Source: Halorhabdus sp. BNX81 (lineage in GTDB: Archaea > Halobacteriota > Halobacteria > Halobacteriales > Haloarculaceae). From it: 64,000 nt of DNA. Positions 1 through 64,000 of this stretch are shown piece by piece. The notes beneath the pieces were generated by a model, which saw only the letters and a list, made by a program, of their open reading frames with translations, did not search any database and was not told the DNA's origin. The stretch is taken from the NCBI RefSeq assembly GCF_029229925.1, contig NZ_CP107254.1, positions 1,240,001 to 1,304,000 on the forward strand, given 5' to 3'. Position 1 is the first letter of the stretch, and every line of letters begins with the position of its first letter. The position numbers and the translations under genes are program-made.

Positions 1-1
1 G

Positions 2-367
2 GAGGAAAACGAGGATGCCGTCGACGACGACCTCCGTGAGGACATCGAGTCCGAGATCGAGGCCATAGAGGAAGTCCTCGAGGACGACGACGCCACCACG
101 GAAGACTACGAAGAAGCGACCGAGAGCCTGACCGAAGCCCTCCAGGAGATCGGCAAACAAATGTACGACCAGGCTGGCGCTGAAGGTGCTGCAGGCGCTG
201 GTGCGGCCGGTGCAGGTGCCGGCGGCATGGGCGGCATGGGCGGTGCCGGTCCCGCAGGCGGTGCCGGTCCCGCCGGTGGGCCGGGCGGCGCTGGCGACGA
301 AGCCGGCGAGGAGTACGTCGACGCCGACTTCGAAGAGGTCCAAGACGAAGACGACGACGAGGAGTAA
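2..367 (+). CDS. dnaK: Hsp70 chaperone DnaK, C-terminal end (5' truncated by window)
   Basis: Only the last 121 codons are present; the reading frame is open to the left edge. The visible part is the helical lid end (residues such as [18 protein letters not shown]) followed by a Gly/Ala/Pro-rich linker with GGMGGMGG-type repeats and a very acidic tail ending DDDEE, as in haloarchaeal DnaK. DnaK is the ATP-dependent cytosolic folding chaperone that works with DnaJ (encoded here at 47094-48257) and GrpE. The last codons and stop are duplicated 99 nt downstream (see the 353-470 repeat). Confidence 0.9.
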
Positions 368-470
368 CACGAGTCGGGTCGTCTTCGTCTTGGGCTCGCG
401 AATCTCCGATTCGCGGTGTCTCGAAGTCCAAGCGTAGCGAGGACTTCGATAGACGACGAGGAGTAACACG
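353..470. repeat. Duplicated dnaK 3' end enclosing two hairpins
   Basis: A perfect 19-bp direct repeat (353-371 and 452-470) covers the last dnaK codons, the TAA stop and the next 4 nt. The offset is 99 nt, so the copy is in the same frame, and there is no stop codon between the two copies. The insert holds an 8-bp perfect stem with a 3-nt loop (397-404/408-415) and a 9-bp perfect stem with an 11-nt loop (421-429/441-449). It could act as a transcription terminator or be a small inserted element. Confidence 0.75.
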
Positions 471-572
471 CGTCGATCTGCCGAGACGGCAGTTCGCCAC
501 GGCTGTGACTTGTGACGTGATTTCTCACCCCAAACAGTAACCCCCATACGTCCCGGTCGCGAAGGGATTTTC

Positions 573-1373
573 ATGACGGATCTACCCGATATCGGACTCG
601 GAACCTGGCAGAACGAGGATCCCGAGCAGTGTGCCGACAGTGTCGCGACAGCCCTCGAAATGGGGTATCGGCATATCGACACGGCAGAGATATACGGCAA
701 CGAGGAGGCTGTCGGCGAGGGGCTGGCACGAGCGGACGTCGACCGCGAGGAGGTTTTCCTTGCGACGAAGGTCCACGGTGAGTCGACCAGTCTCAGCTAC
801 GACGGCGTGATCGAGACGGCCCACAACAGCCTCGACCGACTCGGCGTCGAGGCCGTCGATCTACTGTACGTTCACTGGCCGACTGGCGATTACGATCCCG
901 AGGAGACCCTGTCGGCGTTCGAGGAACTCCATGAGGAGGGTGTCACCGAGCGTATCGGCGTCTCCAACTTCGAGCCTTCGACCGTCGAGCGTGCACTCGA
1001 CATCCTCGATGCGCCGCTGTTCGCGAATCAGGTCGAGATGCATCCCCTCCTCCAACAGGAGGAACTGCTCGCTCATGCTGAGGAACACGACTATCACCTC
1101 GTCGCGTACTCACCACTTTCCCGGGGCGATGTCTTCGACGTCCCCGAGATCACGGAGATCGCCGAGAAACACGACGTGAGCGAGGCCCAGGTCAGCCTGG
1201 CCTGGGTGCGCGAGAAGGGGGCCTATCCGATCCCGAAGGCTACCAGCGAGACACACATCCGGGACAACTTCGAGAGCCTTGCCCTCGAACTCGACGACGA
1301 AGACGTCGCGGCCATCGACGACATCGATCGCGAAACGCGCCACATCGACTACCAGGCCGCTCCCTGGCATTAG
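573..1373 (+). CDS. Aldo/keto reductase (266 aa)
   Basis: NAD(P)H-dependent reductase of the AKR TIM-barrel superfamily, cytosolic. The catalytic tetrad is visible as D36, Y41, K66 and H101 (contexts HIDTAEIYGNE, ATKVHG, YVHWP), followed by the GVSNF motif after strand 6 and the cofactor-binding PIPKATSE segment near the C-terminus. The length is slightly short of the usual 270-320 aa but complete. It stands alone between dnaK and a PhoU-like regulator. The substrate cannot be read from the sequence; aldehyde or 2,5-diketogluconate-type reduction is the common role of this subgroup. Confidence 0.88.
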   Translation: MTDLPDIGLGTWQNEDPEQCADSVATALEMGYRHIDTAEIYGNEEAVGEGLARADVDREEVFLATKVHGESTSLSYDGVIETAHNSLDRLGVEAVDLLYVHWPTGDYDPEETLSAFEELHEEGVTERIGVSNFEPSTVERALDILDAPLFANQVEMHPLLQQEELLAHAEEHDYHLVAYSPLSRGDVFDVPEITEIAEKHDVSEAQVSLAWVREKGAYPIPKATSETHIRDNFESLALELDDEDVAAIDDIDRETRHIDYQAAPWH

Positions 1374-1403
1374 TCTTGGTCGGTGGTTCTCCCCTGGAAT
1401 ATT

Positions 1404-1413
1404 CATAAACTTA
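1404..1413 (+). promoter_or_regulatory. TATA box of the PhoU/AbrB gene
   Basis: A/T-rich box with centre about 31 nt before the ATG at 1440, giving an expected start of transcription at or just before the start codon. It supports choosing ATG 1440 over the longer frame beginning at 1383. Confidence 0.5.
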
Positions 1414-1439
1414 AGGTAGCGAGCCATCCTAGGACACAT

Positions 1440-2474
1440 ATGGATACGAGAAAGGTCCAGCAACTCGGACCCTCGACGCTCGCGATGACGCTGCCGGCGG
1501 AGTGGACGACGGAGACAGATGTCGAGAAGGGTGACGAGATTTCCATCCGGATCGGTGACAAAGGGACGTTGACTGTACTCCCCGAGTCCGTCCAGTCCGG
1601 GGACACCGAAGCGACGATCTACGTTTCCGAACTTGACGCCGACGCCGTCGAACGGGCGATCGTCGCCCAGTACGTCCTCGGTCGACAGGTGATCCATGTC
1701 GAAGCCGAAGGGTCGGACACACTCGATAGCTCCCACATCAACGCGGTCTACAACGCCGAGACCCAACTGATGGGGCTGGGCGTGATCGAGGAGACGCCCG
1801 AACGCATCACCGTCCGGTGTTCGGTCGATCCCGGCGACTTCACTCTCAACAATTTGCTCGAACGTCTCGAGAGCACCGGCAGTACGATGCGAAACGAGGC
1901 GATCCGGGCACTCGCACACGGGAATCCGGACCTGGCCCAGCGGGCCTTGAACCGGGAGCGACAGGCCAACAAGATCTTCGTGTTGCTCCTCAGACTCATC
2001 TTCACAGCCCACCAGAACCCCAACGTCGCGCGCGGAATCGGGCTCGACGATGCGTTCCCGCTGATCGGCTATCGGTCGGTCGCGAAGAACCTCGAACTGG
2101 CTGCTGACAACGCCGAGGACATCGCTGACATCGCGCTCGAAGCGGAAGGCCACAGTCTCGATGTCGACGCGGGAACCATGGATCGGATCCGTGACATGGT
2201 CGAGAAAGTCGACGAAATTTCCGAACAGGCCGTTCGAGCCGCGGTCGAGCGGGATTACACCGCCGCCAACGAGGCACGCTCACAGTTCCGTGTGATCGAC
2301 GAGCAGGGGGCTGACCTCCTCGAAGGTCTCGAGGAGATGCCCAACCAAAAGCTGCTGGCGATCCGGGAGGTGCTGGTCGCTCTGCAGGATACGGCGCAGT
2401 ATTCGGTTCGGAACGCCGAGATCGCGACGAACCTCGCACTCAACGAGGAATCCGGACACATCACGCTCGAGTGA
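1440..2474 (+). CDS. AbrB-PhoU family phosphate-uptake regulator (344 aa)
   Basis: The N-terminal ~45 residues resemble a SpoVT/AbrB swapped-hairpin DNA-binding domain (RKVQQLGPSTLAMTLPAEW pattern). The rest is helical with PhoU-like three-helix repeats (about 130-344). This fusion is typical of haloarchaeal PhoU proteins, which regulate phosphate transporters. No pst genes lie nearby, so the target is unknown. The start is placed at the ATG that follows a TATA box by about 30 nt. A longer in-frame start at 1383 would add 19 unlikely residues. Confidence 0.85.
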   Translation: MDTRKVQQLGPSTLAMTLPAEWTTETDVEKGDEISIRIGDKGTLTVLPESVQSGDTEATIYVSELDADAVERAIVAQYVLGRQVIHVEAEGSDTLDSSHINAVYNAETQLMGLGVIEETPERITVRCSVDPGDFTLNNLLERLESTGSTMRNEAIRALAHGNPDLAQRALNRERQANKIFVLLLRLIFTAHQNPNVARGIGLDDAFPLIGYRSVAKNLELAADNAEDIADIALEAEGHSLDVDAGTMDRIRDMVEKVDEISEQAVRAAVERDYTAANEARSQFRVIDEQGADLLEGLEEMPNQKLLAIREVLVALQDTAQYSVRNAEIATNLALNEESGHITLE

Positions 2475-2565
2475 GACACCGTGTTCCGGACCGATCCGGG
2501 ACCGTCTCGCACGGGTGCATTTGCCGTGTGATTACGGTGTAGTACGCTGTATACGCGACGGTCGA

Positions 2566-5541
2566 TCAGTCGTCAGCAGCGGGCGGAGCGGACTGTTCTC
2601 GATCGGCGCGTGGGCCCTCCCTGTCGACTGCTGGCAACAGATCTCGCAAGTACTGCCCGGTGTATGATCCGTCCGTTCGGGCCACCCTCTCTGGTGTGCC
2701 CGCCGCGACGATCTCGCCGCCGTTCTCGCCGCCTTCCGGACCGAGGTCGATGATCCGGTCCGCGTTCTTCACGAGGTCGAGTTCGTGTTCGATCACGACG
2801 ACCGTGTTCCCGTCCTCGGTAAGTCGGTGGAGCACGTCGATCAACTTGCGTTCGTCCTCGGGATGGAGTCCCGTCGTCGGTTCGTCGAGGAGATACAGCG
2901 TCTCGCCGGAATCTTTCTTCCCGAGTTCCTCGGCGAGTTTCACCCGCTGGGCCTCCCCACCGGACAGCGTCGTCGAGGGCTGGCCGAGTTTCATGTAGCC
3001 CAACCCGACGTCTCTGAGCAGTTCGAGTCGACGACGAATCCCCGGGTGACTCTCGAAGAACTCGTAGGCTTCCGAGACGGTCATCTCCAGAACGTCTGCG
3101 ATCGTCTTGCCCTTGTAGGTAACGTCCAGCGTCTCGGCGTTGTAGCGGTCGCCGCCACACTCCTCGCAGGGTACTTCGACGTTGCTGAGGAAGTTCATGT
3201 CGATCGTGACGGTCCCCTGCCCGCCGCAGGCTTCACACCGCCCACCTTTGACGTTGAAGGAGAAACGCCCCTTCTCGTAGCCCCGTTGTTTCGCCAGTTT
3301 GGTCTCGGCGAACAGTTCCCGGATGTGATCGAAGACGTCCGTGTACGTCGCCGGGTTCGAGCGCGGGGTGCGTCCGATCGGCGACTGGTCGATGAGTCGG
3401 ACCGTCTCGATCCGCTCGATGCCGTCGATCGCGTCGTGCTCGCCGGGATTGACGCTCGTGTTGTCGTTCATCTCGCGAGCCAGGCCCTTATAAAGGACGT
3501 CGTGCATCAGCGTCGACTTGCCCGACCCCGAGACGCCGGTGATCGCAGTGAACGTCCCCAGCGGGATGTCCACGTCGAGGTCCGCTAGATTGTGCTGACG
3601 GGCACCACGGATCGTCAGCGTTCCCTCGGGCTCCCGGCGCTCCTCGGGCACCGGGATCGACCGCTCGCCCGCCAGGTACTCGCCGGTGACGGATTCGTCG
3701 CTGTCGATGACGGCCTCGAGTGGGCCGTTGACCACGATCTCGCCGCCCTGTTTACCCGGCCCTGGCCCCATGTCGACGATGTTGTCCGCCCGGCGCATCG
3801 TCGCGGTGTCGTGTTCGACAACGAGCAGGGTATTGCCCAGGTCCCGGAGCTCAGCCAGGGTGTTCAAAAGCCGATCGTTGTCCCGCTGGTGGAGTCCGAT
3901 CGAGGGCTCGTCCAGGACGTAGAGCACGCCCACGAGTCCCGAGCCGATCTGGGTCGCCAGGCGGATGCGCTGGCTCTCACCACCCGACAGCGTTGAGGCC
4001 TCCCGATCGAGGGTGAGATACGCCAGGCCGACCTCCTGCATGAACCCGAGCCTCGCGCGGATCTCCTTCAAGACCTCCGTCGCGATGGTGGCGTCCCGTT
4101 CGCTCATCCCCGCCTCCATCCCCTCGAAGTGTTCGAGGGCGTCGCCGATCGACAGCTCGTTGACCGCGGTGATCGAGGTGTCGTCGACGAGGACGGCCCG
4201 CGATTCGGCCTTGAGTCGCGTCCCCTCACAGTTCGGACACGTCGTCGTGGCCATGAACTCCTCGATGTGCTCGCGGGCGCGATCGGAGTCCGTCTCGACG
4301 TGGCGGCGTTCGAGATTCGGGATCACGCCCTCGAAGCGCTCGGTCTTCTCACGGGTGCCGTTCTTGGTCTGCCACTGGAAGTGGACCCGGTCGTCCGTGC
4401 CGTAGAGGAACTGTCGGCGGATCTCCGGATCGAGTTCTTCGAAGGGCGTCTCCAGATCGACATCGAAGTGCTCGGCGACGTTGTCGAGTTGCCGGGAGTA
4501 GTACGTCCGGTCGTAACTCCAGGGCTCGAAGACGTGCTTGAGTGGCTTTTCGGGATCGGTGATCACCAGATCCTCGCTGACCTCCTTGGTCTCGCCGAGT
4601 CCCTCACATTCCGGACAGGCACCATGCGGGGAGTTAAACGAAAAGCTCCGGGTCTCGATCTCGCTGATGTCGATGCCACAGTGCGTACAGGCCAGGTCCT
4701 CGGAGAACTCGACGACGAGGCGGTCGTCGCGGGCGTCTCCGTCGTCGGAATCCGCTTCGTCGGCCAGATCGCCAGTCGAGCGAGCGCTCGCCCCACCCAA
4801 CTCTGTGCCCTCGGGCGGATCGGGAACGATGACTTTGAGAATCCCGTGGGCTTCCTCGAGGGCGGTCTCGACGGAGTCGGTGATCCGCGAGCGGGCGTCC
4901 GGGGCGACCTGTACGCGGTCGACGATCACGTCGATCGTGTGGTCGTAGTTCTCGTCGAGATCCGGGCGATCCAGCGTCAGATCGTATTCCTCGCCGTCGA
5001 CCTCGACACGGCTGTAGCCCTCGCCGACGAGTTCGTCGAAGCGGTCCTCGAAGGCCCCCTTCTGGTCGCGGACGATCGGCGCGGCGATCTTGAGTTTCGT
5101 CCCTTCCGGCAGTTCGAGGATCCGGGAGACCATGTTCTCGGCGCTCTGTTCGCCGACTTCGCGGCCACACTCGGGACAGTGTGGCGTCCCGACGCGGGCG
5201 TACAGCAGGCGGAGGTAGTCGTGCAGTTCAGTGACCGTCCCGACCGTCGATCGGGGGTTGTTGGCGGCGTTCTTCTGGTCGATCGAGATCGCCGGGGACA
5301 GTCCTTCGACCGATTCGACCTGTGGCTTGTCCATCTGCCCGAGGAAGTTCCGCGCGTAGGCCGACAGCGACTCGATGTATCGGCGCTGGCCTTCGGCGTA
5401 GATCGTCTCGAACGCGAGTGAGGATTTCCCCGACCCTGAGAGGCCGGTGACGACCGTCAGCTCCTCGCGTGGGATCTCACAATCGACGTCCTTGAGGTTG
5501 TGCTGTTCGGCCCCGCGGACCTCGATGACGTCCTTGCTCAT
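2566..5541 (-). CDS. uvrA: UvrABC excinuclease subunit A
   Basis: Full-length (991 aa) DNA-damage recognition ATPase of bacterial-type nucleotide excision repair. It has two ABC ATPase modules, with Walker A at GLSGSGKSS (about residue 37) and GVSGSGKST (about 670), two signature LSGGE motifs, and Zn-finger cysteine pairs (CTHC...CPEC; CEAC...CEEC). A low-complexity acidic linker sits around residues 250-275 ([19 protein letters not shown]), typical of haloarchaeal insertions. It is monocistronic here; uvrB and uvrC are not in the window. The next gene (bop) is divergent, leaving 131 nt for both promoters. Confidence 0.97.
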
Positions 5542-5614
5542 TCGATGAATTCCACGGTCCGGATCGGTGAAACCCTGTCGGTCCGTGCCCCGTCAATGGA
5601 TAGCGGCATTTCTT

Positions 5615-5629
5615 ACCGAATGGGTTTGG
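5615..5629 (+). promoter_or_regulatory. Candidate Bat upstream activating site of bop
   Basis: The sequence ACC-N7-TT-N-GG ends 43 nt before the bop ATG. It matches the invariant positions of the Bat-dependent UAS of Halobacterium as I recall it (ACC...TT.GG). Similar motifs lie at the same distance before bat and brp. No clear TATA box occupies the usual position between it and the ATG, which would fit activator-dependent transcription. Confidence 0.55.
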
Positions 5630-5672
5630 TACGAACGTTACCCGAGTCCCGAGCGAACATATAGCTTGTAGC

Positions 5673-6428
5673 ATGGCAGACTTAACCACAATTTCGTTGT
5701 GGGCAGGCACGGCAGGAATGTTCCTGGGAATGCTGTATTTCATCGCGACAGGATGGAACGTACGGGATTCCCGGCGAAAGAAATTCTACGTCGTCACGAC
5801 GTTCATCGCGGCGATCGCCTTCGTCAACTACCTGGCGATGGCGACGGGGTTCGGGAAGCTCCCGATCGAAGTCATCGAAAATATCCTGGGGACAGAGTTC
5901 GGTAGCGGCGTCCCCGAGGAGATCTACTGGCCGCGATACACCGACTGGATCCTGACGACGCCGCTGTTGTTGTACGACATCGCGTTGCTCGCGGGCGCTG
6001 ACCGTAACACGATCAGTACACTTGTTGGACTCGATGTGTTGATGATCCTCACCGGCGTCGTCGCGACGCTGACGTTCACCGGCGGGGCCGGGCTGGAAGT
6101 CGAGGGCGCTCGCATCCTCTGGTGGGGCGTCTCCACCGGCTTCCTCCTGGTGTTGCTGTACTTCCTGTTCTCGACGCTGACGGCAAAAGCCAACGAGTTG
6201 TCGGCTGACACACAGCGTACGTTCAAACTCCTTCGGAACATGATCGCCGTCCTCTGGCTGGTCTACCCGATCTGGTGGATCGTCGGCACTGAGGGGCTCG
6301 GCGCTATCGGGATCGGTCCGGAGACGGCTGGTTTCGCCGTGCTCGACGTGACCGCGAAGGTGATCTTCGGGATCATCCTGCTGCGGAGTCACGACGTCCT
6401 CGACGAGGGCGCTCCGTCGGCGAGCTAA
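5673..6428 (+). CDS. bop: Bacteriorhodopsin, light-driven proton pump
   Basis: Seven-transmembrane type-1 rhodopsin of 251 aa. All proton-pump residues are present. R88, D91 and D102 correspond to R82, proton acceptor D85 and donor D96 of Halobacterium BR (context RYTDW...TTPLLLYD). K229 (LDVTAKV) binds retinal, and E207 and E217 match the proton-release glutamates 194 and 204. This excludes halorhodopsin and sensory rhodopsin assignments. The short N-terminus lacks the long leader of Halobacterium BR. It sits in a cluster with carotene cyclase, desaturase, carotene dioxygenase and the Bat regulator, so pump and chromophore can be made together. Confidence 0.97.
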
Positions 6429-6516
6429 ACTGCACAGTCATCGACTGACAGTCGCGTCGCGGATTTTTCTGACACACGTCGGTTGTGCACACAACTGTAC
6501 CGGGTGGCGATTCCGT

Positions 6517-7275
6517 TTATTCGACCCGTTCGACGGTCGTATCGATGACGTCCGTCACGGCGGGCAGCGCGTCGCGTTCGACGACCCACCCCAAGAGGAC
6601 CAGCCCCTGAACGAGAAACGCGTTCGTCACGAGAAAGAACAGGGCCTCCTCGACTGGCAACCCCAGGAGCGCGAGCCCCGTCGTCCGATCCGGCGAGAAC
6701 GTCCACAGTCCGAGTTCGATCGCCAGTCGATCGGCGGCCCAGAGATACGCTGTCGGCAGCGCGATCGCGAGCGTGACTGTCCGACGCGCCCGAACGAGGA
6801 TCGGCCAGCCGAATCCCCACTGGAGGGCGAGGACCGGGGCCGCCCACACCAGAATCGCACCCAGATACGTCCCGGACGGGACCAACAGGACGGCGAGTCC
6901 GATCATGCCGACCAGCCCGCCGGCGAGGACGCCGACCAGCCGCTGTCTTCGGGTGACCGACCCACGCCCGTCCGGGACGTCGACGAGCGTCGTCCACAGT
7001 CCAGTCAGCACCGTCTGGGTGAGGATGAACAACAGCTCCTCGTACGGGACAACGCCCAGTTGGCCAAGTAGCGTCGATCCGTACTCCCAGACGCCGATCC
7101 GGATCAACTGGCCGTCCCACGGAACGGTATACACCAGTGCGACACCCGCAAGCAGCCCCGTCCCGAACAGCTGGGCCGGCCGAAAGCGCCGGCTCACAGC
7201 CAGCACCCCCGCCAGGATCGCGACCGGCACGACCACGAACGCCATCACGAACGACAGATACGTGATCGGTGCCAT
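6517..7275 (-). CDS. crtY: Lycopene beta-cyclase (CrtY, haloarchaeal membrane type)
   Basis: Polytopic membrane protein of 252 aa, the fused form of the CrtYc/CrtYd-like cyclase. The two halves each carry the conserved acidic motif (PYEELLF about residue 80 and PVEEALFF about 213), plus YTVPWD near residue 50. It converts lycopene to beta-carotene, the substrate of Brp. The ATG at 7275 was chosen because homology starts at MAPITYLS; the upstream 43 codons look like untranslated sequence. It is convergent with bop. No Bat-like motif was seen upstream. Confidence 0.9.
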   Translation of the reverse strand: MAPITYLSFVMAFVVVPVAILAGVLAVSRRFRPAQLFGTGLLAGVALVYTVPWDGQLIRIGVWEYGSTLLGQLGVVPYEELLFILTQTVLTGLWTTLVDVPDGRGSVTRRQRLVGVLAGGLVGMIGLAVLLVPSGTYLGAILVWAAPVLALQWGFGWPILVRARRTVTLAIALPTAYLWAADRLAIELGLWTFSPDRTTGLALLGLPVEEALFFLVTNAFLVQGLVLLGWVVERDALPAVTDVIDTTVERVE

Positions 7276-7551
7276 CACGGCCCTCCGGATCGATTCCCCA
7301 GCACACCGCCGCCCGTCATCCAGAGACCACTGTCCGGTCGTGTGTCCTCCCGAATGTCGATTTTGACGGTCATTCCTAGGACATACGCGGGCAAGCCGAC
7401 TCAAAGCGATACCTATTGTATTGGGGTGAGCGTGTCATAGAATCGTTCGCAAGTGCTCAGGAGATGAGTATAGTTCTTGCTCTGGGCTCGGTCTGGGGTA
7501 CGTGTCGGCGCTGAAACGAGAGACAAGTATAAGCATTATACAGCTGAACAA
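7276..7551. other. Intergenic region, crtY upstream
   Basis: 276 nt between divergent crtY and a small membrane-protein gene. The right part (about 7420-7551) is more AT-rich than its surroundings and holds the TATA-like box (7526-7540) of the small gene. I found no RNA gene, repeat or credible extra ORF. Confidence 0.4.
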
Positions 7552-7752
7552 ATGAACGTGTCAGAACAGCCCTCCAGCAAGTCGAGTAATCTGGTCAGCA
7601 CGGAAACCAAGATTACAGCCGTTTTCGTCATACTCGCTCTCGTATCGGTGTACGGCACTACCGCTGTGACTGATACGCAATGGGTCCACTTCGCCGTCCT
7701 CCTCGGTGTTGGCGTTATCGCCCCGACAGTCATCAACGAATGGCGTAGCTAA
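7552..7752 (+). CDS. Small two-helix membrane protein, unknown function (66 aa)
   Basis: A hydrophilic N-terminus of about 20 residues is followed by two hydrophobic segments (about 24-42 and 47-60), the second ending in INEWRS. ATG 7552 follows an A/T box (7526-7540) at leaderless spacing; the longer frame from 7477 runs through that promoter. It is inserted between crtY and bat in the retinal/rhodopsin island and has lower GC than its neighbours. I do not recognise a family. An accessory role in the rhodopsin system or independent acquisition are both possible. Confidence 0.6.
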   Translation: MNVSEQPSSKSSNLVSTETKITAVFVILALVSVYGTTAVTDTQWVHFAVLLGVGVIAPTVINEWRS

Positions 7753-7854
7753 TCGGATTCCGAACCCGACACACTATTGTGGCCCCATGAGACGCTCTCT
7801 CTGAGACGCCCTTGTGGTTGCAATCCGGTTCGACGGTCGGTCTCGAACCGCCGA

Positions 7855-9894
7855 TCAGGCGTCGAAAAACGCCCGGACGAGTTTCTTCTCCGCGGTCCGG
7901 AGGTGCTGGTAGTACGTCGAGGGGACGACGTCCATCGAGTCGGCCAGTTCGTCGCCCTCGCTTTCGCGAGGCCACTCGAAAAACCCGCTCACGTAGGCTT
8001 TCCGAAGGGCAGTTAGCTGCCGGTCAGTCAGTTCGGACTCGACAGCGCTCCGGAAGGCCTGGGGCGTTTCGCCCGGTTCGTCGGCTTCGGTATAGGAAAT
8101 CAGCGTCGTCGTCTCGTATGTCGATTCGAGATCCTCGACGATCGCGCGACCGTTCTGTTCGGTCGCGACCCGAAACGCGAGCTCGAGCCCGTCGGCGTCG
8201 ATCGAAACGTCCTGGATGTCACCGCCGTACCCGGAGAGGATCGTCACGAACGGTGTCCCCGCCGTAACGATCTCGACCGTACACTCCTGCTCAGCCCGGG
8301 AGAGTACCGTCATGCCGGTAACGGCGTCGTATCTATCGACCCCCGCTCGGACAGCCGCCTCGTCCCCGGCATCGATCCGGAACAGGAACCGAACGCTTCC
8401 GTCGTCGGTCGCCCGGGCACCGCGGTAGGCGAGTTCGCCATCGAGTCGATCCGCCAGATCCGGTAAGAAGAGATCCTGATCCTCCAGCAAGACTTTGATC
8501 TCGAAAGTCGCGTCGGTCGTCACGGTCCGCTTGCTCAGGACGGCGTTGATGGCCGAGCCGATCGCCCGGCCAAGGGCAGCGAGAATCGTACGTTCGGTCT
8601 CGTCGAAGGCGTCCGGATCCTGGTCGTAGACGGCGAGGACGCCGTAGGTCGTCCGCCGGTAGACGAGCGGGATCACGACCCCCGAACCGGCCGATTCAGC
8701 ATCTTCTCCGGAGGTCGATGCGCCGCCGACGGGCGATTCCAGTTCCGCGACATCCTCGAACCGCCGGACTTCGCCCCGGCGCAACGCCGTCCCGATCACG
8801 TCGGTGCCTGACGCGGCGTTTGGGTCATCGAGTTCGAGCGTCACGGGTTCGGTGCTCGTTTCGCTGTCCTCGGTGATCGTGATCGTCTCGGCGGGTGGAT
8901 CGTATTCCCCGATCCACGCCCGGTCGAATTCCTCGCCGTCACCGATCCGTTCGACAGTCATCTCGTCGATGTCAGCGCGTGAATCGGCTCTGACGAGAAT
9001 CTCGGTGACGTCGCTGACCAGCCCTTCGACGCGATCAAGCAGCCGTCGCAAGTTCTCCCGTTCGCGTCTGATCGCCGCCTCCGTTTCCCTGCGCTCGGTG
9101 ATATCCTGTTGATAGCCGACAAAGTTGGTCACCGTCCCGTCGTCGTCACGGATCGGCGAGATCTCGAGGTTGTTCCAGAACGGCGAGCCGTCGGCGCGAT
9201 AGTTCCGCAGTTCGACTGCGGCCGCCGCCTCGTCCGCCACGGCGTCCCGGAGTTCCAGGGTCGTTTCCGCGTCGGTCTCCGTGCCCTGGAGGAACCGACA
9301 GTTGACGCCGATCGCGTCTTCCTTCTCGTACCCCGTCATCTCCACGAAGGCGTCGTTGACGTAGATCAGAGGCTCATCCGGCGCGGTCGCGTCGGCGATC
9401 GTGATTCCGACCGGCGCTTCGTCGAGCGCTCGCTCCTTGAGACGCTGTTGTTCGGTCGCCGTGCGATCGTTGATCGGCATCCGGACCTGCCCCTCGCCGT
9501 CTGTCGGTTCCGGGACTGCGTCGTCGATGGCGTCGACGACGAGACTCAGTCTGTTCTCGCTCGTCCGTGGGACGTAAGCTGTAGCGTCGGCGGCGACTGC
9601 CCGGCGGGCGACCGCCCCTTCGGAAACGTCCGGGATGACGATGACCGGCAACTGCGGTCGATCCCGGCGAATCGATTCCAGCAGCGCCAGTCCGTCGAAC
9701 CCCGACCCCACGTGGTCAGTCACGACGCAATCTATCTCGTCGGTGTCGACCCGTTCGGCGGCTGCCAGGAAGTCCGTCGCCGATTCGACGACGACGTTGT
9801 CCGCCGACTCCTGGATCCCGTCCGTCGATACCGGCGGGGTCTCCGGATCGTCCCCAACCCGAAGTATCCGCCGGACATCCCCAGCGCTGCTCAT
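7855..9894 (-). CDS. bat: Bacterio-opsin activator Bat with LOV-type PAS domain
   Basis: 679-aa regulator of the opsin and retinal genes. Order: degenerate receiver-like domain (1-135; D60 present, but the conserved Lys after the fifth strand is Arg), PAS/LOV domain (about 152-270), GAF-like domain (about 285-450), bacterioopsin-activator domain (about 460-615), and a C-terminal HTH_10 (LTDRQLTALRKAY...). The PAS carries the full LOV signature GVNCRFLQG with photo-active C199, then NYRADGSPFWNN and FVGYQQD, so flavin binding and blue-light sensing are plausible. It lies 74 nt downstream of crtI on the same strand and has its own motif at 9939-9954. Confidence 0.92.
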   Translation of the reverse strand: MSSAGDVRRILRVGDDPETPPVSTDGIQESADNVVVESATDFLAAAERVDTDEIDCVVTDHVGSGFDGLALLESIRRDRPQLPVIVIPDVSEGAVARRAVAADATAYVPRTSENRLSLVVDAIDDAVPEPTDGEGQVRMPINDRTATEQQRLKERALDEAPVGITIADATAPDEPLIYVNDAFVEMTGYEKEDAIGVNCRFLQGTETDAETTLELRDAVADEAAAAVELRNYRADGSPFWNNLEISPIRDDDGTVTNFVGYQQDITERRETEAAIRRERENLRRLLDRVEGLVSDVTEILVRADSRADIDEMTVERIGDGEEFDRAWIGEYDPPAETITITEDSETSTEPVTLELDDPNAASGTDVIGTALRRGEVRRFEDVAELESPVGGASTSGEDAESAGSGVVIPLVYRRTTYGVLAVYDQDPDAFDETERTILAALGRAIGSAINAVLSKRTVTTDATFEIKVLLEDQDLFLPDLADRLDGELAYRGARATDDGSVRFLFRIDAGDEAAVRAGVDRYDAVTGMTVLSRAEQECTVEIVTAGTPFVTILSGYGGDIQDVSIDADGLELAFRVATEQNGRAIVEDLESTYETTTLISYTEADEPGETPQAFRSAVESELTDRQLTALRKAYVSGFFEWPRESEGDELADSMDVVPSTYYQHLRTAEKKLVRAFFDA

Positions 9895-9938
9895 GACTTT
9901 CCTGTTAGCGGACGATCATTGTAAATGTGGGGCTCGAA

Positions 9939-9954
9939 CCGAACAAACGCCGGT
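9939..9954 (-). promoter_or_regulatory. Candidate Bat-type site upstream of bat
   Basis: On the minus strand this reads ACC-N8-TT-N-GG and ends 45 nt before the bat ATG, close to the spacing seen at bop. An A/T box (about 9919-9927) lies between it and the start. It suggests autoregulation. The N8 spacer is one longer than in bop. Confidence 0.4.
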
Positions 9955-9968
9955 GGGTCGGCCGGCAC

Positions 9969-11549
9969 TCACCCGAGCAACCGCTTGACGACGCCGCGCT
10001 CGCGTTCGTCCTCGATGACCGCCTGGGCGGCGTGCTCGCCGCTGATGATCGTCATCGGGACACCGATGCCCGGCGAGGTGAACCCGCCGACGTAGTACAG
10101 GCCGTCGACGCGCTTCGCGCGATGTGAGGGACGCATCGGCCCGGTCTGGAACAGTGTATGTGCCAGCCCCAGCGCGGTCCCTTCGGGGTAGTTGAGGCGT
10201 TCAGTGAAGTCATCGACACACATCGACGCTTCGGTGACGACTCGGTCCCGGAGGTCGACGCCGACGTTCGTGGCGAGGTCCTCGAGGATCCAGTCCCGGT
10301 ATTCCTCGCGTCGTGCTTGGGTGTCTTCTAGCCCCGGCGCGATCGGAACAAGTACGACCACCGCGTGGTGGTCGTCGGGCGCGACGCCGTCGTCGGTGAG
10401 CGAGGGCACGGCGAGATAGTATGCGGGATCGTCCGGCCAGGCCGGGTCCTCGAAAATCGACGCGAAGTGAGGGTCCCAGTCGTCAGGGAACACCAGCGAG
10501 TGATGTTCGAGCGGGCCGACGTCGCCTTCGACGCCGAAGTACCAAAGCAGCGCCGAGGGCGCGTAAGTCTGGTCGTCCCAGTGATCGAGGTCGTGATCGC
10601 GTTTTCCGGGTGAGAGCAACTCGCGCTCGACGTGGGCCGGCGGTGCGTTGGCGACGACCCGATCGGCCCGCCGGCGTCCCTCGGTCGTCTGGAGGGCGAG
10701 CCCGGTCGTCGTTTCCTGGAGATCCGTCACCTCGACGCCCGTCCGATAGGAGACGCCGAGTTCCTCGCCGAGGTCGGCCAGCCCCTCGACGAGGCTGTAC
10801 ATCCCGCCTTCCGGGTAGTAGACGCCCATGTTGTAATCGACGTGGGACATGAGGTTGTACAGCGCCGGCGTGTTGTGTGGGGAGCCGCCGAGAAAGACCA
10901 GCGTGTACTGCAGCAACTGCTGGAGTTTCGGGTTCTCGAAGTACTCCTCGACGTGGTCCTGCATCGACCCGAGCATCGTCAGGCCCGGACCGGCCTGAAC
11001 CACGCTGGGGTCCAGAAGGTCTCGAAACCGGGAGCGGTCTTCGTAGACGAAGTGTTCCATCCCCACGTCGTAGGTGTGTTCGGCCTCCGCGAGGTACTCC
11101 TCGAAGGCCTCGCCGCCGCCCGCTTCGTAGGCGGCGAAGATTCGTTTGACCTGGGTGCGATCCGGCGTGATCGTCACCCAATCACAGGGCGCGTCGACGT
11201 CCTCGTCGTAAGGCGTTCCGGCCCCGGGGACCGGATCACTGTCGCGGAAAAACACACGGTACTGCGGATCGAGCTTCAAAAGCTCGTAATACTCGTCAGG
11301 CTCGCGGTCGAACTGCTCGAAAAAGCGCTCGAAGACATCGGGCATCAGGTACCACGATGGACCGGTATCGAAGCGGAACCCGTCGACTTCAAGCAGGTTC
11401 GCGGCCCCGCCGAGACGGGGCTGCTTTTCGAGGACGGTCACGTCCGCGCCGGCGTCAGCGAGGAAGGCGGCGGCGGAGAGTCCACCGATCCCGCCACCGA
11501 TGATGTCGACCGACCGGCCAGCGAGTGACCCGGCTGCATTTCCTGTCAT
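9969..11549 (-). CDS. crtI: Phytoene desaturase family carotenoid oxidoreductase
   Basis: 526-aa FAD enzyme that desaturates phytoene to lycopene. N-terminal dinucleotide fold GGGIGGLSAA with the downstream E and RLGG motif, and the C-terminal CrtI signature GLYYVGGFTSPGIGVPM that closes the FAD site. The ATG overlaps the end of brp by 4 nt (ATGA), so the two are translationally coupled. Its product is the precursor of beta-carotene and retinal, and probably of bacterioruberin too. Substrate specificity among CrtI paralogues (phytoene versus bacterioruberin precursors) cannot be settled by motif. Confidence 0.9.
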   Translation of the reverse strand: MTGNAAGSLAGRSVDIIGGGIGGLSAAAFLADAGADVTVLEKQPRLGGAANLLEVDGFRFDTGPSWYLMPDVFERFFEQFDREPDEYYELLKLDPQYRVFFRDSDPVPGAGTPYDEDVDAPCDWVTITPDRTQVKRIFAAYEAGGGEAFEEYLAEAEHTYDVGMEHFVYEDRSRFRDLLDPSVVQAGPGLTMLGSMQDHVEEYFENPKLQQLLQYTLVFLGGSPHNTPALYNLMSHVDYNMGVYYPEGGMYSLVEGLADLGEELGVSYRTGVEVTDLQETTTGLALQTTEGRRRADRVVANAPPAHVERELLSPGKRDHDLDHWDDQTYAPSALLWYFGVEGDVGPLEHHSLVFPDDWDPHFASIFEDPAWPDDPAYYLAVPSLTDDGVAPDDHHAVVVLVPIAPGLEDTQARREEYRDWILEDLATNVGVDLRDRVVTEASMCVDDFTERLNYPEGTALGLAHTLFQTGPMRPSHRAKRVDGLYYVGGFTSPGIGVPMTIISGEHAAQAVIEDERERGVVKRLLG

Positions 11550-12625
11550 GGCACGTACCAGATGCCGCGCTCGCGGTCCATAAATGAACCGACGACCACG
11601 TGCGGGAGTGCAATGATACTGATCGAGATGCTCCAAAAGGCGACCAAACCCGGTAACAGCGGCGCGCCACCGAGCGGCTCGCTCGCGACGAACAGGATCG
11701 TCCCGACGACGGCGGCCGTCGCGATCGACCCGGCGATCAACACGCCCCAGGCAGTCAGCGCGATCACGCGTGGGTCGTCGCTCTCGAGGAACGGCGTGAG
11801 GACGCCGCCGCCCTGTTCCGGGACGTCGTCCTCGATGGAGACGTGTCGCCCGACCTGTCGCATGGAGTACCAAAGCGGGAAGTACAGCCCGACGGCGACG
11901 ACTACGGGCACGACCGCGAAGAAGGCGATCAGCAGCGCCGTCTCGGCGGCGTCGACGAGCCACGACCGGGTGCCGTCCCGGCGAAGATACCCCAACCCGA
12001 CGTGTGCGACGGCGAGTGCGGCGAACCCAACTCCGATGAGGGGCCGGGTGATCGCGAAGTACTGTGCGAACGGTTCGAGCCCGCCGGGCTGGAAGATGTT
12101 CACCATGTAGGCGCTGAACGTCTCGAAGGTCCCCGGCCAGGCGACGATCGGAACGGCCATGACGACACCGCCACGGACCAGTGCGGCGAGATGACGCTGG
12201 ATGGGCGTCCGGAGGTGACCGCTCCCGGTCTCGGCGTCCATGACGTGGAGGCCGCCGTAGCCGCCTTTGAGGACCGCGACGAGGATCGCAAGCGCGAGGC
12301 CGGCCACCGGCGCGAGGGCGAACAGGGTGATGAATCCTGCGACGAGCGCGAGATATTCGACGACGTAGCGCCACTGGAAGGTGAGGCCACGCTGGCGGAT
12401 GTTATTGAAGTGTTCGTACCCACCGTGGGGCAGGTTCAGCGCGACCATCCCGAACAGATAGATGGCCGCTTGGGTTGTCAATCCGAGGCGGACCCCCGCT
12501 TCCTGGCCCACGACGAATCCGATGGCGATCGTCGCCAGCGCCACGCGAGACGCCACGATCGGTCGGTTCCCCGGCCACGAGACGGAGCCACGGAGGACCG
12601 ACGATTGACGTGTCGATTGTGCCAT
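11546..12625 (-). CDS. brp: Brp/Blh-type beta-carotene 15,15'-dioxygenase
   Basis: 359-aa integral membrane protein of the Brp/Blh family, which cleaves beta-carotene to two retinals. Conserved His-containing motifs are visible: LPHGGYEHF (about residue 65), LKGGYGGLH, LYFPLWYSMRQVGRH and the C-terminal ALPHVVVGSFMDR; several of these histidines bind the iron. About eight membrane segments. The ATG at 12625 removes a 14-codon extension that would run over the promoter. First gene of a brp-crtI operon, with a candidate Bat site 38 nt upstream. Confidence 0.92.
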   Translation of the reverse strand: MAQSTRQSSVLRGSVSWPGNRPIVASRVALATIAIGFVVGQEAGVRLGLTTQAAIYLFGMVALNLPHGGYEHFNNIRQRGLTFQWRYVVEYLALVAGFITLFALAPVAGLALAILVAVLKGGYGGLHVMDAETGSGHLRTPIQRHLAALVRGGVVMAVPIVAWPGTFETFSAYMVNIFQPGGLEPFAQYFAITRPLIGVGFAALAVAHVGLGYLRRDGTRSWLVDAAETALLIAFFAVVPVVVAVGLYFPLWYSMRQVGRHVSIEDDVPEQGGGVLTPFLESDDPRVIALTAWGVLIAGSIATAAVVGTILFVASEPLGGAPLLPGLVAFWSISISIIALPHVVVGSFMDRERGIWYVP

Positions 12626-12662
12626 GGGCCGAGGTTCGCCCGGCAGAGTCCTCAAGTACCCG

Positions 12663-12678
12663 CCCAACTCGTTTGGGT
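12663..12678 (-). promoter_or_regulatory. Candidate Bat-type site upstream of brp
   Basis: Minus-strand ACC-N8-TT-N-GG; the inner part is also a 5-bp inverted repeat (CCCAA-N5-TTGGG, 12663-12677). It ends 38 nt before the brp ATG, with an A/T-containing stretch between. Together with the bop and bat sites it forms a shared promoter motif. Confidence 0.5.
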
Positions 12679-12753
12679 CCTTCCGGGACCAGCCACGATC
12701 GATGGCCGGCGATGACAGACCATTTATTTCGCCGGGGGACTACCTGGGGGATA

Positions 12754-12936
12754 ATGGGGATCGAACAGTTGTCGTGTCCGGCGTGTGGGGCGACATTCGA
12801 AATGGGGTTGCCCAGGGATGTGACCGTCCAGTCCGTCACGACGGAGGATCGCGAGGAACCCGACGACGACCGCGTGAAAGTTCGGCCCAACGCGTGTCCC
12901 AACGGCCACGAGTGTTACGTCATGTTCCGGTTCTAG
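12754..12936 (+). CDS. Small zinc-finger protein (60 aa)
   Basis: Contains a CPACG knuckle (C8, C11) and a second half CPNGHEC (C48, H51, C53), so a single Zn site is likely. Haloarchaea encode many such small CPxCG proteins, mostly of unknown function. The ATG at 12754 was chosen as the first Met before the zinc motif; a much longer frame from 12475 is antisense to brp. The last codons and stop are tandemly repeated immediately downstream. Confidence 0.75.
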   Translation: MGIEQLSCPACGATFEMGLPRDVTVQSVTTEDREEPDDDRVKVRPNACPNGHECYVMFRF

Positions 12937-12964
12937 ACGGCCGTCATGTTCCGGCTCTAGACGG
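12919..12964. repeat. Tandem duplication of the zinc-finger gene's 3' end
   Basis: A 22-nt unit containing the last four codons, the TAG stop and 5 further nt (12919-12940) recurs at 12943-12964 with one substitution. The period is 24 nt, so the frame is kept. The junction is a perfect 10-bp palindrome (12936-12945). Same general design as at dnaK and icd. Confidence 0.75.
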
Positions 12965-12982
12965 TATCCATCGCCGCGCCGC

Positions 12983-13720
12983 TCAGACGCGTTCGGGCAG
13001 CCACCCGCCCGAGACCTCGACGTTCGCACCCGAGATGTAGTCACTGTCGGGATCGAGAAAGAACAGCACGGCCTGGAGCAGATCCTCGAAGTGAGCGGGA
13101 CGACCACGCGGGAGTTCCTCAGGGAACTCCGCCGAGTTCTCGACGACGTACGGCGAGACCGCGTTGACGGTGATCCCATCCTCGCTGGTATCGGCCGCGA
13201 GCATCCGCGTGAACATCAGAACGCCCGCTTTCGCCACGAAATACGGGAAGTTCTTCGGGCTGACCAGTCCCTTCTCGCTGGAAGCGTAGCCGACGTTGAC
13301 GATCCGGCCGTCGCCCGCCTTTCGCATTCCCGGCAGCGCGCGTTTCGAACACAGATACGTCGCGTCGAGATTGGTCTCCATCACGGTCTGCCAGGTGGCA
13401 TAGTCGAGTTCGTCCCATCGCTCCGGGGCGAACGCGCCGACGTTGTTGATCAATATGTCGACAGTTCCGAGTTCGGCCTCGACGGCCTCGAACAGCGCGT
13501 CGACGCTGTCCGGGTCAGTCACGTCCGCCTGGACGGTCAATGCTTCGACGCCCGCCTCGCGGGCGACGTCGGCGACTACCTCGGCTTCCTCGGGGCTGGT
13601 TCGATACTGGACGGCCACGTCCGCCCCGCAGTCGGCGAGCGCGAGCAGCACCTCGCGCCCGACGCCGCGGGCGCTGCCGGTCACGAGCGCGGTCTGATCG
13701 TCGAGGGTCGGCGAGAGCAT
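12983..13720 (-). CDS. SDR family NAD(P)-dependent oxidoreductase
   Basis: 245-aa Rossmann-fold short-chain dehydrogenase resembling 3-oxoacyl-ACP reductase (FabG). Cofactor motif TGSARGVG at residues 14-21, structural NNVG, and catalytic YFVAK (Tyr-x3-Lys). The end carries the common SGANVEVSGGW pattern. ATG 13720 was preferred to an upstream start that would add 31 residues over the divergent promoter. The substrate is unknown, and neighbours give no pathway clue. Confidence 0.85.
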   Translation of the reverse strand: MLSPTLDDQTALVTGSARGVGREVLLALADCGADVAVQYRTSPEEAEVVADVAREAGVEALTVQADVTDPDSVDALFEAVEAELGTVDILINNVGAFAPERWDELDYATWQTVMETNLDATYLCSKRALPGMRKAGDGRIVNVGYASSEKGLVSPKNFPYFVAKAGVLMFTRMLAADTSEDGITVNAVSPYVVENSAEFPEELPRGRPAHFEDLLQAVLFFLDPDSDYISGANVEVSGGWLPERV

Positions 13721-13768
13721 ATTCCGGGTACGGGGGCCGACCACAAAATGGTCAGGACGGCGGGGTAG

Positions 13769-13777
13769 ATTTATTGA
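13769..13777 (+). promoter_or_regulatory. TATA box of the AIM24-family gene
   Basis: A/T-rich octamer 23-31 nt before ATG 13800, in the 79-nt space between two divergent genes. It implies a leaderless transcript. Confidence 0.5.
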
Positions 13778-13799
13778 CCGGCCGGGAGACGCCCTCCTC

Positions 13800-14507
13800 A
13801 TGGAGTACGACATCGAACACAGGCCCTCCTACGCGTTGCTCTCGGTCGACCTCGACCAGAGCGAGGCGATTCAGGCCGAAGCGGGCGCGATGGTCAGCCA
13901 CACCGACGGGATCGTCATTGAGACCGAAGCCACGGGCGGCATCGTCGACTCGTTGAAGCGGACGGCCTTCGGCGGCGAGTCGTTCTTTATGAATACGTTC
14001 CGCGCCGACCGGCCGGGCCACGTCACGCTCGCCCCACCGCTGCCGGGCGACGTGATCGGCAAGGAACTCACGGACGACCGCCTGCTCGTCCAGTCGGGGT
14101 CGTTCCTGGCCGCCGAGACGGGGATCGACATCGACACGAAGTTCGGCGGCGGGCGAACCTTCTTCGGCGGCGAGGGCCTGTTCCTGCTCGAACTCTCCGG
14201 CACGGGTCGCACGTTTCTCTCAAGCTACGGCGCGGTCGAACGCGTCGACCTCGACCCCGGCGAGACCTACACGGTCGACACCGGCCACATCGTCGCCTTC
14301 GAGGGCTCGACCACCTTCGACGTCAAGAAGGTCGGCGGGCTCAAGTCGACGCTGTTCAGCGGCGAGGGACTCGTCTGTGAGTTCAGCGGCGAGGGGGCTG
14401 TCTGGCTCCAGACCAGGAGTACCGACGCGTTCCTGTCGTGGCTGATCCCGAACTTGCCCGCCGGTGACGGCGGGGATCACGACGAGGGGTTCAGTATCAA
14501 CTTCTAG
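13800..14507 (+). CDS. TIGR00266/AIM24 family protein
   Basis: 235-aa beta-rich protein of the conserved TIGR00266 (AIM24-like) family. Seen: repeated Gly-rich strands (GGIVDSLKRTAFGGESFFMNTF; GGRTFFGGEGLF) and the GLKSTLFSGEGLVCEFSGEG end that marks the family. No catalytic residues are known, and the role is undefined in archaea; the yeast relative is a mitochondrial inner-membrane organisation factor. Monocistronic, convergent with the FAU-1 gene 18 nt away. Confidence 0.85.
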   Translation: MEYDIEHRPSYALLSVDLDQSEAIQAEAGAMVSHTDGIVIETEATGGIVDSLKRTAFGGESFFMNTFRADRPGHVTLAPPLPGDVIGKELTDDRLLVQSGSFLAAETGIDIDTKFGGGRTFFGGEGLFLLELSGTGRTFLSSYGAVERVDLDPGETYTVDTGHIVAFEGSTTFDVKKVGGLKSTLFSGEGLVCEFSGEGAVWLQTRSTDAFLSWLIPNLPAGDGGDHDEGFSINF

Positions 14508-14525
14508 CCGCCCGCGGAACCGGGA

Positions 14526-15920
14526 TCACGACAGCGCGCTCTCGACCGCACTCGCAACCTCGCGGGCCTTCTCGGCGAGTGCCTCGGGGACGTTGCCTGC
14601 CCCAACAGCCGCGTCGAGTTCGTCGTCGTCCACCCGCTCGACCGTCCCGTCTCTGTGTTTGACCACGTCGACGTGGAGATCGACGTACTGCACCTCCCCG
14701 GGGAACACCTCGACTGGCGTACAGACGTTGACGTACGTCCCGCGCTTTTGCCCGTCTTCGCCCCGGTAGACTGTCGGATACCACCACTTCCCTTCGGTGA
14801 ACTTCGTGACGGCGACATCGCCCGCCCGGCGCTTCGTGCCCAGCGCGTCGTAGGTCCCACCGGGCGACATCTCGCGCTCGACGCGGATGGTCCCCGCCGG
14901 GTCGCGTTCGGTCACCTCGCCGCGCCCGAGACTGACTGTCCGACCGTCCGGCTTGCCGTGAGTTATGGAGACACGATCACCCACTTGCGGGCCGAACTGT
15001 CGGGTCACGACGTCGAACGGGAACGTTCCATCGAGGTCCGGGGCGAGTTCCTCGACGAAGTCCACGGCGGCGCTCGCTCGCTCGTCGCCCGCCTTGATGC
15101 GGTGATGGCCCGGCATCGTCGGCGTCACCGCCCGGCGATTATCGTCGAGCGCGAAACGTGATTCCCGGCCGAAAAACAGCCATTGCGTTCCACGACCCTC
15201 GACGATCCGACCGGTCGTCGTGCGTTCGTCGTGGGCCGTCAGTGCGTCGTCGATTTCGACGGCTCGATCGATCAATCCATCGAGGCTCGCTTCGAGCGCG
15301 TCGAAGTCGGCGTCGTCGGCGTCCCGACCCCAGGAGACCCGCCAGCCGTCGGGCACGTCGACGGAGAGGACGTCGAGCAAGTCCGGGCCCGCCGCGTCCG
15401 TCGGCTCCTCGCGGACCAGTGTCGCCATGTCGCCACGAACCGATAGCGTCGTCTCGAGTGCGGGGCGGTCGTCGCTCCAGGGGGCCGCCGGTTCGGCGAC
15501 CTGCACCCGGAGCAAGTCGTCGGTTTCGACGTGTGCAGCGGTCGCGTGGAAGGGGAGAAACCCCTCGCGCTCGCCCAGATCGACGACGGCTCCGCTCCCC
15601 AGCGTCTCGGTGACGACACCATCGAAGATCGCGCCCTGGGACGGCGGATCTGCCCAGCCGAGCGTGTCGATCGCCACATCAAGGCTCTCACGAACGCGCT
15701 CGACGCCGAGTTGCGTTCCGACGATACTGATCCCCCGTCGCTGGCCGTCGGTTTCGATCCGCACGTCGGCCGGTTCGTCGGCGAACGTCGTCTCGAAGCG
15801 GTTCTGAATGGGAGGGGATGCCTGGACGACGGTGACACCGTCCGCCGCGCTCAGGCGTTCGGTAAGTGCTGTCGCGTAGATACCGCGTACTCGTACGGTG
15901 ACTGACTCTCCGTCGGTCAT
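14526..15920 (-). CDS. RNA-binding protein / ribonuclease FAU-1 family (RNase E/G-like)
   Basis: 464-aa protein with an S1-like RNA-binding segment (about 105-165; VVTETLGSGAVVDLGEREGFLPF) and a C-terminal DUF402-type domain (about 330-455; YDALGTKRRAGD, YRGEDGQKRGTYVNV, YVDLHVDVV). This arrangement defines the archaeal FAU-1 family, reported to bind AU-rich RNA and to process 5S rRNA in related species. The ATG at 15920 is preferred over 15953. It lies next to sec61 beta on the same strand but 183 nt away. Confidence 0.85.
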   Translation of the reverse strand: MTDGESVTVRVRGIYATALTERLSAADGVTVVQASPPIQNRFETTFADEPADVRIETDGQRRGISIVGTQLGVERVRESLDVAIDTLGWADPPSQGAIFDGVVTETLGSGAVVDLGEREGFLPFHATAAHVETDDLLRVQVAEPAAPWSDDRPALETTLSVRGDMATLVREEPTDAAGPDLLDVLSVDVPDGWRVSWGRDADDADFDALEASLDGLIDRAVEIDDALTAHDERTTTGRIVEGRGTQWLFFGRESRFALDDNRRAVTPTMPGHHRIKAGDERASAAVDFVEELAPDLDGTFPFDVVTRQFGPQVGDRVSITHGKPDGRTVSLGRGEVTERDPAGTIRVEREMSPGGTYDALGTKRRAGDVAVTKFTEGKWWYPTVYRGEDGQKRGTYVNVCTPVEVFPGEVQYVDLHVDVVKHRDGTVERVDDDELDAAVGAGNVPEALAEKAREVASAVESALS

Positions 15921-16103
15921 ACTATCGGGGAACTCCGATCGACGGGTCGCCATCGGTTCCGCTGCGTAACGTCGATTTCGACGGTCGGTACCACCCGTCA
16001 GTGTCCCGTCCCGTAGCGTTTCGTTGGGGACGATTCGTGTCCATACGCGGCAAAATGGTTGTCTCGTTTGAAAGCGTCGCGGTACGTCCCGCCCGCCCGC
16101 CGA

Positions 16104-16262
16104 TCACGCGACCAGGTTCAAGACGAGCACCAGTACCCCAAAGAGTGCCCCGAAGGCAACGATCGTCTTGGGGTCGATCCGGATCGCGTTGCGGTCTTCG
16201 GCGTCGAAATACCTGACGAGACCGGCACTCGACATCAGCCCGCCACTATCGCTACTACTCAT
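16104..16262 (-). CDS. secG: Preprotein translocase subunit Sec61 beta
   Basis: 52-aa tail-anchored membrane protein: a short polar N-terminus with Ser and Gly, the conserved [15 protein letters not shown] and [11 protein letters not shown] stretches, and one C-terminal membrane helix (about 34-51). It is the small third subunit of the archaeal SecYE-beta channel. Length and motif agree fully with the haloarchaeal family. Confidence 0.93.
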
Positions 16263-16334
16263 ACCTGTACCTGCGTGATCAGCGCGCCTAAGTTTTTCGG
16301 CCTCTGGGTGTCGCTAAACCGCCGCAGTGAAAAC

Positions 16335-16342
16335 GCTTATTT
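16335..16342 (+). promoter_or_regulatory. TATA box of the thioredoxin gene
   Basis: GCTTATTT-type box 30 nt before ATG 16372, supporting the short (88-aa) start over the frame from 16327. Confidence 0.5.
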
Positions 16343-16371
16343 CGCCGCCTCGGCAACGTTTACTGGACATC

Positions 16372-16638
16372 ATGACCGTTACCCTGATGGACTTTCATGC
16401 CGACTGGTGTGGCCCGTGTAAGACACAGGAACCCATTCTGGAGGAACTCGAGGACGACTGGCCGGAGGTCGACTTCGAGCGCATCGACGTCGAGGAAAAA
16501 CAGGACATCGCCAACGAGTATCAGGTCCGGTCGCTGCCGACGCTGATCGTCGAGAACGACGATGGCGTCGTCGAACGGTTCATCGGCGTCACGCAGGGCG
16601 AGGACATCGAGACCGCACTCGAAGAAGCATCGGCCTGA
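16372..16638 (+). CDS. trxA: Thioredoxin-like protein
   Basis: 88-aa single thioredoxin fold with redox site WCGPC (C13, C16), cis-Pro in RSLPTLIV and the C-terminal GVTQGEDIE helix. It is shorter than the usual ~105 aa because the first strand is abbreviated. Cytosolic disulfide reductant; the partner reductase is not in the window. The start follows a TATA box by 30 nt. Confidence 0.9.
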   Translation: MTVTLMDFHADWCGPCKTQEPILEELEDDWPEVDFERIDVEEKQDIANEYQVRSLPTLIVENDDGVVERFIGVTQGEDIETALEEASA

Positions 16639-16665
16639 GTTCTCCCGGGATTCCCGGCCCGATTC

Positions 16666-17334
16666 TCACTCGAACCGGACGCCGACGTCCTGGAGGTCGT
16701 CGTTGTACATTGCCAGGTTGATCAAAAGCGGCGTCAGTGATTCGACTTCGGCGGCGTTGTCGATCGGTCCCGCCCGGAGTGGGCGGAGTCCATCGATCCC
16801 GTCCGTGAGCACCTCGACCCGTTCGAGGGCGTCCTCGTCGTCGCCGATCAGGATGGCATCGAGGGACAACTCGATGTCCAGATTCGCGAGTTCATCGGCT
16901 GCGAGGTTGTGAAACGCGCCGACGACCGGGACGTCCTCGGGGGCGGCCTCGGCGGCCAGCGCCGTGACACTCCCGGCTCCCGGTCGATTGTAATGCATGC
17001 CGCTCTCGTCGCGCTGCATGCCCACGGCCGGACTCACGAGCACGGTCTCTGCATCGAGGCCGTCGCTGACCTGTTCGATCGTGTCCACGAGGTGATAGGC
17101 CGGAACAGCGGCGACGACCACGTCGGCATCGGCGGCCGCCTCGACGTTCGCGGCTGCCGAGATCGTCCGTTCCTCGCCGCGACTCGACAACTCGGTCTCG
17201 TACTCGTCGGCTTTCGACCGGGCGCGCTGAGCATCACGCGATCCGATCACGACGTCGTGAGACGTGTGATACGCCCACCGGAGCGCCAGCCCTTCGCCGA
17301 TGTCGCCCGTCCCGCCCAGAATGGCTATTCGCAT
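16666..17334 (-). CDS. npdG: F420H2:NADP oxidoreductase
   Basis: 222-aa Rossmann-fold enzyme that transfers hydride between reduced coenzyme F420 and NADP. N-terminal GGTGDIGEGLA (residues 7-17), then IGSRD with Arg for the NADP phosphate, and the family-specific GAFHNLAADEL segment. The internal ATG at 17334 puts the dinucleotide motif at the usual position. It starts 24 nt after the HAD-hydrolase gene on the same strand, so co-transcription is likely. Confidence 0.87.
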   Translation of the reverse strand: MRIAILGGTGDIGEGLALRWAYHTSHDVVIGSRDAQRARSKADEYETELSSRGEERTISAAANVEAAADADVVVAAVPAYHLVDTIEQVSDGLDAETVLVSPAVGMQRDESGMHYNRPGAGSVTALAAEAAPEDVPVVGAFHNLAADELANLDIELSLDAILIGDDEDALERVEVLTDGIDGLRPLRAGPIDNAAEVESLTPLLINLAMYNDDLQDVGVRFE

Positions 17335-17358
17335 ATCTGACGTTACCGACCGCATCCG

Positions 17359-18258
17359 TTAAGCCTGCTGCGATCCGGTACAATTCTCGCCTGGTTCGAG
17401 CAGTTCCGGCAAGTCGTTGACCGATTCGACGACCGCATCCGCACCCGCGCGCTCGAACTTCTCACGTCCGGACTCGCCGGTCAGCCCGCCGGTGAGGACG
17501 CCGATCCCGTGATAGGTCCGGTCCGGATCGCCCTCGGCAGCGTTGACGGCGGTGCGAACGTCGTCGAGAGTGTCGCCGGCGAACGCAACGGTGTCAGCGT
17601 CGAAGCGCTCGGCCAGGGTCACGAGTGCGTCCGGATCGGGCTTGCCCGCGTCCCAGTCGTCCATGGTGAAGCGGTGTGCCTCGGGAAGGTCCAACCCGAC
17701 CCGGTCTAGGGCGATGTCGGCTTCAGGCGCTGGCCGGCCCGTCAGGACCCCGACTTCGAAGTTCGCGAGGAGCGCATCGAGCGTCGAACGCTCGACGATG
17801 ACGGTTTCATCGTGGATATAGCCTGCCTCCGACAGTGTCGGTTCCGTCCCCTCGATCGTCCGGTACTTGTCGCTTCCCAGGTACAGTTGCTGAAACACCT
17901 CACGGAGTTGGTCTCGATCGAGCGCCGCGTGGATCCGCTCGCGAGCCGCGGCGTCCATCTCGTCGTCGACGACCGATCGCGCCCCGGAGAACCCGCCGCC
18001 CGAGGCCGCAATCCGGTCGGTAAACTCTTCGACGCAGCGGTCGAACCCTTCGCTGCGTGCGAGGACGTAGAGTGCGAGTGCGTCCGTCAGCTCCCAGTCG
18101 TTGTTGAATCCCCCGGCGTCTTTGAATGCCTGCAGTGTGGACCGTGAGATGGTTTCGCCGTGGACGCGCGCGACGGTGTCGACCACGGCTCGCCGATACG
18201 AGTCGGCGACGTCTACGAGCACGCCGTCCACGTCGAGTACCACCGCATCTGACTGCAT
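17359..18258 (-). CDS. HAD superfamily IA hydrolase (TIGR01548-like)
   Basis: 299-aa phosphatase-like protein with HAD motif [11 protein letters not shown] (D9, D11), motif II LTGRP, and motifs [14 protein letters not shown] and [10 protein letters not shown] large helical cap follows motif I. It resembles the TIGR01548 subgroup found in haloarchaea. The substrate is unknown; several relatives are annotated in histidine biosynthesis, but no his genes lie nearby. ATG 18258 was chosen because the DxD motif must be near the N-terminus. Confidence 0.82.
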
Positions 18259-18330
18259 GGGTATGTCCGCAGACACGCTCCGGCGTAAAGCAGTTTCCGA
18301 CTGTCGAAGGGGCCTCGGCCGATCGGCGAG

Positions 18331-18339
18331 GTTTTTAAG
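18331..18339 (+). promoter_or_regulatory. TATA box of the archaemetzincin gene
   Basis: T-rich box ending 25 nt before ATG 18364, consistent with a leaderless mRNA. Confidence 0.5.
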
Positions 18340-18363
18340 CGTCCCCCGTCCATATGCGAATAC

Positions 18364-18885
18364 ATGCACGTCGACATCGTGCCGGTCGGTGACCTCCCTG
18401 CGATGGTCAAACGCGAAGCCTCTGCCGGTCTGCGAGCAGTCTATGACTGTGACGTCAGCGTCCACGACACCCAGTCGATTCCGGCCGGGTCTTACGATCC
18501 CGACCGCGACCAGTACCGCGCAGAGGAATTCATCGACCTCGCCAAACGGGAGGGAACTGGCGAGAAGAACATCGCGATCACCGACCGGGACCTGTTCTAC
18601 CGCCGCCGAAACTACGTCTTCGGGCTCGCGTATCTCGACGGCAACGGGAGCGTCATCTCGACCCATCGCCTGCAGATGACTTCTGACGGCGGTATCTCGA
18701 ACAAGTCGAATACGGAGGTGTTCGCCGAACGCGTCCGGAAGGAAGTCGTCCACGAAATCGGGCACACCCTGGGGCTGGAACACTGCGATAACAAGCGCTG
18801 TGTCATGAACTTCTCGCCCAGAGTCCGTGAGGTCGACGTCAAAGAGCAGACGCTGTGTGGGAGCTGTCAACGTCGTGTTTTCTGA
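18364..18885 (+). CDS. amzA: Archaemetzincin metalloprotease
   Basis: 173-aa zinc protease. The metzincin motif [11 protein letters not shown] (H130, E131, H134, H140) is followed by the archaemetzincin four-cysteine set C141, C146, C165 and C168 that binds a second zinc, and the Met-turn CVM. No signal peptide, so it acts in the cytosol. Length matches the archaeal family. The physiological substrate is unknown. Confidence 0.93.
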
Positions 18886-18957
18886 CTTCCTATCGATTCG
18901 TGGCCATTTACTCCGGCCAACCAATTATTGGCAATGGCCCAGTTAACTAGGACGGTG

Positions 18958-21330
18958 ATGAATGCATCCGTATCTGATACGATACGCGTCCTCTGCGTGG
19001 ATGACGAGCCCGACGTTCTTGCGCTGACGGCCACGTTCCTCGAACGCGAGAATCCCGACTTCGTCGTCGAGACGGCAACGAGCGCGGATGCGGGGCGTGA
19101 ACGCCTCGCGGACGGCACTTTCGATTGTGTCGTGTCCGATTATGAGATGCCCGGAGCAAACGGGATCGAATTTCTCGAAACGGTCCGTGAGGGCCGGCCC
19201 GATCTCCCGTTTATCCTGTTCACGGGGCGGGGATCCGAGGAGATCGCGAGCGACGCCATCTCGGCCGGCGTCACCGATTATCTCCAGAAGAGCGGTGGCT
19301 CCGAACAGTACACAGTGCTGGCAAACCGGATCGAAAACGCGGTCGAGCAGGCCCGGTCACGGCGGTTGCTCGAACGCAGCCAACGGCGGCTTCGGGAAGT
19401 CATCGATGCGTTGCCCCATCTGCTGTACATCGTCGACGAAACCGAGACGTATTTGCTGGCCAATCAGGCGCTGGCTGACTTCCACGGGACGACGGTCGAG
19501 GCAATCGAAGGAGCACGCGTCCCCGAGATCATCGGCGAGCCGGCCGCCGAGCAGTTTCGAACCCATCTGACGGACGTCTTGAACTCATCCGACCCAATAT
19601 ACGTCCCCGAAGTCGAACTCACTGTCTCCGAGGGGGAGACACACGTCTTCGAATCGCGTCTGTTCTCCCACGAACTCGCTGGAACGGACACGCAGGCGGC
19701 TCTCGGGCTCGCGGTCGATATTTCCGACCACATCGACCGGGAGCGGCAACTCCAAGAGACGAACGTCCTGCTTTCGACGCTGTTCGATACGCTCCCGGTC
19801 GGTGTGCTGGCCGAGACCGAATCGGGAACGGTACTTTCGGTCAACCAGCGCCTGCTCGATCTGTTTGCCGTTACCGGTTCGCCGTCGGATATCGTCGGGA
19901 CGGACAGCCAGCAACTCAAACGGGAGATACGCGGGAAACTTGCCGATCCGGATCGATTGCCGGATCGGACCGACGACCCGACTATGACGCCTGCACCGGA
20001 GGCTGCCCGGCAACTCGACCTTGCGGACGGCAGCACCTTCGAACGGAGCTACCGCCCGGTCGACCTTCCGGACGGGATGGGGCATCTCTGGGTCTATCGC
20101 GACGTGACCGAACACACCGAACGCAAAGCGGAGTTGGGCACGATCGTGGATCGCCTCGAAAACCTGCACGACGCAACCAGAGACCTCATCCGGGCTGAAG
20201 ACCGGGAAACGGTCGCGAGGCTCGTGGCCGACTCGGTGCGTTCGATTCTCGATCATCCGAGCAACGTGGTTCGGCTCCGTGACGGTGCTGTTCTCCGACC
20301 GGTCGCCGTGACCACCGGAGCGAAGGCGGATCTCGGTGACCGACCGTCCTACGCGATCGGCGAGGGGTTTCCCGGAGAGGTGTATGAAACGGGCGAACAC
20401 CGACTCGTCGAGGATTTCGAGGCGTGCGAACGCGACGTCGATAACGGCCCACATCGGTCCGCATTGTATCTCCCGATCGGCGATCACGGGACGCTCTCGA
20501 TCGGCGACGACAGTCCGGAGACGTTCGACACACTCGATCGGACGCTCGCGACCGTCCTTGCCAACAATGCGGCGACTGTCCTCGACCGGTTAGCCGGCGA
20601 GCGGACGCTCAGACGTCAAAACAAACGGCTCGCGGAGTTTGGACGCGTCGTGGGCCACGATCTTCGAAACCCGCTCGAAGTGGCTCGAACGCGCTGTCGA
20701 CTCGCACGCGAGGACCACGATTTCGACCACTTAGAGGCTGTCGAGCGGGCGCATGAACGCATGGAGACGTTGATCGATGACCTCTTTGTGTTAGCCCGAA
20801 ACGGAGAGATGCCATCTGACCAGGATTGGCTCGAATTCGGCGCACTTGCAAACGACTGTTGGGCGACTGTCAGTACGGGAGCTGCCACGTTCGTCAACGA
20901 AGCCGACGACCGGATTCGTGCCGACGAGGGTCGCCTCCGCGAACTGCTCGAAAACCTGTTCCGGAACGCCGTGGAACACAGTTCCACGAGCCCTGACTCG
21001 CAAGCTCGTCAGAACGCAGTCGAGCATCGCTCGACGAGTCCTCGTTCGCAAGCTCCGGAGGACGCTGTCGAGCACGGGGGCGAGACGGTCCAAGTCCGCC
21101 TGGAAACGACAGCCGACGGCTTCGTCGTCGCCGACGACGGCCCGGGGATCCCGGCCGGCGATCGCGACCGCGTCTTCGAGGTCGGCTATTCGACCACGGA
21201 GGACGGCACCGGGTTCGGCCTCAGCATCGTCTCACAGGTGGCTGATTCCCACGGCTGGGACGTGACGGTCTCCGAGAGCACACATGGCGGCGCGCGATTC
21301 GAGTTCACGGGCGTCGAACTCGAGCAGTAG
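18958..21330 (+). CDS. Hybrid receiver-PAS-PAS-GAF histidine kinase with repeat-expanded N-box
   Basis: 790-aa cytosolic sensor kinase. Receiver domain (8-125; D15, D16, phospho-acceptor D61, T89, K111), two PAS-like domains (about 140-265 and 270-395), GAF (about 405-545), HisKA with VVGHDLRNPLEVA, and HATPase_c (about 650-785; DDGPGIP, GTGFGLSIV). In the N-box, residues 670-701 form two 16-residue repeats (NAVEHxSTSPxSQA), followed by a third NAVEH-like core at 702-706. ATG 18958 was preferred because a TATA-like box (18922-18929) overlaps the longer starts. The stimulus and target are unknown. Confidence 0.88.
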   Translation: MNASVSDTIRVLCVDDEPDVLALTATFLERENPDFVVETATSADAGRERLADGTFDCVVSDYEMPGANGIEFLETVREGRPDLPFILFTGRGSEEIASDAISAGVTDYLQKSGGSEQYTVLANRIENAVEQARSRRLLERSQRRLREVIDALPHLLYIVDETETYLLANQALADFHGTTVEAIEGARVPEIIGEPAAEQFRTHLTDVLNSSDPIYVPEVELTVSEGETHVFESRLFSHELAGTDTQAALGLAVDISDHIDRERQLQETNVLLSTLFDTLPVGVLAETESGTVLSVNQRLLDLFAVTGSPSDIVGTDSQQLKREIRGKLADPDRLPDRTDDPTMTPAPEAARQLDLADGSTFERSYRPVDLPDGMGHLWVYRDVTEHTERKAELGTIVDRLENLHDATRDLIRAEDRETVARLVADSVRSILDHPSNVVRLRDGAVLRPVAVTTGAKADLGDRPSYAIGEGFPGEVYETGEHRLVEDFEACERDVDNGPHRSALYLPIGDHGTLSIGDDSPETFDTLDRTLATVLANNAATVLDRLAGERTLRRQNKRLAEFGRVVGHDLRNPLEVARTRCRLAREDHDFDHLEAVERAHERMETLIDDLFVLARNGEMPSDQDWLEFGALANDCWATVSTGAATFVNEADDRIRADEGRLRELLENLFRNAVEHSSTSPDSQARQNAVEHRSTSPRSQAPEDAVEHGGETVQVRLETTADGFVVADDGPGIPAGDRDRVFEVGYSTTEDGTGFGLSIVSQVADSHGWDVTVSESTHGGARFEFTGVELEQ
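20965..21075. repeat. Two in-frame 48-bp tandem repeats plus third core, inside the kinase N-box
   Basis: Units 20965-21012 and 21013-21060, then a third copy of the 15-bp core at 21061-21075. Each unit carries a 3-nt-loop hairpin (stems 20970-20977/20981-20988 and 21019-21025/21029-21035) and a second hairpin whose loop contains TCGCAAGCT (stems 20993-20997/21008-21012 and 21038-21043/21058-21063). The gene stays open because the unit is a multiple of three. Confidence 0.85.
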
Positions 21331-21344
21331 CGTTCGGATCGTCC

Positions 21345-23036
21345 TCAGAACACGCCCGGCCCGACGATGTAGACCAGAAGCGTGCCAATAGTCCCCACGA
21401 ACAGCGCGAAGATGACCGTCGGGACGGCGACCTTCCGAAGGATGTCACCCTCCCGGCCGGCAATGCCGACGACGCCACAGACCGCCGCGATGTTCTGGAC
21501 CGAGATCATGTTGCCGACGCCGCCGCCGACGTTCTGGATCGCGACGATCATGCCCCGCGAGAGGCCGACGTTCTCCGCGGCGTTGTACTGCAAGGCGTTG
21601 AACAGGATGTCAGAGACCGTGTTCGAACCAGTCACGAACGTCCCCAGTGCGCCGATCCAGGGCACGATCATCGGCAACGCGCCGCCGGCAGCCGTTGCCA
21701 GCACTTCCGAGAGCACCTGCATCATGCCCGCGATGTTCTCGGGATTGGTTGCCGACTCCTGCATCACCTGTGTGAGCGAGACGACGATGACGAGGGTGAG
21801 TGCCGCCGGTGCGACCTGTCGGACCGACTCTCGCCAGGCTTCGACGGTCCCCGAAACGTCGAGTCGATAGAGCAGTCCCGTGCCGATCGCGATCGGCATG
21901 AACGGCATCGTGCCCGGCAGGTACAGGTACTCGATGTCCCATCCGAGCTCGGTCCCCAGCAAGTTGCCGATCTCGAAGGTCACCGCCTGCAACTGACTCT
22001 CGATCCCGAGGCCGGGCCATCGAGTCACCAGGAGGAACCCGGCGACCAGCAGATACGGCGTCCAGGCCAGCCAGACCGGCATGTCCTTGGTCGGTTCGTC
22101 GTCGCTGATCGAATCGAGACTCAGCCCGCCAAGCCAGGTGTCCGACCACCGACTGCGGTCGGGGAACGTCCAGGTCTTCTCGGGGACCAGAACGTCGTAC
22201 TGTGCCATGACGATACCCAGACCGATGACCACGAACCCGGCGGCGATGTCGGGCAGCGAGTAGCCGATGAACCAGGCGACGGCCCACTGGACCAGCCCGG
22301 TGATGACGCCGAGAACCAGCGCGAACGGAACCATCGGGGCACTCGAGCGCGCTGCGCCGCCCAAAGACCGCTCCTCCTCGTCCCCGAACCAGTAGATCAG
22401 CAGGAAGACGCCCAGTAGTCCCCAGAAGACGAACGTCAGTCCCGTCATGACGCCGGTCCAGGCCGAGACGATCGACTTGAACTCCGCGACCCCGATGGTT
22501 CCCGAGAGCGTCGACGATAGGGTTTCGACGCCGGCGTTGATCGGCGTCCCCGCCGCACCGAACTGTGGATTCGGCGCGTTGAAAAACAGGCCGAAGACAG
22601 CCGCCGCGAGCGGCGGGAACCCCAGGCCGATGAACAGCGGCGCGGCCAGCGCCCCGGGCGTCCCGAAGCCGGCGACGCCTTCGATGATGGTCTCAAAGCC
22701 CAGTCCGATCAACAGCAACTGGACCCGTCGATCGTTCTCGACGCGCCGGAAGAACCACCGGATCGTGCTGATCGCCCCGCCGACCTCCAGATAGTTCATC
22801 AGCAAGATCGCGCCGAAGACGATCAGGATGATGTCGACCGCCTCGAGGACACCCTTCAACGCGGCGGCTGCCAACCACGTCCCTTCCATGCCCCACACGA
22901 AAAATCCAAGCGCTGCCGCGATCACCCAGCCGACTGCCATCGATCGTGCCGCCGACCACCGTAACCCGGCCAGCAGGACGAACGCAACCACGATCGGCAG
23001 GCTCGCCGCCAGCGCCAGGAGCACAACACTCGTCAT
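21345..23036 (-). CDS. lctP: L-lactate permease
   Basis: 563-aa polytopic membrane protein of the LctP family (about 13-14 hydrophobic segments). Family signatures visible: EGVAGFGTPGALAAPLFIGLGF, NAPNPQFGAAGTPI, and the C-terminal GSNTVSDILFNALQYNAAE and GGGVGNMISVQNIAAVCGVVG. It imports L-lactate or glycolate with protons. Monocistronic, convergent with the kinase gene. Lactate dehydrogenase genes are not in the window. Confidence 0.93.
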   Translation of the reverse strand: MTSVVLLALAASLPIVVAFVLLAGLRWSAARSMAVGWVIAAALGFFVWGMEGTWLAAAALKGVLEAVDIILIVFGAILLMNYLEVGGAISTIRWFFRRVENDRRVQLLLIGLGFETIIEGVAGFGTPGALAAPLFIGLGFPPLAAAVFGLFFNAPNPQFGAAGTPINAGVETLSSTLSGTIGVAEFKSIVSAWTGVMTGLTFVFWGLLGVFLLIYWFGDEEERSLGGAARSSAPMVPFALVLGVITGLVQWAVAWFIGYSLPDIAAGFVVIGLGIVMAQYDVLVPEKTWTFPDRSRWSDTWLGGLSLDSISDDEPTKDMPVWLAWTPYLLVAGFLLVTRWPGLGIESQLQAVTFEIGNLLGTELGWDIEYLYLPGTMPFMPIAIGTGLLYRLDVSGTVEAWRESVRQVAPAALTLVIVVSLTQVMQESATNPENIAGMMQVLSEVLATAAGGALPMIVPWIGALGTFVTGSNTVSDILFNALQYNAAENVGLSRGMIVAIQNVGGGVGNMISVQNIAAVCGVVGIAGREGDILRKVAVPTVIFALFVGTIGTLLVYIVGPGVF

Positions 23037-23127
23037 ATTGGGTTCACTGACACACTCGCCTGTAAATAGTCACACGGTTCTATCCGGGGTTTGCCACGAT
23101 CGATCGGGTGTGTTTTTCGGCGAGTCC

Positions 23128-23892
23128 TTACGGGGGACACTCGACGATCGGCAGGTTCCACTCCTCACGGACCTCGCGGAGTTCGTCGCTGCAGTCGATC
23201 AGCGAGTCCGGCGCGTGGGCGTCCGAACCGATCGTAAACGACACGCCAGCGTCAAGCAGCGTCTTCGCGAAGGGTTCGCTCGGATGGAACTCGCCGTAGG
23301 CGTCGAGCACGCGGCCGGCGTTGATCTCGGGTACAGTCCGAGAATCGGCGAACGCCTCGGCGATCCGCCGGTAGTGATCCTCGGTCAGCAAGCCACGAAG
23401 CGCCTCGTTTCGCTCGACCAGATCGACGTGAGCGGCGATCTCGAACAGTTCCGAGTCGATCAGCGAGAGCAGGTGCTCGACGTACGTCTCGACGGCAGCC
23501 TCACGGTCCGCCTCTGGCAGGTCGGCGAAGTACGGTTCGTTGTGGACGTTTACCCCCTCGATCGCGTGGACGCTCCCGATGGCGTATTCGAAGTCGGCGT
23601 CTTCGAGGAAGGATTCGATCGTGGCCTCCCGATCGGCGTGGTAGTCCATCTCGACGGCGTCGAACAGCCGGAGGTCGGTCCCGTCCCGCGCCCGGTCGAT
23701 TGCCCGTCGCCGGCGCTCGTAGGTGAGGTCGAGATTGAACCCCATGGTCTCGCGGTAGGACTGATCGGCGTCGAAAACATTGCAATGGTCGGCAAAGCCG
23801 ACGCCATCGAGGCCGGCCCGCTCGGCGGCATCGATCATCTGGGGAAGAAAGGAGCCGTCGGAGTAGGTCGTATGGACGTGGTAATCGAACAT
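23128..23892 (-). CDS. PHP-domain phosphoesterase (histidinol-phosphatase-like)
   Basis: 254-aa PHP fold with metal-binding motifs in order: YHVHTTYSDGS (H5, H7), GFADHC, SVHAIEG, AAHVDLVER and TIGSDAHAP. It resembles HisK-type histidinol phosphatases, though other PHP phosphoesterases look alike. ATG 23892 (MFDYHVH) puts the first motif at the N-terminus as is usual. The upstream SpoIIM-like gene is 65 nt away on the same strand. Confidence 0.82.
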   Translation of the reverse strand: MFDYHVHTTYSDGSFLPQMIDAAERAGLDGVGFADHCNVFDADQSYRETMGFNLDLTYERRRRAIDRARDGTDLRLFDAVEMDYHADREATIESFLEDADFEYAIGSVHAIEGVNVHNEPYFADLPEADREAAVETYVEHLLSLIDSELFEIAAHVDLVERNEALRGLLTEDHYRRIAEAFADSRTVPEINAGRVLDAYGEFHPSEPFAKTLLDAGVSFTIGSDAHAPDSLIDCSDELREVREEWNLPIVECPP

Positions 23893-23957
23893 GGCGTAAT
23901 GTATCAAAGCTGGCGGATTACCGGTTTCGCTTCGGTCCCAATCGACTTCCGTGTCTG

Positions 23958-24554
23958 TCAGGACACTACCCGGGCGATCTGCAGGGTGAGATCGGCTTCG
24001 ATGACAGCGGCGACAGCGAGTAACGCGCCGATGAGAATCATCCACCCCACGGTGTGCAGCAGGTGACGCGGGATCGGAATCTGCCGATTCTTGCCTGAGG
24101 CGACTTTCCAGAGGACGTGCGTCCAGCGAAATCCGAGGGCCGTGGCCAGCAACAGCGCAGGGATTTCAAAGAGCCCGTGTGGCACGATCAGGGCGGCGGT
24201 GACGCCTGGACCGAGTACCGTCGACGCTTCCCCCAGCACGGACCCGAGTGCAAGCCCGTTGAGCAGGAGAATCAACACCGTCGCGACTCCGATCGTCAAA
24301 ACGCCCCCGATCAACTGCAGGCAGACGATACTGTTGTGAACGAACAGATCGAACGCCGAGAGCTGGATCGCCTCGAACCCGCCGTCCGGAACCGTCCGCA
24401 CCGGGAGCGGTGACGTCGTTGCGTTCTTATAGCCCACAGCCACGCCAAGCACGGCGAAACAGCCGTACAGGACTGTCGCGACCCCAGCGTATGGGACGAC
24501 CCCGCGGACAAACGGCATCGCAACATATCGACGGACGGATCGACGACCAACCAT
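23958..24554 (-). CDS. SpoIIM/DUF95 family membrane protein
   Basis: 198-aa integral membrane protein with about five hydrophobic segments and the stage II sporulation protein M family core NGLALGSVLGE and IVPHGLFEIPALLLA. Archaea do not sporulate; the family's role in them is unknown, though a membrane remodelling or transporter-accessory job has been proposed for relatives. It starts one nt after the stop of a 49-aa membrane-protein gene, so the two are very likely co-transcribed. Confidence 0.82.
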   Translation of the reverse strand: MVGRRSVRRYVAMPFVRGVVPYAGVATVLYGCFAVLGVAVGYKNATTSPLPVRTVPDGGFEAIQLSAFDLFVHNSIVCLQLIGGVLTIGVATVLILLLNGLALGSVLGEASTVLGPGVTAALIVPHGLFEIPALLLATALGFRWTHVLWKVASGKNRQIPIPRHLLHTVGWMILIGALLAVAAVIEADLTLQIARVVS

Positions 24555-24555
24555 C

Positions 24556-24705
24556 TTAGAACCGAAACAGGATCGTCCCCAGGAGTAGGATCGAGGGGAT
24601 CAACAGAAAGAATCCCAGTATCCCGCCGAACAGGAACATGACTCCGTTCAACCCTAGCGTGAGAACGACTGCGACCAACTTCTGCCCCAGTGTCAATTGC
24701 GCCAT
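24556..24705 (-). CDS. Small membrane protein upstream of SpoIIM-like gene (49 aa)
   Basis: Short ORF (MAQLTLGQKLVAVV...) with nearly continuous hydrophobic sequence (about 10-46) forming one or two membrane helices and ending in FRF. It ends 1 nt before the SpoIIM-family ATG, implying translational coupling, which is the main support that it is real. No family recognised. Confidence 0.65.
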   Translation of the reverse strand: MAQLTLGQKLVAVVLTLGLNGVMFLFGGILGFFLLIPSILLLGTILFRF

Positions 24706-24819
24706 GATACGGATCTATTGACACAATCATATAAAATTACCTATGTCTGTTCTGAAAATATACTGGCTACATTGGTTGTGAGCCCAATCCGCAGGAGGTT
24801 TCCACCCACTCGACCGGCG

Positions 24820-26652
24820 TTATTCGGGCGCGTAGTAGTACTCGCCCGCGTTCTTCTGCTCGCGGTCCAGCCGACTCTCGGGCTTGTTGATCCGGGGGCG
24901 GCCCGTGCGTTCGTCGCGGCGGAAGGTGATGTCGAGGTTGCTCAGGAAGTCGTTCATGCCCGACCGCATCGACTGGGGGGTGCTGGCGTGGCCGGCGACG
25001 GCGGGTTCACCGTCGAAGACGAGCAGGCGGTCGGCCAGCAGGTCGATCATGTAGATGTCGTGGTCGATGACCATCGCCGTCGCGTCGTGGTTCTCGGCGT
25101 ACCGCCGGATGGCCGACGTTGCGAGCACTCGCTGTTCGACGTCGAGGTGGGCGCTGGGTTCGTCCAGCAGATAGAGGTCGGCCTCCCGGGAGAGACACGC
25201 CGCGATGGCGACGCGCTGGCGTTCGCCACCCGAGAGGTCCGTGAGTTGCTGCTCCATGATCCGCTCGAGCTGGAGGGGCTGAGCGATCTCGGTGTTCCAG
25301 TAGGAAGTGCCGAAATCGTCGGCGATCGAACCGAGGAACGCGTCGACGCGCATCGGCTGATCGACCTCGACGTACTGTGGCTTATAGGAGATGTCGACGC
25401 TCGCGTCGAGTTCGCCCGCGTCGGGTTCGAGCCGGTCGGCCAGTAGCTTCGCGAACGTGGACTTCCCGATCCCGTTGGGGCCGACGACGCCGAGGACCTC
25501 GCTCTCGCGGATCTGCCCTGCCTCGACAGAAAGCGAGAACTCACCCTCGCCGTAACTCTTCTCCAGCGCCGGGTACTCGATCACGACGTCACCCGTCGAG
25601 ACCGTCCGCGGGGCGTGTTCCTCGAACTCGATGGCGTTCTGGCGGATCCGCATGTTCTCGTTTTCGAGGTATCCCGAGAGATACTCGTTGATGCCGTTCT
25701 TGACGGACTTGGGATCCGTGATGACACCGAACGCGCCGGGTTCACCGTACCCGACGTGGATCACGTCCGCAAGCAAGTCAAGGATCGCCAGGTCGTGTTC
25801 GACGACAAGCATCGAGCGGTCCTCCTCCTCGGCCATCTCCTGGATGAGTCGCGCCGCGGTCATCCGCTGGCCGATGTCCAGATACGGCGAGACCTCGTCG
25901 AGGAAGTAAAAGTCCGCGTCACGCGCGAGGGCGGCCACGAGCGCAACCCGCTGGAGTTCCCCGCCCGAGAGCGTGTCGATGTCCTGGTCGACGACCGGTT
26001 CGATGCCGACGCGCTCGATCAATTCGTCGAGGACGCCGCGCTCGTCCGTGCCTTCCAGCAGTGCGCGCGTCGTCCCGTCGAACTGGTCGGGGATCTCGTC
26101 GACGTACTGGGGCTTGCGGGCAACCGTCACGTCACCATCCAGCAGCGATTCGAGGTAGTCCTGGAGTGCGGTACCGCGATACTCATCGAGGACGGACTCC
26201 CAGTCGCCGCTCGTGGCGCTGTCCCCAAGGTTCGGCGTGAGTTCGTCCGCGAGGATGTGAACGGCTGTGGTCTTCCCGATCCCGTTGGGCCCGAGGATGC
26301 CGGTTACGCGCCCCTCGCCGGGGGCCGGCAGGCCGTACAGCGAGAAGGCGTTGTCGCCGTAGCGATGGACCGGGTCGTCGTTGAGTTCCTGAGGAAGATT
26401 GATGATCTGAATGGCGTCGAAGGGGCACTTTTCGACACAGATCCCACAGGTTTCGCCGAGACAGATCTCCTCGCTGATCCAGACCTGGTCCGGGTCACCT
26501 TCGAAGGGCTCCCCGTCGTCGTAGTGGTCTTCGCGCTCGACAATGCACTCCTTGCCCGTCCGGTTTGGCGGACAGAAGTTGACACATTCGTAGTTACACC
26601 GATCGGGCTGACATCGATCGAGATCGACGACCGCGATAGAATCATCTGCCAT
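24820..26652 (-). CDS. rli: Ribosome recycling ATPase RLI / ABCE1
   Basis: 610-aa twin-ABC protein that splits archaeal ribosomes with aRF1/Pelota. N-terminal iron-sulfur domain with two [4Fe-4S] cysteine sets (CQPDRCNYECVNFCPP and CLGETCGICVEKCPF), then NBD1 (GPNGIGKTT, LSGGELQR) and NBD2 (GPNGIGKST, LSGGERQR), separated by the hinge. All nucleotide-binding motifs are intact. Monocistronic and housekeeping. Confidence 0.97.
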   Translation of the reverse strand: MADDSIAVVDLDRCQPDRCNYECVNFCPPNRTGKECIVEREDHYDDGEPFEGDPDQVWISEEICLGETCGICVEKCPFDAIQIINLPQELNDDPVHRYGDNAFSLYGLPAPGEGRVTGILGPNGIGKTTAVHILADELTPNLGDSATSGDWESVLDEYRGTALQDYLESLLDGDVTVARKPQYVDEIPDQFDGTTRALLEGTDERGVLDELIERVGIEPVVDQDIDTLSGGELQRVALVAALARDADFYFLDEVSPYLDIGQRMTAARLIQEMAEEEDRSMLVVEHDLAILDLLADVIHVGYGEPGAFGVITDPKSVKNGINEYLSGYLENENMRIRQNAIEFEEHAPRTVSTGDVVIEYPALEKSYGEGEFSLSVEAGQIRESEVLGVVGPNGIGKSTFAKLLADRLEPDAGELDASVDISYKPQYVEVDQPMRVDAFLGSIADDFGTSYWNTEIAQPLQLERIMEQQLTDLSGGERQRVAIAACLSREADLYLLDEPSAHLDVEQRVLATSAIRRYAENHDATAMVIDHDIYMIDLLADRLLVFDGEPAVAGHASTPQSMRSGMNDFLSNLDITFRRDERTGRPRINKPESRLDREQKNAGEYYYAPE

Positions 26653-26676
26653 GTATTGAATTCTCCTGAGTCTTCG

Positions 26677-26970
26677 TTAGGCCGTGGTAAGCAGGATACT
26701 CCAGGTGACAAACCAGAGCGAAAACGTCATAAATCCGACGTAGAGGTAGTCTTTCGCCGAGAAATCGTCGAGGTCGATGCCCACGGCATACAGGATCGGG
26801 AACTGGGCGACGGCCGCGGCGATGACGAGACCAAGCGCCGACTGTGACTCCGCGACGGTAAACAGCATGTGGGAGGCGACGCCGGCGATCACCCCGCCGA
26901 TCGTCGAGAGGGCGGTGACCGTGACGCTTCTGGCGTGGCCGGTCAGCCGGTGTGATGTTTCGGTAGCCAT
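26677..26970 (-). CDS. EMC6-like membrane protein (97 aa)
   Basis: Three hydrophobic segments (about 18-37, 44-62 and 74-95) with a conserved acidic linker DLDDFSAKDYLYVGFMTF. This matches the archaeal EMC6/Rab5ip-like family related to the eukaryotic ER membrane complex subunit, a candidate insertase partner. It lies upstream of rli on the same strand with a 24-nt gap, so an operon is likely. Confidence 0.72.
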   Translation of the reverse strand: MATETSHRLTGHARSVTVTALSTIGGVIAGVASHMLFTVAESQSALGLVIAAAVAQFPILYAVGIDLDDFSAKDYLYVGFMTFSLWFVTWSILLTTA

Positions 26971-27073
26971 ACCGCATCATCGGCTACGGGGGCTAAAAAG
27001 CCGTTCGTTCGAGTTAACGGGAGCCCTACGGGCCAGGGTCTCTTCCGGGGCCGCCACGAAAGACAACTCCTCA

Positions 27074-27083
27074 ATATTTATAC
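27074..27083 (+). promoter_or_regulatory. TATA box of the HTH gene
   Basis: ATATTTATAC-type box 25-34 nt before ATG 27108; a strong archaeal TATA element that fixes the start at 27108 instead of 27096. Confidence 0.55.
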
Positions 27084-27107
27084 GGACGGCGACCGTTGGT
27101 TCGGTCA

Positions 27108-27377
27108 ATGGCTGAATCTGACGAGGAAGACATCACAGACCTCCCGCCGAGTGCCAAACTCGTCTTCAAGGTCCTCGAATACAAGGGCCCGCTGACGCAG
27201 AAGGGAATCGTCGAGGAATCAATGCTCTCGGCCCGGACAGTCAGATACGCGCTCGAACGGCTCGAAGAGGTCGATGTCGTCTCCGAGGATGTCTACTTCG
27301 CTGACGCCCGACAGAACCTCTACGAACTCACGACCGAGGACGCCACCGAGCAACAGGATCAGGCCGTCTCGGACTGA
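27108..27377 (+). CDS. Winged-helix DNA-binding protein (MarR/TrmB-like, 89 aa)
   Basis: Small acidic protein whose centre forms one winged helix: PPSAKLVFKVLEYKGPLTQKGI, then recognition helix LSARTVRYALERLEEVD and wing VVSEDVYFADARQNLYEL. Haloarchaeal genomes carry a conserved, always short member of this type; a chromatin or global regulatory role is possible but unproven. The unstructured acidic ends are typical of halophiles. No neighbouring target can be named. Confidence 0.8.
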   Translation: MAESDEEDITDLPPSAKLVFKVLEYKGPLTQKGIVEESMLSARTVRYALERLEEVDVVSEDVYFADARQNLYELTTEDATEQQDQAVSD

Positions 27378-27404
27378 GTCGACCTTCTCCGGCTGTTTTC
27401 TCTT

Positions 27405-28061
27405 CTACCGTGACGACTTCGTGTCAGTGAGGAGATCTTCGATCATCTCCCTGACGAACTCGCGTTCGTCGTCGTTGACACCGTGGCCCATCCCCTCGTA
27501 GAGACGCTTCGTCACGTCGGCGTGTAAGTGCTCGAACACCGCTGCGGTCTCCTCGACCCGCTCGGAAGCGATGTGCGGGTCGACATCGCTACAGCCCAGA
27601 AAGACCGGCGTGCCATCGAGGTCGCCGTCGTAGTCTTCGACGTCGACTGTTTCGCCGATGAGCCCGCCGCTCAGCACGGCGAGTCCGCCGTATCGCTGTG
27701 GGTTGCGCGCGACGTACTCGCTGGAAAGGCACGCCCCCTGAGAGAACCCCAGAACCAACACGCGATCACGCTCGATGCCGGCGTCGATGGCCGCCTCGAC
27801 GGCGTCGTCGATCGCCGCCAGCCCCGACGATCGGCCGGGTTCGTTCGACTCGACCGGCGCGGTGAAGGGGTTTGGATACCACGTATTCCGGGCAGCCTGT
27901 GGCGCGAGGTACGCCACGCGCTCGCTGGGGAACCCCTCGGCCATCCTGACGATGCTCTGGGCGGTCGCGCCGCGGCCGTGGACGAGGACGGCGGCAGCAT
28001 CGGCGTCTTCCAGCGGTGCACCAGCGGTGACGAGTGGTTGGTCCTGATGTGGTCCGGTCAC
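27405..28061 (-). CDS. Alpha/beta hydrolase, phospholipase/carboxylesterase type
   Basis: 218-aa serine hydrolase with nucleophile elbow GFSQGA (S108), oxyanion segment VHGRGATA, acid in GCSDVDPH and catalytic His in GMGHGVND. This set is typical of the YpfH/carboxylesterase family. No signal peptide, so cytosolic. The annotated start is GTG; no better ATG is in frame. The substrate is unknown. Confidence 0.82.
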   Translation of the reverse strand: MTGPHQDQPLVTAGAPLEDADAAAVLVHGRGATAQSIVRMAEGFPSERVAYLAPQAARNTWYPNPFTAPVESNEPGRSSGLAAIDDAVEAAIDAGIERDRVLVLGFSQGACLSSEYVARNPQRYGGLAVLSGGLIGETVDVEDYDGDLDGTPVFLGCSDVDPHIASERVEETAAVFEHLHADVTKRLYEGMGHGVNDDEREFVREMIEDLLTDTKSSR

Positions 28062-28125
28062 TGCTAATCACGTCAGAACACGCCGCCACGTCGCTTAAGC
28101 TCGTTGCCAACGGAAGTTTAGGTGT

Positions 28126-28274
28126 ATGCCGACAGTCGAACTCGAAGCCGAAACGATCAACGGCTGGACAGTCTTCGGGTCGACGACGAATCCGACGACG
28201 AGATCGTGACCGAGTTGATCAACATCCACGAGACGCAGGTGCTGACGTTGTTCCACGGCGGCGACGAGCTCTGA
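28126..28274 (+). pseudogene. DUF7557-like small antitoxin-type protein, frameshifted
   Basis: Codons from ATG 28126 encode MPTVELEAETIN and then break. Shifting frame near 28161-28162 continues as RLDSLRVDDESDDEIVTEL... to TGA 28274. Restoring one missing C (AAC-CGG-CTG) gives an intact 49-aa protein of the small haloarchaeal DUF7557/VapB-like family. As read, translation stops after 27 codons. It could be a true pseudogene or a sequencing error. It is followed directly by the stop of the convergent DUF5799 gene. Confidence 0.7.
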
Positions 28275-28703
28275 TCACGAGCGGGCCAGTTCACAGACCT
28301 CCGCCCAGCGACCGCGCTCTTCGAGCCGCGTCTGTAGCGCCGTGGCGTACTCCGCGGCCAGATCCTCGGCCGTCTCACGGAGCTGATCGTCGGCTTCACT
28401 GCCGCCGAAGACGTCCTTGACACTATCGAGCAGGCCGCCGCTGTTGTCGGCTGTCGCCGCCCCACCGGGTTGGCGGTCGCCGATGCGTCGGATCTCATCC
28501 ATGACACTCGTGAGTTTCTGCGCGTCGACGACCAGTTCGGCGGTCTCGGGATCCTCCGGGCCGTCGATCTCGAATTCGACTGCAGTCATGACCAGGCCCC
28601 ATTGCTGGCTGGAGAGAGGCGAGGCCGCGACGCGGTCGGCGAACTCCTGGTCGGTCTGCATGCGTTCGGCGGCGATCCGCTGGGTCCACGATCCGTCAGT
28701 CAT
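28275..28703 (-). CDS. DUF5799 family protein
   Basis: 142-aa acidic, mostly helical protein found in haloarchaea (SPLSSQQWGLVMTAVEFEI, VDAQKLTSVMDEIRRI). No catalytic motif and no membrane segment. ATG 28703 (MTDGSWTQRI) is preferred over an extension of 17 residues. Function unknown; neighbours give no clue. Confidence 0.7.
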   Translation of the reverse strand: MTDGSWTQRIAAERMQTDQEFADRVAASPLSSQQWGLVMTAVEFEIDGPEDPETAELVVDAQKLTSVMDEIRRIGDRQPGGAATADNSGGLLDSVKDVFGGSEADDQLRETAEDLAAEYATALQTRLEERGRWAEVCELARS

Positions 28704-28789
28704 ATCCTCGCGTTGGTCCCCCGGACCCATGAGCGTTTTCGCCACGGTTCGCAACGTTTCTGTCCATGGCGGCCGAACTAGCTGCCACC

Positions 28790-29686
28790 ATGCAAACAGT
28801 TGGATTCATCGGGCTCGGCGCGATGGGCGCGCCGATGGCCGAGAACGTCGCCGACGCTGGCTACCCGCTGGTCGTTTACAACCGGACACGATCCCGTACC
28901 GAACCGTTCGCCGAACGTGGGGAAGAAGTCGCTGACTCCCCCGCGGAGGTGGCCGAACGTGCCGACAGCGTCGTCGTGATGGTCACCGACGACGAGGCGC
29001 TGGAAGCGGTCCTCGAAAGCGAAAACGGGCTGCTCGCCGGTCTCACGACAGACACTACCGTCATCCAGATGAGTACGGTCACGCCGGCCGCCACCGAAGC
29101 CGCGGCCGAGGCAGTCCGGGACGCCGGTGGGGAGTACGTCGACGCGCCGGTCTCGGGCACGGTCGGGCCGGCCGAGGAAGGGACGCTCACCGTCCTCGCG
29201 GCCGGTCCCGAGGAGTTGCTCGACAACGTCGAGGGAATTCTCGCGGCGATCGGCGACCCGATCGTCGACTGCGGCGCGATCGGCGACGGCGCACGCATGA
29301 AGCTGTTCGTCAACCTCCTGCTGGGGGACATGATGGGGGCCTTCGCCGAGGCGCTCGCGTTCGGCACGTCACAGGGACTCGATTACGACGACATGTTGAC
29401 CGTCGTCGAGGCAGGGGCCGTCGACTCGCCGCTGTACTCGATCAAAGGCGAGAACATCGCCGACGGGGACTTCGAACCGCGGTTCCCCGTCGACCTCCAG
29501 TTCAAGGACCTCCGGTACGCCGTCGAGGAGGCCAACGACGCGGGCGTCCCGCTCCCACAGACTGCCGCCGCACGCGAGACGTTCAGCGCCACGAGCGGGA
29601 TGGGCCACGGCGAGGAAGACATGGCCGCGGTCGTGAAGTTCTTCGAGAGCGTGGCCGGGCTCTCGGTCGGCGAGCAGGATTCCTAA
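28790..29686 (+). CDS. 3-hydroxyisobutyrate dehydrogenase family (beta-hydroxyacid dehydrogenase)
   Basis: 298-aa NAD(P)-dependent enzyme. N-terminal GFIGLGAMGAPMA cofactor loop (residues 5-17), substrate motif DAPVSGTVGPAEEGTL, and catalytic Lys in GDGARMKLFVNLL. Members oxidise 3-hydroxyisobutyrate, tartronate semialdehyde or related acids; the NRT after the second strand suggests NADP preference. ATG 28790 starts directly at the Rossmann motif. Not in an operon. Confidence 0.85.
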   Translation: MQTVGFIGLGAMGAPMAENVADAGYPLVVYNRTRSRTEPFAERGEEVADSPAEVAERADSVVVMVTDDEALEAVLESENGLLAGLTTDTTVIQMSTVTPAATEAAAEAVRDAGGEYVDAPVSGTVGPAEEGTLTVLAAGPEELLDNVEGILAAIGDPIVDCGAIGDGARMKLFVNLLLGDMMGAFAEALAFGTSQGLDYDDMLTVVEAGAVDSPLYSIKGENIADGDFEPRFPVDLQFKDLRYAVEEANDAGVPLPQTAAARETFSATSGMGHGEEDMAAVVKFFESVAGLSVGEQDS

Positions 29687-29702
29687 CGCGTCGAATCTCC
29701 GC

Positions 29703-29981
29703 CTACACCAGCGCGTAGGCCATCAACAGTCCGAAATACAGGATCACCAGTGCGATCAGCGCCTTGAGTCGAAATAGTCGCAGCCGCTCGGATTCCTCGT
29801 CGTAGGCATCCTCAAACGCATCGATATCGTTCGAGTCGAGCGCTTCGGCGTGTGCCTGCCCGCGATGGAACCGCAGGAGTTCCTCGCGGACGAACGGGCG
29901 GCCGCACTCTGGACAGCGCGCCGGCGTGGCGTCGTCGGGAACCTCGTACGTCGTGGGGTCGAACGATTGTGGTTCGGTCAT
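29703..29981 (-). CDS. Zinc-finger protein with C-terminal membrane anchor (92 aa)
   Basis: One C2H2-like finger (CPECGRPFVREELLRFHRGQAH) near residues 23-44, an acidic helix, then one membrane helix at the C-terminus. It begins 2 nt after the stop of the upstream polytopic membrane protein on the same strand, suggesting coupling. The pair sits divergent to oxidase subunit III, hinting at a role in oxidase assembly, but this is only positional. Confidence 0.75.
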   Translation of the reverse strand: MTEPQSFDPTTYEVPDDATPARCPECGRPFVREELLRFHRGQAHAEALDSNDIDAFEDAYDEESERLRLFRLKALIALVILYFGLLMAYALV

Positions 29982-29983
29982 GG

Positions 29984-31402
29984 TTACAGGAACGGTGGTT
30001 GAATCGTCGGCTGGGTCACGATCCAGAGGCTCGTCATCGTGTAGGCGACCATCACCAGGGTGAAGGGGTACTGGCTCCGGATGGCCTGCAGACGGCCGGG
30101 AAACAGGTCAAAGGCAGCTGCGTGGGCGATCCAGATCGCCAGCAGATGGCCGGCCAGCACGCTCGCGACCGAGATCGCACCGAACCATCCCGGCAGCGAG
30201 AACACCGGGACGACGGCGGGCGGCGACAGCGGCGACGTGAGGACCGTCGCGAGCACGGGCGCGAGCGAGAGGAAGTATCCGAGATAGTGCGCCAGATGGT
30301 AGCCCGCAGCGATCGCGATCAGCGGTGGGGCAAACCGTCTGGCAAGTTCGCCGGCCGCGAGGTAGGTCTCGCCGGTCGAACGCGCGGCCCGGGCGGCGAG
30401 TCGATAGACGCCGAGGAACGCCACGAACCCGACAACGAGGGCCGCCGGATATATGAGGTGGGCCGGTACCCCCACCTCGATGAGCGGGCTGATCAGGGAC
30501 TTCCAGGCTGGCGTCGCCACGAACCCGTCGTAGGTCGTCGACCACAGCAACGCGACGACGAACGCCACCTCGCTCGAATCCGTCACGAGATCGGTGCGCG
30601 TGAGGCCCACGCCCGGCGCGCGCACTGCCAGGCTGGCGTCACCGTGCTTGTTGTCGCTGATGCGCGTCGAGATGGTTTCGATCGGAGCCACGTGGCCGTA
30701 GTACTTGAAGACAGCCGAGATCGGGTCGACGCGGTCGAACCACCGGTCCGGCCCGAAGACGACCGCGCCGGCGATGGCAACGACGGTGTAACCAACAACG
30801 ACCGTCGACAGCAATGCGGGATCGTCGGCGAGCGGGCTGACAACTTCGATCCAGATGAGCGTGAGCAACCCGACGACGGCCGGCCAGGCACCGACCGACG
30901 GGAGCGTTCGGTCCAGTGAAGGGAGCACCTCGGCGACCGTCCGCCAGGGGTTCACCGTCGACCACGTCTCCCCAAGCAGGTACGCACTCATGGTGTAGCC
31001 GGCCCACCATCCGACCCAGACGAGCAAGATAGCGAGGTTACTCAGCCCACTTTGGGGGCCGACGTAGCCGATCGTGACCACGACGGCCACTCCGAGGACG
31101 GCACCGACGCGGGCGATCGACGCGAGACCGTCGCGGCCTGGAACCGGGACGGTCGCCCGCCAGCCGTGAAGATCATCGATAAGTCGGCGATCGGTGACGA
31201 AACTCGCCAGCAGGAACGACGCGCCAACGACGGCCCCGCCGGTCAGCAGGAACAGCCAGGTCGGCACGGTGACGCTCTCGCGCGCGCCCTCCCCGAGGCT
31301 TCCGCCGTGTCCGGCGGCCGTTGAAGCGAACAGTCCGGCCACTCCCAGGGCCACGATCGCGACCAGTCGACGCGCGAGTTCTCGGCTCCCCAGCGACGGC
31401 AT
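29984..31402 (-). CDS. Polytopic membrane protein next to cytochrome oxidase subunit III
   Basis: 472-aa protein with about 10-11 predicted membrane segments and no recognised catalytic motif; notable are HGGSLGEG near the N-terminus, YLLGETWSTVNPWRT and YHLAHYLGYFLS. Histidines in membrane segments could bind heme or metal. Start uncertain: MPSLGSREL at 31402 looks like a signal or first membrane segment, and an upstream ATG at 31507 adds 35 Pro-rich residues. Divergent from the oxidase III gene, followed by a zinc-finger membrane protein. Confidence 0.65.
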   Translation of the reverse strand: MPSLGSRELARRLVAIVALGVAGLFASTAAGHGGSLGEGARESVTVPTWLFLLTGGAVVGASFLLASFVTDRRLIDDLHGWRATVPVPGRDGLASIARVGAVLGVAVVVTIGYVGPQSGLSNLAILLVWVGWWAGYTMSAYLLGETWSTVNPWRTVAEVLPSLDRTLPSVGAWPAVVGLLTLIWIEVVSPLADDPALLSTVVVGYTVVAIAGAVVFGPDRWFDRVDPISAVFKYYGHVAPIETISTRISDNKHGDASLAVRAPGVGLTRTDLVTDSSEVAFVVALLWSTTYDGFVATPAWKSLISPLIEVGVPAHLIYPAALVVGFVAFLGVYRLAARAARSTGETYLAAGELARRFAPPLIAIAAGYHLAHYLGYFLSLAPVLATVLTSPLSPPAVVPVFSLPGWFGAISVASVLAGHLLAIWIAHAAAFDLFPGRLQAIRSQYPFTLVMVAYTMTSLWIVTQPTIQPPFL

Positions 31403-31557
31403 TGGCTGCCCCTTCGTGGGTCCGGCCCGTGTAGGTTCCGGCTTGGGCAACGCGGTCGGGGCCGTCTCGGCTTCCCGCCGGACGCCCGGGTGAGGCGACG
31501 GCGGCAAAAGACTCCCCCGAAGGTGCCTTTTTGCCCGCTGCCGGGGAAGTCAGTTCC

Positions 31558-32409
31558 ATGAGTATTGTCGAAGACTCGGATGCGGGCGACGGCCATCACC
31601 TGCCCGCCGAGGAGGACTGGCCACGCGGGTTCGGTGAGGCGAGCTGGTGGCCCTTTATCACCGCGATCGGAGCCGCAGGGATCTATCTGGGTGCCGCGCT
31701 CTGGCTACTCGCCGGCGGGGACGACCCCCTGGTCGGATCCTCGGTCGGTCCGGGGACGATCGTCGCCAGCGTCTTCTTGTTTCTGGTCGGAATGTATGGC
31801 TGGCTGTATCACGCCTTCGTCGTGGACTTCTGGCATCGTGGGTCCGACACGAGTGGCAGTAGCGCCCTTCGGCTGGGTATGTTACTATTTCTCGGCTCGG
31901 AGATCGCCACGTTCGGTGCCGGGTTCGTCTACTACTTCTTTATTCGTGCCGGCGCGTGGCCACCGGATCACCTCCCTCACCTGCTGGGGAGTCTCGTCGT
32001 CATCAACACCGCCATCCTGATTGCTTCCAGTGTGACGCTACACATCGCTCACCTCGCGCTCCGGCGGGGCAACCGCCGTCGGTTCCTCCAGTGGCTCGCC
32101 GTCACGCTTGCGCTGGGCATCGTCTTCATCGCCGGCCAGGCCTACGAGTACTACCAGTTCATCGTCGTTGATGGGTTCTCGCTGTCGACCGGGACCTTCG
32201 GGAGCGCCTTCTACGGGCTGACCGGCCTCCACGGCGCACACGTCACGCTCGGGGCGATCCTGCTTGGCATCGTCTTCGTTCGCGGCATGGCCGGTCAGTA
32301 CTCCGAGCACCGCCACACCTCCGTCAGCACTGTCTCGATGTACTGGCACTTCGTCGATGCCGTCTGGCTATTCCTCGTGGCGGTACTGTACGTCGGCGCG
32401 GCCGCCTGA
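31558..32409 (+). CDS. coxC: Heme-copper oxidase subunit III
   Basis: 283-aa membrane protein with seven hydrophobic segments and CoxC signatures: WWPFITAIGAAGIYLG, FLGSEIATFGAGFVYYFF (conserved Glu), GQAYEYYQF and the C-terminal GLHGAHVTLG and YWHFVDAVWLFLV. It stabilises subunit I of terminal oxidases. Other oxidase subunits are not in the window, so it is a detached copy. ATG 31558 places the acidic N-terminus as in relatives. Confidence 0.92.
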   Translation: MSIVEDSDAGDGHHLPAEEDWPRGFGEASWWPFITAIGAAGIYLGAALWLLAGGDDPLVGSSVGPGTIVASVFLFLVGMYGWLYHAFVVDFWHRGSDTSGSSALRLGMLLFLGSEIATFGAGFVYYFFIRAGAWPPDHLPHLLGSLVVINTAILIASSVTLHIAHLALRRGNRRRFLQWLAVTLALGIVFIAGQAYEYYQFIVVDGFSLSTGTFGSAFYGLTGLHGAHVTLGAILLGIVFVRGMAGQYSEHRHTSVSTVSMYWHFVDAVWLFLVAVLYVGAAA

Positions 32410-32481
32410 ATCCGAGAATTGGTTTTCCAGTCACATTCAGTAGATGCGTGGAATGACCGTTACTGGTCTTTAGGTGAATGC

Positions 32482-32536
32482 AGGCGCTAAGCCCCTTCCC
32501 TCAATTGAGCGACTGAAGGGAGTGAAGTAGGGTGGA
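32482..32536 (+). mobile_element. Possible right-end remnant of an IS200/IS605 (TnpB-type) element
   Basis: The stretch GGCGCTAAGCCCCTTCCC with a hairpin CCCTTC/GAAGGG (32493-32498/32515-32520) and following AGTAGGG resembles the structured 3' ends of haloarchaeal TnpB elements as I remember them. No tnpB or tnpA coding sequence remains. It lies in the AT-richer gap of 359 nt downstream of coxC. Confidence 0.35.
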
Positions 32537-32710
32537 GATACAGCTTCCCCAGAAATCGGAAATTTCTGGTGTGCGAACGAATTCCAAAGAAATTAGTTAA
32601 CACCTGTGAAGACTGCGCTTCCTGTGGATACGTCCGTATCTGCAAAGCGCGTTCGTGAAATTACATCTCACGGGCTGTCTGACGGAGTCTGACAACGCCG
32701 TAGAAGTATA

Positions 32711-32770
32711 AAGGTCCCCTCAAGGAGCGAACGGCGCCAGCCGTGAGCGAATAGGGTAGGGTAGTTCACT
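32711..32770 (+). mobile_element. Second IS200/IS605-like right-end remnant
   Basis: CCCCTCAAGGAGCGAACGGC, then a small hairpin (ACGGC-GCCA-GCCGT), GAGCGAATAGGGTAGGG and a terminal GTAGTTCAC. This resembles the terminal region (guide-RNA/right-end part) of haloarchaeal TnpB elements from memory. It abuts the 3' end of the lipoprotein gene. No transposase ORF is present; between the two remnants (32537-32710) I see nothing else. Confidence 0.4.
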
Positions 32771-33182
32771 AGCAGTCATTGATCGGAGCTCGTCTAAGGA
32801 TCATCGCATCCCCGTGATTGTTCCCATACTCGAAGTAAAGATACAGACACACCTTGTCCTTTGAAGTGTCGAGATTATCAAACTCAAGGATACGTTCGCG
32901 GCCGTTGACCGTTCCATGAAACGCCACGAGGTTCGAATCTGTCGGTACGTCAATAGTCCCCACTTCGTGGGACTTGGGATCAAGGGTGCGAGATCTCCAT
33001 TCTAACAACTTCTTGTCCGTTTCTAGCGCAAATCGGAACTCATTCGTGGAATTTCTCCAATTTCTAAAGATGACGTTCACTTCACGAACAGACGGGTTGC
33101 CTTGAAGCGCATCAAGACAACCCGCCAACGATGAAATACCGAGACTCCCACTTGCGATCAATACATTCCGACGGGAGGACAT
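32769..33182 (-). CDS. Putative Tat-exported lipoprotein (137 aa)
   Basis: N-terminal MSSRRNVLIASGSLGISSLAGC has a twin-Arg start, a hydrophobic stretch and a lipobox LAGC (C22), the usual haloarchaeal Tat lipoprotein layout. The remaining domain is beta-rich with no family recognised (EVGTIDVPTDS, VCLYLYFEYGN). Codon use is clearly more AT-rich than in neighbours, and it lies beside IS-end remnants and dispersed repeats, suggesting acquisition. ATG 33182 was chosen over 33233 to place the twin-Arg at the start. Confidence 0.65.
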   Translation of the reverse strand: MSSRRNVLIASGSLGISSLAGCLDALQGNPSVREVNVIFRNWRNSTNEFRFALETDKKLLEWRSRTLDPKSHEVGTIDVPTDSNLVAFHGTVNGRERILEFDNLDTSKDKVCLYLYFEYGNNHGDAMILRRAPINDC

Positions 33183-33277
33183 TATGTTCCGACAACTCGA
33201 GTAATGGAATATCAACCTTCTGGACGTTCTCAAGGCGGTGTTCAGACAAGCATCGATGAAAGAGCTACTTTCTGCGG

Positions 33278-33316
33278 GCTAATCAGCCGAATCCTGGTGG
33301 CCTGCGAAAATCGGAG
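33278..33316 (+). repeat. Dispersed repeat copy A (pair with 54214-54252)
   Basis: Begins with 21 nt identical to the copy downstream of icd (GCTAATCAGCCGAATCCTGG and on) and continues with a few mismatches through GCGAA.ATCGG. Same orientation, 21 kb apart. Both copies lie in AT-richer accessory gaps. Confidence 0.65.
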
Positions 33317-33337
33317 AGTTCCGGCGACAGCGAGGCG

Positions 33338-33374
33338 CGGGATCGAAACTGGCGAGGGCTTTCAGAGCAGTCTC
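33338..33374 (+). repeat. Imperfect direct repeat flanking the cellulase gene, left copy
   Basis: 37-nt segment matching 35304-35340 at 29 positions without gaps (CGGGATCG.AAC ... CGAGGG.TTTCAG). The two copies lie on either side of the cellulase gene in the same orientation. The core GAAAC...GAGGG resembles the haloarchaeal origin recognition box from memory, but no orc1/cdc6 is near. Confidence 0.45.
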
Positions 33375-33445
33375 ACTCGGTTCACATCTCCATCTGAACA
33401 CCACCGTTCTCAAATACAGTTCTTTCCGGTATTGACCGTCAATCG

Positions 33446-33589
33446 ATGGCCATCACGTGGTTTTGCGAACGGTTCTGTGACACGCTGCAAACTCGCTCCA
33501 TCTGCTATCATGAATGTGGCTGGGAACCCTGGGAGATCGAGAGTCGTCTGAAGCACTACGAGGGCATCGACAACCACGACTGGGCGTGA
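33446..33589 (+). CDS. Tiny Cys4 putative zinc-binding protein (47 aa)
   Basis: MAITWFCERFCDTLQTRSIC and on: four cysteines spaced C7-x3-C11-x8-C20-x3-C24, then an aromatic/acidic end (GWEPWEIESRLKHYEG...HDWA). The coherent Cys pattern, protein-like composition and stop before the cellulase 3' end argue for a real small protein or the remnant of one. The codon-use signal is modest. No family recognised with certainty. Confidence 0.5.
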   Translation: MAITWFCERFCDTLQTRSICYHECGWEPWEIESRLKHYEGIDNHDWA

Positions 33590-33633
33590 GCGTTGCTTTT
33601 GGGGTGGACGTGGAAATACCGAGAATGGCTCTC

Positions 33634-35163
33634 TCAGTAGAGCTCTCTGAATAGTGCGAGGAGATCGCCGACGCCGACGGCCCCGTCATCGTTGAAGTCA
33701 TAGGCGTGTGGGTTCGTCCGGACCGCCTCGGTATCGCGGTTGTTCAGGAGCCACCGTACGTCGCTGATGTCGGTCTCACCGTCGCCGGTGACATCCTCGA
33801 TCCGGCCGTCGTTATCGGGATCTCGCCGCAGGAACTGCTTCACCGTATCGCCCATGTACCCGTCGCCGGTCTGGAGGTCCCAGTCGGCGGGTCGGTCGGT
33901 GACGTACTCCGGAATCGAACCGCCTGTGTATGGCGACCAGTCTTCTTCGTCGGGGACATCGAACCCACGCGTGAACATGTTGGGGTCCCAGAGCACGTCG
34001 AACACCCACGCGGTCGAATGCACCGGGCGCGTCGAGAGCCACTCGGTCACGTGGTGGCCGAAATCCGGATCGTGCTCCGCCCAGTCCGCGCCAGCTGCCG
34101 TTTCCTCGTTGACGCCGCCGCCCGCGGCCGGGTCCGCGTCGTAATCGAACCCCCACTCGGTCATGAAGACCGGCGCGACCTCCCAGGCGGGTGTCTCGTC
34201 GTCGTAGGGAACGTCTCCGCCGCCGTTGTTGACCGGCGTGACGAAGTCATCGTAGTCTCCAGGTGTCGTCGGTCCGTGTCCCGGATAGAGGTGGAGTGTA
34301 TAGCCGAGGTTCTCCCCGTTGAACTCCTCGATCACCGCGCCAAAGGTCATCTGTGACCACCGCGGTGACCCGACGAGCACGAGATTCTCTGTGTACTCCC
34401 GAACGGTGTCGACCCACGGCTGGGCTGTGGCTTTCCACTCACCCCAGAAGTCCACTAACTCCTGGCCAGAGACGCCGTAGTTCGGGTTGCCCTGGGGTTC
34501 ATTGTACACTTCGAAGATGACGTGATCCATCTCACCGTACCGCTGGGCGACGATGTCCCAGAACATCGTCACTTCCTGGCTGAGCCCGTCATCCGTCCAC
34601 GGAATGTCGCGATGCCGGTGGTAGTCGATGATCGCGTACGCCCCGTTTGCCGCGCACTGTTGGACGGCCGGATCGAGATGGTTCTCGAGATAGTCCTGCA
34701 GCTGAGATTCGTCGAAGGCTGGCGGTTCCGGTCCCGCACCGGCTTCGTGTTCGCCGATGTCGACCGGTTGGACCGGCAGTCGGACGACGTCGGCGTGCCA
34801 GCCCTGGCTACTGTCCGTCGCGAGATCGATAGTCTGTGTGGCGTCTTTCCCACGTACCGGCGCGGTCACGTCGACCCGCTTGGGATCGGCAATGTTGACG
34901 CCGTGGAGTTCGACAGTGTCCCCGTCAGGCGTCTCCATCAGATTCCCGTTCCGTCGGAGCGGCGGGAGCGTATGCATATGGGAATCGGCTGCGACATTCC
35001 CTATCAGCCCCCCGCTCGCGACGACAGCGCCGGTACCGGCCGCGGCCTGTAAGAAGCGTCGGCGTGATGTCCCTGAACGGGTGGTTTCAGATCCGCTGGT
35101 TGGACCGTCGAACAATTGTGCGTCTTCGGTCATTCGATTACGTGTTTTTTCTTCGTCGATCAT
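33634..35163 (-). CDS. Secreted GH5 cellulase with dockerin-like C-terminal repeats
   Basis: 509 aa. Tat signal SRRRFLQAAAG (R34-R36) within residues 1-60, then a GH5 TIM barrel (about 70-430) with acid/base E222 in VYNEPQG and nucleophile E336 in FMTEWGFD, plus YHRHRDIPW and HLYPGH. The last ~65 residues carry two Ca-binding dockerin-type loops (DNDGRIEDVTGDGETD; DFNDDGAVGVGD). It should hydrolyse beta-1,4-glucans outside the cell. No separate carbohydrate-binding module. Preceded by a TATA-like box (about 35198-35205), supporting the first ATG. Confidence 0.9.
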   Translation of the reverse strand: MIDEEKTRNRMTEDAQLFDGPTSGSETTRSGTSRRRFLQAAAGTGAVVASGGLIGNVAADSHMHTLPPLRRNGNLMETPDGDTVELHGVNIADPKRVDVTAPVRGKDATQTIDLATDSSQGWHADVVRLPVQPVDIGEHEAGAGPEPPAFDESQLQDYLENHLDPAVQQCAANGAYAIIDYHRHRDIPWTDDGLSQEVTMFWDIVAQRYGEMDHVIFEVYNEPQGNPNYGVSGQELVDFWGEWKATAQPWVDTVREYTENLVLVGSPRWSQMTFGAVIEEFNGENLGYTLHLYPGHGPTTPGDYDDFVTPVNNGGGDVPYDDETPAWEVAPVFMTEWGFDYDADPAAGGGVNEETAAGADWAEHDPDFGHHVTEWLSTRPVHSTAWVFDVLWDPNMFTRGFDVPDEEDWSPYTGGSIPEYVTDRPADWDLQTGDGYMGDTVKQFLRRDPDNDGRIEDVTGDGETDISDVRWLLNNRDTEAVRTNPHAYDFNDDGAVGVGDLLALFRELY

Positions 35164-35303
35164 CGGCCTGCTCAGGCTAATCGTTCCAGTCGTTTGTACT
35201 TAATAATTGTCTATGTATTCATGGCAGTTTGCAGAAAGGGCCATCCAGCGCACCACTCTCCCGGACGACTCACCTGGGTCCGGACGTACCCAACGGGCGA
35301 GTC

Positions 35304-35340
35304 CGGGATCGGAACAGCCGAGGGGTTTCAGCGGTGTCGC
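35304..35340 (+). repeat. Imperfect direct repeat flanking the cellulase gene, right copy
   Basis: Partner of 33338-33374 (29/37 identical). It lies between the cellulase promoter and dacZ, in a 256-nt gap that also holds a GC-rich inverted repeat (CCCGGAC/GTCCGGG, about 35261-35307). Apart from promoters I see no other feature in this gap. Confidence 0.45.
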
Positions 35341-35419
35341 CACTTCGGGTCGTCCGTTCTTGCACACGAGTCCTCGAGCGCCCGCAACCCTTTTTTCGTG
35401 TCCGATCGAAAATAGGACA

Positions 35420-36226
35420 ATGAGTCAGATCGACGATGTGCTGGGACGGTTGACGGCGGATATCGACGCCGTCTTTCTGTTTGCGCCGAGTGATAGCCTC
35501 TACGAGGAATTTTCCGACGAGCAGACGGTCGTCGTCGTTGGGGCGGACAACGGCCCTGGTGCGGAACGGTTCGTCGAGTTGCCGCTGGATTTCACGGCGA
35601 TCGGTGACCGAATCCGGTTCGGCGTCGAAGGCGCACTCGAAAAGGACTACGTCGTCGAGACCGACGACATTCTCTGTCTCGGGCGGACCTACGCCGACGA
35701 GCTTGACACCGCCATCCGTGTCCGCGCCGGCGAGTTCACGGAATCCGGCGTTTACGATCTGTTCGTCAATTCCCGGGCCGAACCGGGCGTCATCCGGAAC
35801 GTGCTGGAGGTCGCCGTCGAGCTCGGGAAGAAAGGCCAGAAGGGCAAGCCTGTCGGCGCGCTGTTCGTCGTCGGCGACGCCGGCAAGGTGATGAACAAGT
35901 CCCGCCCGCTGAGCTACAACCCCTTCGAGAAATCCCACGTCCACGTCGGTGATCCGATCGTGAACGTGATGCTCAAGGAGTTCTCGCGTCTCGACGGCGC
36001 GTTCGTGATCTCCGACTCCGGGAAGATCGTCTCCGCCTACCGCTATCTCGAACCCTCTGCCGAGGGCGTCGACATTCCGAAAGGACTCGGGGCCCGCCAC
36101 ATGGCCGCGGGCGCGGTCACGCGTGACACGAACGCGACGGCGATCGTGCTCAGCGAAAGTGACGGGCTGGTACGGGCATTCAAAGGCGGTGAGCTGATTC
36201 TCGAACTCGATCCGGAGGAATACTGA
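35420..36226 (+). CDS. dacZ: Diadenylate cyclase DacZ (c-di-AMP synthase)
   Basis: 268-aa protein with a C-terminal DAC domain: DGAFVISDSGKIVSAYRYLEP (the DGA motif), then PKGLGARHMAAGAVTRDTNA (the RHR-type motif, as RHxAA) and a final GGELILELDPEE. The N-terminal ~110 residues are the archaeal DacZ-specific domain. It makes cyclic di-AMP from two ATP; the nucleotide controls osmoadaptation and K+ balance in related organisms. The stop overlaps the start of an MscS-like channel gene by one nt. Confidence 0.92.
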   Translation: MSQIDDVLGRLTADIDAVFLFAPSDSLYEEFSDEQTVVVVGADNGPGAERFVELPLDFTAIGDRIRFGVEGALEKDYVVETDDILCLGRTYADELDTAIRVRAGEFTESGVYDLFVNSRAEPGVIRNVLEVAVELGKKGQKGKPVGALFVVGDAGKVMNKSRPLSYNPFEKSHVHVGDPIVNVMLKEFSRLDGAFVISDSGKIVSAYRYLEPSAEGVDIPKGLGARHMAAGAVTRDTNATAIVLSESDGLVRAFKGGELILELDPEEY

Positions 36227-37008
36227 TGGTGGCCATCCCCGATGTCCTGCGGACCCTGTTTTCAGAGGAGACCGCGGTCGTCGTCGCCATCATCGTCCTG
36301 TTTATCGGCGCGGTCCTGAGCTATCTTGTCTGGCGCATGACGCGTTCGATTCTCGAACAGGCTGGGGTTCCCGAGGCCGTCGAAGGGACGTTTTTCGAGC
36401 GAACGCTCCAGAATGTCGGGTTTTCCACGGTCGGACTTGTCGCCCAACTCGCCGCGATCTTCGTCTATGCGCTGGCGATCTTCATCGCAGTCCAGACGGC
36501 CCAGGTCAACTATCCCTCCCAGTTCTGGACCGAATTCAGCGCGTATCTTTCGCAGTTGTTCATCGCTGCGCTCGCGATCATCGTCGGACTTATTTTAGGT
36601 GACAAGGCGTCGTTGGCCGTCAGTGAACGGCTGCGGAGTATCAAGCTCCCACAAGTTTCCGTGCTCGCGCCCGCCGTCAAGTACAGTATCTTCTACGTAG
36701 CCGCCTTGGTCGCATTGGGGCAACTCGGCGTCGCGACGACGGCGTTGCTCGTGCTGTTGGGCGTCTACGTCTTCGGCGTGCTTTTCCTGTGCGGACTGGC
36801 CTTCAAACATCTGCTCGCAGCGGGTGCGGCAGGCTTCTATCTCCTGCTCTCGGAACCGTACTGTATCGGCGACGAAGTCGAAATCGGGGATCGACGGGGC
36901 GTCGTTCAGGAGATCGACATCTTTGTCACCCACATCGAGAACGACGACGCCGAGTTTATCGTTCCCAATCAGCGTGTCTTCGAATCAGGCGTCACCCGAT
37001 TCCGCTGA
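36226..37008 (+). CDS. MscS-like mechanosensitive channel protein
   Basis: 260-aa membrane protein with about five hydrophobic segments (10-35, 64-90, 100-125, 145-165, 170-205), then a short MscS beta domain (CIGDEVEIGDRRGVVQEIDIFVTHIENDDAEFIVPNQRVFESGVTRFR in pieces). It lacks the long C-terminal cage, so it is a compact form. Overlap with dacZ (TGATG) implies coupled expression, linking c-di-AMP to turgor or ion release. Its 3' end overlaps the convergent acyltransferase by 24 nt. Confidence 0.82.
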   Translation: MVAIPDVLRTLFSEETAVVVAIIVLFIGAVLSYLVWRMTRSILEQAGVPEAVEGTFFERTLQNVGFSTVGLVAQLAAIFVYALAIFIAVQTAQVNYPSQFWTEFSAYLSQLFIAALAIIVGLILGDKASLAVSERLRSIKLPQVSVLAPAVKYSIFYVAALVALGQLGVATTALLVLLGVYVFGVLFLCGLAFKHLLAAGAAGFYLLLSEPYCIGDEVEIGDRRGVVQEIDIFVTHIENDDAEFIVPNQRVFESGVTRFR

Positions 37009-37542
37009 CGGATCATCGCCCGCCGAGTCCCCATCGTTTTGTCGAGTGAGAACCTCCGCCGGGACACCCGCGACAGTCGCCCCCGAGGGAACGTCTTCGG
37101 TGACCAGCGAGTTGGCCGCCACTTGGGCGTCAGCACCGATATGGACTCCGGGGAGGACAATCGCACCGGCCCCGATCATGGCTCGCTCGCCGATCACGAC
37201 CTCCCCCGTCCGATATTCGTCCTGGAGATACTCGTGGGTCAAGAGTGTCGCGTCGTACCCCACGATGGCGTCGTCCTCAATTTCCAGGAGATCGGGCCAG
37301 AGCATGTCGGGCGTCGCGCCGAACGCCAGCGCGACCCCCTCGCCGACGGACGCCCCGAGCAACCGCAAGACGACGTTTTTCAGCCGGACGCTTGGCACCA
37401 GTCCGAGCGCCCAGATGATCGCCGGCACGACGAGCATCCAGAGCGGATTCCGGGTCCGGATCCAGTGGCGCAACGAGTTTCTGGACCCGTCGACCGGGTG
37501 TCGATCGAGTCTGTCGTACCGTGTCGGTACATCGTCGCTCAC
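36985..37542 (-). CDS. Hexapeptide-repeat acyltransferase
   Basis: 185-aa protein with an N-terminal hydrophobic segment (about 33-55) and a left-handed beta-helix (about 65-165; IGAGAIVLPGVHIGADAQVAANSLVTEDV), as in the serine/galactoside/xenobiotic acetyltransferase group. It transfers acyl groups to small molecules or sugars; the acceptor is unknown. The start is GTG at 37542. The 3' end overlaps the MscS-like gene. Confidence 0.8.
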   Translation of the reverse strand: MSDDVPTRYDRLDRHPVDGSRNSLRHWIRTRNPLWMLVVPAIIWALGLVPSVRLKNVVLRLLGASVGEGVALAFGATPDMLWPDLLEIEDDAIVGYDATLLTHEYLQDEYRTGEVVIGERAMIGAGAIVLPGVHIGADAQVAANSLVTEDVPSGATVAGVPAEVLTRQNDGDSAGDDPSAESGDA

Positions 37543-37614
37543 GTCGTCGGCTTGGTCGGCGGTGGTATTGAATGGCGTGGCCCGACCGGCGCCAGTGGCG
37601 ACGCACGGACCGTC

Positions 37615-40017
37615 TCAATCGTCCGCGACAGCAGGCGCGTTGGGTGTCTCGGGAGTCGGTTCGGCATGGTCCGAGACCGCGCGCCACTCGAGGTTCGCCT
37701 CGTAGTGGAAGCGGCGATGGTCCTGCGTGGGATCGACGACTGACAGCGAGAGCCAGTCGTTGTCGAGCAGTTCGGTCACCGCCGGGTTGTTGGCCAGCAC
37801 GTCGGTGACACGCTCGACGGGCGCGTGAACGGCGACCGAGAGCCGCAACGGCTGGTGGTAGGGCTGGTCGACGCTCGCTTTCAGCGATTGCAACGGGAGC
37901 CCGGTCAGCAGGTCACCGCCGTTGCCCTGGTAGACGCCGACGTTACCGACCGGATTCTGTGTAATCTTCGACCCACTGCCGTAGACAGCGGTATCGACCG
38001 TCGAGAAGTAGTACTGGGCGTTGATCCACTGTGTGACGACCAGCGGGCCCGTGAAGATCGCCGCAAGCGCGTCACCGTCGGGGTCGGTCGTGTAGTCATA
38101 GGAGTGTAAGAACGCGCGTCCGTCGAGGTCGAGGTCGCTCGTCAACTCGCGGGGCCCGATCACGAACCCGGCGTTACCGGCCAGCCCCCACTCCGGGCGC
38201 GTCTCGGCCCAGTCGCCAGCGCGGCGTTCGATCTCCCGGACGCCAGCCGAGTCGTCTGTCCCCATCGCCGCGGCGCGTTCGGAAGCGGCGTTCTCCCGAG
38301 CCACCGAGAGGTCCGCACGGAGCTTTTCGAGGTCCGCGGTGTGGGTCTCGGGGACCCCGTCGTCGAAGAGTTCGACCTCGTCAGTCGTGGTGTTGTGTTC
38401 GCCGGCGAGGAAGACGGTGTCGCCTGGGATGTCGATACCGCGGTCGGCCAGGGCCGTCCTGACCGCGGAATCGTTACAGATGGCTGCGAGGACGCGCGCG
38501 TTCGGGCCACCGGGATTGCCGGCACAGGCCCCACAGTCCAGGCTCGAATCGAAGGGGTTGTTCGTCGTCTCGCTCGCGTGGCCGACGAAGACGACGAGGC
38601 GGCCGAACTCTTCGATACCCATCAACTCAAAGGCGGTCTCGGCGTATTCGACTTGCTCCTCGTGAGTCAATCCGACCGGGAGGTCGCCGGCGTAGGTGTG
38701 CTGGTGGTCGAGGAGTGGCTCGCTGAACTCGTGAGCGTCAGGACCTACGTCATCCGCGGCGTCGAACAGCCCCTGAAGGCGACGAGGAAGCAGCGTCCGT
38801 GCTGCGAGCGCCAGCCCATAGCCGCCGCCCGACTGCTCGACGAACCCGAAGGCCGTCGCCGGGTTCGCTGTCAACGTTTCGATCGCCTCACCGGCAGCTT
38901 CGCGGATCGCCGACCAGCGGTCGTGACTCGTTCTGGCGTCCTCGCCGGTCGGCATCTCGGTGATCCGGTGTTCCGGATCGACGATGGGCGGAACGGCATC
39001 GACCGACACCTCGGCGTCGTAAGCCTGATACTCCATCGGGACGCCGAAGAAGCCGGCGTAACCGTGGGTCTCGTAGTCGCCGGCCGCCTCGACGTGGCGG
39101 CGGATCAACTCCGACCGCGTGTCGATACAGAACACCAGTTGGGCGTCCGGGCGACCCGCGGGTTCGGATTCCGCGAGGGACTCGCTTTCGGCGGCGACAC
39201 TGTCGAGGAGCTCGTTCCGGTAGCTGCGCTCCCACGCGGTCAGGAACGCCGGGGCGATGTCCGTAGCCGTCTCGGTCCTCGTAGTGGCCGAGTTCTGGGG
39301 GTGGATGTCGACGTCGAACGCCTCAAGCAGCGCGAAACGGGCCGCCAGATAGCCGGTCAGCGTGATCGGCGCTTTCGACTGCCAGGCGCTCCCGTCCCTG
39401 GCACGTTGCTTGATGAAGCCGGTCCAGCCGGGCAGGGCAGCCAGTTGTTCCTCGAGGATCGGCACCCACTGGCTCTCCGGCGACGACTCCATGACAGTCT
39501 CGATAGTTTCGACCGGGTCCGATGGAAGATCGGTAACGACGCCGCGCTCGGGGATCTGTCCGTCGTGGTCGGCCATCTGACGGAAGGCGGCGTAGAACCC
39601 GTCCTCGCGGTTGGGCATCGACCACGTCGCCTGTCCCGTATCGAGAAACGCCGACAGCCACTTCGTCAAGACGTGATCGACGCGGTCTCGATCCGTCTCG
39701 ACCGTGTCCGACTCGGCGTCGACGTCCAGCTGTGCAAGCAGCGTTTCGGGCTCGGCGTCGTAGCCCCGCGCCGCGAGTTCGGCGGCGAGGACCTCGCGGT
39801 CGATCCGCCCGTCTGCGAGCGCCGACCGGAACGTCTCCGGGGACGGGTACCCGCGCCCACCCAGCAGATCGCGTGCCTGTCGGACGGCTTCCTCGAACGG
39901 CATGTCCTCGAATCCCGAGAGGGGGTTGGCCGTCACGAACGAGTGGATCGGCCACGCGCTACCCACGGTACTCGCGGCCTTGTCGATGCTGTCTTCGATC
40001 GTGGTATCACTGCTCAT
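37615..40017 (-). CDS. dabA: Inorganic carbon transporter subunit DabA (UPF0753)
   Basis: 800-aa cytoplasmic-side subunit of the DAB dissolved-inorganic-carbon pump, with a beta-carbonic-anhydrase-like zinc site: CIDTRSE (C297, D299) and the later His/Cys set in VGHASETTNN and LDCGACAGNPGG. DabA works with DabB to hydrate CO2 unidirectionally, powered by ion gradient. The ATG at 40017 overlaps the end of dabB by 11 nt. Length is typical. Confidence 0.9.
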   Translation of the reverse strand: MSSDTTIEDSIDKAASTVGSAWPIHSFVTANPLSGFEDMPFEEAVRQARDLLGGRGYPSPETFRSALADGRIDREVLAAELAARGYDAEPETLLAQLDVDAESDTVETDRDRVDHVLTKWLSAFLDTGQATWSMPNREDGFYAAFRQMADHDGQIPERGVVTDLPSDPVETIETVMESSPESQWVPILEEQLAALPGWTGFIKQRARDGSAWQSKAPITLTGYLAARFALLEAFDVDIHPQNSATTRTETATDIAPAFLTAWERSYRNELLDSVAAESESLAESEPAGRPDAQLVFCIDTRSELIRRHVEAAGDYETHGYAGFFGVPMEYQAYDAEVSVDAVPPIVDPEHRITEMPTGEDARTSHDRWSAIREAAGEAIETLTANPATAFGFVEQSGGGYGLALAARTLLPRRLQGLFDAADDVGPDAHEFSEPLLDHQHTYAGDLPVGLTHEEQVEYAETAFELMGIEEFGRLVVFVGHASETTNNPFDSSLDCGACAGNPGGPNARVLAAICNDSAVRTALADRGIDIPGDTVFLAGEHNTTTDEVELFDDGVPETHTADLEKLRADLSVARENAASERAAAMGTDDSAGVREIERRAGDWAETRPEWGLAGNAGFVIGPRELTSDLDLDGRAFLHSYDYTTDPDGDALAAIFTGPLVVTQWINAQYYFSTVDTAVYGSGSKITQNPVGNVGVYQGNGGDLLTGLPLQSLKASVDQPYHQPLRLSVAVHAPVERVTDVLANNPAVTELLDNDWLSLSVVDPTQDHRRFHYEANLEWRAVSDHAEPTPETPNAPAVADD

Positions 40018-41560
40018 TGTAGTCACCTCTGTCGGTCAGGAGGGTGTCGGTCGGCGGCTGACTCGCGTTCACGAGCGCGACGTAGAGACGCTGGCTGCGC
40101 TCGTAGACACCCGACTCCACGCCAGCGTACGCGAGGAGGAATCCGGCGACGACGACGCCGTGGACGACGGTCAATTCAGTCGGTGCCGCGAGGACCGGCA
40201 GGTCGTCGAGGAGCGTCGAGACGGCCGAGTAGACGAGCGCGTAGCCGGTGATTGCCGGGAGGAAGACGACTGGAACCGCGCCGTAGCGGACTGTCGCCGG
40301 CAGCGACGTCCGGACGACCACGGCTCGGGCCGCCTGCAGCGTCGTGAGGACCACGATCAACGCGAGCACGAGTCCGCTGTCGAAATGGAGGCCCTTGCCC
40401 GTCAGCAGCGCGAACACCGCGCCCCCGGCGACCCCAGTCAGGAGCGTGACGCCGAATCCGACGACGCCCAGGTCGCGTGACTCGCCGCCCGGAGCCGTCT
40501 GTTCGACTTCCGCGCCCGCACTCAGGAAGTGATGGGCCTTGTAGAACCCGTGGAGGACGAGGTGGGTGATCGCGGCCCCGAAGAACCCCAGGCCGGCCTG
40601 CATGATCATGAAACCCATCTGTCCGACCGTCGAACAGGCCAGCCTGCTCTTGACGTCCGGCTGGACGGTCTTGAGGAACTTCCCGCCGAGCGCGCTGACC
40701 GCACCGAGAACGACGATCGCGAGCATGAACGTCTGCTCGACGGTGACGACCGGCGCGAATCGAGTCAACAGGATGCCGCCGGCGTTGACGAACCCGGCGT
40801 GCATCAGCGCCGAGGCCGGCGTGGGCGCAGTCATCGAGGCCAGTAGCCAGGTGTGAAACGGGAGCAGGGCGGACTGGATCATCGCCGCCAGGACGAGTGC
40901 CCCGGCCCCGACCAGCCACACAGGACCGGCCAGTCCCTCGGCAGCCGCGGCGACGCCCGAGACGGTCTCCGCACCTGTCGCCCACCACAGCGTCGCGAGC
41001 CCGATTCCGAGGAGCGCGCTACTCCCGAGGAAGTACCGGCGGGCGACGGTCGCGGCCGCCTGTGCCTGTGTCCAGTCCTCGACGGTTCCGACGAGGGCTG
41101 CCATAACGAGCCCCATCGCGAGCCAGAGCACCCAGAACAGCGCAAGGTGGTCGACGGCGACCAGCGCCATCACGATCACCGTGAATCCGAACACGGCGGC
41201 GAAAAATGACGTTTCGTGGGCGCTGCCCGCCATGTAGCGACGCGAGTAACTGTGGACGATCCCGCTGAAGAACGTCACGACCACCCACAGCAGGACGGTC
41301 AACCCGTCGACCGCGACCACTCCCGGGATCTCCCACGTCAGTCCGAATCGGATTCGTCCGAGGAGGGCGGCGACGCTCGCGGCGAACAACGACCACGCGA
41401 GCCACGTCAATACGACGGACGCGATGGCTGTCTTCGCCGTCGCGTCCGGGAGCGCTCCGACCGTCGGTTTCGAAGTGCGTCCTGCCATCGTTGGTTCCTC
41501 ACGACCGCTCTCGGCGACTAAACGCAGCCACTGTCCGGATACGGTCGCATCTACACCCAT
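40007..41560 (-). CDS. dabB: DabB, NuoL/MrpA-like membrane subunit of the carbon pump
   Basis: 517-aa polytopic protein of the proton-translocating Complex I/Mrp family, with LPFHTWLLASMTAPTPASALMHAG (the conserved Lys/His region of NuoL-type subunits) and HGFYKAHHFLSAG. It provides the ion path that energises DabA. The ATG at 41560 sits about 25 nt after a clear TATA box on the minus strand, so this start is favoured over 41488. It is first in the dabB-dabA operon and is preceded by a strong inverted repeat. Confidence 0.88.
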   Translation of the reverse strand: MGVDATVSGQWLRLVAESGREEPTMAGRTSKPTVGALPDATAKTAIASVVLTWLAWSLFAASVAALLGRIRFGLTWEIPGVVAVDGLTVLLWVVVTFFSGIVHSYSRRYMAGSAHETSFFAAVFGFTVIVMALVAVDHLALFWVLWLAMGLVMAALVGTVEDWTQAQAAATVARRYFLGSSALLGIGLATLWWATGAETVSGVAAAAEGLAGPVWLVGAGALVLAAMIQSALLPFHTWLLASMTAPTPASALMHAGFVNAGGILLTRFAPVVTVEQTFMLAIVVLGAVSALGGKFLKTVQPDVKSRLACSTVGQMGFMIMQAGLGFFGAAITHLVLHGFYKAHHFLSAGAEVEQTAPGGESRDLGVVGFGVTLLTGVAGGAVFALLTGKGLHFDSGLVLALIVVLTTLQAARAVVVRTSLPATVRYGAVPVVFLPAITGYALVYSAVSTLLDDLPVLAAPTELTVVHGVVVAGFLLAYAGVESGVYERSQRLYVALVNASQPPTDTLLTDRGDYNEQ

Positions 41561-41564
41561 ACGA

Positions 41565-41607
41565 GAACAGATTGGGTGTTAAATCTTATTATAGTCACAA
41601 TCTGTTC
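41565..41607 (-). promoter_or_regulatory. dabBA promoter with perfect 10-bp inverted repeat around TATA
   Basis: GAACAGATTG at 41565-41574 and its exact complement CAATCTGTTC at 41598-41607, with a 23-nt spacer containing the minus-strand TATA box (about 41581-41594). Half-site centres are 33 nt apart, about three helical turns. A weaker third half-site (AGAACATTATG) lies at 41625-41635. It is probably a regulator binding site; the adjacent Lrp-type gene is the obvious candidate. Confidence 0.7.
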
Positions 41608-41739
41608 GTGTCATACCGTATAATAGAACATTATGTTTATGGCGTACGCTCCGGAGGGATCCACTGACGGCGGACAACTAGCGCGACGTATTCGGGGCAG
41701 GGGACGAGGGGTGGACGCCGAGAACGTCGAAGACGTCGC

Positions 41740-42225
41740 TCAGGAGTCGTCTGCGGTCGACGTATCAGGGTCGAACCGGCCAAATGGAGTCGTTTCGTGG
41801 GTCCGGACCAGTACCTCGTCGGCGACCGTGAGTCCCATGTCCAGCAGTTCCTGGGCGACGGGCGTGATGTCGCTGTCGGATTCGCCGACGACGGTAACGA
41901 GTAAGTTCTGCTCGCCGGTGACGAGCTCCTGGACGGAGACGACGCCGTCGATGGCCAGGATCTCCGGGATGAGTTCGCCGCGTTCGGGGATCGACGCGGT
42001 GCAGTAGAGCAACATTCGGAGCGGATAGCCCGATTTCTGGTAATCGACGCGCGCGCTGTAATCCTTGATCACGGCCTCGGATTCGAGGCGCTGGATGCGC
42101 TTTCGGACGGTGCTGTCGGCGGTCCCGGTTCGCTCCGCGATGTCCCCCGAAGACATGTTCCGGGCGTCCTCCTGGAGGGCGTACAGGATCGCCTTGTCCA
42201 CGTCGTCGATCGGTTCGTCAGCCAT
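41740..42225 (-). CDS. Lrp/AsnC family transcriptional regulator
   Basis: 161-aa protein: N-terminal HTH (IDDVDKAILYALQEDARNMSSGDIAERTGTADSTVRKRIQRLE) and C-terminal RAM-like sensing domain (residues about 75-145; VQELVTGEQNLLVTVVGES). It lies 180 nt upstream of dabB on the same strand and 189 nt from divergent carbonic anhydrase, so it probably regulates the CO2 module. ATG 42225 is preferred to 42279. The effector is unknown. Confidence 0.85.
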   Translation of the reverse strand: MADEPIDDVDKAILYALQEDARNMSSGDIAERTGTADSTVRKRIQRLESEAVIKDYSARVDYQKSGYPLRMLLYCTASIPERGELIPEILAIDGVVSVQELVTGEQNLLVTVVGESDSDITPVAQELLDMGLTVADEVLVRTHETTPFGRFDPDTSTADDS

Positions 42226-42414
42226 ATCAGTGCATCCACGAGCGAGACACTTACCTTTGTACGTTACCCGGACGGGCAACCGAATTCCCTCGCTTGCTCG
42301 ATCGGACTCGGCGTTGCGAGCGCCGCGATACCGGTGACCGACGACTGTCTCCCCGCAGCCCCTCCCGATCGGGAAATCTCAACCACTAAACCGGCGGCAC
42401 GGTTTTGATCGCAC

Positions 42415-43095
42415 ATGCGCGATGTCGTCGCCGCCATGCTTGCCGGCAACACTGAACACGCTGTCGCCTTCGACGACCGGTTTGATACCCTTCAAGACGG
42501 CCAACGGCCACCAGCAGTTACCGTCACCTGTTCGGACTCACGTGTCCTTGCTGATCACGTGTGGAACAACGACGAGCCAGGAACGATTTTCACTGTCAGC
42601 AACATCGGCAACCGCGTCGTTCAGCACGCTGATGGCGAGTCCGTCGTTTCGGGTGACGTGCTCTATCCGATCGTACACACCGGGACAGAAACCGCCGTCG
42701 TGGTGGGCCACACCGGCTGTGGTGCGGTCACCGCAACCTACGACGCGCTGACTGGCGGACTCTCCGAACCGCCGGGTATCGATCACTCAGTCGGGTTGCT
42801 CGAACCGCTGCTTCAGGCCGGTGTCGAGGCGCTCCCTGATACCCTGGACCGCGCGGCCGCGATCGACCACCTCGTCGAGTACAACGTCGACCGCCAGGTC
42901 GCGTTCCTCCGTGACAGCCCCGATGTCCCGGCGGACGTCGATGTCGTCGGCGTCGTGTACGACTTTCAGGATCGCTACGACGGGCGGCGTGGGGAAGTTC
43001 ACGTCATCAACGTAAACGGCGAGACAGATCCGGACGCACTCCGGGAGACCCACCCCGAAATCAGCGATCGGATCGACCGTCTCTGGGAGTATTGA
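42415..43095 (+). CDS. can: Beta-carbonic anhydrase
   Basis: 226-aa zinc enzyme interconverting CO2 and bicarbonate in the cytosol. Metal and active-site residues are present: C39, D41, R43 (CSDSR), H99 and C102 (VGHTGCG). Divergent from the Lrp-type regulator and two genes from dabBA, so uptake and conversion of inorganic carbon are grouped. The C-terminal third is more divergent but complete. Confidence 0.92.
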   Translation: MRDVVAAMLAGNTEHAVAFDDRFDTLQDGQRPPAVTVTCSDSRVLADHVWNNDEPGTIFTVSNIGNRVVQHADGESVVSGDVLYPIVHTGTETAVVVGHTGCGAVTATYDALTGGLSEPPGIDHSVGLLEPLLQAGVEALPDTLDRAAAIDHLVEYNVDRQVAFLRDSPDVPADVDVVGVVYDFQDRYDGRRGEVHVINVNGETDPDALRETHPEISDRIDRLWEY

Positions 43096-43129
43096 TCGCT
43101 GGATACCCCCACCCAAAATCGGTCGTCAC

Positions 43130-43558
43130 TCAGGCCGACCCGATCACGGTTTCAATGCTGTCGACGGGCGTGACCGAATAGTCGACCGTCAACGTGTCCT
43201 GGGTCGCACGGACCTGACCGACGAAGTCAGAGATGTCCGATAAGTGTCCTTCCAAGATGAACACTTCCATGCAGTAGGCGTCGCCGACGTGGCTGTGGAC
43301 GTTTGCCGTGACGAGCGAATCGTAGCGATGGCGCAACGACATCAGGCGTTGCTCGACACTGGTCGTCTCGTAGTTGAACAGGACAGTCACCAGTGCGATC
43401 AGGGCACGCCCCTCCAGGCGCTGGTCTTCGAACTCGCCCATCAGATTCCGCGCGGCCTCGCGCATGATCTCGCTGCGACCAGTGTATCCGTGTTCGGATG
43501 CGAACTCGTCGATGCGTTCGAGCAATTCCTCCGGCATCGAGACGCTGACAACGGTCAT
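43130..43558 (-). CDS. nikR: NikR-like nickel-responsive regulator
   Basis: 142-aa ribbon-helix-helix N-terminus ([32 protein letters not shown]) plus ACT-like C-terminal domain. The nickel ligands of E. coli NikR (H76, H87, H89, C95) correspond exactly, with a +1 offset, to H77, H88, H90 and C96. It should repress nickel uptake when Ni is bound. No nickel transporter or Ni enzyme is adjacent, so the target is elsewhere. An A/T-rich promoter lies just upstream. Confidence 0.87.
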
Positions 43559-43690
43559 GTATTAACCTGTCTCGGGTCGAATAATAAACATTGGCAACAT
43601 CCTCCACGTCCCCGAAGACACACCACAACAGCGAGTCGGGTTCACTCCCACCCTTGACCGACGACACGGAACCAAACGACCGGGGGCCGA

Positions 43691-44479
43691 TCACTCGCCG
43701 GTGAATGCCGGATCGCGGTCCGCCTGGAAGGCGTCGATCCCCTCCAGCAGGTCGTCAGTGTCCCGCAACAACCCGAAGGCCCGTGATTCGATCTCCAACC
43801 CCGCATCGATGTCGTCCTGGCCTTTGTGCATCGCGCGTTTCGTCAATTCCTGGGCGATCGGCGGGCCCGCTGCGAGGTCGGTCGCAAGTTCGTCGACGCG
43901 GTCGTCGAACGGGTCCTCGGGGCGTATCTCGTTGAGAAAGCCGTAGTCGGCCATTGTTTCCGCGTCGAAGTGCTCGGCCGTGAAGATGATCTCCTTCGCC
44001 CGCCCCTCGCCGACGATCCGCTGGAGGCGCTGGGTACCGCCCCAGCCCGGCATCAATCCGAGGTTGTGCTCGGTCTGGCCAAAGCGAGCGTCCTCGGTCG
44101 CGATCCGGAGGTCGGCGTGGGTCGCCAGTTCCATGCCGCCACCCAAACAGAAGCCGTCGATCGCCGCGATGACCGGCATCGAGCATTCCTTGACGGTAGC
44201 GAAGGTTTCCTGGCCTTTCCGGGAGATCTCCGCCACGTCGACGGCGTTGCCCTCGGTGATCACCGAGAGGTCCGCGCCCGCCGAGAACGCTCTATCGCCC
44301 GCGCCAGCGAGGACGACTACCCGGACGTCGTCGTTCGATTCGAGCACGCCGATCGCGTCAGCCAATTCATCGAGGAGCGTCGGGCTGATCGCGTTCATCC
44401 GTTCGGGCCGATCGATCGTGACCCGCCCGATCCTGTCCGCGATATCGACCTGAAGCGTCTCGTAGTCGGCGTCGCTCAT
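43691..44479 (-). CDS. Enoyl-CoA hydratase/isomerase family
   Basis: 262-aa crotonase-fold enzyme with oxyanion-hole segment DRAFSAGADLSVI and second CoA-binding loop AIDGFCLGGGMELATHADLRIA; the usual catalytic Glu is visible in EHNLGLMPGWGGTQRL. It hydrates enoyl-CoA in fatty-acid degradation. The start overlaps the end of the upstream 3-hydroxyacyl-CoA dehydrogenase by 4 nt, forming a beta-oxidation operon. Confidence 0.88.
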   Translation of the reverse strand: MSDADYETLQVDIADRIGRVTIDRPERMNAISPTLLDELADAIGVLESNDDVRVVVLAGAGDRAFSAGADLSVITEGNAVDVAEISRKGQETFATVKECSMPVIAAIDGFCLGGGMELATHADLRIATEDARFGQTEHNLGLMPGWGGTQRLQRIVGEGRAKEIIFTAEHFDAETMADYGFLNEIRPEDPFDDRVDELATDLAAGPPIAQELTKRAMHKGQDDIDAGLEIESRAFGLLRDTDDLLEGIDAFQADRDPAFTGE

Positions 44480-45636
44480 GCGTCGAACCTCCCGGCCTCG
44501 GCGGCCTGGCGAAGGGATTCGGCAGCGACGTACCGCTCGGCTCCCGTTTCCTGGTGAGCGCTGTCGAGCACGTCGGCGAGCGTCTCCAGGCCGGCTTGCT
44601 CGGCCAGCGCGACTGGCCCTTCCGGGAAGCCAGCGCCGAGCCCCATCGCCTGGTCGATGGCGTCAGTCGTCGCGACGTCATCGTCGAGGAGCGTGGCCGT
44701 CTCGTTGGCCATCACTGCGAGGAGACGGTGTTCGATATCCTCGCGGGCGGCAGCGTCCTCGTAGTCGGCACCGCCGTCGTCGTAGTCGTAGAACCCGACG
44801 TCGGTCTTGCGACCGAGTCGGTCGTCGTCGACTGCCTGTTCCAGCATGGGTGCGGGTTCGTACGCGTCGCCCACGACATCCTGGAGGTATTCGAGGATAT
44901 GTAGCGTGACGTCGTTGCCGATCTGATCGCTCAACTCGAAGGCCCCCATCGGCAGTCCGAGGTTTTCGGTCGCGGTCGCGTCGACTTCCTCGATCGTCGC
45001 TACCCCATCGTCGACCAGCCAGGCGGCCTCGTTGAGCATCGGAATGAGGATCCGGTTGACGATGAATCCCGGACTGTCCTTACGGACGCGGACCGGTGTC
45101 TTCCCGAGATCTTCGGCGAGTGCATCGACCGTTTCCAGGGTCCCGTCGTCAGTGTGGGCCCCGCGAATGACCTCGACCAGATCCATTCGAACTGGCGGGT
45201 TGAAAAAGTGCATCCCGCAGAACTGTGCCGGCCGATCGGTCAGCTCCGAGAGGTCAGTGATCGAGAGGCTGGAGGTGTTCGTCGCGTAGATGGCCTGATC
45301 CGGTGCGTACTCGTCGACCTCGCCGTAGACATCCGCCTTGATATCCATGTCTTCGGGGACGGCCTCGATCACGATGTCCGCGTCAGTGACCGCGTCCTCG
45401 ACCGGGACGACCGGGTCGATCCGGTCGCGGGCGGCCTCGGCCTCCGTTTCGGTGATGTACTCCCGATCGGCCATCTTCTCGAGGCTCCAGTCGATCTGTT
45501 CGTATCCGTCCCGGACAAGTTCCTCGTTGATGTCACGCAACCGGACTCCATATCCGGCGAGCGCGGCGACCTCGGCGATCCCGTGGCCCATCGTCCCCGC
45601 ACCGAGTACCGCGATCGTGTCGATTTCATCGATCAT
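44476..45636 (-). CDS. 3-hydroxyacyl-CoA dehydrogenase
   Basis: 386-aa NAD-dependent dehydrogenase: GAGTMGHGIAEVAALAGY at residues 12-29, catalytic motif GMHFFNPPVRMDLVEVI with the active His, then GFIVNRILIPMLNEA and a duplicated C-terminal domain. It oxidises 3-hydroxyacyl-CoA in the beta-oxidation pathway and is first in a two-gene operon with the hydratase. Full length. Confidence 0.9.
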   Translation of the reverse strand: MIDEIDTIAVLGAGTMGHGIAEVAALAGYGVRLRDINEELVRDGYEQIDWSLEKMADREYITETEAEAARDRIDPVVPVEDAVTDADIVIEAVPEDMDIKADVYGEVDEYAPDQAIYATNTSSLSITDLSELTDRPAQFCGMHFFNPPVRMDLVEVIRGAHTDDGTLETVDALAEDLGKTPVRVRKDSPGFIVNRILIPMLNEAAWLVDDGVATIEEVDATATENLGLPMGAFELSDQIGNDVTLHILEYLQDVVGDAYEPAPMLEQAVDDDRLGRKTDVGFYDYDDGGADYEDAAAREDIEHRLLAVMANETATLLDDDVATTDAIDQAMGLGAGFPEGPVALAEQAGLETLADVLDSAHQETGAERYVAAESLRQAAEAGRFDA

Positions 45637-45793
45637 CTGTCACTCAGCCGTAGGACTGACGGACAGTTAAATTTGGTTATAGATCATGAATCATATCGGA
45701 TTGACGTTGCGGTTCGGGTGCCGTCGGGATCCTTTGCGACGGACTCCGGTTTGGGGAGGCCCGAAACCGGCAGCACCCCCAACCGATCTGATA

Positions 45794-45801
45794 GATTTAA
45801 G
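45794..45801 (+). promoter_or_regulatory. TATA box of the cysE transcript
   Basis: GATTTAAG box. A transcript beginning about 25-28 nt downstream would start close to the GTG of the mini-ORF at 45829, giving cysE a leader of about 80-90 nt, which is unusual here since most neighbours look leaderless. Confidence 0.45.
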
Positions 45802-45828
45802 CCCGTGGGTCTACTAGGGTTGGTAACC

Positions 45829-45903
45829 GTGGCTTGTTCCCCTTGGACGGTCGTCGCGTCCGCGGCCCGGGCTGTCCGAGATCCCAGCCCGTCCACCCTT
45901 TGA
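45829..45903 (+). CDS. Upstream mini-ORF (24 aa) in the cysE leader
   Basis: GTG-initiated frame [20 protein letters not shown] and four more residues, ending TGA 5 nt before the cysE ATG. Cys is the third residue. Its position just after the expected transcription start makes it a possible leader peptide regulating cysE, but coding evidence is weak (GTG start, biased composition). Confidence 0.3.
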
Positions 45904-45908
45904 TACGC

Positions 45909-46463
<555 letters not shown>

Positions 46464-46501
46464 TCGACGTATTTTTATCCGGCGGCTTGGCCCCATCGGT
46501 C

Positions 46502-47074
46502 ATGGGAGAACCACACAACGTCCTGCGGGACGATCCGGCGATGGCCCCGCTCATAGCCGAACACGGCGAACTCTCGATCGAGCCGGCCGAAGACCCCTTC
46601 GAGCGTTTGGTCACTTCGGTTGTCCGGCAACAACTCGCAGTCGCTGCCGCTGACGCGATAGAAGAGCGCCTTTACGAGCACTTCGACGTGACGCCGACCG
46701 AAATGCGGAGTGCTTCTATCGATGGACTCCGTGACGTGGGCGTCTCTGAACGGAAGGGAGAGACCATCCAAAATATCGCAATTGCATTCGACGAACGCGA
46801 CTATTCACGCGAATCGTTCGATGGCCGGTCGGACGAGGCAGTCATCGACGAACTCACCGATATCTCCGGGATCGGTCCGTGGACCGCGAAGATGTTCTGT
46901 ATGTTCGCGCTGGGCCGTGAAGACGTGTTTCCGGTTGAGGATCTCGGTATCCGGAAGGGGATGCAGACGGTTTTCGATGACGAGATGGAGCGAAGCGCCA
47001 TGGTCGCCCGCGCCGAGCGCTGGCAGCCGTATCGCTCGATCGCCTCGCTGTATCTCTGGCGCGTCGTCGATTGA
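46502..47074 (+). CDS. DNA-3-methyladenine glycosylase, HhH-GPD (AlkA-type)
   Basis: 190-aa base-excision repair glycosylase: helix-hairpin-helix ISGIGPWTAKMF (about 121-132) followed by the catalytic Asp D147 in FPVEDLGIRKG. It lacks the AlkA N-terminal beta domain, so it is of the short archaeal type. A TATA box at 46471-46478 precedes ATG 46502. Removes alkylated purines. Confidence 0.87.
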   Translation: MGEPHNVLRDDPAMAPLIAEHGELSIEPAEDPFERLVTSVVRQQLAVAAADAIEERLYEHFDVTPTEMRSASIDGLRDVGVSERKGETIQNIAIAFDERDYSRESFDGRSDEAVIDELTDISGIGPWTAKMFCMFALGREDVFPVEDLGIRKGMQTVFDDEMERSAMVARAERWQPYRSIASLYLWRVVD

Positions 47075-47093
47075 ACTGGGGGACCGACCCACC

Positions 47094-48257
47094 CTACAGC
47101 GAGCTCTTCAGCCGGTCGAAAAAGCCCTGTTCGACGTCGATCTCCTCGCCGCTTGCCTCCGCAAACGCTTCGAGCGCCTCGCGTTGCTCGTCGTTGAGCG
47201 ATTCCGGCGTGTAGACCTGGACGGTGACCAGCAGGTCCCCCTGTCCACGCCGGCGGAGCCGAGGCATGCCCTTGCCTTCCAGGCGGAACGTCTCCCCACT
47301 CTGGGTGCCGGCGGGGATGTCGACCTCGACGGGCCCGTCGAAGGTCGGCACCTCCACCGTATCGCCCAGCGCGGCCTGCGGGAACGTGATCGGTGCGGTG
47401 TAGTGGAGGTCGTCGCCGTCGCGCTCGAAGTCATCGTGATCCGCGATCTCGACTTCGATCAGGAGGTCGCCGTTGGGACCGCCGTGTTCGCCGGGTGCGC
47501 CTTCGCGTTCCATCCGCAGCGACTGGCCGTCGCGGATACCGGCGGGGACGTCGACGCTGAGGGTCGCCTCGTTTCGCACGACACCGTCGCCCCGACACGT
47601 CGAACACGTCTCCTCGTAGAGTGTCCCATCGCCATCACACCGTGAACAGGTCGTCGTTTGCTGGACGCGACCCATCGGCGTCCGCTGGACGCGGGTGACC
47701 TGTCCACGTCCCTCACACTCGGGGCAGGTCCGGGAGTCGGCATCAGGGGGATGGCCCTCGCCGCCACAGTCAGAACAGGTCTCCGGGCGCGTGACGGTGA
47801 ACTGCTTTTCGACGCCCTCGTAGGCTTCGTCGAGGCCGATCGAGAGGCGTGTCTTGAGATCCTGGCCCTGTCGCGGGCGGTCACGACGACGGCCGCCGCC
47901 ACCCCCGCCGCCGAAGAACTGATCGAAGATGTCCTCGACGCTGCCAAAGCCTCCACCGCCGAAGGGATCGCCCCCACGTTGACCGCCGGCACCACCCCGT
48001 CCACCGCGGTCGTCGAAGCCCCCACGTTTTTCCGCCTGCTCGAATCGGTCGTGGCCCATGCGGTCGTAGGCCTGGCGTTTCTCCTCGTCGGTGAGGACTT
48101 CCTTTGCCTTCTTTGCCTGTTTGAACTTCTCTTCGGCGTCAGGATCGTCGCTCACGTCCGGATGATACTCGCGTGCTTTCTCGCGGTAGGCTTCCTGGAT
48201 CTCCTCCTCGCTCGCATCGCGGGAGACACCCAGAACGTCATAGAAGTCCTCGCTCAT
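47094..48257 (-). CDS. dnaJ: Chaperone DnaJ (Hsp40)
   Basis: 387-aa class A J-protein: J domain with HPD in YREKAREYHPDVSD, Gly/Phe-rich region (GGRGGAGGQRGGDPFGGGG), four CxxCxGxG zinc repeats (about 150-220), and C-terminal substrate domains. It stimulates DnaK ATPase and hands over clients. Here it is 47 kb from the dnaK end, not adjacent. Confidence 0.95.
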   Translation of the reverse strand: MSEDFYDVLGVSRDASEEEIQEAYREKAREYHPDVSDDPDAEEKFKQAKKAKEVLTDEEKRQAYDRMGHDRFEQAEKRGGFDDRGGRGGAGGQRGGDPFGGGGFGSVEDIFDQFFGGGGGGGRRRDRPRQGQDLKTRLSIGLDEAYEGVEKQFTVTRPETCSDCGGEGHPPDADSRTCPECEGRGQVTRVQRTPMGRVQQTTTCSRCDGDGTLYEETCSTCRGDGVVRNEATLSVDVPAGIRDGQSLRMEREGAPGEHGGPNGDLLIEVEIADHDDFERDGDDLHYTAPITFPQAALGDTVEVPTFDGPVEVDIPAGTQSGETFRLEGKGMPRLRRRGQGDLLVTVQVYTPESLNDEQREALEAFAEASGEEIDVEQGFFDRLKSSL

Positions 48258-48411
48258 TCGTTATCGAGCGATAGGCGATTGAGACACTTCAAAAGACCGG
48301 GTTGATGACGCCAGCGATCCCCGCCACCCGTCTCACTCCCACCCGGGAGTGGTTCCGGCGTGTTCTGCAACGGCGGGATGGTTTAAGTTCCGCGGGGTGC
48401 TACGGTTGGAT

Positions 48412-48528
48412 ATGTTCACTCCGCTCTCGTCGGGGGTCGATACGACGGTGATCAACGTCGCCGGTGCGGTCGTCGGCCTGGGCAGTGTTGTTCTTGCGCT
48501 GGCGTGGTGGCGCTACCTCGCCCGCTAA
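48412..48528 (+). CDS. Tiny membrane protein (38 aa)
   Basis: MFTPLSSGVDTTVINVAGAV and on: one hydrophobic helix (about 13-33) ending WWRYLAR, a positively charged end. Preceded by GGTTTAAG (48380-48387), a plausible TATA box about 25 nt upstream of the ATG. Convergent with the CinA-like gene 3 nt away. No family recognised. Confidence 0.6.
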   Translation: MFTPLSSGVDTTVINVAGAVVGLGSVVLALAWWRYLAR

Positions 48529-48531
48529 CGG

Positions 48532-49227
48532 TCACTCTGTGGCTGAGAGCTCAACCCGGTCGCGGAGCCACGCAGTCGCGCGTTCGACGGCCGTTTGATC
48601 CGGACTGGAGATCTTGATGCGGACGGTCTCGCCCGGATAGCTTCCGACAGTTACGTCAAAGCGCTCACTGAGCGTTTCAATCCGATCCAGCAGCGCACTC
48701 TCGGGTTCGTCGACGTGGATGACTTCGACGTGTTGCTGTTCACCCGCAAAATCCGCGTTTACGACGCCGAACATGGCTTTCATCTCTTCCGGGACGCCCG
48801 GGAGGACGTAGACGTTCGCGAGCACACACCCCGGTGCGACCCCCTCGTGGTTGGGAATCATTCGGGCACCGGCCGGGATCGCCGCCGTCCCGTCGGCGAG
48901 GTCTTCGCGAGCGTAATCCCGATGGTCGGCGAGCCAGTCAAGGGCGGCCTGATCCTCGACGAGAGCAACGTCGAACGCCTCGGCGACGGCGTCCATCGTG
49001 ACGTCGTCGTGTGTCGGCCCGATCCCGCCCGTCACCAGCACGGCATCGTACTGTGTCCGATACGCGTCGACAGTCTCGGCGATGTCCGCCCGCCGGTCGG
49101 GCACGACCGTGATTCGATCCACGTCGACGCCACGGTCGGTCAACTGCTCGGCGAGCCAGGCGGCGTTCGTATTGACGGTATCCCCCGCGAGAAGTTCGTC
49201 ACCGACGGTGATCAGCGCCACGCGCAT
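48532..49227 (-). CDS. CinA-like molybdopterin-binding domain protein
   Basis: 231-aa protein of the MoCF/CinA N-terminal type: VALITVGDELLAGDTVNTNAAWLAEQLTDRG and VLVTGGIGPTHDDVTMDAVAEAF are the conserved nucleotide/molybdopterin-binding motifs. It lacks the nicotinamide deamidase domain of bacterial CinA. Probable nucleotide (FAD/ADP-ribose type) pyrophosphatase or cofactor binder. ATG 49227 avoids a 5-residue extension. Confidence 0.85.
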   Translation of the reverse strand: MRVALITVGDELLAGDTVNTNAAWLAEQLTDRGVDVDRITVVPDRRADIAETVDAYRTQYDAVLVTGGIGPTHDDVTMDAVAEAFDVALVEDQAALDWLADHRDYAREDLADGTAAIPAGARMIPNHEGVAPGCVLANVYVLPGVPEEMKAMFGVVNADFAGEQQHVEVIHVDEPESALLDRIETLSERFDVTVGSYPGETVRIKISSPDQTAVERATAWLRDRVELSATE

Positions 49228-49329
49228 ATCGCGTCTCGGCACCCGGCGAATAAAGGGATGACGCCCGCCCGTAGCCGGCAGCTTCCGGACATCGGGTACG
49301 AGACCGGGCTGAACGTTCGATCACAGTCA

Positions 49330-50094
49330 CTACCGCATGCCCGGCGGCGGCCCGCGGTCCCGCGGATCGTCGTCCTCGCTCTCGTCTTCGACATCGAGAC
49401 CAAGCTCCGTTCGCTCGCGTCTGAGCTTGGCAATTTCCCGACGGTAGTAGAGCACCCCGATTACCGCGACCGCGACCGCGAGCGCCACAAGCCCGCCGAA
49501 CAGCAGGATGTCCCGTTCGAGATAGGTCTTGACGGAGATCGTGTTCCGGTCAAGTGAGTCCCACTGGAGTACGACACGGTCCTCGACCTGCTCGGTTTCA
49601 TAGCCACCGGGAACGACTCGCGAGACGACCGGCAACCCGACACGTTTGTTCGGCGGGAGCGCGACCTCGTGTGACCCCTCGACGAGCGTCCGGGTACGGA
49701 AGTTCGGCCCGGACCGCTCAGCGGTGAACGCGACAGTGCCGTTCCCGACGGGTGGTTCGAGGACCACTTCGGATTGGCCCGTCGAGACCTCGTAGACTGA
49801 GTCATTCCCAACCGTGCCATTTGGGTATTGGAACTTGAGTCCCGAAATCGGAATCGCCATTTTAGATCCGAGGCCGTCTTCGAGGAATAGCTCCAGCGAG
49901 TCCTGATTTCGAATCTCGATGACCGCCGTATAGTTGCCTCCATAGAGTCGGTAAGTGGCGTTGGCGTCGGTGTCCCAGTCGTAGGTTGCGTTCTCGGCGA
50001 GGTCGGCGTCGCTGACTGGCGAGAGACAGCCTGCTAGCGCGAGCAGGCCGAGCAGTCCGAGGAGGCCGAAAACAAGACGTGTTCGACCCTTCAT
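49330..50094 (-). CDS. DUF5803 family lipoprotein
   Basis: 254-aa membrane-anchored protein: a signal-like start with lipobox LAGC (C23), an extracellular beta-rich domain, then a C-terminal membrane helix (about 198-217) and a charged cytoplasmic tail. Function unknown. Its ATG overlaps the end of the DUF2110 gene by 4 nt, so it is the last gene of the tfe operon. Confidence 0.75.
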   Translation of the reverse strand: MKGRTRLVFGLLGLLGLLALAGCLSPVSDADLAENATYDWDTDANATYRLYGGNYTAVIEIRNQDSLELFLEDGLGSKMAIPISGLKFQYPNGTVGNDSVYEVSTGQSEVVLEPPVGNGTVAFTAERSGPNFRTRTLVEGSHEVALPPNKRVGLPVVSRVVPGGYETEQVEDRVVLQWDSLDRNTISVKTYLERDILLFGGLVALAVAVAVIGVLYYRREIAKLRRERTELGLDVEDESEDDDPRDRGPPPGMR

Positions 50095-50780
50095 GGCACG
50101 ACTGCAAGCAGTTCCGCGGGGAGATACTCACCCACGCTGGCAAGCAGCCCGGGCGGATCCGTTCCCTCACGGCAGACGACACTCTGTTCGAGCAAGCCGA
50201 GGCGCTCGACGGTCACGATGTCCTCGGCGTGGCCGGCGCGGTTGACCGTCGCGCGAACCTCCGCGCGGGTCGCGCTATTGACGTTCAATCGACCCATCCC
50301 GCGGGTCCACTCGTAGAGCCGATCGCGCTCGTCGTCGGCAAGTCGAGCCGTCGGCGGTGTCTCACCGTCCCCATCGGCAAGGCAGACGAACCGGAGCGGG
50401 AGGTGCTGGACGAGCCCGAAGCGCGTCCGAATCTGCTCGGGCGTTCCCGGCCCCAGTCCGATCTCGTCGGCCGGAATCCGGACGGGGCGACCCGCATCGA
50501 GAACGAACCCGTCGTCGTCCCAGGATTCGAGCGTCCCGACGTACGTCTCCTCGGGGACGAGATGGGGGGTAATCTCGCCGTATTCCTCCCGGAGGAGGTT
50601 CCGGGCGACTTCGGCGTCCGGTCCCGTGACCGTCACCGACGGGAAATCGTCGTTGCGGAGCCCGAGGTCGTATTCGACGTCGAGTTCGCCGAGGTCGTTG
50701 TCGAGAAGCGAGCCCAGTGAATCAAGCGCCCGGTCGCGAGCATCGCCGTCGACGTAGCATTTGGTTGCGAGGACGACCAT
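50091..50780 (-). CDS. DUF2110 family protein
   Basis: 229-aa acidic protein; a helix-hairpin-like segment (NVNSATRAEVRATVNRAGHAEDIVTVERLGLLE) near the end suggests nucleic-acid binding. This family is regularly linked to tfe in archaea. The ATG overlaps the tfe stop by 1 nt. Probably assists transcription or RNA functions, unproven. Confidence 0.78.
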   Translation of the reverse strand: MVVLATKCYVDGDARDRALDSLGSLLDNDLGELDVEYDLGLRNDDFPSVTVTGPDAEVARNLLREEYGEITPHLVPEETYVGTLESWDDDGFVLDAGRPVRIPADEIGLGPGTPEQIRTRFGLVQHLPLRFVCLADGDGETPPTARLADDERDRLYEWTRGMGRLNVNSATRAEVRATVNRAGHAEDIVTVERLGLLEQSVVCREGTDPPGLLASVGEYLPAELLAVVP

Positions 50781-51304
50781 CAGGTGTCGATATCCAGGTT
50801 GAGTTCGCTTTCGAGTTCGTCGATCCGTTCGTTCATCGCGTCGATAAGTGCCGTGTTCTCCATCGCTTCGAGCGAGGAGCCACAGTCCGGACACTCGAAG
50901 CTGTAGTCCATCGCGTCGGCGAACTCGAAGCGAATGCCACAGTTCTCACACAGGTAAAACTCGTGGTCGAGTTCGTACTCACGCCGTTCCTCGAGACCTT
51001 CAAAGAGGTCGTGCATCTCCGATTCGAGTTGTTCGGGGATGTTGTCGTATTCGAACGTCCACAGATACGTCAACCACCCCGAATCCTCGTCACGGAGCCG
51101 GCGGTAACTCGCCAGGTCGTTCTCGTAGAGAATGAACAGCGCCCGGCGGACGTCGTTGAGTTCCAGACCGAGTTCCTCGGCGAGTTCCTCGTCCGTGACC
51201 TCGCCGTCGGGCGGTGCGGCCGCGACCGGCATGCCCGTCGGTCCCACGAGTTCGTGGAGGTACTTCTGTATGACGGGATCCTCGAGATATTCCTCAAAAG
51301 CCAT
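50780..51304 (-). CDS. tfe: Transcription initiation factor TFE (TFIIE alpha homologue)
   Basis: 174-aa factor with N-terminal winged helix (about 5-85; GEVTDEELAEELGLELNDVRRALFILYENDLASYRR) and C-terminal zinc ribbon (C119, C122, C138, C141), then a helical tail. It stabilises promoter opening by RNA polymerase. First gene of a tfe-DUF2110-DUF5803 operon with overlapping reading frames. Confidence 0.94.
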   Translation of the reverse strand: MAFEEYLEDPVIQKYLHELVGPTGMPVAAAPPDGEVTDEELAEELGLELNDVRRALFILYENDLASYRRLRDEDSGWLTYLWTFEYDNIPEQLESEMHDLFEGLEERREYELDHEFYLCENCGIRFEFADAMDYSFECPDCGSSLEAMENTALIDAMNERIDELESELNLDIDT

Positions 51305-51404
51305 TGTGTACCCATCGGGCGGTGACTCGTTTAAATTCTCCGAACGATGGGCGCGAGATCCTGCGGCTGGCCAGCCGCACTCGATTCATGCTCCGAGGAC
51401 TCCA

Positions 51405-51941
51405 CTACTCGACCTCTTCGACTCGCTTGCCCGTCTTCTTCGGAACGACGCGCTTGTCGGCGTCTTTCCATTCTCGGTCGAGTTCGCGCCCGTCGAACAG
51501 GCGATCGAGAAAGACCGAGAGCGCCGCTATCTCGGAGTGGGGCTGGTTGGTGACGCCGACGTTCCAGTCTGCCCGATCGTACACCTCGAAGGATACTTTC
51601 TCCGCCCCGACGACCACCAGCAGCGGCTCTTTTCGGTGGCTCGCCCTGATCTCGTCCTCGACGCGCTGGACTGGCTGGCCGTACATCGTGAGGTGGACGA
51701 TCGATCCCTCCCAGGATCGAAGCCGGCCCAGCGGGGAGTCAGTGACTTCGACCTCGAAAGGGCCACCGAACCGGTCGGTGATGTCCTCGATCGTCTCACG
51801 TCGGCCTTCGGCTGCCGATTCGAGGATGATCCGGTCGGCACCGAGCGCCCGTGCCGTGAGTCCGACGTGGGTCGTCATCCGTTCGTCGCGGCCTGGTCGA
51901 TGGCCGAGGCGGAGAATGACGACTTCGGGTTCGTCCTGCAT
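51405..51941 (-). CDS. trm56: tRNA (cytidine(56)-2'-O)-methyltransferase aTrm56
   Basis: 178-aa SPOUT-class enzyme, specific to archaea, that methylates C56 in the tRNA T-loop. N-terminal VILRLGHRPGRDERMTTHVGLTARALGA, then LLVVVGAEKVSFEVYDRADWNVGVTNQPHSEIAALSVFLDRL, where the knot binds SAM. ATG 51941 (MQDEPEVV) begins 4 nt after the DsbA-like stop; the pair may be co-transcribed. Confidence 0.92.
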   Translation of the reverse strand: MQDEPEVVILRLGHRPGRDERMTTHVGLTARALGADRIILESAAEGRRETIEDITDRFGGPFEVEVTDSPLGRLRSWEGSIVHLTMYGQPVQRVEDEIRASHRKEPLLVVVGAEKVSFEVYDRADWNVGVTNQPHSEIAALSVFLDRLFDGRELDREWKDADKRVVPKKTGKRVEEVE

Positions 51942-51945
51942 TGGT

Positions 51946-52662
51946 TCAGGCATTCGACGTTTTCTCGTCGAGCGTCGTTCGAACTGCCGACTCGTTGAGT
52001 GCATTGACTGCCTCGCCGTCGATGACCAGTGTGGGCGTTGAACTGATACCTGTCTGACTCACGGCTGTCGCCGTGGCCTGGACTCTTTGCTTGTACGTTC
52101 TGTCTTCGATGGCAGTCCGGACCGCGTCGACATCGCTGACGCCGACGTCCTCGGCGAACCCCACGAGACGATCGGTCGTCGCCCACGTCTCCCGGGGGTC
52201 TCCCTGGCTCGCCATGACGTACTCGTGATACTGCCAGTATGACGCAGGATCTGTGTGCCAGACCGCGAGTCCGGCCTCCGCCGCCCGCGGTGCGTCCGTA
52301 CCCATCCAGGGATTCCCATTGATGTACGCCAGCGCACGATGCTCGATCGCGAGAGCACCCGGTTCGACGTACTCCTCGACGATCGTCCCGAGAAATCCCG
52401 TCGAAAAGTCCGCACAATGGGGGCACTTCCAGTTGGCGACGTACGTTGCGGTCACCGGCGCGTCGTTGGTCCCCATCGTCTCGTAGACGTACTCCGATGC
52501 ATCGCTCGGGATCGGTGCGTTCGCAACTGGGCCGTCAGGCACTTCGACGTTCGCCTGGCCCCCGAACAACCCGCCACAGCCAGCTAGACCGGCGGTTCCT
52601 GCGACTGCGAGCCCCCCGATAAATGCCCGGCGCGTCGACCGGGCAGCACTGTCGTCAGTCAT
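51946..52662 (-). CDS. DsbA-family thiol-disulfide protein, Tat lipoprotein
   Basis: 238 aa. The N-terminus has twin-Arg (R11, R12), a hydrophobic stretch and lipobox LAGC (C29), so it is a surface lipoprotein. The thioredoxin-like domain carries redox site CPHC (C80, C83), a helical insert and cis-Pro in SSTPTLVIDG. It likely forms or isomerises disulfides, or feeds electrons outside the membrane. Next gene downstream is trm56. Confidence 0.87.
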   Translation of the reverse strand: MTDDSAARSTRRAFIGGLAVAGTAGLAGCGGLFGGQANVEVPDGPVANAPIPSDASEYVYETMGTNDAPVTATYVANWKCPHCADFSTGFLGTIVEEYVEPGALAIEHRALAYINGNPWMGTDAPRAAEAGLAVWHTDPASYWQYHEYVMASQGDPRETWATTDRLVGFAEDVGVSDVDAVRTAIEDRTYKQRVQATATAVSQTGISSTPTLVIDGEAVNALNESAVRTTLDEKTSNA

Positions 52663-52857
52663 GTGTCACTGTTCGGACAGCCACGGATAAAACGTCTGTC
52701 GTTCGCGGCCGGTGCTGCTCGAATATCCGTCAGTCGAGTGCACGTCCCCGTCGTCCGAGAAGTCACCGCCGGAAGTGGAATCGCGGAAAGGCGTGCCGGG
52801 AGTGCGGTTCTCGCGGAAAGCGGCAGGCCTTTGTAAGCCACGGGCGAGGGTCGGAAC

Positions 52858-54114
<1,257 letters not shown>

Positions 54115-54135
<21 letters not shown>

Positions 54136-54191
54136 GGCCAACTCCTCGGCTCTGGCGGCGTAGCCGCCAGAACATCGAGAAACTGGCCTGA
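54115..54191. repeat. Duplicated icd 3' end with two perfect 9-bp, 3-nt-loop hairpins
   Basis: The last seven codons including stop (54115-54135, NIEELA-stop) recur in diverged form at 54171-54191 (NIEKLA-stop). Hairpin 1: stem 54124-54132/54136-54144, loop = the TGA stop codon. Hairpin 2: stem 54151-54159/54163-54171, loop 3 nt. It may terminate transcription. Confidence 0.85.
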
Positions 54192-54213
54192 CGCAGATCC
54201 CCTGTTTCTACCC

Positions 54214-54252
54214 GCTAATCAGCCGAATCCTGGTAGCCGGCGAACATCGGGA
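54214..54252 (+). repeat. Dispersed repeat copy B (pair with 33278-33316)
   Basis: Same 21-nt identical start and mostly conserved continuation as copy A. It lies between icd and the toxin-antitoxin pair. It may be an integration scar. Confidence 0.65.
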
Positions 54253-54360
54253 GGTACGAGTGACTAGAAGAGGAAGTCTTCTGATACAACCGGTGGGAGG
54301 GGGCATAGTGGTGTTCGCTTCGATCCATCTGTCTCTACACACGATCGTCACGGGACGCGA

Positions 54361-54392
54361 AGATTTATCCTTGTTATCTGTATAGAGATAAC
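54361..54392 (+). promoter_or_regulatory. Promoter and operator palindrome of the AbiE-like pair
   Basis: TATA-like box at 54361-54369 and a perfect inverted repeat GTTATCT-N6-AGATAAC (54373-54379/54386-54392) ending just before ATG 54395, so the operator covers the expected transcription start. Autorepression by the first gene's winged helix is likely, as in AbiE systems. Confidence 0.6.
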
Positions 54393-54394
54393 CA

Positions 54395-55075
54395 ATGATG
54401 GACTCCGTCGATCCCACCGCAGCGAAGATCGTTTTGGCTGCGAGCGAGGGTGATTCGATCCGCCGGATCGCTCAAAAGATCGACGGCACGTATTCGTGGG
54501 TCTACACCTGGGTCGAACGGTTGGAAGAGATCGATGTCGTCGAGCGCGCCGATGGGATTCGAGTGACTGCGCCAGAGGTCCGGGACGGCTATGCGGAGTT
54601 GATGGCCTCGATCGCCCGACAGACGTCGCCCGGTGTCGAGGAGTCGTACGTGATCCCACACTTCGCCGGGATGGACTTCGCGTTCACAAAGATCGATGCC
54701 GTCTACGTCTGGACCCATGGCGGATATCAGATCGCTCGCGGTGGTGACGCCTACCCGGTCTTCATCCAGGTCCACGACGCCGATGTCGGGCAGTGGCAAT
54801 CGTTCTTCGAGCGGTACGACATCCCGTGCGTGATTGGCGAACGCGATGACTCGGTCGTTGAGGATGTCGAACAATCCGTCTATTACAGCGTGTATCCGAC
54901 GACGGATCCGATCGATCCCGAGTGGGTCGAGGGGGATCCCGTCGTTCCCTTGTCGGAAACGATCGAGTATATGCGGGAGTACCGGTGGAACTTCGAGCCG
55001 GCGTTGGAGATGGTCGCCGACGAGTACGACGTGGATATCGACGTGGATAGCCCCAGCTACGCCCCAGCACAATGA
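54395..55075 (+). CDS. Winged-helix antitoxin-like protein (AbiEi type)
   Basis: 226-aa protein with an N-terminal helix-turn-helix (ASEGDSIRRIAQKIDGTYSWVYTWVERLEE) and a C-terminal domain of unknown fold. Position directly before a nucleotidyltransferase, with a 4-nt overlap and an operator palindrome, matches the antitoxin of AbiE-like type IV systems. Sequence similarity to classical AbiEi cannot be proved by eye; it may be a distinct haloarchaeal regulator. Confidence 0.65.
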   Translation: MMDSVDPTAAKIVLAASEGDSIRRIAQKIDGTYSWVYTWVERLEEIDVVERADGIRVTAPEVRDGYAELMASIARQTSPGVEESYVIPHFAGMDFAFTKIDAVYVWTHGGYQIARGGDAYPVFIQVHDADVGQWQSFFERYDIPCVIGERDDSVVEDVEQSVYYSVYPTTDPIDPEWVEGDPVVPLSETIEYMREYRWNFEPALEMVADEYDVDIDVDSPSYAPAQ

Positions 55076-55758
55076 GTCTACCCGCTCGCGAACAGGAATT
55101 ACTAACGACACTTGAGTCGATCAACGGCGCGTCCCTACCGTACGTTCTCGTCGGTGGCTGGGCCATCACCGCGTTCAATCAACGCTTCTCCACTGATGTC
55201 GATCTCGTCGTCCCCGTGGAAGCGGTCGAAAACTACGAGTCGTTTCTCGGCGTCCGAGACTACGACCGGACGAGTGAGCACGATACGAATGGCATCTACG
55301 AAGGCCAGTTCATCCAGTATTCGAAGGATGTCGGCAATCCAGTGAGCATCGAACTGATGGTGGATGCGCTCCGCTGTCGACAGACAGAAGCCGAGTGGTC
55401 GTATCGGTATCTCGACCAGCACGCCCAATCCGTCACGGTCGGACGAACGCAATCGGTGACCACGCGGATCCCCGAACGGGAACTACTTCTCGCGATCAAA
55501 CTCCACAGCGGGCGATTTACCGATGCCCGTGACGTGGTCGCAGCCGCTGACGACGCTGACTTCGATCGGATCGAAAAGCACCTTCACCGTGGGGATCCAG
55601 ACGCGCTCGCCAAGCAACTGCGTACCATCGATGATCAACTGACGGACGAGTCGTTCGTCGACTCGTTCAAGGGCGAATTCCAACAGCAAACGGTGCCGGA
55701 AGGGACAATCGAACGCGTCCGTGAGTTTCTGGCCACACAGCGGGATCGACTCCAGTGA
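55072..55758 (+). CDS. Nucleotidyltransferase toxin-like protein (AbiEii type)
   Basis: 228-aa protein with the polymerase-beta-type NTase core: GGWAIT (G28, G29) followed by TDVDLVV (D42, D44), then the later LLAIKLHSGRFTDARDVV segment typical of AbiEii/MenT-like enzymes that bind nucleotide. It would inhibit growth (for example by modifying tRNA) unless countered. Overlaps the preceding gene by 4 nt. Lower GC than flanks and adjacent to a dispersed repeat: likely mobile. Confidence 0.75.
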   Translation: MSLPAREQELLTTLESINGASLPYVLVGGWAITAFNQRFSTDVDLVVPVEAVENYESFLGVRDYDRTSEHDTNGIYEGQFIQYSKDVGNPVSIELMVDALRCRQTEAEWSYRYLDQHAQSVTVGRTQSVTTRIPERELLLAIKLHSGRFTDARDVVAAADDADFDRIEKHLHRGDPDALAKQLRTIDDQLTDESFVDSFKGEFQQQTVPEGTIERVREFLATQRDRLQ

Positions 55759-55859
55759 CCGCCATCGCAAACGTAGAAATCATCGGCTTTGATCCCGGTC
55801 CGCGACCGACGAACGCAACACCCTTTGACCGTCACCGCCTACGCTGCTCCGTCACGAGA

Positions 55860-56327
55860 ATGACCGCCACCGACTACCGCATCGAGGTCGACGGCGACCG
55901 CGAGGACGCCTACGACGTCCGCTTTGCCGTCTTCGTCGAGGAGCAGGGCGTCGATCCGGACATCGAGATCGACGACCACGAGGACGAGGCCACTCACTTC
56001 GTCGCCTACGCCGACGGCGACCCTGTCGGCGCGGCGCGACTCCGGGAACCCGAGGCCGGCGTCGGCAAGGTCGAACGCCTGGCGGTCCTGGAGTCCTACC
56101 GAGGCCAGGGACTCGGCCGAGAACTGATGGACGCCGTCGAGGCCGCGGCGCGACGACAGGGACTAACGCGGCTGATACTCCATGGACAGCTTCGCGTCGT
56201 CGATTTCTACGAGCACCTGGGCTACGAGCAGGTCAGCGACGAGTTCGAGGAGGCCGGCATCACGCACGTGAAGATGGCCAAGTCGATAGACCGAGCGGAG
56301 GATTCAAGCCCGTCCGGTCGGAGATGA
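55860..56327 (+). CDS. GNAT family N-acetyltransferase
   Basis: 155-aa acetyl-CoA-dependent transferase. Core motif ERLAVLESYRGQGLGRELMDAVEAAARRQG (acetyl-CoA pyrophosphate loop GQGLG) and FYEHLGYEQV, plus an ElaA-like start VRFAVFVEEQGVDPDIEIDD. The acceptor is unknown. Start ATG 55860 is preferred to the longer frame at 55755 that crosses the promoter. Overlaps the next gene by 4 nt. Confidence 0.87.
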   Translation: MTATDYRIEVDGDREDAYDVRFAVFVEEQGVDPDIEIDDHEDEATHFVAYADGDPVGAARLREPEAGVGKVERLAVLESYRGQGLGRELMDAVEAAARRQGLTRLILHGQLRVVDFYEHLGYEQVSDEFEEAGITHVKMAKSIDRAEDSSPSGRR

Positions 56328-56857
56328 CGGCCATGTACTCGGTGGTCGGGTGTACGGAGTGCAGCGCGCTGTGGGTGATCGAGGGGCGACCCGAAACCTC
56401 ACAGTGTCCACGATGTGGCAAGCGCCGGCAGTTCGACCTCCTCCGGAAGTTCGCACAGACCGAAACGGCCGACGCTGCCCGGCAGGCTCGCGCGGCGATG
56501 CTCGCCGAACGCCAGGATCTGGGCGAGGCGTTCGACGGACTGGACTCCTACGCCGAGATGGAGACTCGAATCGACGAGGACGTGATCGATCACGACACGT
56601 ATCTCGAATCGAAGGGCGTCGATAGCAACGAGGCCGCCGACGCGGGTCGACGCGCAACGGAAGGGGCCGGCGGATCGACCAGCCGCGAGGAAATCGTCCG
56701 TACGGCACTCGCCGAGCTGGACGACCCGGACGAGGATGCAGTCGTCGAATACGCCGCCGAACATGGGGTGCCCGAGGATTATACCCAGCGAGCGCTTCAA
56801 TCCCTCCTCAGAGCCGGCGACGTCAGCGAAAATCGGGGGACGTATCGTCTCGTTTGA
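56324..56857 (+). CDS. DUF5817-like zinc-ribbon protein
   Basis: 177-aa protein: zinc ribbon with C10, C13, C28 and C31 (CTEC...CPRC), a long charged helix, then a C-terminal winged-helix-like segment (about 115-175; SREEIVRTALAELDDPDEDAVVEYAAEHGVPED). Likely DNA or RNA binding. Coupled to the GNAT gene. Role unknown. Confidence 0.75.
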   Translation: MTAMYSVVGCTECSALWVIEGRPETSQCPRCGKRRQFDLLRKFAQTETADAARQARAAMLAERQDLGEAFDGLDSYAEMETRIDEDVIDHDTYLESKGVDSNEAADAGRRATEGAGGSTSREEIVRTALAELDDPDEDAVVEYAAEHGVPEDYTQRALQSLLRAGDVSENRGTYRLV

Positions 56858-56862
56858 GGACG

Positions 56863-56982
56863 CTATGCGATGCCGAGTGCCCTGAGCACGCCGTAGGCGA
56901 GCAACAGGATCGTCAACGAGCGCTTGATCACGCCGAGCCAGGGCTGGATGCGTCCGGGGATCGAGTTGTCTTTGGTGGCCAT
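56863..56982 (-). CDS. Small membrane protein (39 aa)
   Basis: MATKDNSIPGRIQPWLGVIK and on: polar start then one hydrophobic helix (about 21-36) ending GVLRALGIA. The ATG at 56982 is chosen; an in-frame extension to 57051 gives unlikely sequence. Convergent with the zinc-ribbon gene. No known family. Confidence 0.55.
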   Translation of the reverse strand: MATKDNSIPGRIQPWLGVIKRSLTILLLAYGVLRALGIA

Positions 56983-57190
56983 GTGTCTCACTTCTGGGGA
57001 CGCCCGCCGGTGCTCGCCGACGGCCGCCGAGTTGGTGTTTGCGGGCGGCACATAAACCGCTCAGCCGTCCGCCCACGGCGAAAGTGAAGGTGAGCCCGTG
57101 GATCGTCCCGGCAATCGCCGATTTTCGCACAGTTTCAAGAGGATCGGGTACCAATTGGGGGGTGTGAGTACTCGTGAGTCGACCGACCCG

Positions 57191-57577
57191 ATGGCCATCG
57201 AGCCGTTGATCTGCGGGATCGCACTCGCCATTGCGGGTGTCGTTGCCGCCGGTGCATTCGCGCTTGATCTTCGCGTTCGCCTCGGGAGCTACGAGGTACT
57301 GAGCGTCATTGCGGGCGTCCTCGCGATCGGGCTGGGAACGTGGGGGCTGTATGCGGCAACGAAAGGGCGATACCGGACTGGTGTCGGGTCACTGTCGGGG
57401 GCGGCCGGGTTCACACTCGTCTTTCTCGCACCGCTCGCGAAGTCACCCCTCCTGTTCGCCGTCGTCGGTGGACTGTTCCTCGCGCTCAGTGGCCTCTTTC
57501 TCATCGCTACTGGATACGGCTACGCCGTTGTTGTCGACGACACGGCCGAGGCAACGACTGAGGCCGACGACGGGTGA
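57191..57577 (+). CDS. Four-helix membrane protein, unknown (128 aa)
   Basis: Four hydrophobic segments (about 4-25, 35-56, 67-83, 88-112) and a short acidic tail. ATG 57191 (MAIEPLICG) starts right at the first helix; a GTG at 57164 or an ATG at 57098 are alternatives. No family recognised. Confidence 0.6.
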   Translation: MAIEPLICGIALAIAGVVAAGAFALDLRVRLGSYEVLSVIAGVLAIGLGTWGLYAATKGRYRTGVGSLSGAAGFTLVFLAPLAKSPLLFAVVGGLFLALSGLFLIATGYGYAVVVDDTAEATTEADDG

Positions 57578-57621
57578 GCATTTCCGCGTTGATCGTCGCT
57601 CTGTAGCTACGGGGCTGCCGT

Positions 57622-58833
57622 TCACCGACCGAGTTCCTCGTGGGCGCTGGAGAGATGCCGGGAAGCTAACGCGGCCAGCAAGGAGAGTTCGCCCGCCAGC
57701 GCGGTCGTCGCGATGATCTCTGCGAGTGCTTCGGCGTTCGAGCCGACTGGATCGCCGCCGCCGGCGACTCCCAGGATCGAGAGAGCTTCGGACTGGGTCG
57801 GCAGGGCCGTCCCGCCGCCGACGGTGCCCACTTCGAGCGAGGCGAGCGTTACGCTGGCGTAGAGGCCGTCCTCGCGGGCTTCGAGGCTCGTGATCGCGTT
57901 CGATCCCTCGACAACCTGGGCCTCGTCCTGGCCCAGCGCGAGGAAGGCCGCGCCGACGATGTTGGCGACGTGGGCGTTGAACCCGAGACTTCCGGCTTTT
58001 GCACTCCCCACGAGATTCTTCCGCGTGTTGACCGCCGCGATCGCCTCGCTGGTCGTATGAAAGGTGTCCTCGACGAGGTCCTCTGGGAGGAACACGTCCG
58101 CCGCGACCGTATAGCCCCGTCCCTCGACGGAGTTGATCGCCGCCGGTTTCTTATCGGAACAGAGGTTCCCCGAAAGTGCAACCAGTTCCGCCGGCGTTTC
58201 TGCTTCGACGAGTTCGCTCGCCGCCTCGCTGGCGATAGTCACCATGTTCATCCCCATGGCGTCGCCGGTGTCGTACCGGAACCGGAGGAAGACCGAGTCG
58301 CCGACGACGTACGGCGTCACGTCCTCGAAGGCGATATGCGGGTCGGTGTCCTCGGCGACCGCCGCGAGTTCGGCCTCGTTCTCGCGGACCCAGTCGGCGA
58401 CTTCCTTGGCCTCGCCGACGTCCGCGACGCTGAAGACGGGGGCGCGGGTGATCCCCGACTTCATGATACGGGCGGTCGATCCGCCGGCGTCCCGGATCGC
58501 CGTGACGCCGCGATTGACACTGGCGACCAGCGCACCCTCGGTCGTCGCCAGCGGAACGTTGTACTCGCCGTCGGCCGCCTCGCCGTCGACCGGGAGCGGT
58601 CCCGTGACACCCATCGGGATCTGGACCGTCCCGATCATGTTCTCGATGTTGGGCTCGGCGTCGGCGGCGTCGATCGAGTACGAGCCGACTGTCTCTAGAT
58701 CGGCGTCGGTCTCCTCGGCGATGTACTGCCGGCGGGCGGCAGTCGCGTCGTCCGGATCGGCTATCTCTTCGAGTTCGTACAGCCGGAGCTCCCCGCTGCG
58801 GAGGCGCTCGACCAGGTCAGTTACCGCTGCCAT
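57622..58833 (-). CDS. hmgA: HMG-CoA reductase (NADPH)
   Basis: 403-aa class I enzyme making mevalonate for archaeal isoprenoid lipids and carotenoids; the target of statins. Motifs: NMIGTVQIPMGVTGP, GNLCSDKKPAAINSVEGRG, HVANIVGAAFLALGQDEAQ and GTVGGGTALPTQSEALSILG with catalytic residues. Full length without membrane domain. It supplies the precursors used by crtI/brp in this window. Confidence 0.96.
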   Translation of the reverse strand: MAAVTDLVERLRSGELRLYELEEIADPDDATAARRQYIAEETDADLETVGSYSIDAADAEPNIENMIGTVQIPMGVTGPLPVDGEAADGEYNVPLATTEGALVASVNRGVTAIRDAGGSTARIMKSGITRAPVFSVADVGEAKEVADWVRENEAELAAVAEDTDPHIAFEDVTPYVVGDSVFLRFRYDTGDAMGMNMVTIASEAASELVEAETPAELVALSGNLCSDKKPAAINSVEGRGYTVAADVFLPEDLVEDTFHTTSEAIAAVNTRKNLVGSAKAGSLGFNAHVANIVGAAFLALGQDEAQVVEGSNAITSLEAREDGLYASVTLASLEVGTVGGGTALPTQSEALSILGVAGGGDPVGSNAEALAEIIATTALAGELSLLAALASRHLSSAHEELGR

Positions 58834-58887
58834 GCCCCTACACTCGACAGCCCGGCCCCTAACAGTTTGCCTTCCGGGGAGACTGCG

Positions 58888-59136
58888 TCACTCCTGGTGA
58901 GTCAGCACAAGCAACTGCTCGTCCGTCCGAACCAGACAGAACGGCCCGGGCGGAGACGAGAACGTGTGCATCCGCTTTTCGGAAATGAGCAACCGTTCGA
59001 AGGGACGGCCACAGGCTGGACACCCGAACCCCTCGCGATTTTCGAGGTGCGTCGTCTCCCGATCGTCCTTCAACAACTTGAGTCCGTGACGGTACTCATG
59101 CACGTCGAACCCGTCCGCGACGTCGAGTTGTTCCAT
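58888..59136 (-). CDS. Small zinc-binding protein (DUF7385-like, 82 aa)
   Basis: 82-aa protein with one CPACGRPF knuckle (about residue 39-46) and conserved GPFCLVRTDEQLLVLTHQE end, a haloarchaeal small family. ATG 59136 is selected over a 34-residue N-terminal extension that overlaps the FAH gene. Function unknown. Confidence 0.72.
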   Translation of the reverse strand: MEQLDVADGFDVHEYRHGLKLLKDDRETTHLENREGFGCPACGRPFERLLISEKRMHTFSSPPGPFCLVRTDEQLLVLTHQE

Positions 59137-59170
59137 TGTCTCCGTGGCGTCAGTGTCTGCTGGCGAGTCG

Positions 59171-59947
59171 TCACTCGGGGATGTGAACGCCGTGTTCGAG
59201 CGTCCCGATCCCTTCGATCTCGATTTCGACGGTGTCACCGTCTTCGAGTGGCCCGACCCCGGATGGCGTGCCCGTCGCGATCACGTCGCCGGGTTCGAGC
59301 GTCATGTAGTCGGTGATCTCGGCGATCAACTCGGGCACCGAGAACACCATGTCCTCACGGCTGCCCGACTGGCGAGTCTCGCCGTTGACCCGGAGTTCGA
59401 TGCTCGCGTCCGCCGGGACTTCTTCCGGCGTTGCCAGTACAGGCCCCATCGGCGCGGCATTGTCGAATGCCTTGCCGCGGACCCAGTTGGTCTCGACGCG
59501 CTGATCGTCGCGGTTCGAGAGATCGTTGAAGCAAGTATAGCCCGCGATGACGTCCTCGGCCTCGCTCTCGCTCACGTCGTGGCAGGTCTCGCCGATGACG
59601 ACCGCGAGTTCGGCCTCGTGGTCGATGCGTTCCTTGCCGGCCAAAAGCGAGACCGTCGAGCCGTGGCTCGCCACCGTGTTTGGCGGTTTCAAGAAGAGCA
59701 ACGGACGATCGGGAACGTCGGCATCCTGCTCGTCGGCGTGATCGACGTAGTTGCGTCCGATACAGACGATCTTCGTCGGCTGTGAGGGTGGCAACACGTC
59801 GACATCCTCGGCCGGGTACGTTCGGTCGTCCGTTGGGATGGACGCGGGATCCCCTAATGCAGTCGTAACGTACGCTTGCCCCTCTTCGACGACCCACCGT
59901 CCCCCCCGAATCGTTCCTGCCGGGTCACGAAAGCGGACGCGCTTCAT
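59171..59947 (-). CDS. Fumarylacetoacetate hydrolase family protein
   Basis: 258-aa enzyme: IVCIGRNYVDHADE (active His), EAELAVVIGETC (metal-binding Glu pair), GYTCFNDLSNRDDQ and GDVIATGTPSGVG. Members hydrolyse or decarboxylate acylpyruvates and aromatic ring-cleavage products (for example HpcE); the exact substrate is unknown. Only 34 nt from the small zinc protein, same strand. Confidence 0.88.
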   Translation of the reverse strand: MKRVRFRDPAGTIRGGRWVVEEGQAYVTTALGDPASIPTDDRTYPAEDVDVLPPSQPTKIVCIGRNYVDHADEQDADVPDRPLLFLKPPNTVASHGSTVSLLAGKERIDHEAELAVVIGETCHDVSESEAEDVIAGYTCFNDLSNRDDQRVETNWVRGKAFDNAAPMGPVLATPEEVPADASIELRVNGETRQSGSREDMVFSVPELIAEITDYMTLEPGDVIATGTPSGVGPLEDGDTVEIEIEGIGTLEHGVHIPE

Positions 59948-60069
59948 GCCCCCGACTATTTATTCGGGCGTGTTAGCGCTTTCGAAGGGGCATCGATCGT
60001 TATATTTCGCTGACGACACCGGCTGGCGAGGCGAACTGCTTTTGGGTCGTCCCGGAGTATCGAAGTGGC

Positions 60070-60831
60070 ATGAACGTACTCGTCGTCGGGGCCGGGGAAA
60101 TGGGCCAATGGTTTGCCCGGACTCTCGACGAACACGCCGCTGCTTCACTGGATTTTGCGTTCGCCGACACCGATTCGGCGGTGGCCCGGACCGCGACAGC
60201 GACCGTCGGCGGCCGAGCCGTCTCTCCGGACACCACAGAACGCTTCGACCTGGTCTGTGTCGCCGTGCCGATGCCGGTGACCGTCGACGCGATCGAAACG
60301 TACGCTTCGAACGCGAAACGGGCGATCTGTGACGTGGCGGGGATCATGGCCGACCCCGTCGCGGCGATGACTGACCACGCCCCGGACTGTGAACGCGTCA
60401 GTTTTCACCCGCTCTTTGCCCCGGCGAACGCCCCCGGAAACGTGCCGCTGGTGGCTGACGAATCGGGTCCCGTCACGGACCAGGTTCGTGACGCCCTGGC
60501 GGCGGCCGGCAACGACCTCTTCGAGACGACCTCCGAAGAACACGACGCGGCGATGGAGACTGTCCAGGCCAGGACACACGCCGCGATCCTGGCGTTCGGT
60601 CTGGCTGGCGAATCGGTCCCGGATCGATTCCAGACGCCGATTTCCGCCGGGCTGTTCGACCTGCTCGAAACCGTCACTGGCGGCGAGGCGCGCGTCTACG
60701 CCGACATTCAGGCCGCCTTCGAGGGGAGCGAGGACGTGGCGGCGGCGGCCGAGCGGCTCGCCGACGCCGACGACGAAACGTTCGAAGCACTGTACCGAGC
60801 GGCTCGACCGGACGAGGGCACCGATGAGTGA
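60070..60831 (+). CDS. tyrA: Prephenate dehydrogenase
   Basis: 253-aa NAD(P) enzyme of tyrosine synthesis. N-terminal VVGAGEMGQWFARTL, then CDVAGIMADP, SFHPLFAPANAP (substrate His) typical of archaeal TyrA. An A/T box at 59998-60005 (GTTATATTT-type) lies about 65 nt upstream. The stop overlaps the Rsm22-type gene by 8 nt. Confidence 0.88.
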   Translation: MNVLVVGAGEMGQWFARTLDEHAAASLDFAFADTDSAVARTATATVGGRAVSPDTTERFDLVCVAVPMPVTVDAIETYASNAKRAICDVAGIMADPVAAMTDHAPDCERVSFHPLFAPANAPGNVPLVADESGPVTDQVRDALAAAGNDLFETTSEEHDAAMETVQARTHAAILAFGLAGESVPDRFQTPISAGLFDLLETVTGGEARVYADIQAAFEGSEDVAAAAERLADADDETFEALYRAARPDEGTDE

Positions 60832-62242
60832 CGAACAGCGCGACGCGATCCTGGATAGCGTCCGGTACCTTCGGAACGTGCGGCCGATCGATCCTGACGA
60901 GATCCAGGAGTACGTGGCCCAACGACCCCATCCGGGCGTCGTCAAACAGACAATTCGGGAGTCCGCCGTCGAACTCGGCCTCCGCGAGCGGGATGATGGC
61001 ACCTTCGTGCCGGCTTCCGAGGGACCGCTCGACGCAACTGTCGACCAGGTCGAGGCGTTCCCGGAGCGGTACGCCCGGGTGCTCGAGAATCTGCTGGTCG
61101 GGGAGTTCGGGGCCGGCTGGCCGGATGGGGAATCCGGTGAGCAACTCCGCTCGCGAATCCGATCCATCAAGGAGTCGTACCTCCAGGGAGCCGACGTCGC
61201 GTACGACCGGGTGACCGCGCTTGCGTACGGGATCTATCACCTCCCCGATTACTACGCCGTCGGGCAATACGCGCTGGAACCATTGCTTGCCGCCGACCGC
61301 TTGCCGACACAGCTCCGGGTGCTTGATGTCGGGGCCGGCGTCGGCGGTCCGGGACTGGGGATCATAGATCTCGTGTGTGAGGGCGGCGGAATCGTCGATT
61401 ACCATGCCGTCGAGCCCAGCGACGCCGCCGATGTCCTCTCGGAGCTGCTGGATGAAACTGGACGAAACGCACACACGACCATCCACCGCGAGCGCGCCGA
61501 GGATTTCGATCCGGCCGGCACGTTTGATCTGATCATCTTTTCGAACGTCCTCGACGAACTCGATTCCCCGGCGGCCGTCCTCCGAACGTACGCCGACGCG
61601 CTCGAATCCGACGGATCGATCCTGGGACTTTCGCCTGCTGATAAGCGAACGGCGACCGGCCTTCGGACGATCGAGCGAGCCGTCGAGGACACCTACACGA
61701 TTTACGCGCCTACCGTGCGCCTCTGGCCCGGCGAAACGCCCGCCGGGAAGTGCTGGTCGTTCGATCGCAAGCCCGATCTGGCGGTGCCGCCGTTCCAGGA
61801 GCGGCTTGAGGACGCCTGCGACGATCCCGACCATGACGACGGCGAGTTCGAGAACGCCGATGTCCAGTACGCATACTCGATCCTCCGGAAAGACGACGCG
61901 ACGGCGATCGAGTACACGCCGGATGCATCACGCGTCATGAAAATGGCCGACGCCGACGGGTATGTCACCGACCGGGTCGACGTCGTCGGGATCAAGCTCA
62001 GTCCGGATCTACGCTCGGGTCCCGACGCCAACCCGCTCTTTCTCGTGGGCGACGGCAGCGAGGGGACCGACCACTTCGCCGTCCTGACCCGGGAGTCGAC
62101 GCTCAATCGCGATCTGGTCGCGAGTCAGTACGGCGACTTGCTCTCCTTCGAAAACGCGCTGGCACTCTGGAACGACGACGAAGGGGCGTACAATCTGGTC
62201 GTCGACGCCGAAACAGTCGTCGACAGCGTGCCGGTTCCCTGA
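60824..62242 (+). CDS. Rsm22-like small ribosomal subunit methyltransferase family
   Basis: 472-aa protein: N-terminal helical region, a SAM-binding Rossmann core (about 145-265; VLDVGAGVGGPG, DLIIFSNVLDEL), then APTVRLWPGETPAGKCWSF with a cysteine and a C-terminal beta domain. This matches the Rsm22/mitochondrial ribosome-assembly methyltransferase family. Start ATG 60824 overlaps tyrA, so co-expression is likely; the overlong frame from 60389 is a tyrA shadow. Confidence 0.8.
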   Translation: MSDEQRDAILDSVRYLRNVRPIDPDEIQEYVAQRPHPGVVKQTIRESAVELGLRERDDGTFVPASEGPLDATVDQVEAFPERYARVLENLLVGEFGAGWPDGESGEQLRSRIRSIKESYLQGADVAYDRVTALAYGIYHLPDYYAVGQYALEPLLAADRLPTQLRVLDVGAGVGGPGLGIIDLVCEGGGIVDYHAVEPSDAADVLSELLDETGRNAHTTIHRERAEDFDPAGTFDLIIFSNVLDELDSPAAVLRTYADALESDGSILGLSPADKRTATGLRTIERAVEDTYTIYAPTVRLWPGETPAGKCWSFDRKPDLAVPPFQERLEDACDDPDHDDGEFENADVQYAYSILRKDDATAIEYTPDASRVMKMADADGYVTDRVDVVGIKLSPDLRSGPDANPLFLVGDGSEGTDHFAVLTRESTLNRDLVASQYGDLLSFENALALWNDDEGAYNLVVDAETVVDSVPVP

Positions 62243-62309
62243 ACGGCGGACGGCTCCGCGCTGGCACCCCGCGAGGAAGGTTTTTGCGCCCGCCGACCCG
62301 AGTGCGCGC

Positions 62310-63110
62310 ATGAACGACGAGCCGACGATCCTGCTGACGAACGACGACGGCATCGACAGCGTCGGTCTGGGGGCGCTGTACGAGGCGCTCTCCGCTGTCG
62401 GTGACGTAACTGCCGTCGCACCAGCCGACGACCGGAGTGCAGTCGGTCGGTCGATATCCACGAACGTCGGCGTGACTGAACACGAACTCGGCTACGCTAT
62501 CGACGGCACGCCGGCGGACTGTGTCGTTGCCGGGATGGAAGTCCTCGTTCCCGACGTCGACATCGTCGTGGCTGGCTGTAACGACGGTGCGAACCTGGGG
62601 GCGTATGTCCTGGGCAGATCCGGAACGGTGAGTGCAGCCGTCGAAGCGACGTTCTTCGAGGTTCCCGCCATCGCCGTCTCGATGTACGTCCCCGTCCGGG
62701 ACGACGACAAGTGGGACCCACTCACGGACGAACCGGAGTCCTACGCGAACGCGACTCGCGCCACCCGGTATCTCCTCGAGCATGCGCTGGAATCGGACGT
62801 CTTCGAGGAGGCCGACTACCTCAACGTCAACGCACCGCTGGCCGTCGACGGCGAGGCGACGGCACCGATGGAGATCACGACGCCCTCACGGGTCTACGAG
62901 ATGGGGGCCCTCAAAAACGGCGACGAGATCGAACTCCACGATCGCATCTGGGAGTGGATGGCAGAGGGCACCATTCCGGATCCCGATGGGACCGACCGCC
63001 GGGCCGTCATCGAGGATCGCGTCAGCGTCTCGCCGCTGACGGCACCACACACGACGGAGCATCACGAGACACTCGACGAACTCGCGGACGAATACGAGAG
63101 AAGAGGATAG
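62310..63110 (+). CDS. surE: 5'/3'-nucleotidase SurE
   Basis: 266-aa metal-dependent phosphatase for nucleoside monophosphates. LLTNDDGIDSVGL (metal-binding D12, D13), APADDRSAVGRSIS, DGTPADCVVAGM, GCNDGANLG and SGTVSAAVEATF are all conserved. Length is typical. A T-rich box (about 62279-62285) precedes the ATG. Confidence 0.93.
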   Translation: MNDEPTILLTNDDGIDSVGLGALYEALSAVGDVTAVAPADDRSAVGRSISTNVGVTEHELGYAIDGTPADCVVAGMEVLVPDVDIVVAGCNDGANLGAYVLGRSGTVSAAVEATFFEVPAIAVSMYVPVRDDDKWDPLTDEPESYANATRATRYLLEHALESDVFEEADYLNVNAPLAVDGEATAPMEITTPSRVYEMGALKNGDEIELHDRIWEWMAEGTIPDPDGTDRRAVIEDRVSVSPLTAPHTTEHHETLDELADEYERRG

Positions 63111-63130
63111 AGAACAGCCTGTAGGCGCTT

Positions 63131-63304
63131 TTAGTCTTTCATGTCCTGGAGTTTGTCCAGGAGTTCGTCCTGTGAGGCGTCCGCTTCGAAGCTCACGTCC
63201 CCATCGTGGTCGGTCGCATCGACGTCGACGCTCTCGCTGTCGTCGATGTCCGAGCCACTGGCCTGATTCTCCTGTTCGGATTCATCGTAGCTTCCGAAGC
63301 CCAT
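63131..63304 (-). CDS. DUF5786 family protein (57 aa)
   Basis: Very acidic short protein MGFGSYDESEQENQASGS and on, ending DELLDKLQDMKD. The start GFGSYDESEQEN and the HDGDVSFE segment are highly conserved among haloarchaea. Probably intrinsically disordered with a C-terminal helix; function unknown. Confidence 0.8.
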   Translation of the reverse strand: MGFGSYDESEQENQASGSDIDDSESVDVDATDHDGDVSFEADASQDELLDKLQDMKD

Positions 63305-63369
63305 AACAATGGGATAGAGGGGGTCGACCCTCTAAAGCGGTCCGGTGTTGGATTCGGTGTGTGGCTCTT

Positions 63370-64000
63370 TCACAATTCGATCCGCTCGACGATCCGGTCG
63401 GTATCCTCGCGGGTGTTGATGGCCACGATCCGGAGGAACTCCTCGAGACCGGAGTTGTGGAGTTTCGATTTCAGGAGGTTATCGACCTGGTAAACGCCCG
63501 CGGCGTTGGTCATCTCGATTTCGACGAGGACGGGGACTCCGTCGCCGGTCCGGAGGTGGACTGCCTCGATCGCCTGGCTGGAGACGGTGTTGATCCCGCG
63601 GCCACCGTGTTCGTACGGAATCCGTGACCGGCCACTTTCCATGTCCAGCGCATCAGCCACCCGCACGACGCCGGCTTCGAGTGTCAGTGGTTCCTCCGCG
63701 GTGTCGTGACAGAGGATCGCATGAAGGACTTCACTCTTGACCCGGACCGCTTCGGCGATGTCGTAAAACGGCAACTCAGACAGAATACGGTCCAGTAGGT
63801 CCGCTGCCAGCGGAATCGAGTAGTAGGGATGGTCGTCCCGGTGGACAACGTGGCCGATGTCGTGTAGCGTCGCGGCCAGAGCGACGATGACGGGTTCGTC
63901 AGCCTCCGCAAGTCCCTGTTCGCGTGCGCCGTTGAACGTCACACCGCCTGCTTTCAATAGGTCGTACAGGCATAGCGCTCGGTTCCGGACGATCGTGATG
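63370..64000 (-). CDS. HD-domain phosphohydrolase (5' end beyond window)
   Basis: The reading frame is open to the right edge, so the N-terminus is missing; 210 codons are visible. LAATLHDIGHVVHRDDHPYYS carries the HD metal motif (HD in LHDIGH), followed by LHAILCHDT and VRVADALDMESGRSR, typical of haloarchaeal HD metal-dependent phosphohydrolases acting on nucleotides. The internal TTG at 63957 is not the start. Confidence 0.85.
   Translation of the reverse strand, partial: ITIVRNRALCLYDLLKAGGVTFNGAREQGLAEADEPVIVALAATLHDIGHVVHRDDHPYYSIPLAADLLDRILSELPFYDIAEAVRVKSEVLHAILCHDTAEEPLTLEAGVVRVADALDMESGRSRIPYEHGGRGINTVSSQAIEAVHLRTGDGVPVLVEIEMTNAAGVYQVDNLLKSKLHNSGLEEFLRIVAINTREDTDRIVERIEL

Follow-up and report, generated by a model that had tools for sequence, protein, structure and literature searches.

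The repeated segment at the ATP-binding N-box of a hybrid sensor histidine kinase, located in the window (the whole 64,000-nucleotide stretch of Halorhabdus sp. BNX81 DNA that was analysed), consists of 48-bp units that are probably copies of a mobile, protein-coding palindromic element with N-box-like targets, similar in kind to Rickettsia palindromic elements (RPE). As expected of that kind, the unit was found in several unrelated host genes, was inserted in frame and stop-free, and kept its hairpin pairing. It has the look of selfish DNA concealed within proteins, and not that of a switch for the kinase.

The host kinase has the domain order Response_reg-PAS-PAS-GAF-HisKA-HATPase_c according to Pfam. 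Two units of 16 codons each, both in frame, occupy positions 20965-21060, and with the downstream DAVEH, directly followed by GGETV, they give three NAVEH-like cores (Table 1). The initial annotation had described exactly this arrangement at 20965-21075, and its two hairpins per unit were also recovered, as H1 and H2 were found in both units with the support of covariation, though with two inner pairs of H2 unformed in unit 2. The folding of the unit region was better than that of 199/200 shuffles (z -2.66). The two-unit repeat was absent from the Tandem Repeats Finder output for the window because the two units have diverged, and an Rfam search returned nothing above the gathering score of any family. 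Elsewhere in the window, a 24-bp tandem repeat (CGTCATGTTCCGGCTCTAGACGGC) is present in two near-perfect copies at 12918-12964.

Table 1 Features of the host kinase gene and its inserted units, in window positions
Feature	Position	Strand	Basis
Hybrid sensor histidine kinase gene, 800 aa	18928..21330	+	ORF; Pfam
Exact 59-bp match to the kinase at C1:2295504, the likely donor	20959..21017	+	Comparison within genome
Element unit 1, 48 bp, NAVEHSSTSPDSQARQ	20965..21012	+	Sequence; covariance model match; within 59-bp exact match
H1 of unit 1, GTGGAAC-aca-GTTCCAC	20971..20987	+	Sequence; covariation
H2 of unit 1, CTGAC-tcgcaagctc-GTCAG	20993..21012	+	Sequence; covariation
Element unit 2, 48 bp, NAVEHRSTSPRSQAPE	21013..21060	+	Sequence; covariance model match
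H1 of unit 2, GTCGAGC-atc-GCTCGAC	21019..21035	+	Sequence; covariation
H2 of unit 2, CCTC/GAGG, TCGCAAGCTC loop sequence as in unit 1	21040..21061	+	Sequence; covariation
DAVEH, the third core, as right border and re-created N-box-like target	21061..21075	+	Sequence; sister-species empty site L365

The genome of the strain is a single 2.83-Mb contig with 37 HATPase_c matches, in which a degenerate pattern detected the unit in three more kinases, at C1:2295504, at 2371184 (two units) and, more weakly, at 34986. The stretch shared with the kinase at C1:2295504 is an exact 59-bp match amid flanking 50-bp blocks of merely 26-60% identity, so the presence of unit 1 is not due to chance. The window kinase has an ortholog without the insert (LFRNAVSHGGETV) in the sister species G006 (L365, 73% identity) and is longer than it by exactly 96 bp, while the G006 kinase L043, the apparent counterpart of C1:2295504, has the unit. 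On the strength of the 59-bp identity and the empty G006 ortholog, the most likely order of events is that the kinase at C1:2295504 donated the copy to the window kinase once the two species had separated.

One explanation for such copying is that the unit is a non-autonomous element, of IS200/IS605 type or resembling PATEs or REPs, which a Y1 HuH transposase mobilises in trans. The two hairpins, the tiny size and the precise entry into a short target would suit it, and haloarchaeal 52-bp terminal-only PATEs may be mobile (PMC3119063). However, no Y1_Tnp match was found in the complete genome of the strain despite the recent copy, although Y1 transposases are present in G006 and others, and the covariance model of the unit matched none of 30 haloarchaeal TnpB loci (best E 0.24), by which an IS605/TnpB element was also rejected as the source. 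Three TnpB genes (C1:417939, 2758173 and 2809790) lie on the same chromosome that has no Y1 (TnpA) match. We regard this explanation as unlikely in general, and an IS200/605 or REP-type engine for the recent copying in this genome is not supported.

The initial annotation held that an expansion at the catalytic motif should disturb ATP-Mg binding and could tune or disable the kinase as a kind of phase-variable switch. The units do intervene between the N-box and the next strand, as it had stated, but the first N-box itself (LLENLFRNAVEH) is complete and unbroken, as the units come after the motif; the later cores therefore need not bind ATP-Mg. Residues N126, D182, G184, G186, G206, G208 and G210 (P0001 numbering), including the N-box Asn and the G-boxes, were invariant in an alignment of 37 kinases with 0-3 units, and the HisKA and ATP-binding motifs of the window kinase were intact by both Pfam and this alignment. 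In the AlphaFold2 model (mean pLDDT 84), both the helix of the N-box (113-133) and the strand after it (168-174) are predicted to be kept, and the insert is modelled mostly as a loop of low confidence (block pLDDT 47-57), apparently disordered. The intact motifs and the complete first N-box argue against disablement of the kinase and lend no support to a switch. A gain or loss of 48 bp never shifts the frame and nothing hints at phase variation, so the phase-variable reading of the repeats is not supported; a regulatory effect of the insert on the kinase is possible.

Other kinases with NAVEH-type inserts, for which the initial annotation had suggested a survey, were found in number, in the same genome and in other haloarchaea. 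With a covariance model built from 30 units and a threshold of E <= 1e-4, the 48-bp unit was detected in 181/292 sampled haloarchaeal genomes and in 55/77 genera. An exact pattern searched against a collection of 84,980 species gave 55 stretches, all 55 from Halobacteria. Eight haloarchaeal plasmid records have the unit, in genes annotated as sensor kinases, CbiE and MBL hydrolases. One exact pattern gave no match in viral contigs, and a viral source of the element was set aside on that search. Most copies are located at the N-box of histidine kinases as 1 to 7 tandem units, with 134, 27, 7, 2, 1 and 1 contiguous arrays of 1, 2, 3, 4, 5 and 7 units, respectively. Unit number, which the initial annotation had proposed to compare between strains, does vary between species (0 in the sister ortholog vs 2 here, and 1-7 in arrays elsewhere); the collection contains one genome per species, and the differences seen are at the species level. 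A second class of N-box insert (STSNRTQSDDAVEHG, STSSRPGADDAVEHG), which starts like the 48-bp unit and differs in its second half, was observed in L042, L044, L111, L140, L315 and others, and a longer N-box insert variant also exists (e.g. ADGASTVEPSGVDTSDDAVEH).

The expansion is not private to the catalytic motif, contrary to the first reading. By Pfam, the non-kinase hosts were VLRF1, Cgi121, Rce1-like, DUF7089, OCD, GluRS, TP_methylase and Lactamase_B plus Rhodanese proteins. The unit is read in the same frame throughout in the glutamyl-tRNA synthetase (GluRS) of Natrialba and in the cobalt-precorrin methyltransferase CbiE (1 or 3 units); it occurs at two positions in an MBL-rhodanese protein of Haloarcula and others, and further hosts include MutL, response-regulator tails, a VLRF1-like protein, an Rce1-like protease and an OCD-family enzyme (the names MutL, CbiE and response-regulator tail were given on the basis of sequence). 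Two unit loci (L200 and L310) could be matched to no gene, and the element may therefore also occur in further contexts.

Relatives supplied precise empty sites for these insertions. The filled GluRS site reads CCC AAC GCC + 48 bp + GAG GAG in G189 and G285 and is empty in the congeners G317, G080, G253 and G318; in G210 the alignment is broken at the same place. The CbiE site is filled in G277 and empty in G216, G221, G312 and G313. In the MBL-rhodanese protein, site 1 is filled in L173, L201 and L190 and empty in L197 and L199, and the reverse holds for site 2, each species group supplying the empty site for the insert of the other. At site 2, H1 is GCGGAAC/GTTCCGC and its first arm is similar to the native codons. 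The inserts measure 48 bp or a multiple and are edged by (D/N/Y)A-x-E codons, about NACGCNGNNGA. ACGCC-like direct repeats flank them, and, compared with MITEs, they have two separate hairpins rather than one terminal-inverted-repeat pair. All assignable insertions lie in forward frame 0, with no frame-breaking copy among them. An NACGCCG target alone would give that frame at 72/182 sites in the window, so the single frame of the copies needs peptide selection or a phase-locked target; probably, tolerance of the peptide filters out copies in other frames.

The nucleotide constraint on the unit was evaluated in 199 distinct units chosen by protein sequence alone. None of them had a stop codon in the unit frame, and the unit is thus presumably translated. 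Two base pairs that join synonymous third positions were paired in 183/199 (p 1e-33) and 190/199 units (p 5e-39), Fisher p-values that count related units as independent. The codon GAA is accompanied by T, and GAG by C, at the third position two codons downstream (85, 8, 5, 98; p 5e-39), one H2 pair was formed in 192/199 units against 99.7 expected, and 18 native cores without a unit, a small control, had no such third-position pairing pattern. In H2, changes at the variable residue x are matched by changes at the last two residues ahead of the next core so that the stem persists, x being tied to the pairing codons (e.g. GAC with CGTCAG and CCT with CAGGAG). The first alignment had also suggested a pseudoknot, with a GAGC/GCTC stem that overlaps H2; this was discarded when its pairing in the 199 units equalled the expectation under independence. 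The covariation at synonymous positions and the joint changes of x and the stem indicate that nucleotide pairing, via selection or hairpin-templated mutation, shapes the unit peptide; the covariation could reflect templated mutation instead of selection.

These data also bear on the explanation of the unit as a functional kinase module, in which selection maintains a regulatory loop close to the ATP site and unit number tunes activity. It would account for the strong enrichment of units at the N-box, the length of the arrays, which reach 7 contiguous units, and the position of the insert adjoining the ATP site. Nevertheless, the unit is also present in many proteins without an N-box, the orthologous kinase of the sister species does without it, its variable positions track base pairing and not protein chemistry, and the low confidence of the modelled loop suggests disorder. 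We consider a kinase module distinctly improbable.

For the preferred reading, a mobile coding palindrome, we propose the following course. The unit encodes a hydrophilic stretch of about 16 residues, (N/D)AVEHGSTSPxSQAxx, and its single-stranded DNA or RNA can fold into two hairpins. It inserts precisely at N-box-like DNA, roughly NACGCNGNNGA, read as (D/N)-A-x-E; as the unit is 16 codons without a stop, the host frame is kept and the protein would gain a loop. Each insertion regenerates the target on both sides, from which tandem arrays can follow. The N-box is the putative main reservoir, since many paralogous kinases share a near-identical landing sequence. Copying may mostly take the form of recombination or gene conversion in which NAVEH-like sequences pair up, a route for which, set against an undescribed enzyme, we see slightly better than even prospects; jumps into unrelated genes, GluRS and CbiE among them, would be rarer and driven by microhomology. 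Gene conversion between N-boxes would agree with the N-box-like targets as well as with the 59-bp identity. It is described as efficient in Haloferax volcanii (PMC11276520). That the peptide is soluble and comes to lie in loops would explain why the element is tolerated. Mobility is suggested here by comparisons between species.

Alternatively, a single-stranded copy of an undescribed mobile system might find N-box-like DNA through pairing of the 3' arm of its H1 with the target, in which case H1 would be formed between a target-derived and an element-derived arm. This is a long shot; if true, the unit would be a 48-nt self-guided protein-coding parasite with sensor kinases as its reservoir.

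Ribosome bypass (byp-like) or splicing, by which the unit would be skipped or removed to restore the native protein, could draw on the strong hairpins and on the duplicated flanking codons as take-off and landing sites. Skipping would not require frame, stop-free or codon constraint, yet the 199 protein-defined units are stop-free, every empty-site comparison preserves the frame, no frame-breaking copy was seen, and codon positions 1 and 2 of the unit are conserved more than position 3, which makes this explanation highly improbable. Replication slippage of the native N-box, local to each kinase, may well lengthen arrays, as may unequal crossing-over, given the near-identical tandem units in L051 and L121, but as an origin it is contradicted by the copies in non-kinase genes, whose unit DNA is shared with the kinases, and by the STSPxSQA segment, which is not N-box-derived, leaving it a negligible prospect.

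Taken as a mobile coding palindrome, the unit extends a phenomenon, translated selfish DNA inside host proteins, that has so far been known chiefly from Rickettsia, Wolbachia and one methanogen. It now includes a whole archaeal class, with a 48-bp unit that prefers the gene region of the sensor-kinase ATP site and has exact empty sites in relatives. NAVEHGSTSPxSQA repeats in haloarchaeal proteins should accordingly be read as insertions, not as domain features. As some haloarchaea serve as genetic models, how coding palindromes move and what they cost could be tested there directly. A literature search, with subscription papers mostly outside it, found no earlier report of the element in haloarchaea.

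Non-coding repeats with two hairpins were also observed. In the genome of the strain they are intergenic (C1:2005584-2005635, 281255-281306, 1690922, 280984 and 962567; L071, L072, L073, L075 and L076), and L071 and L072 share much flanking sequence. The haloarchaeal genome G041 (81% complete) gave 21 pattern matches of a non-coding version (L288, L294, L299, L301 and L303-L308) with the pattern CCACCG..GAGCAAGC..CGAGC.CCCGCTCGCA.GCTCGCGGG.ACCTCG. Both sets share with the unit the H1-GAGC-H2 layout and the TCGC..GCTC loop, but they are intergenic and have no N-box-like edges; common descent with the coding unit is only suggested, at model E values of 1e-7 to 2e-3.

Among known systems, haloarchaeal PATEs are IS605 terminal-only remnants of TnpB/TnpA transposons, about 52 bp long, too short for a transposase and without target duplication (PMC3119063). 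The unit resembles them as a hairpin element of about that size in haloarchaea; unlike them, it matches no TnpB locus, and the genome of the strain has no Y1 transposase. PARCEL repeats, which encode 25-aa amphipathic segments in bacteria and eukaryotes and had no representative in the archaeal genomes then available, are likewise palindromic, translated, tandem coding DNA spread among genes (PMC2996958). Palindromic repetitive DNA elements with coding potential have been noted in Methanocaldococcus jannaschii (as cited in PMC2996958 and PMC2229807); these are also in-frame palindromic coding insertions in an archaeon, a likeness at the level of description, and their host is a methanogen and not a haloarchaeon. 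The closest parallel in kind is RPE (Ogata et al. 2000), a palindrome of ~105-150 bp described in frame in many unrelated, often conserved genes (PMC2229807, PMC10969869). Like RPE, the haloarchaeal unit is a short, tolerated palindrome in frame, with related copies between genes. It is not the Rickettsia RPE itself, being 48 bp long instead of about 105-150 bp and found by exact pattern in Halobacteria only, and it has two hairpins where RPE has one long stem-loop; its N-box-like target and tandem arrays are not described for RPE in the available text of PMC2229807 and PMC10969869. The kind is thus already known, and the haloarchaeal element is a separate member of it, distinguished by its size, its layout of two hairpins, its target and the group of its hosts.
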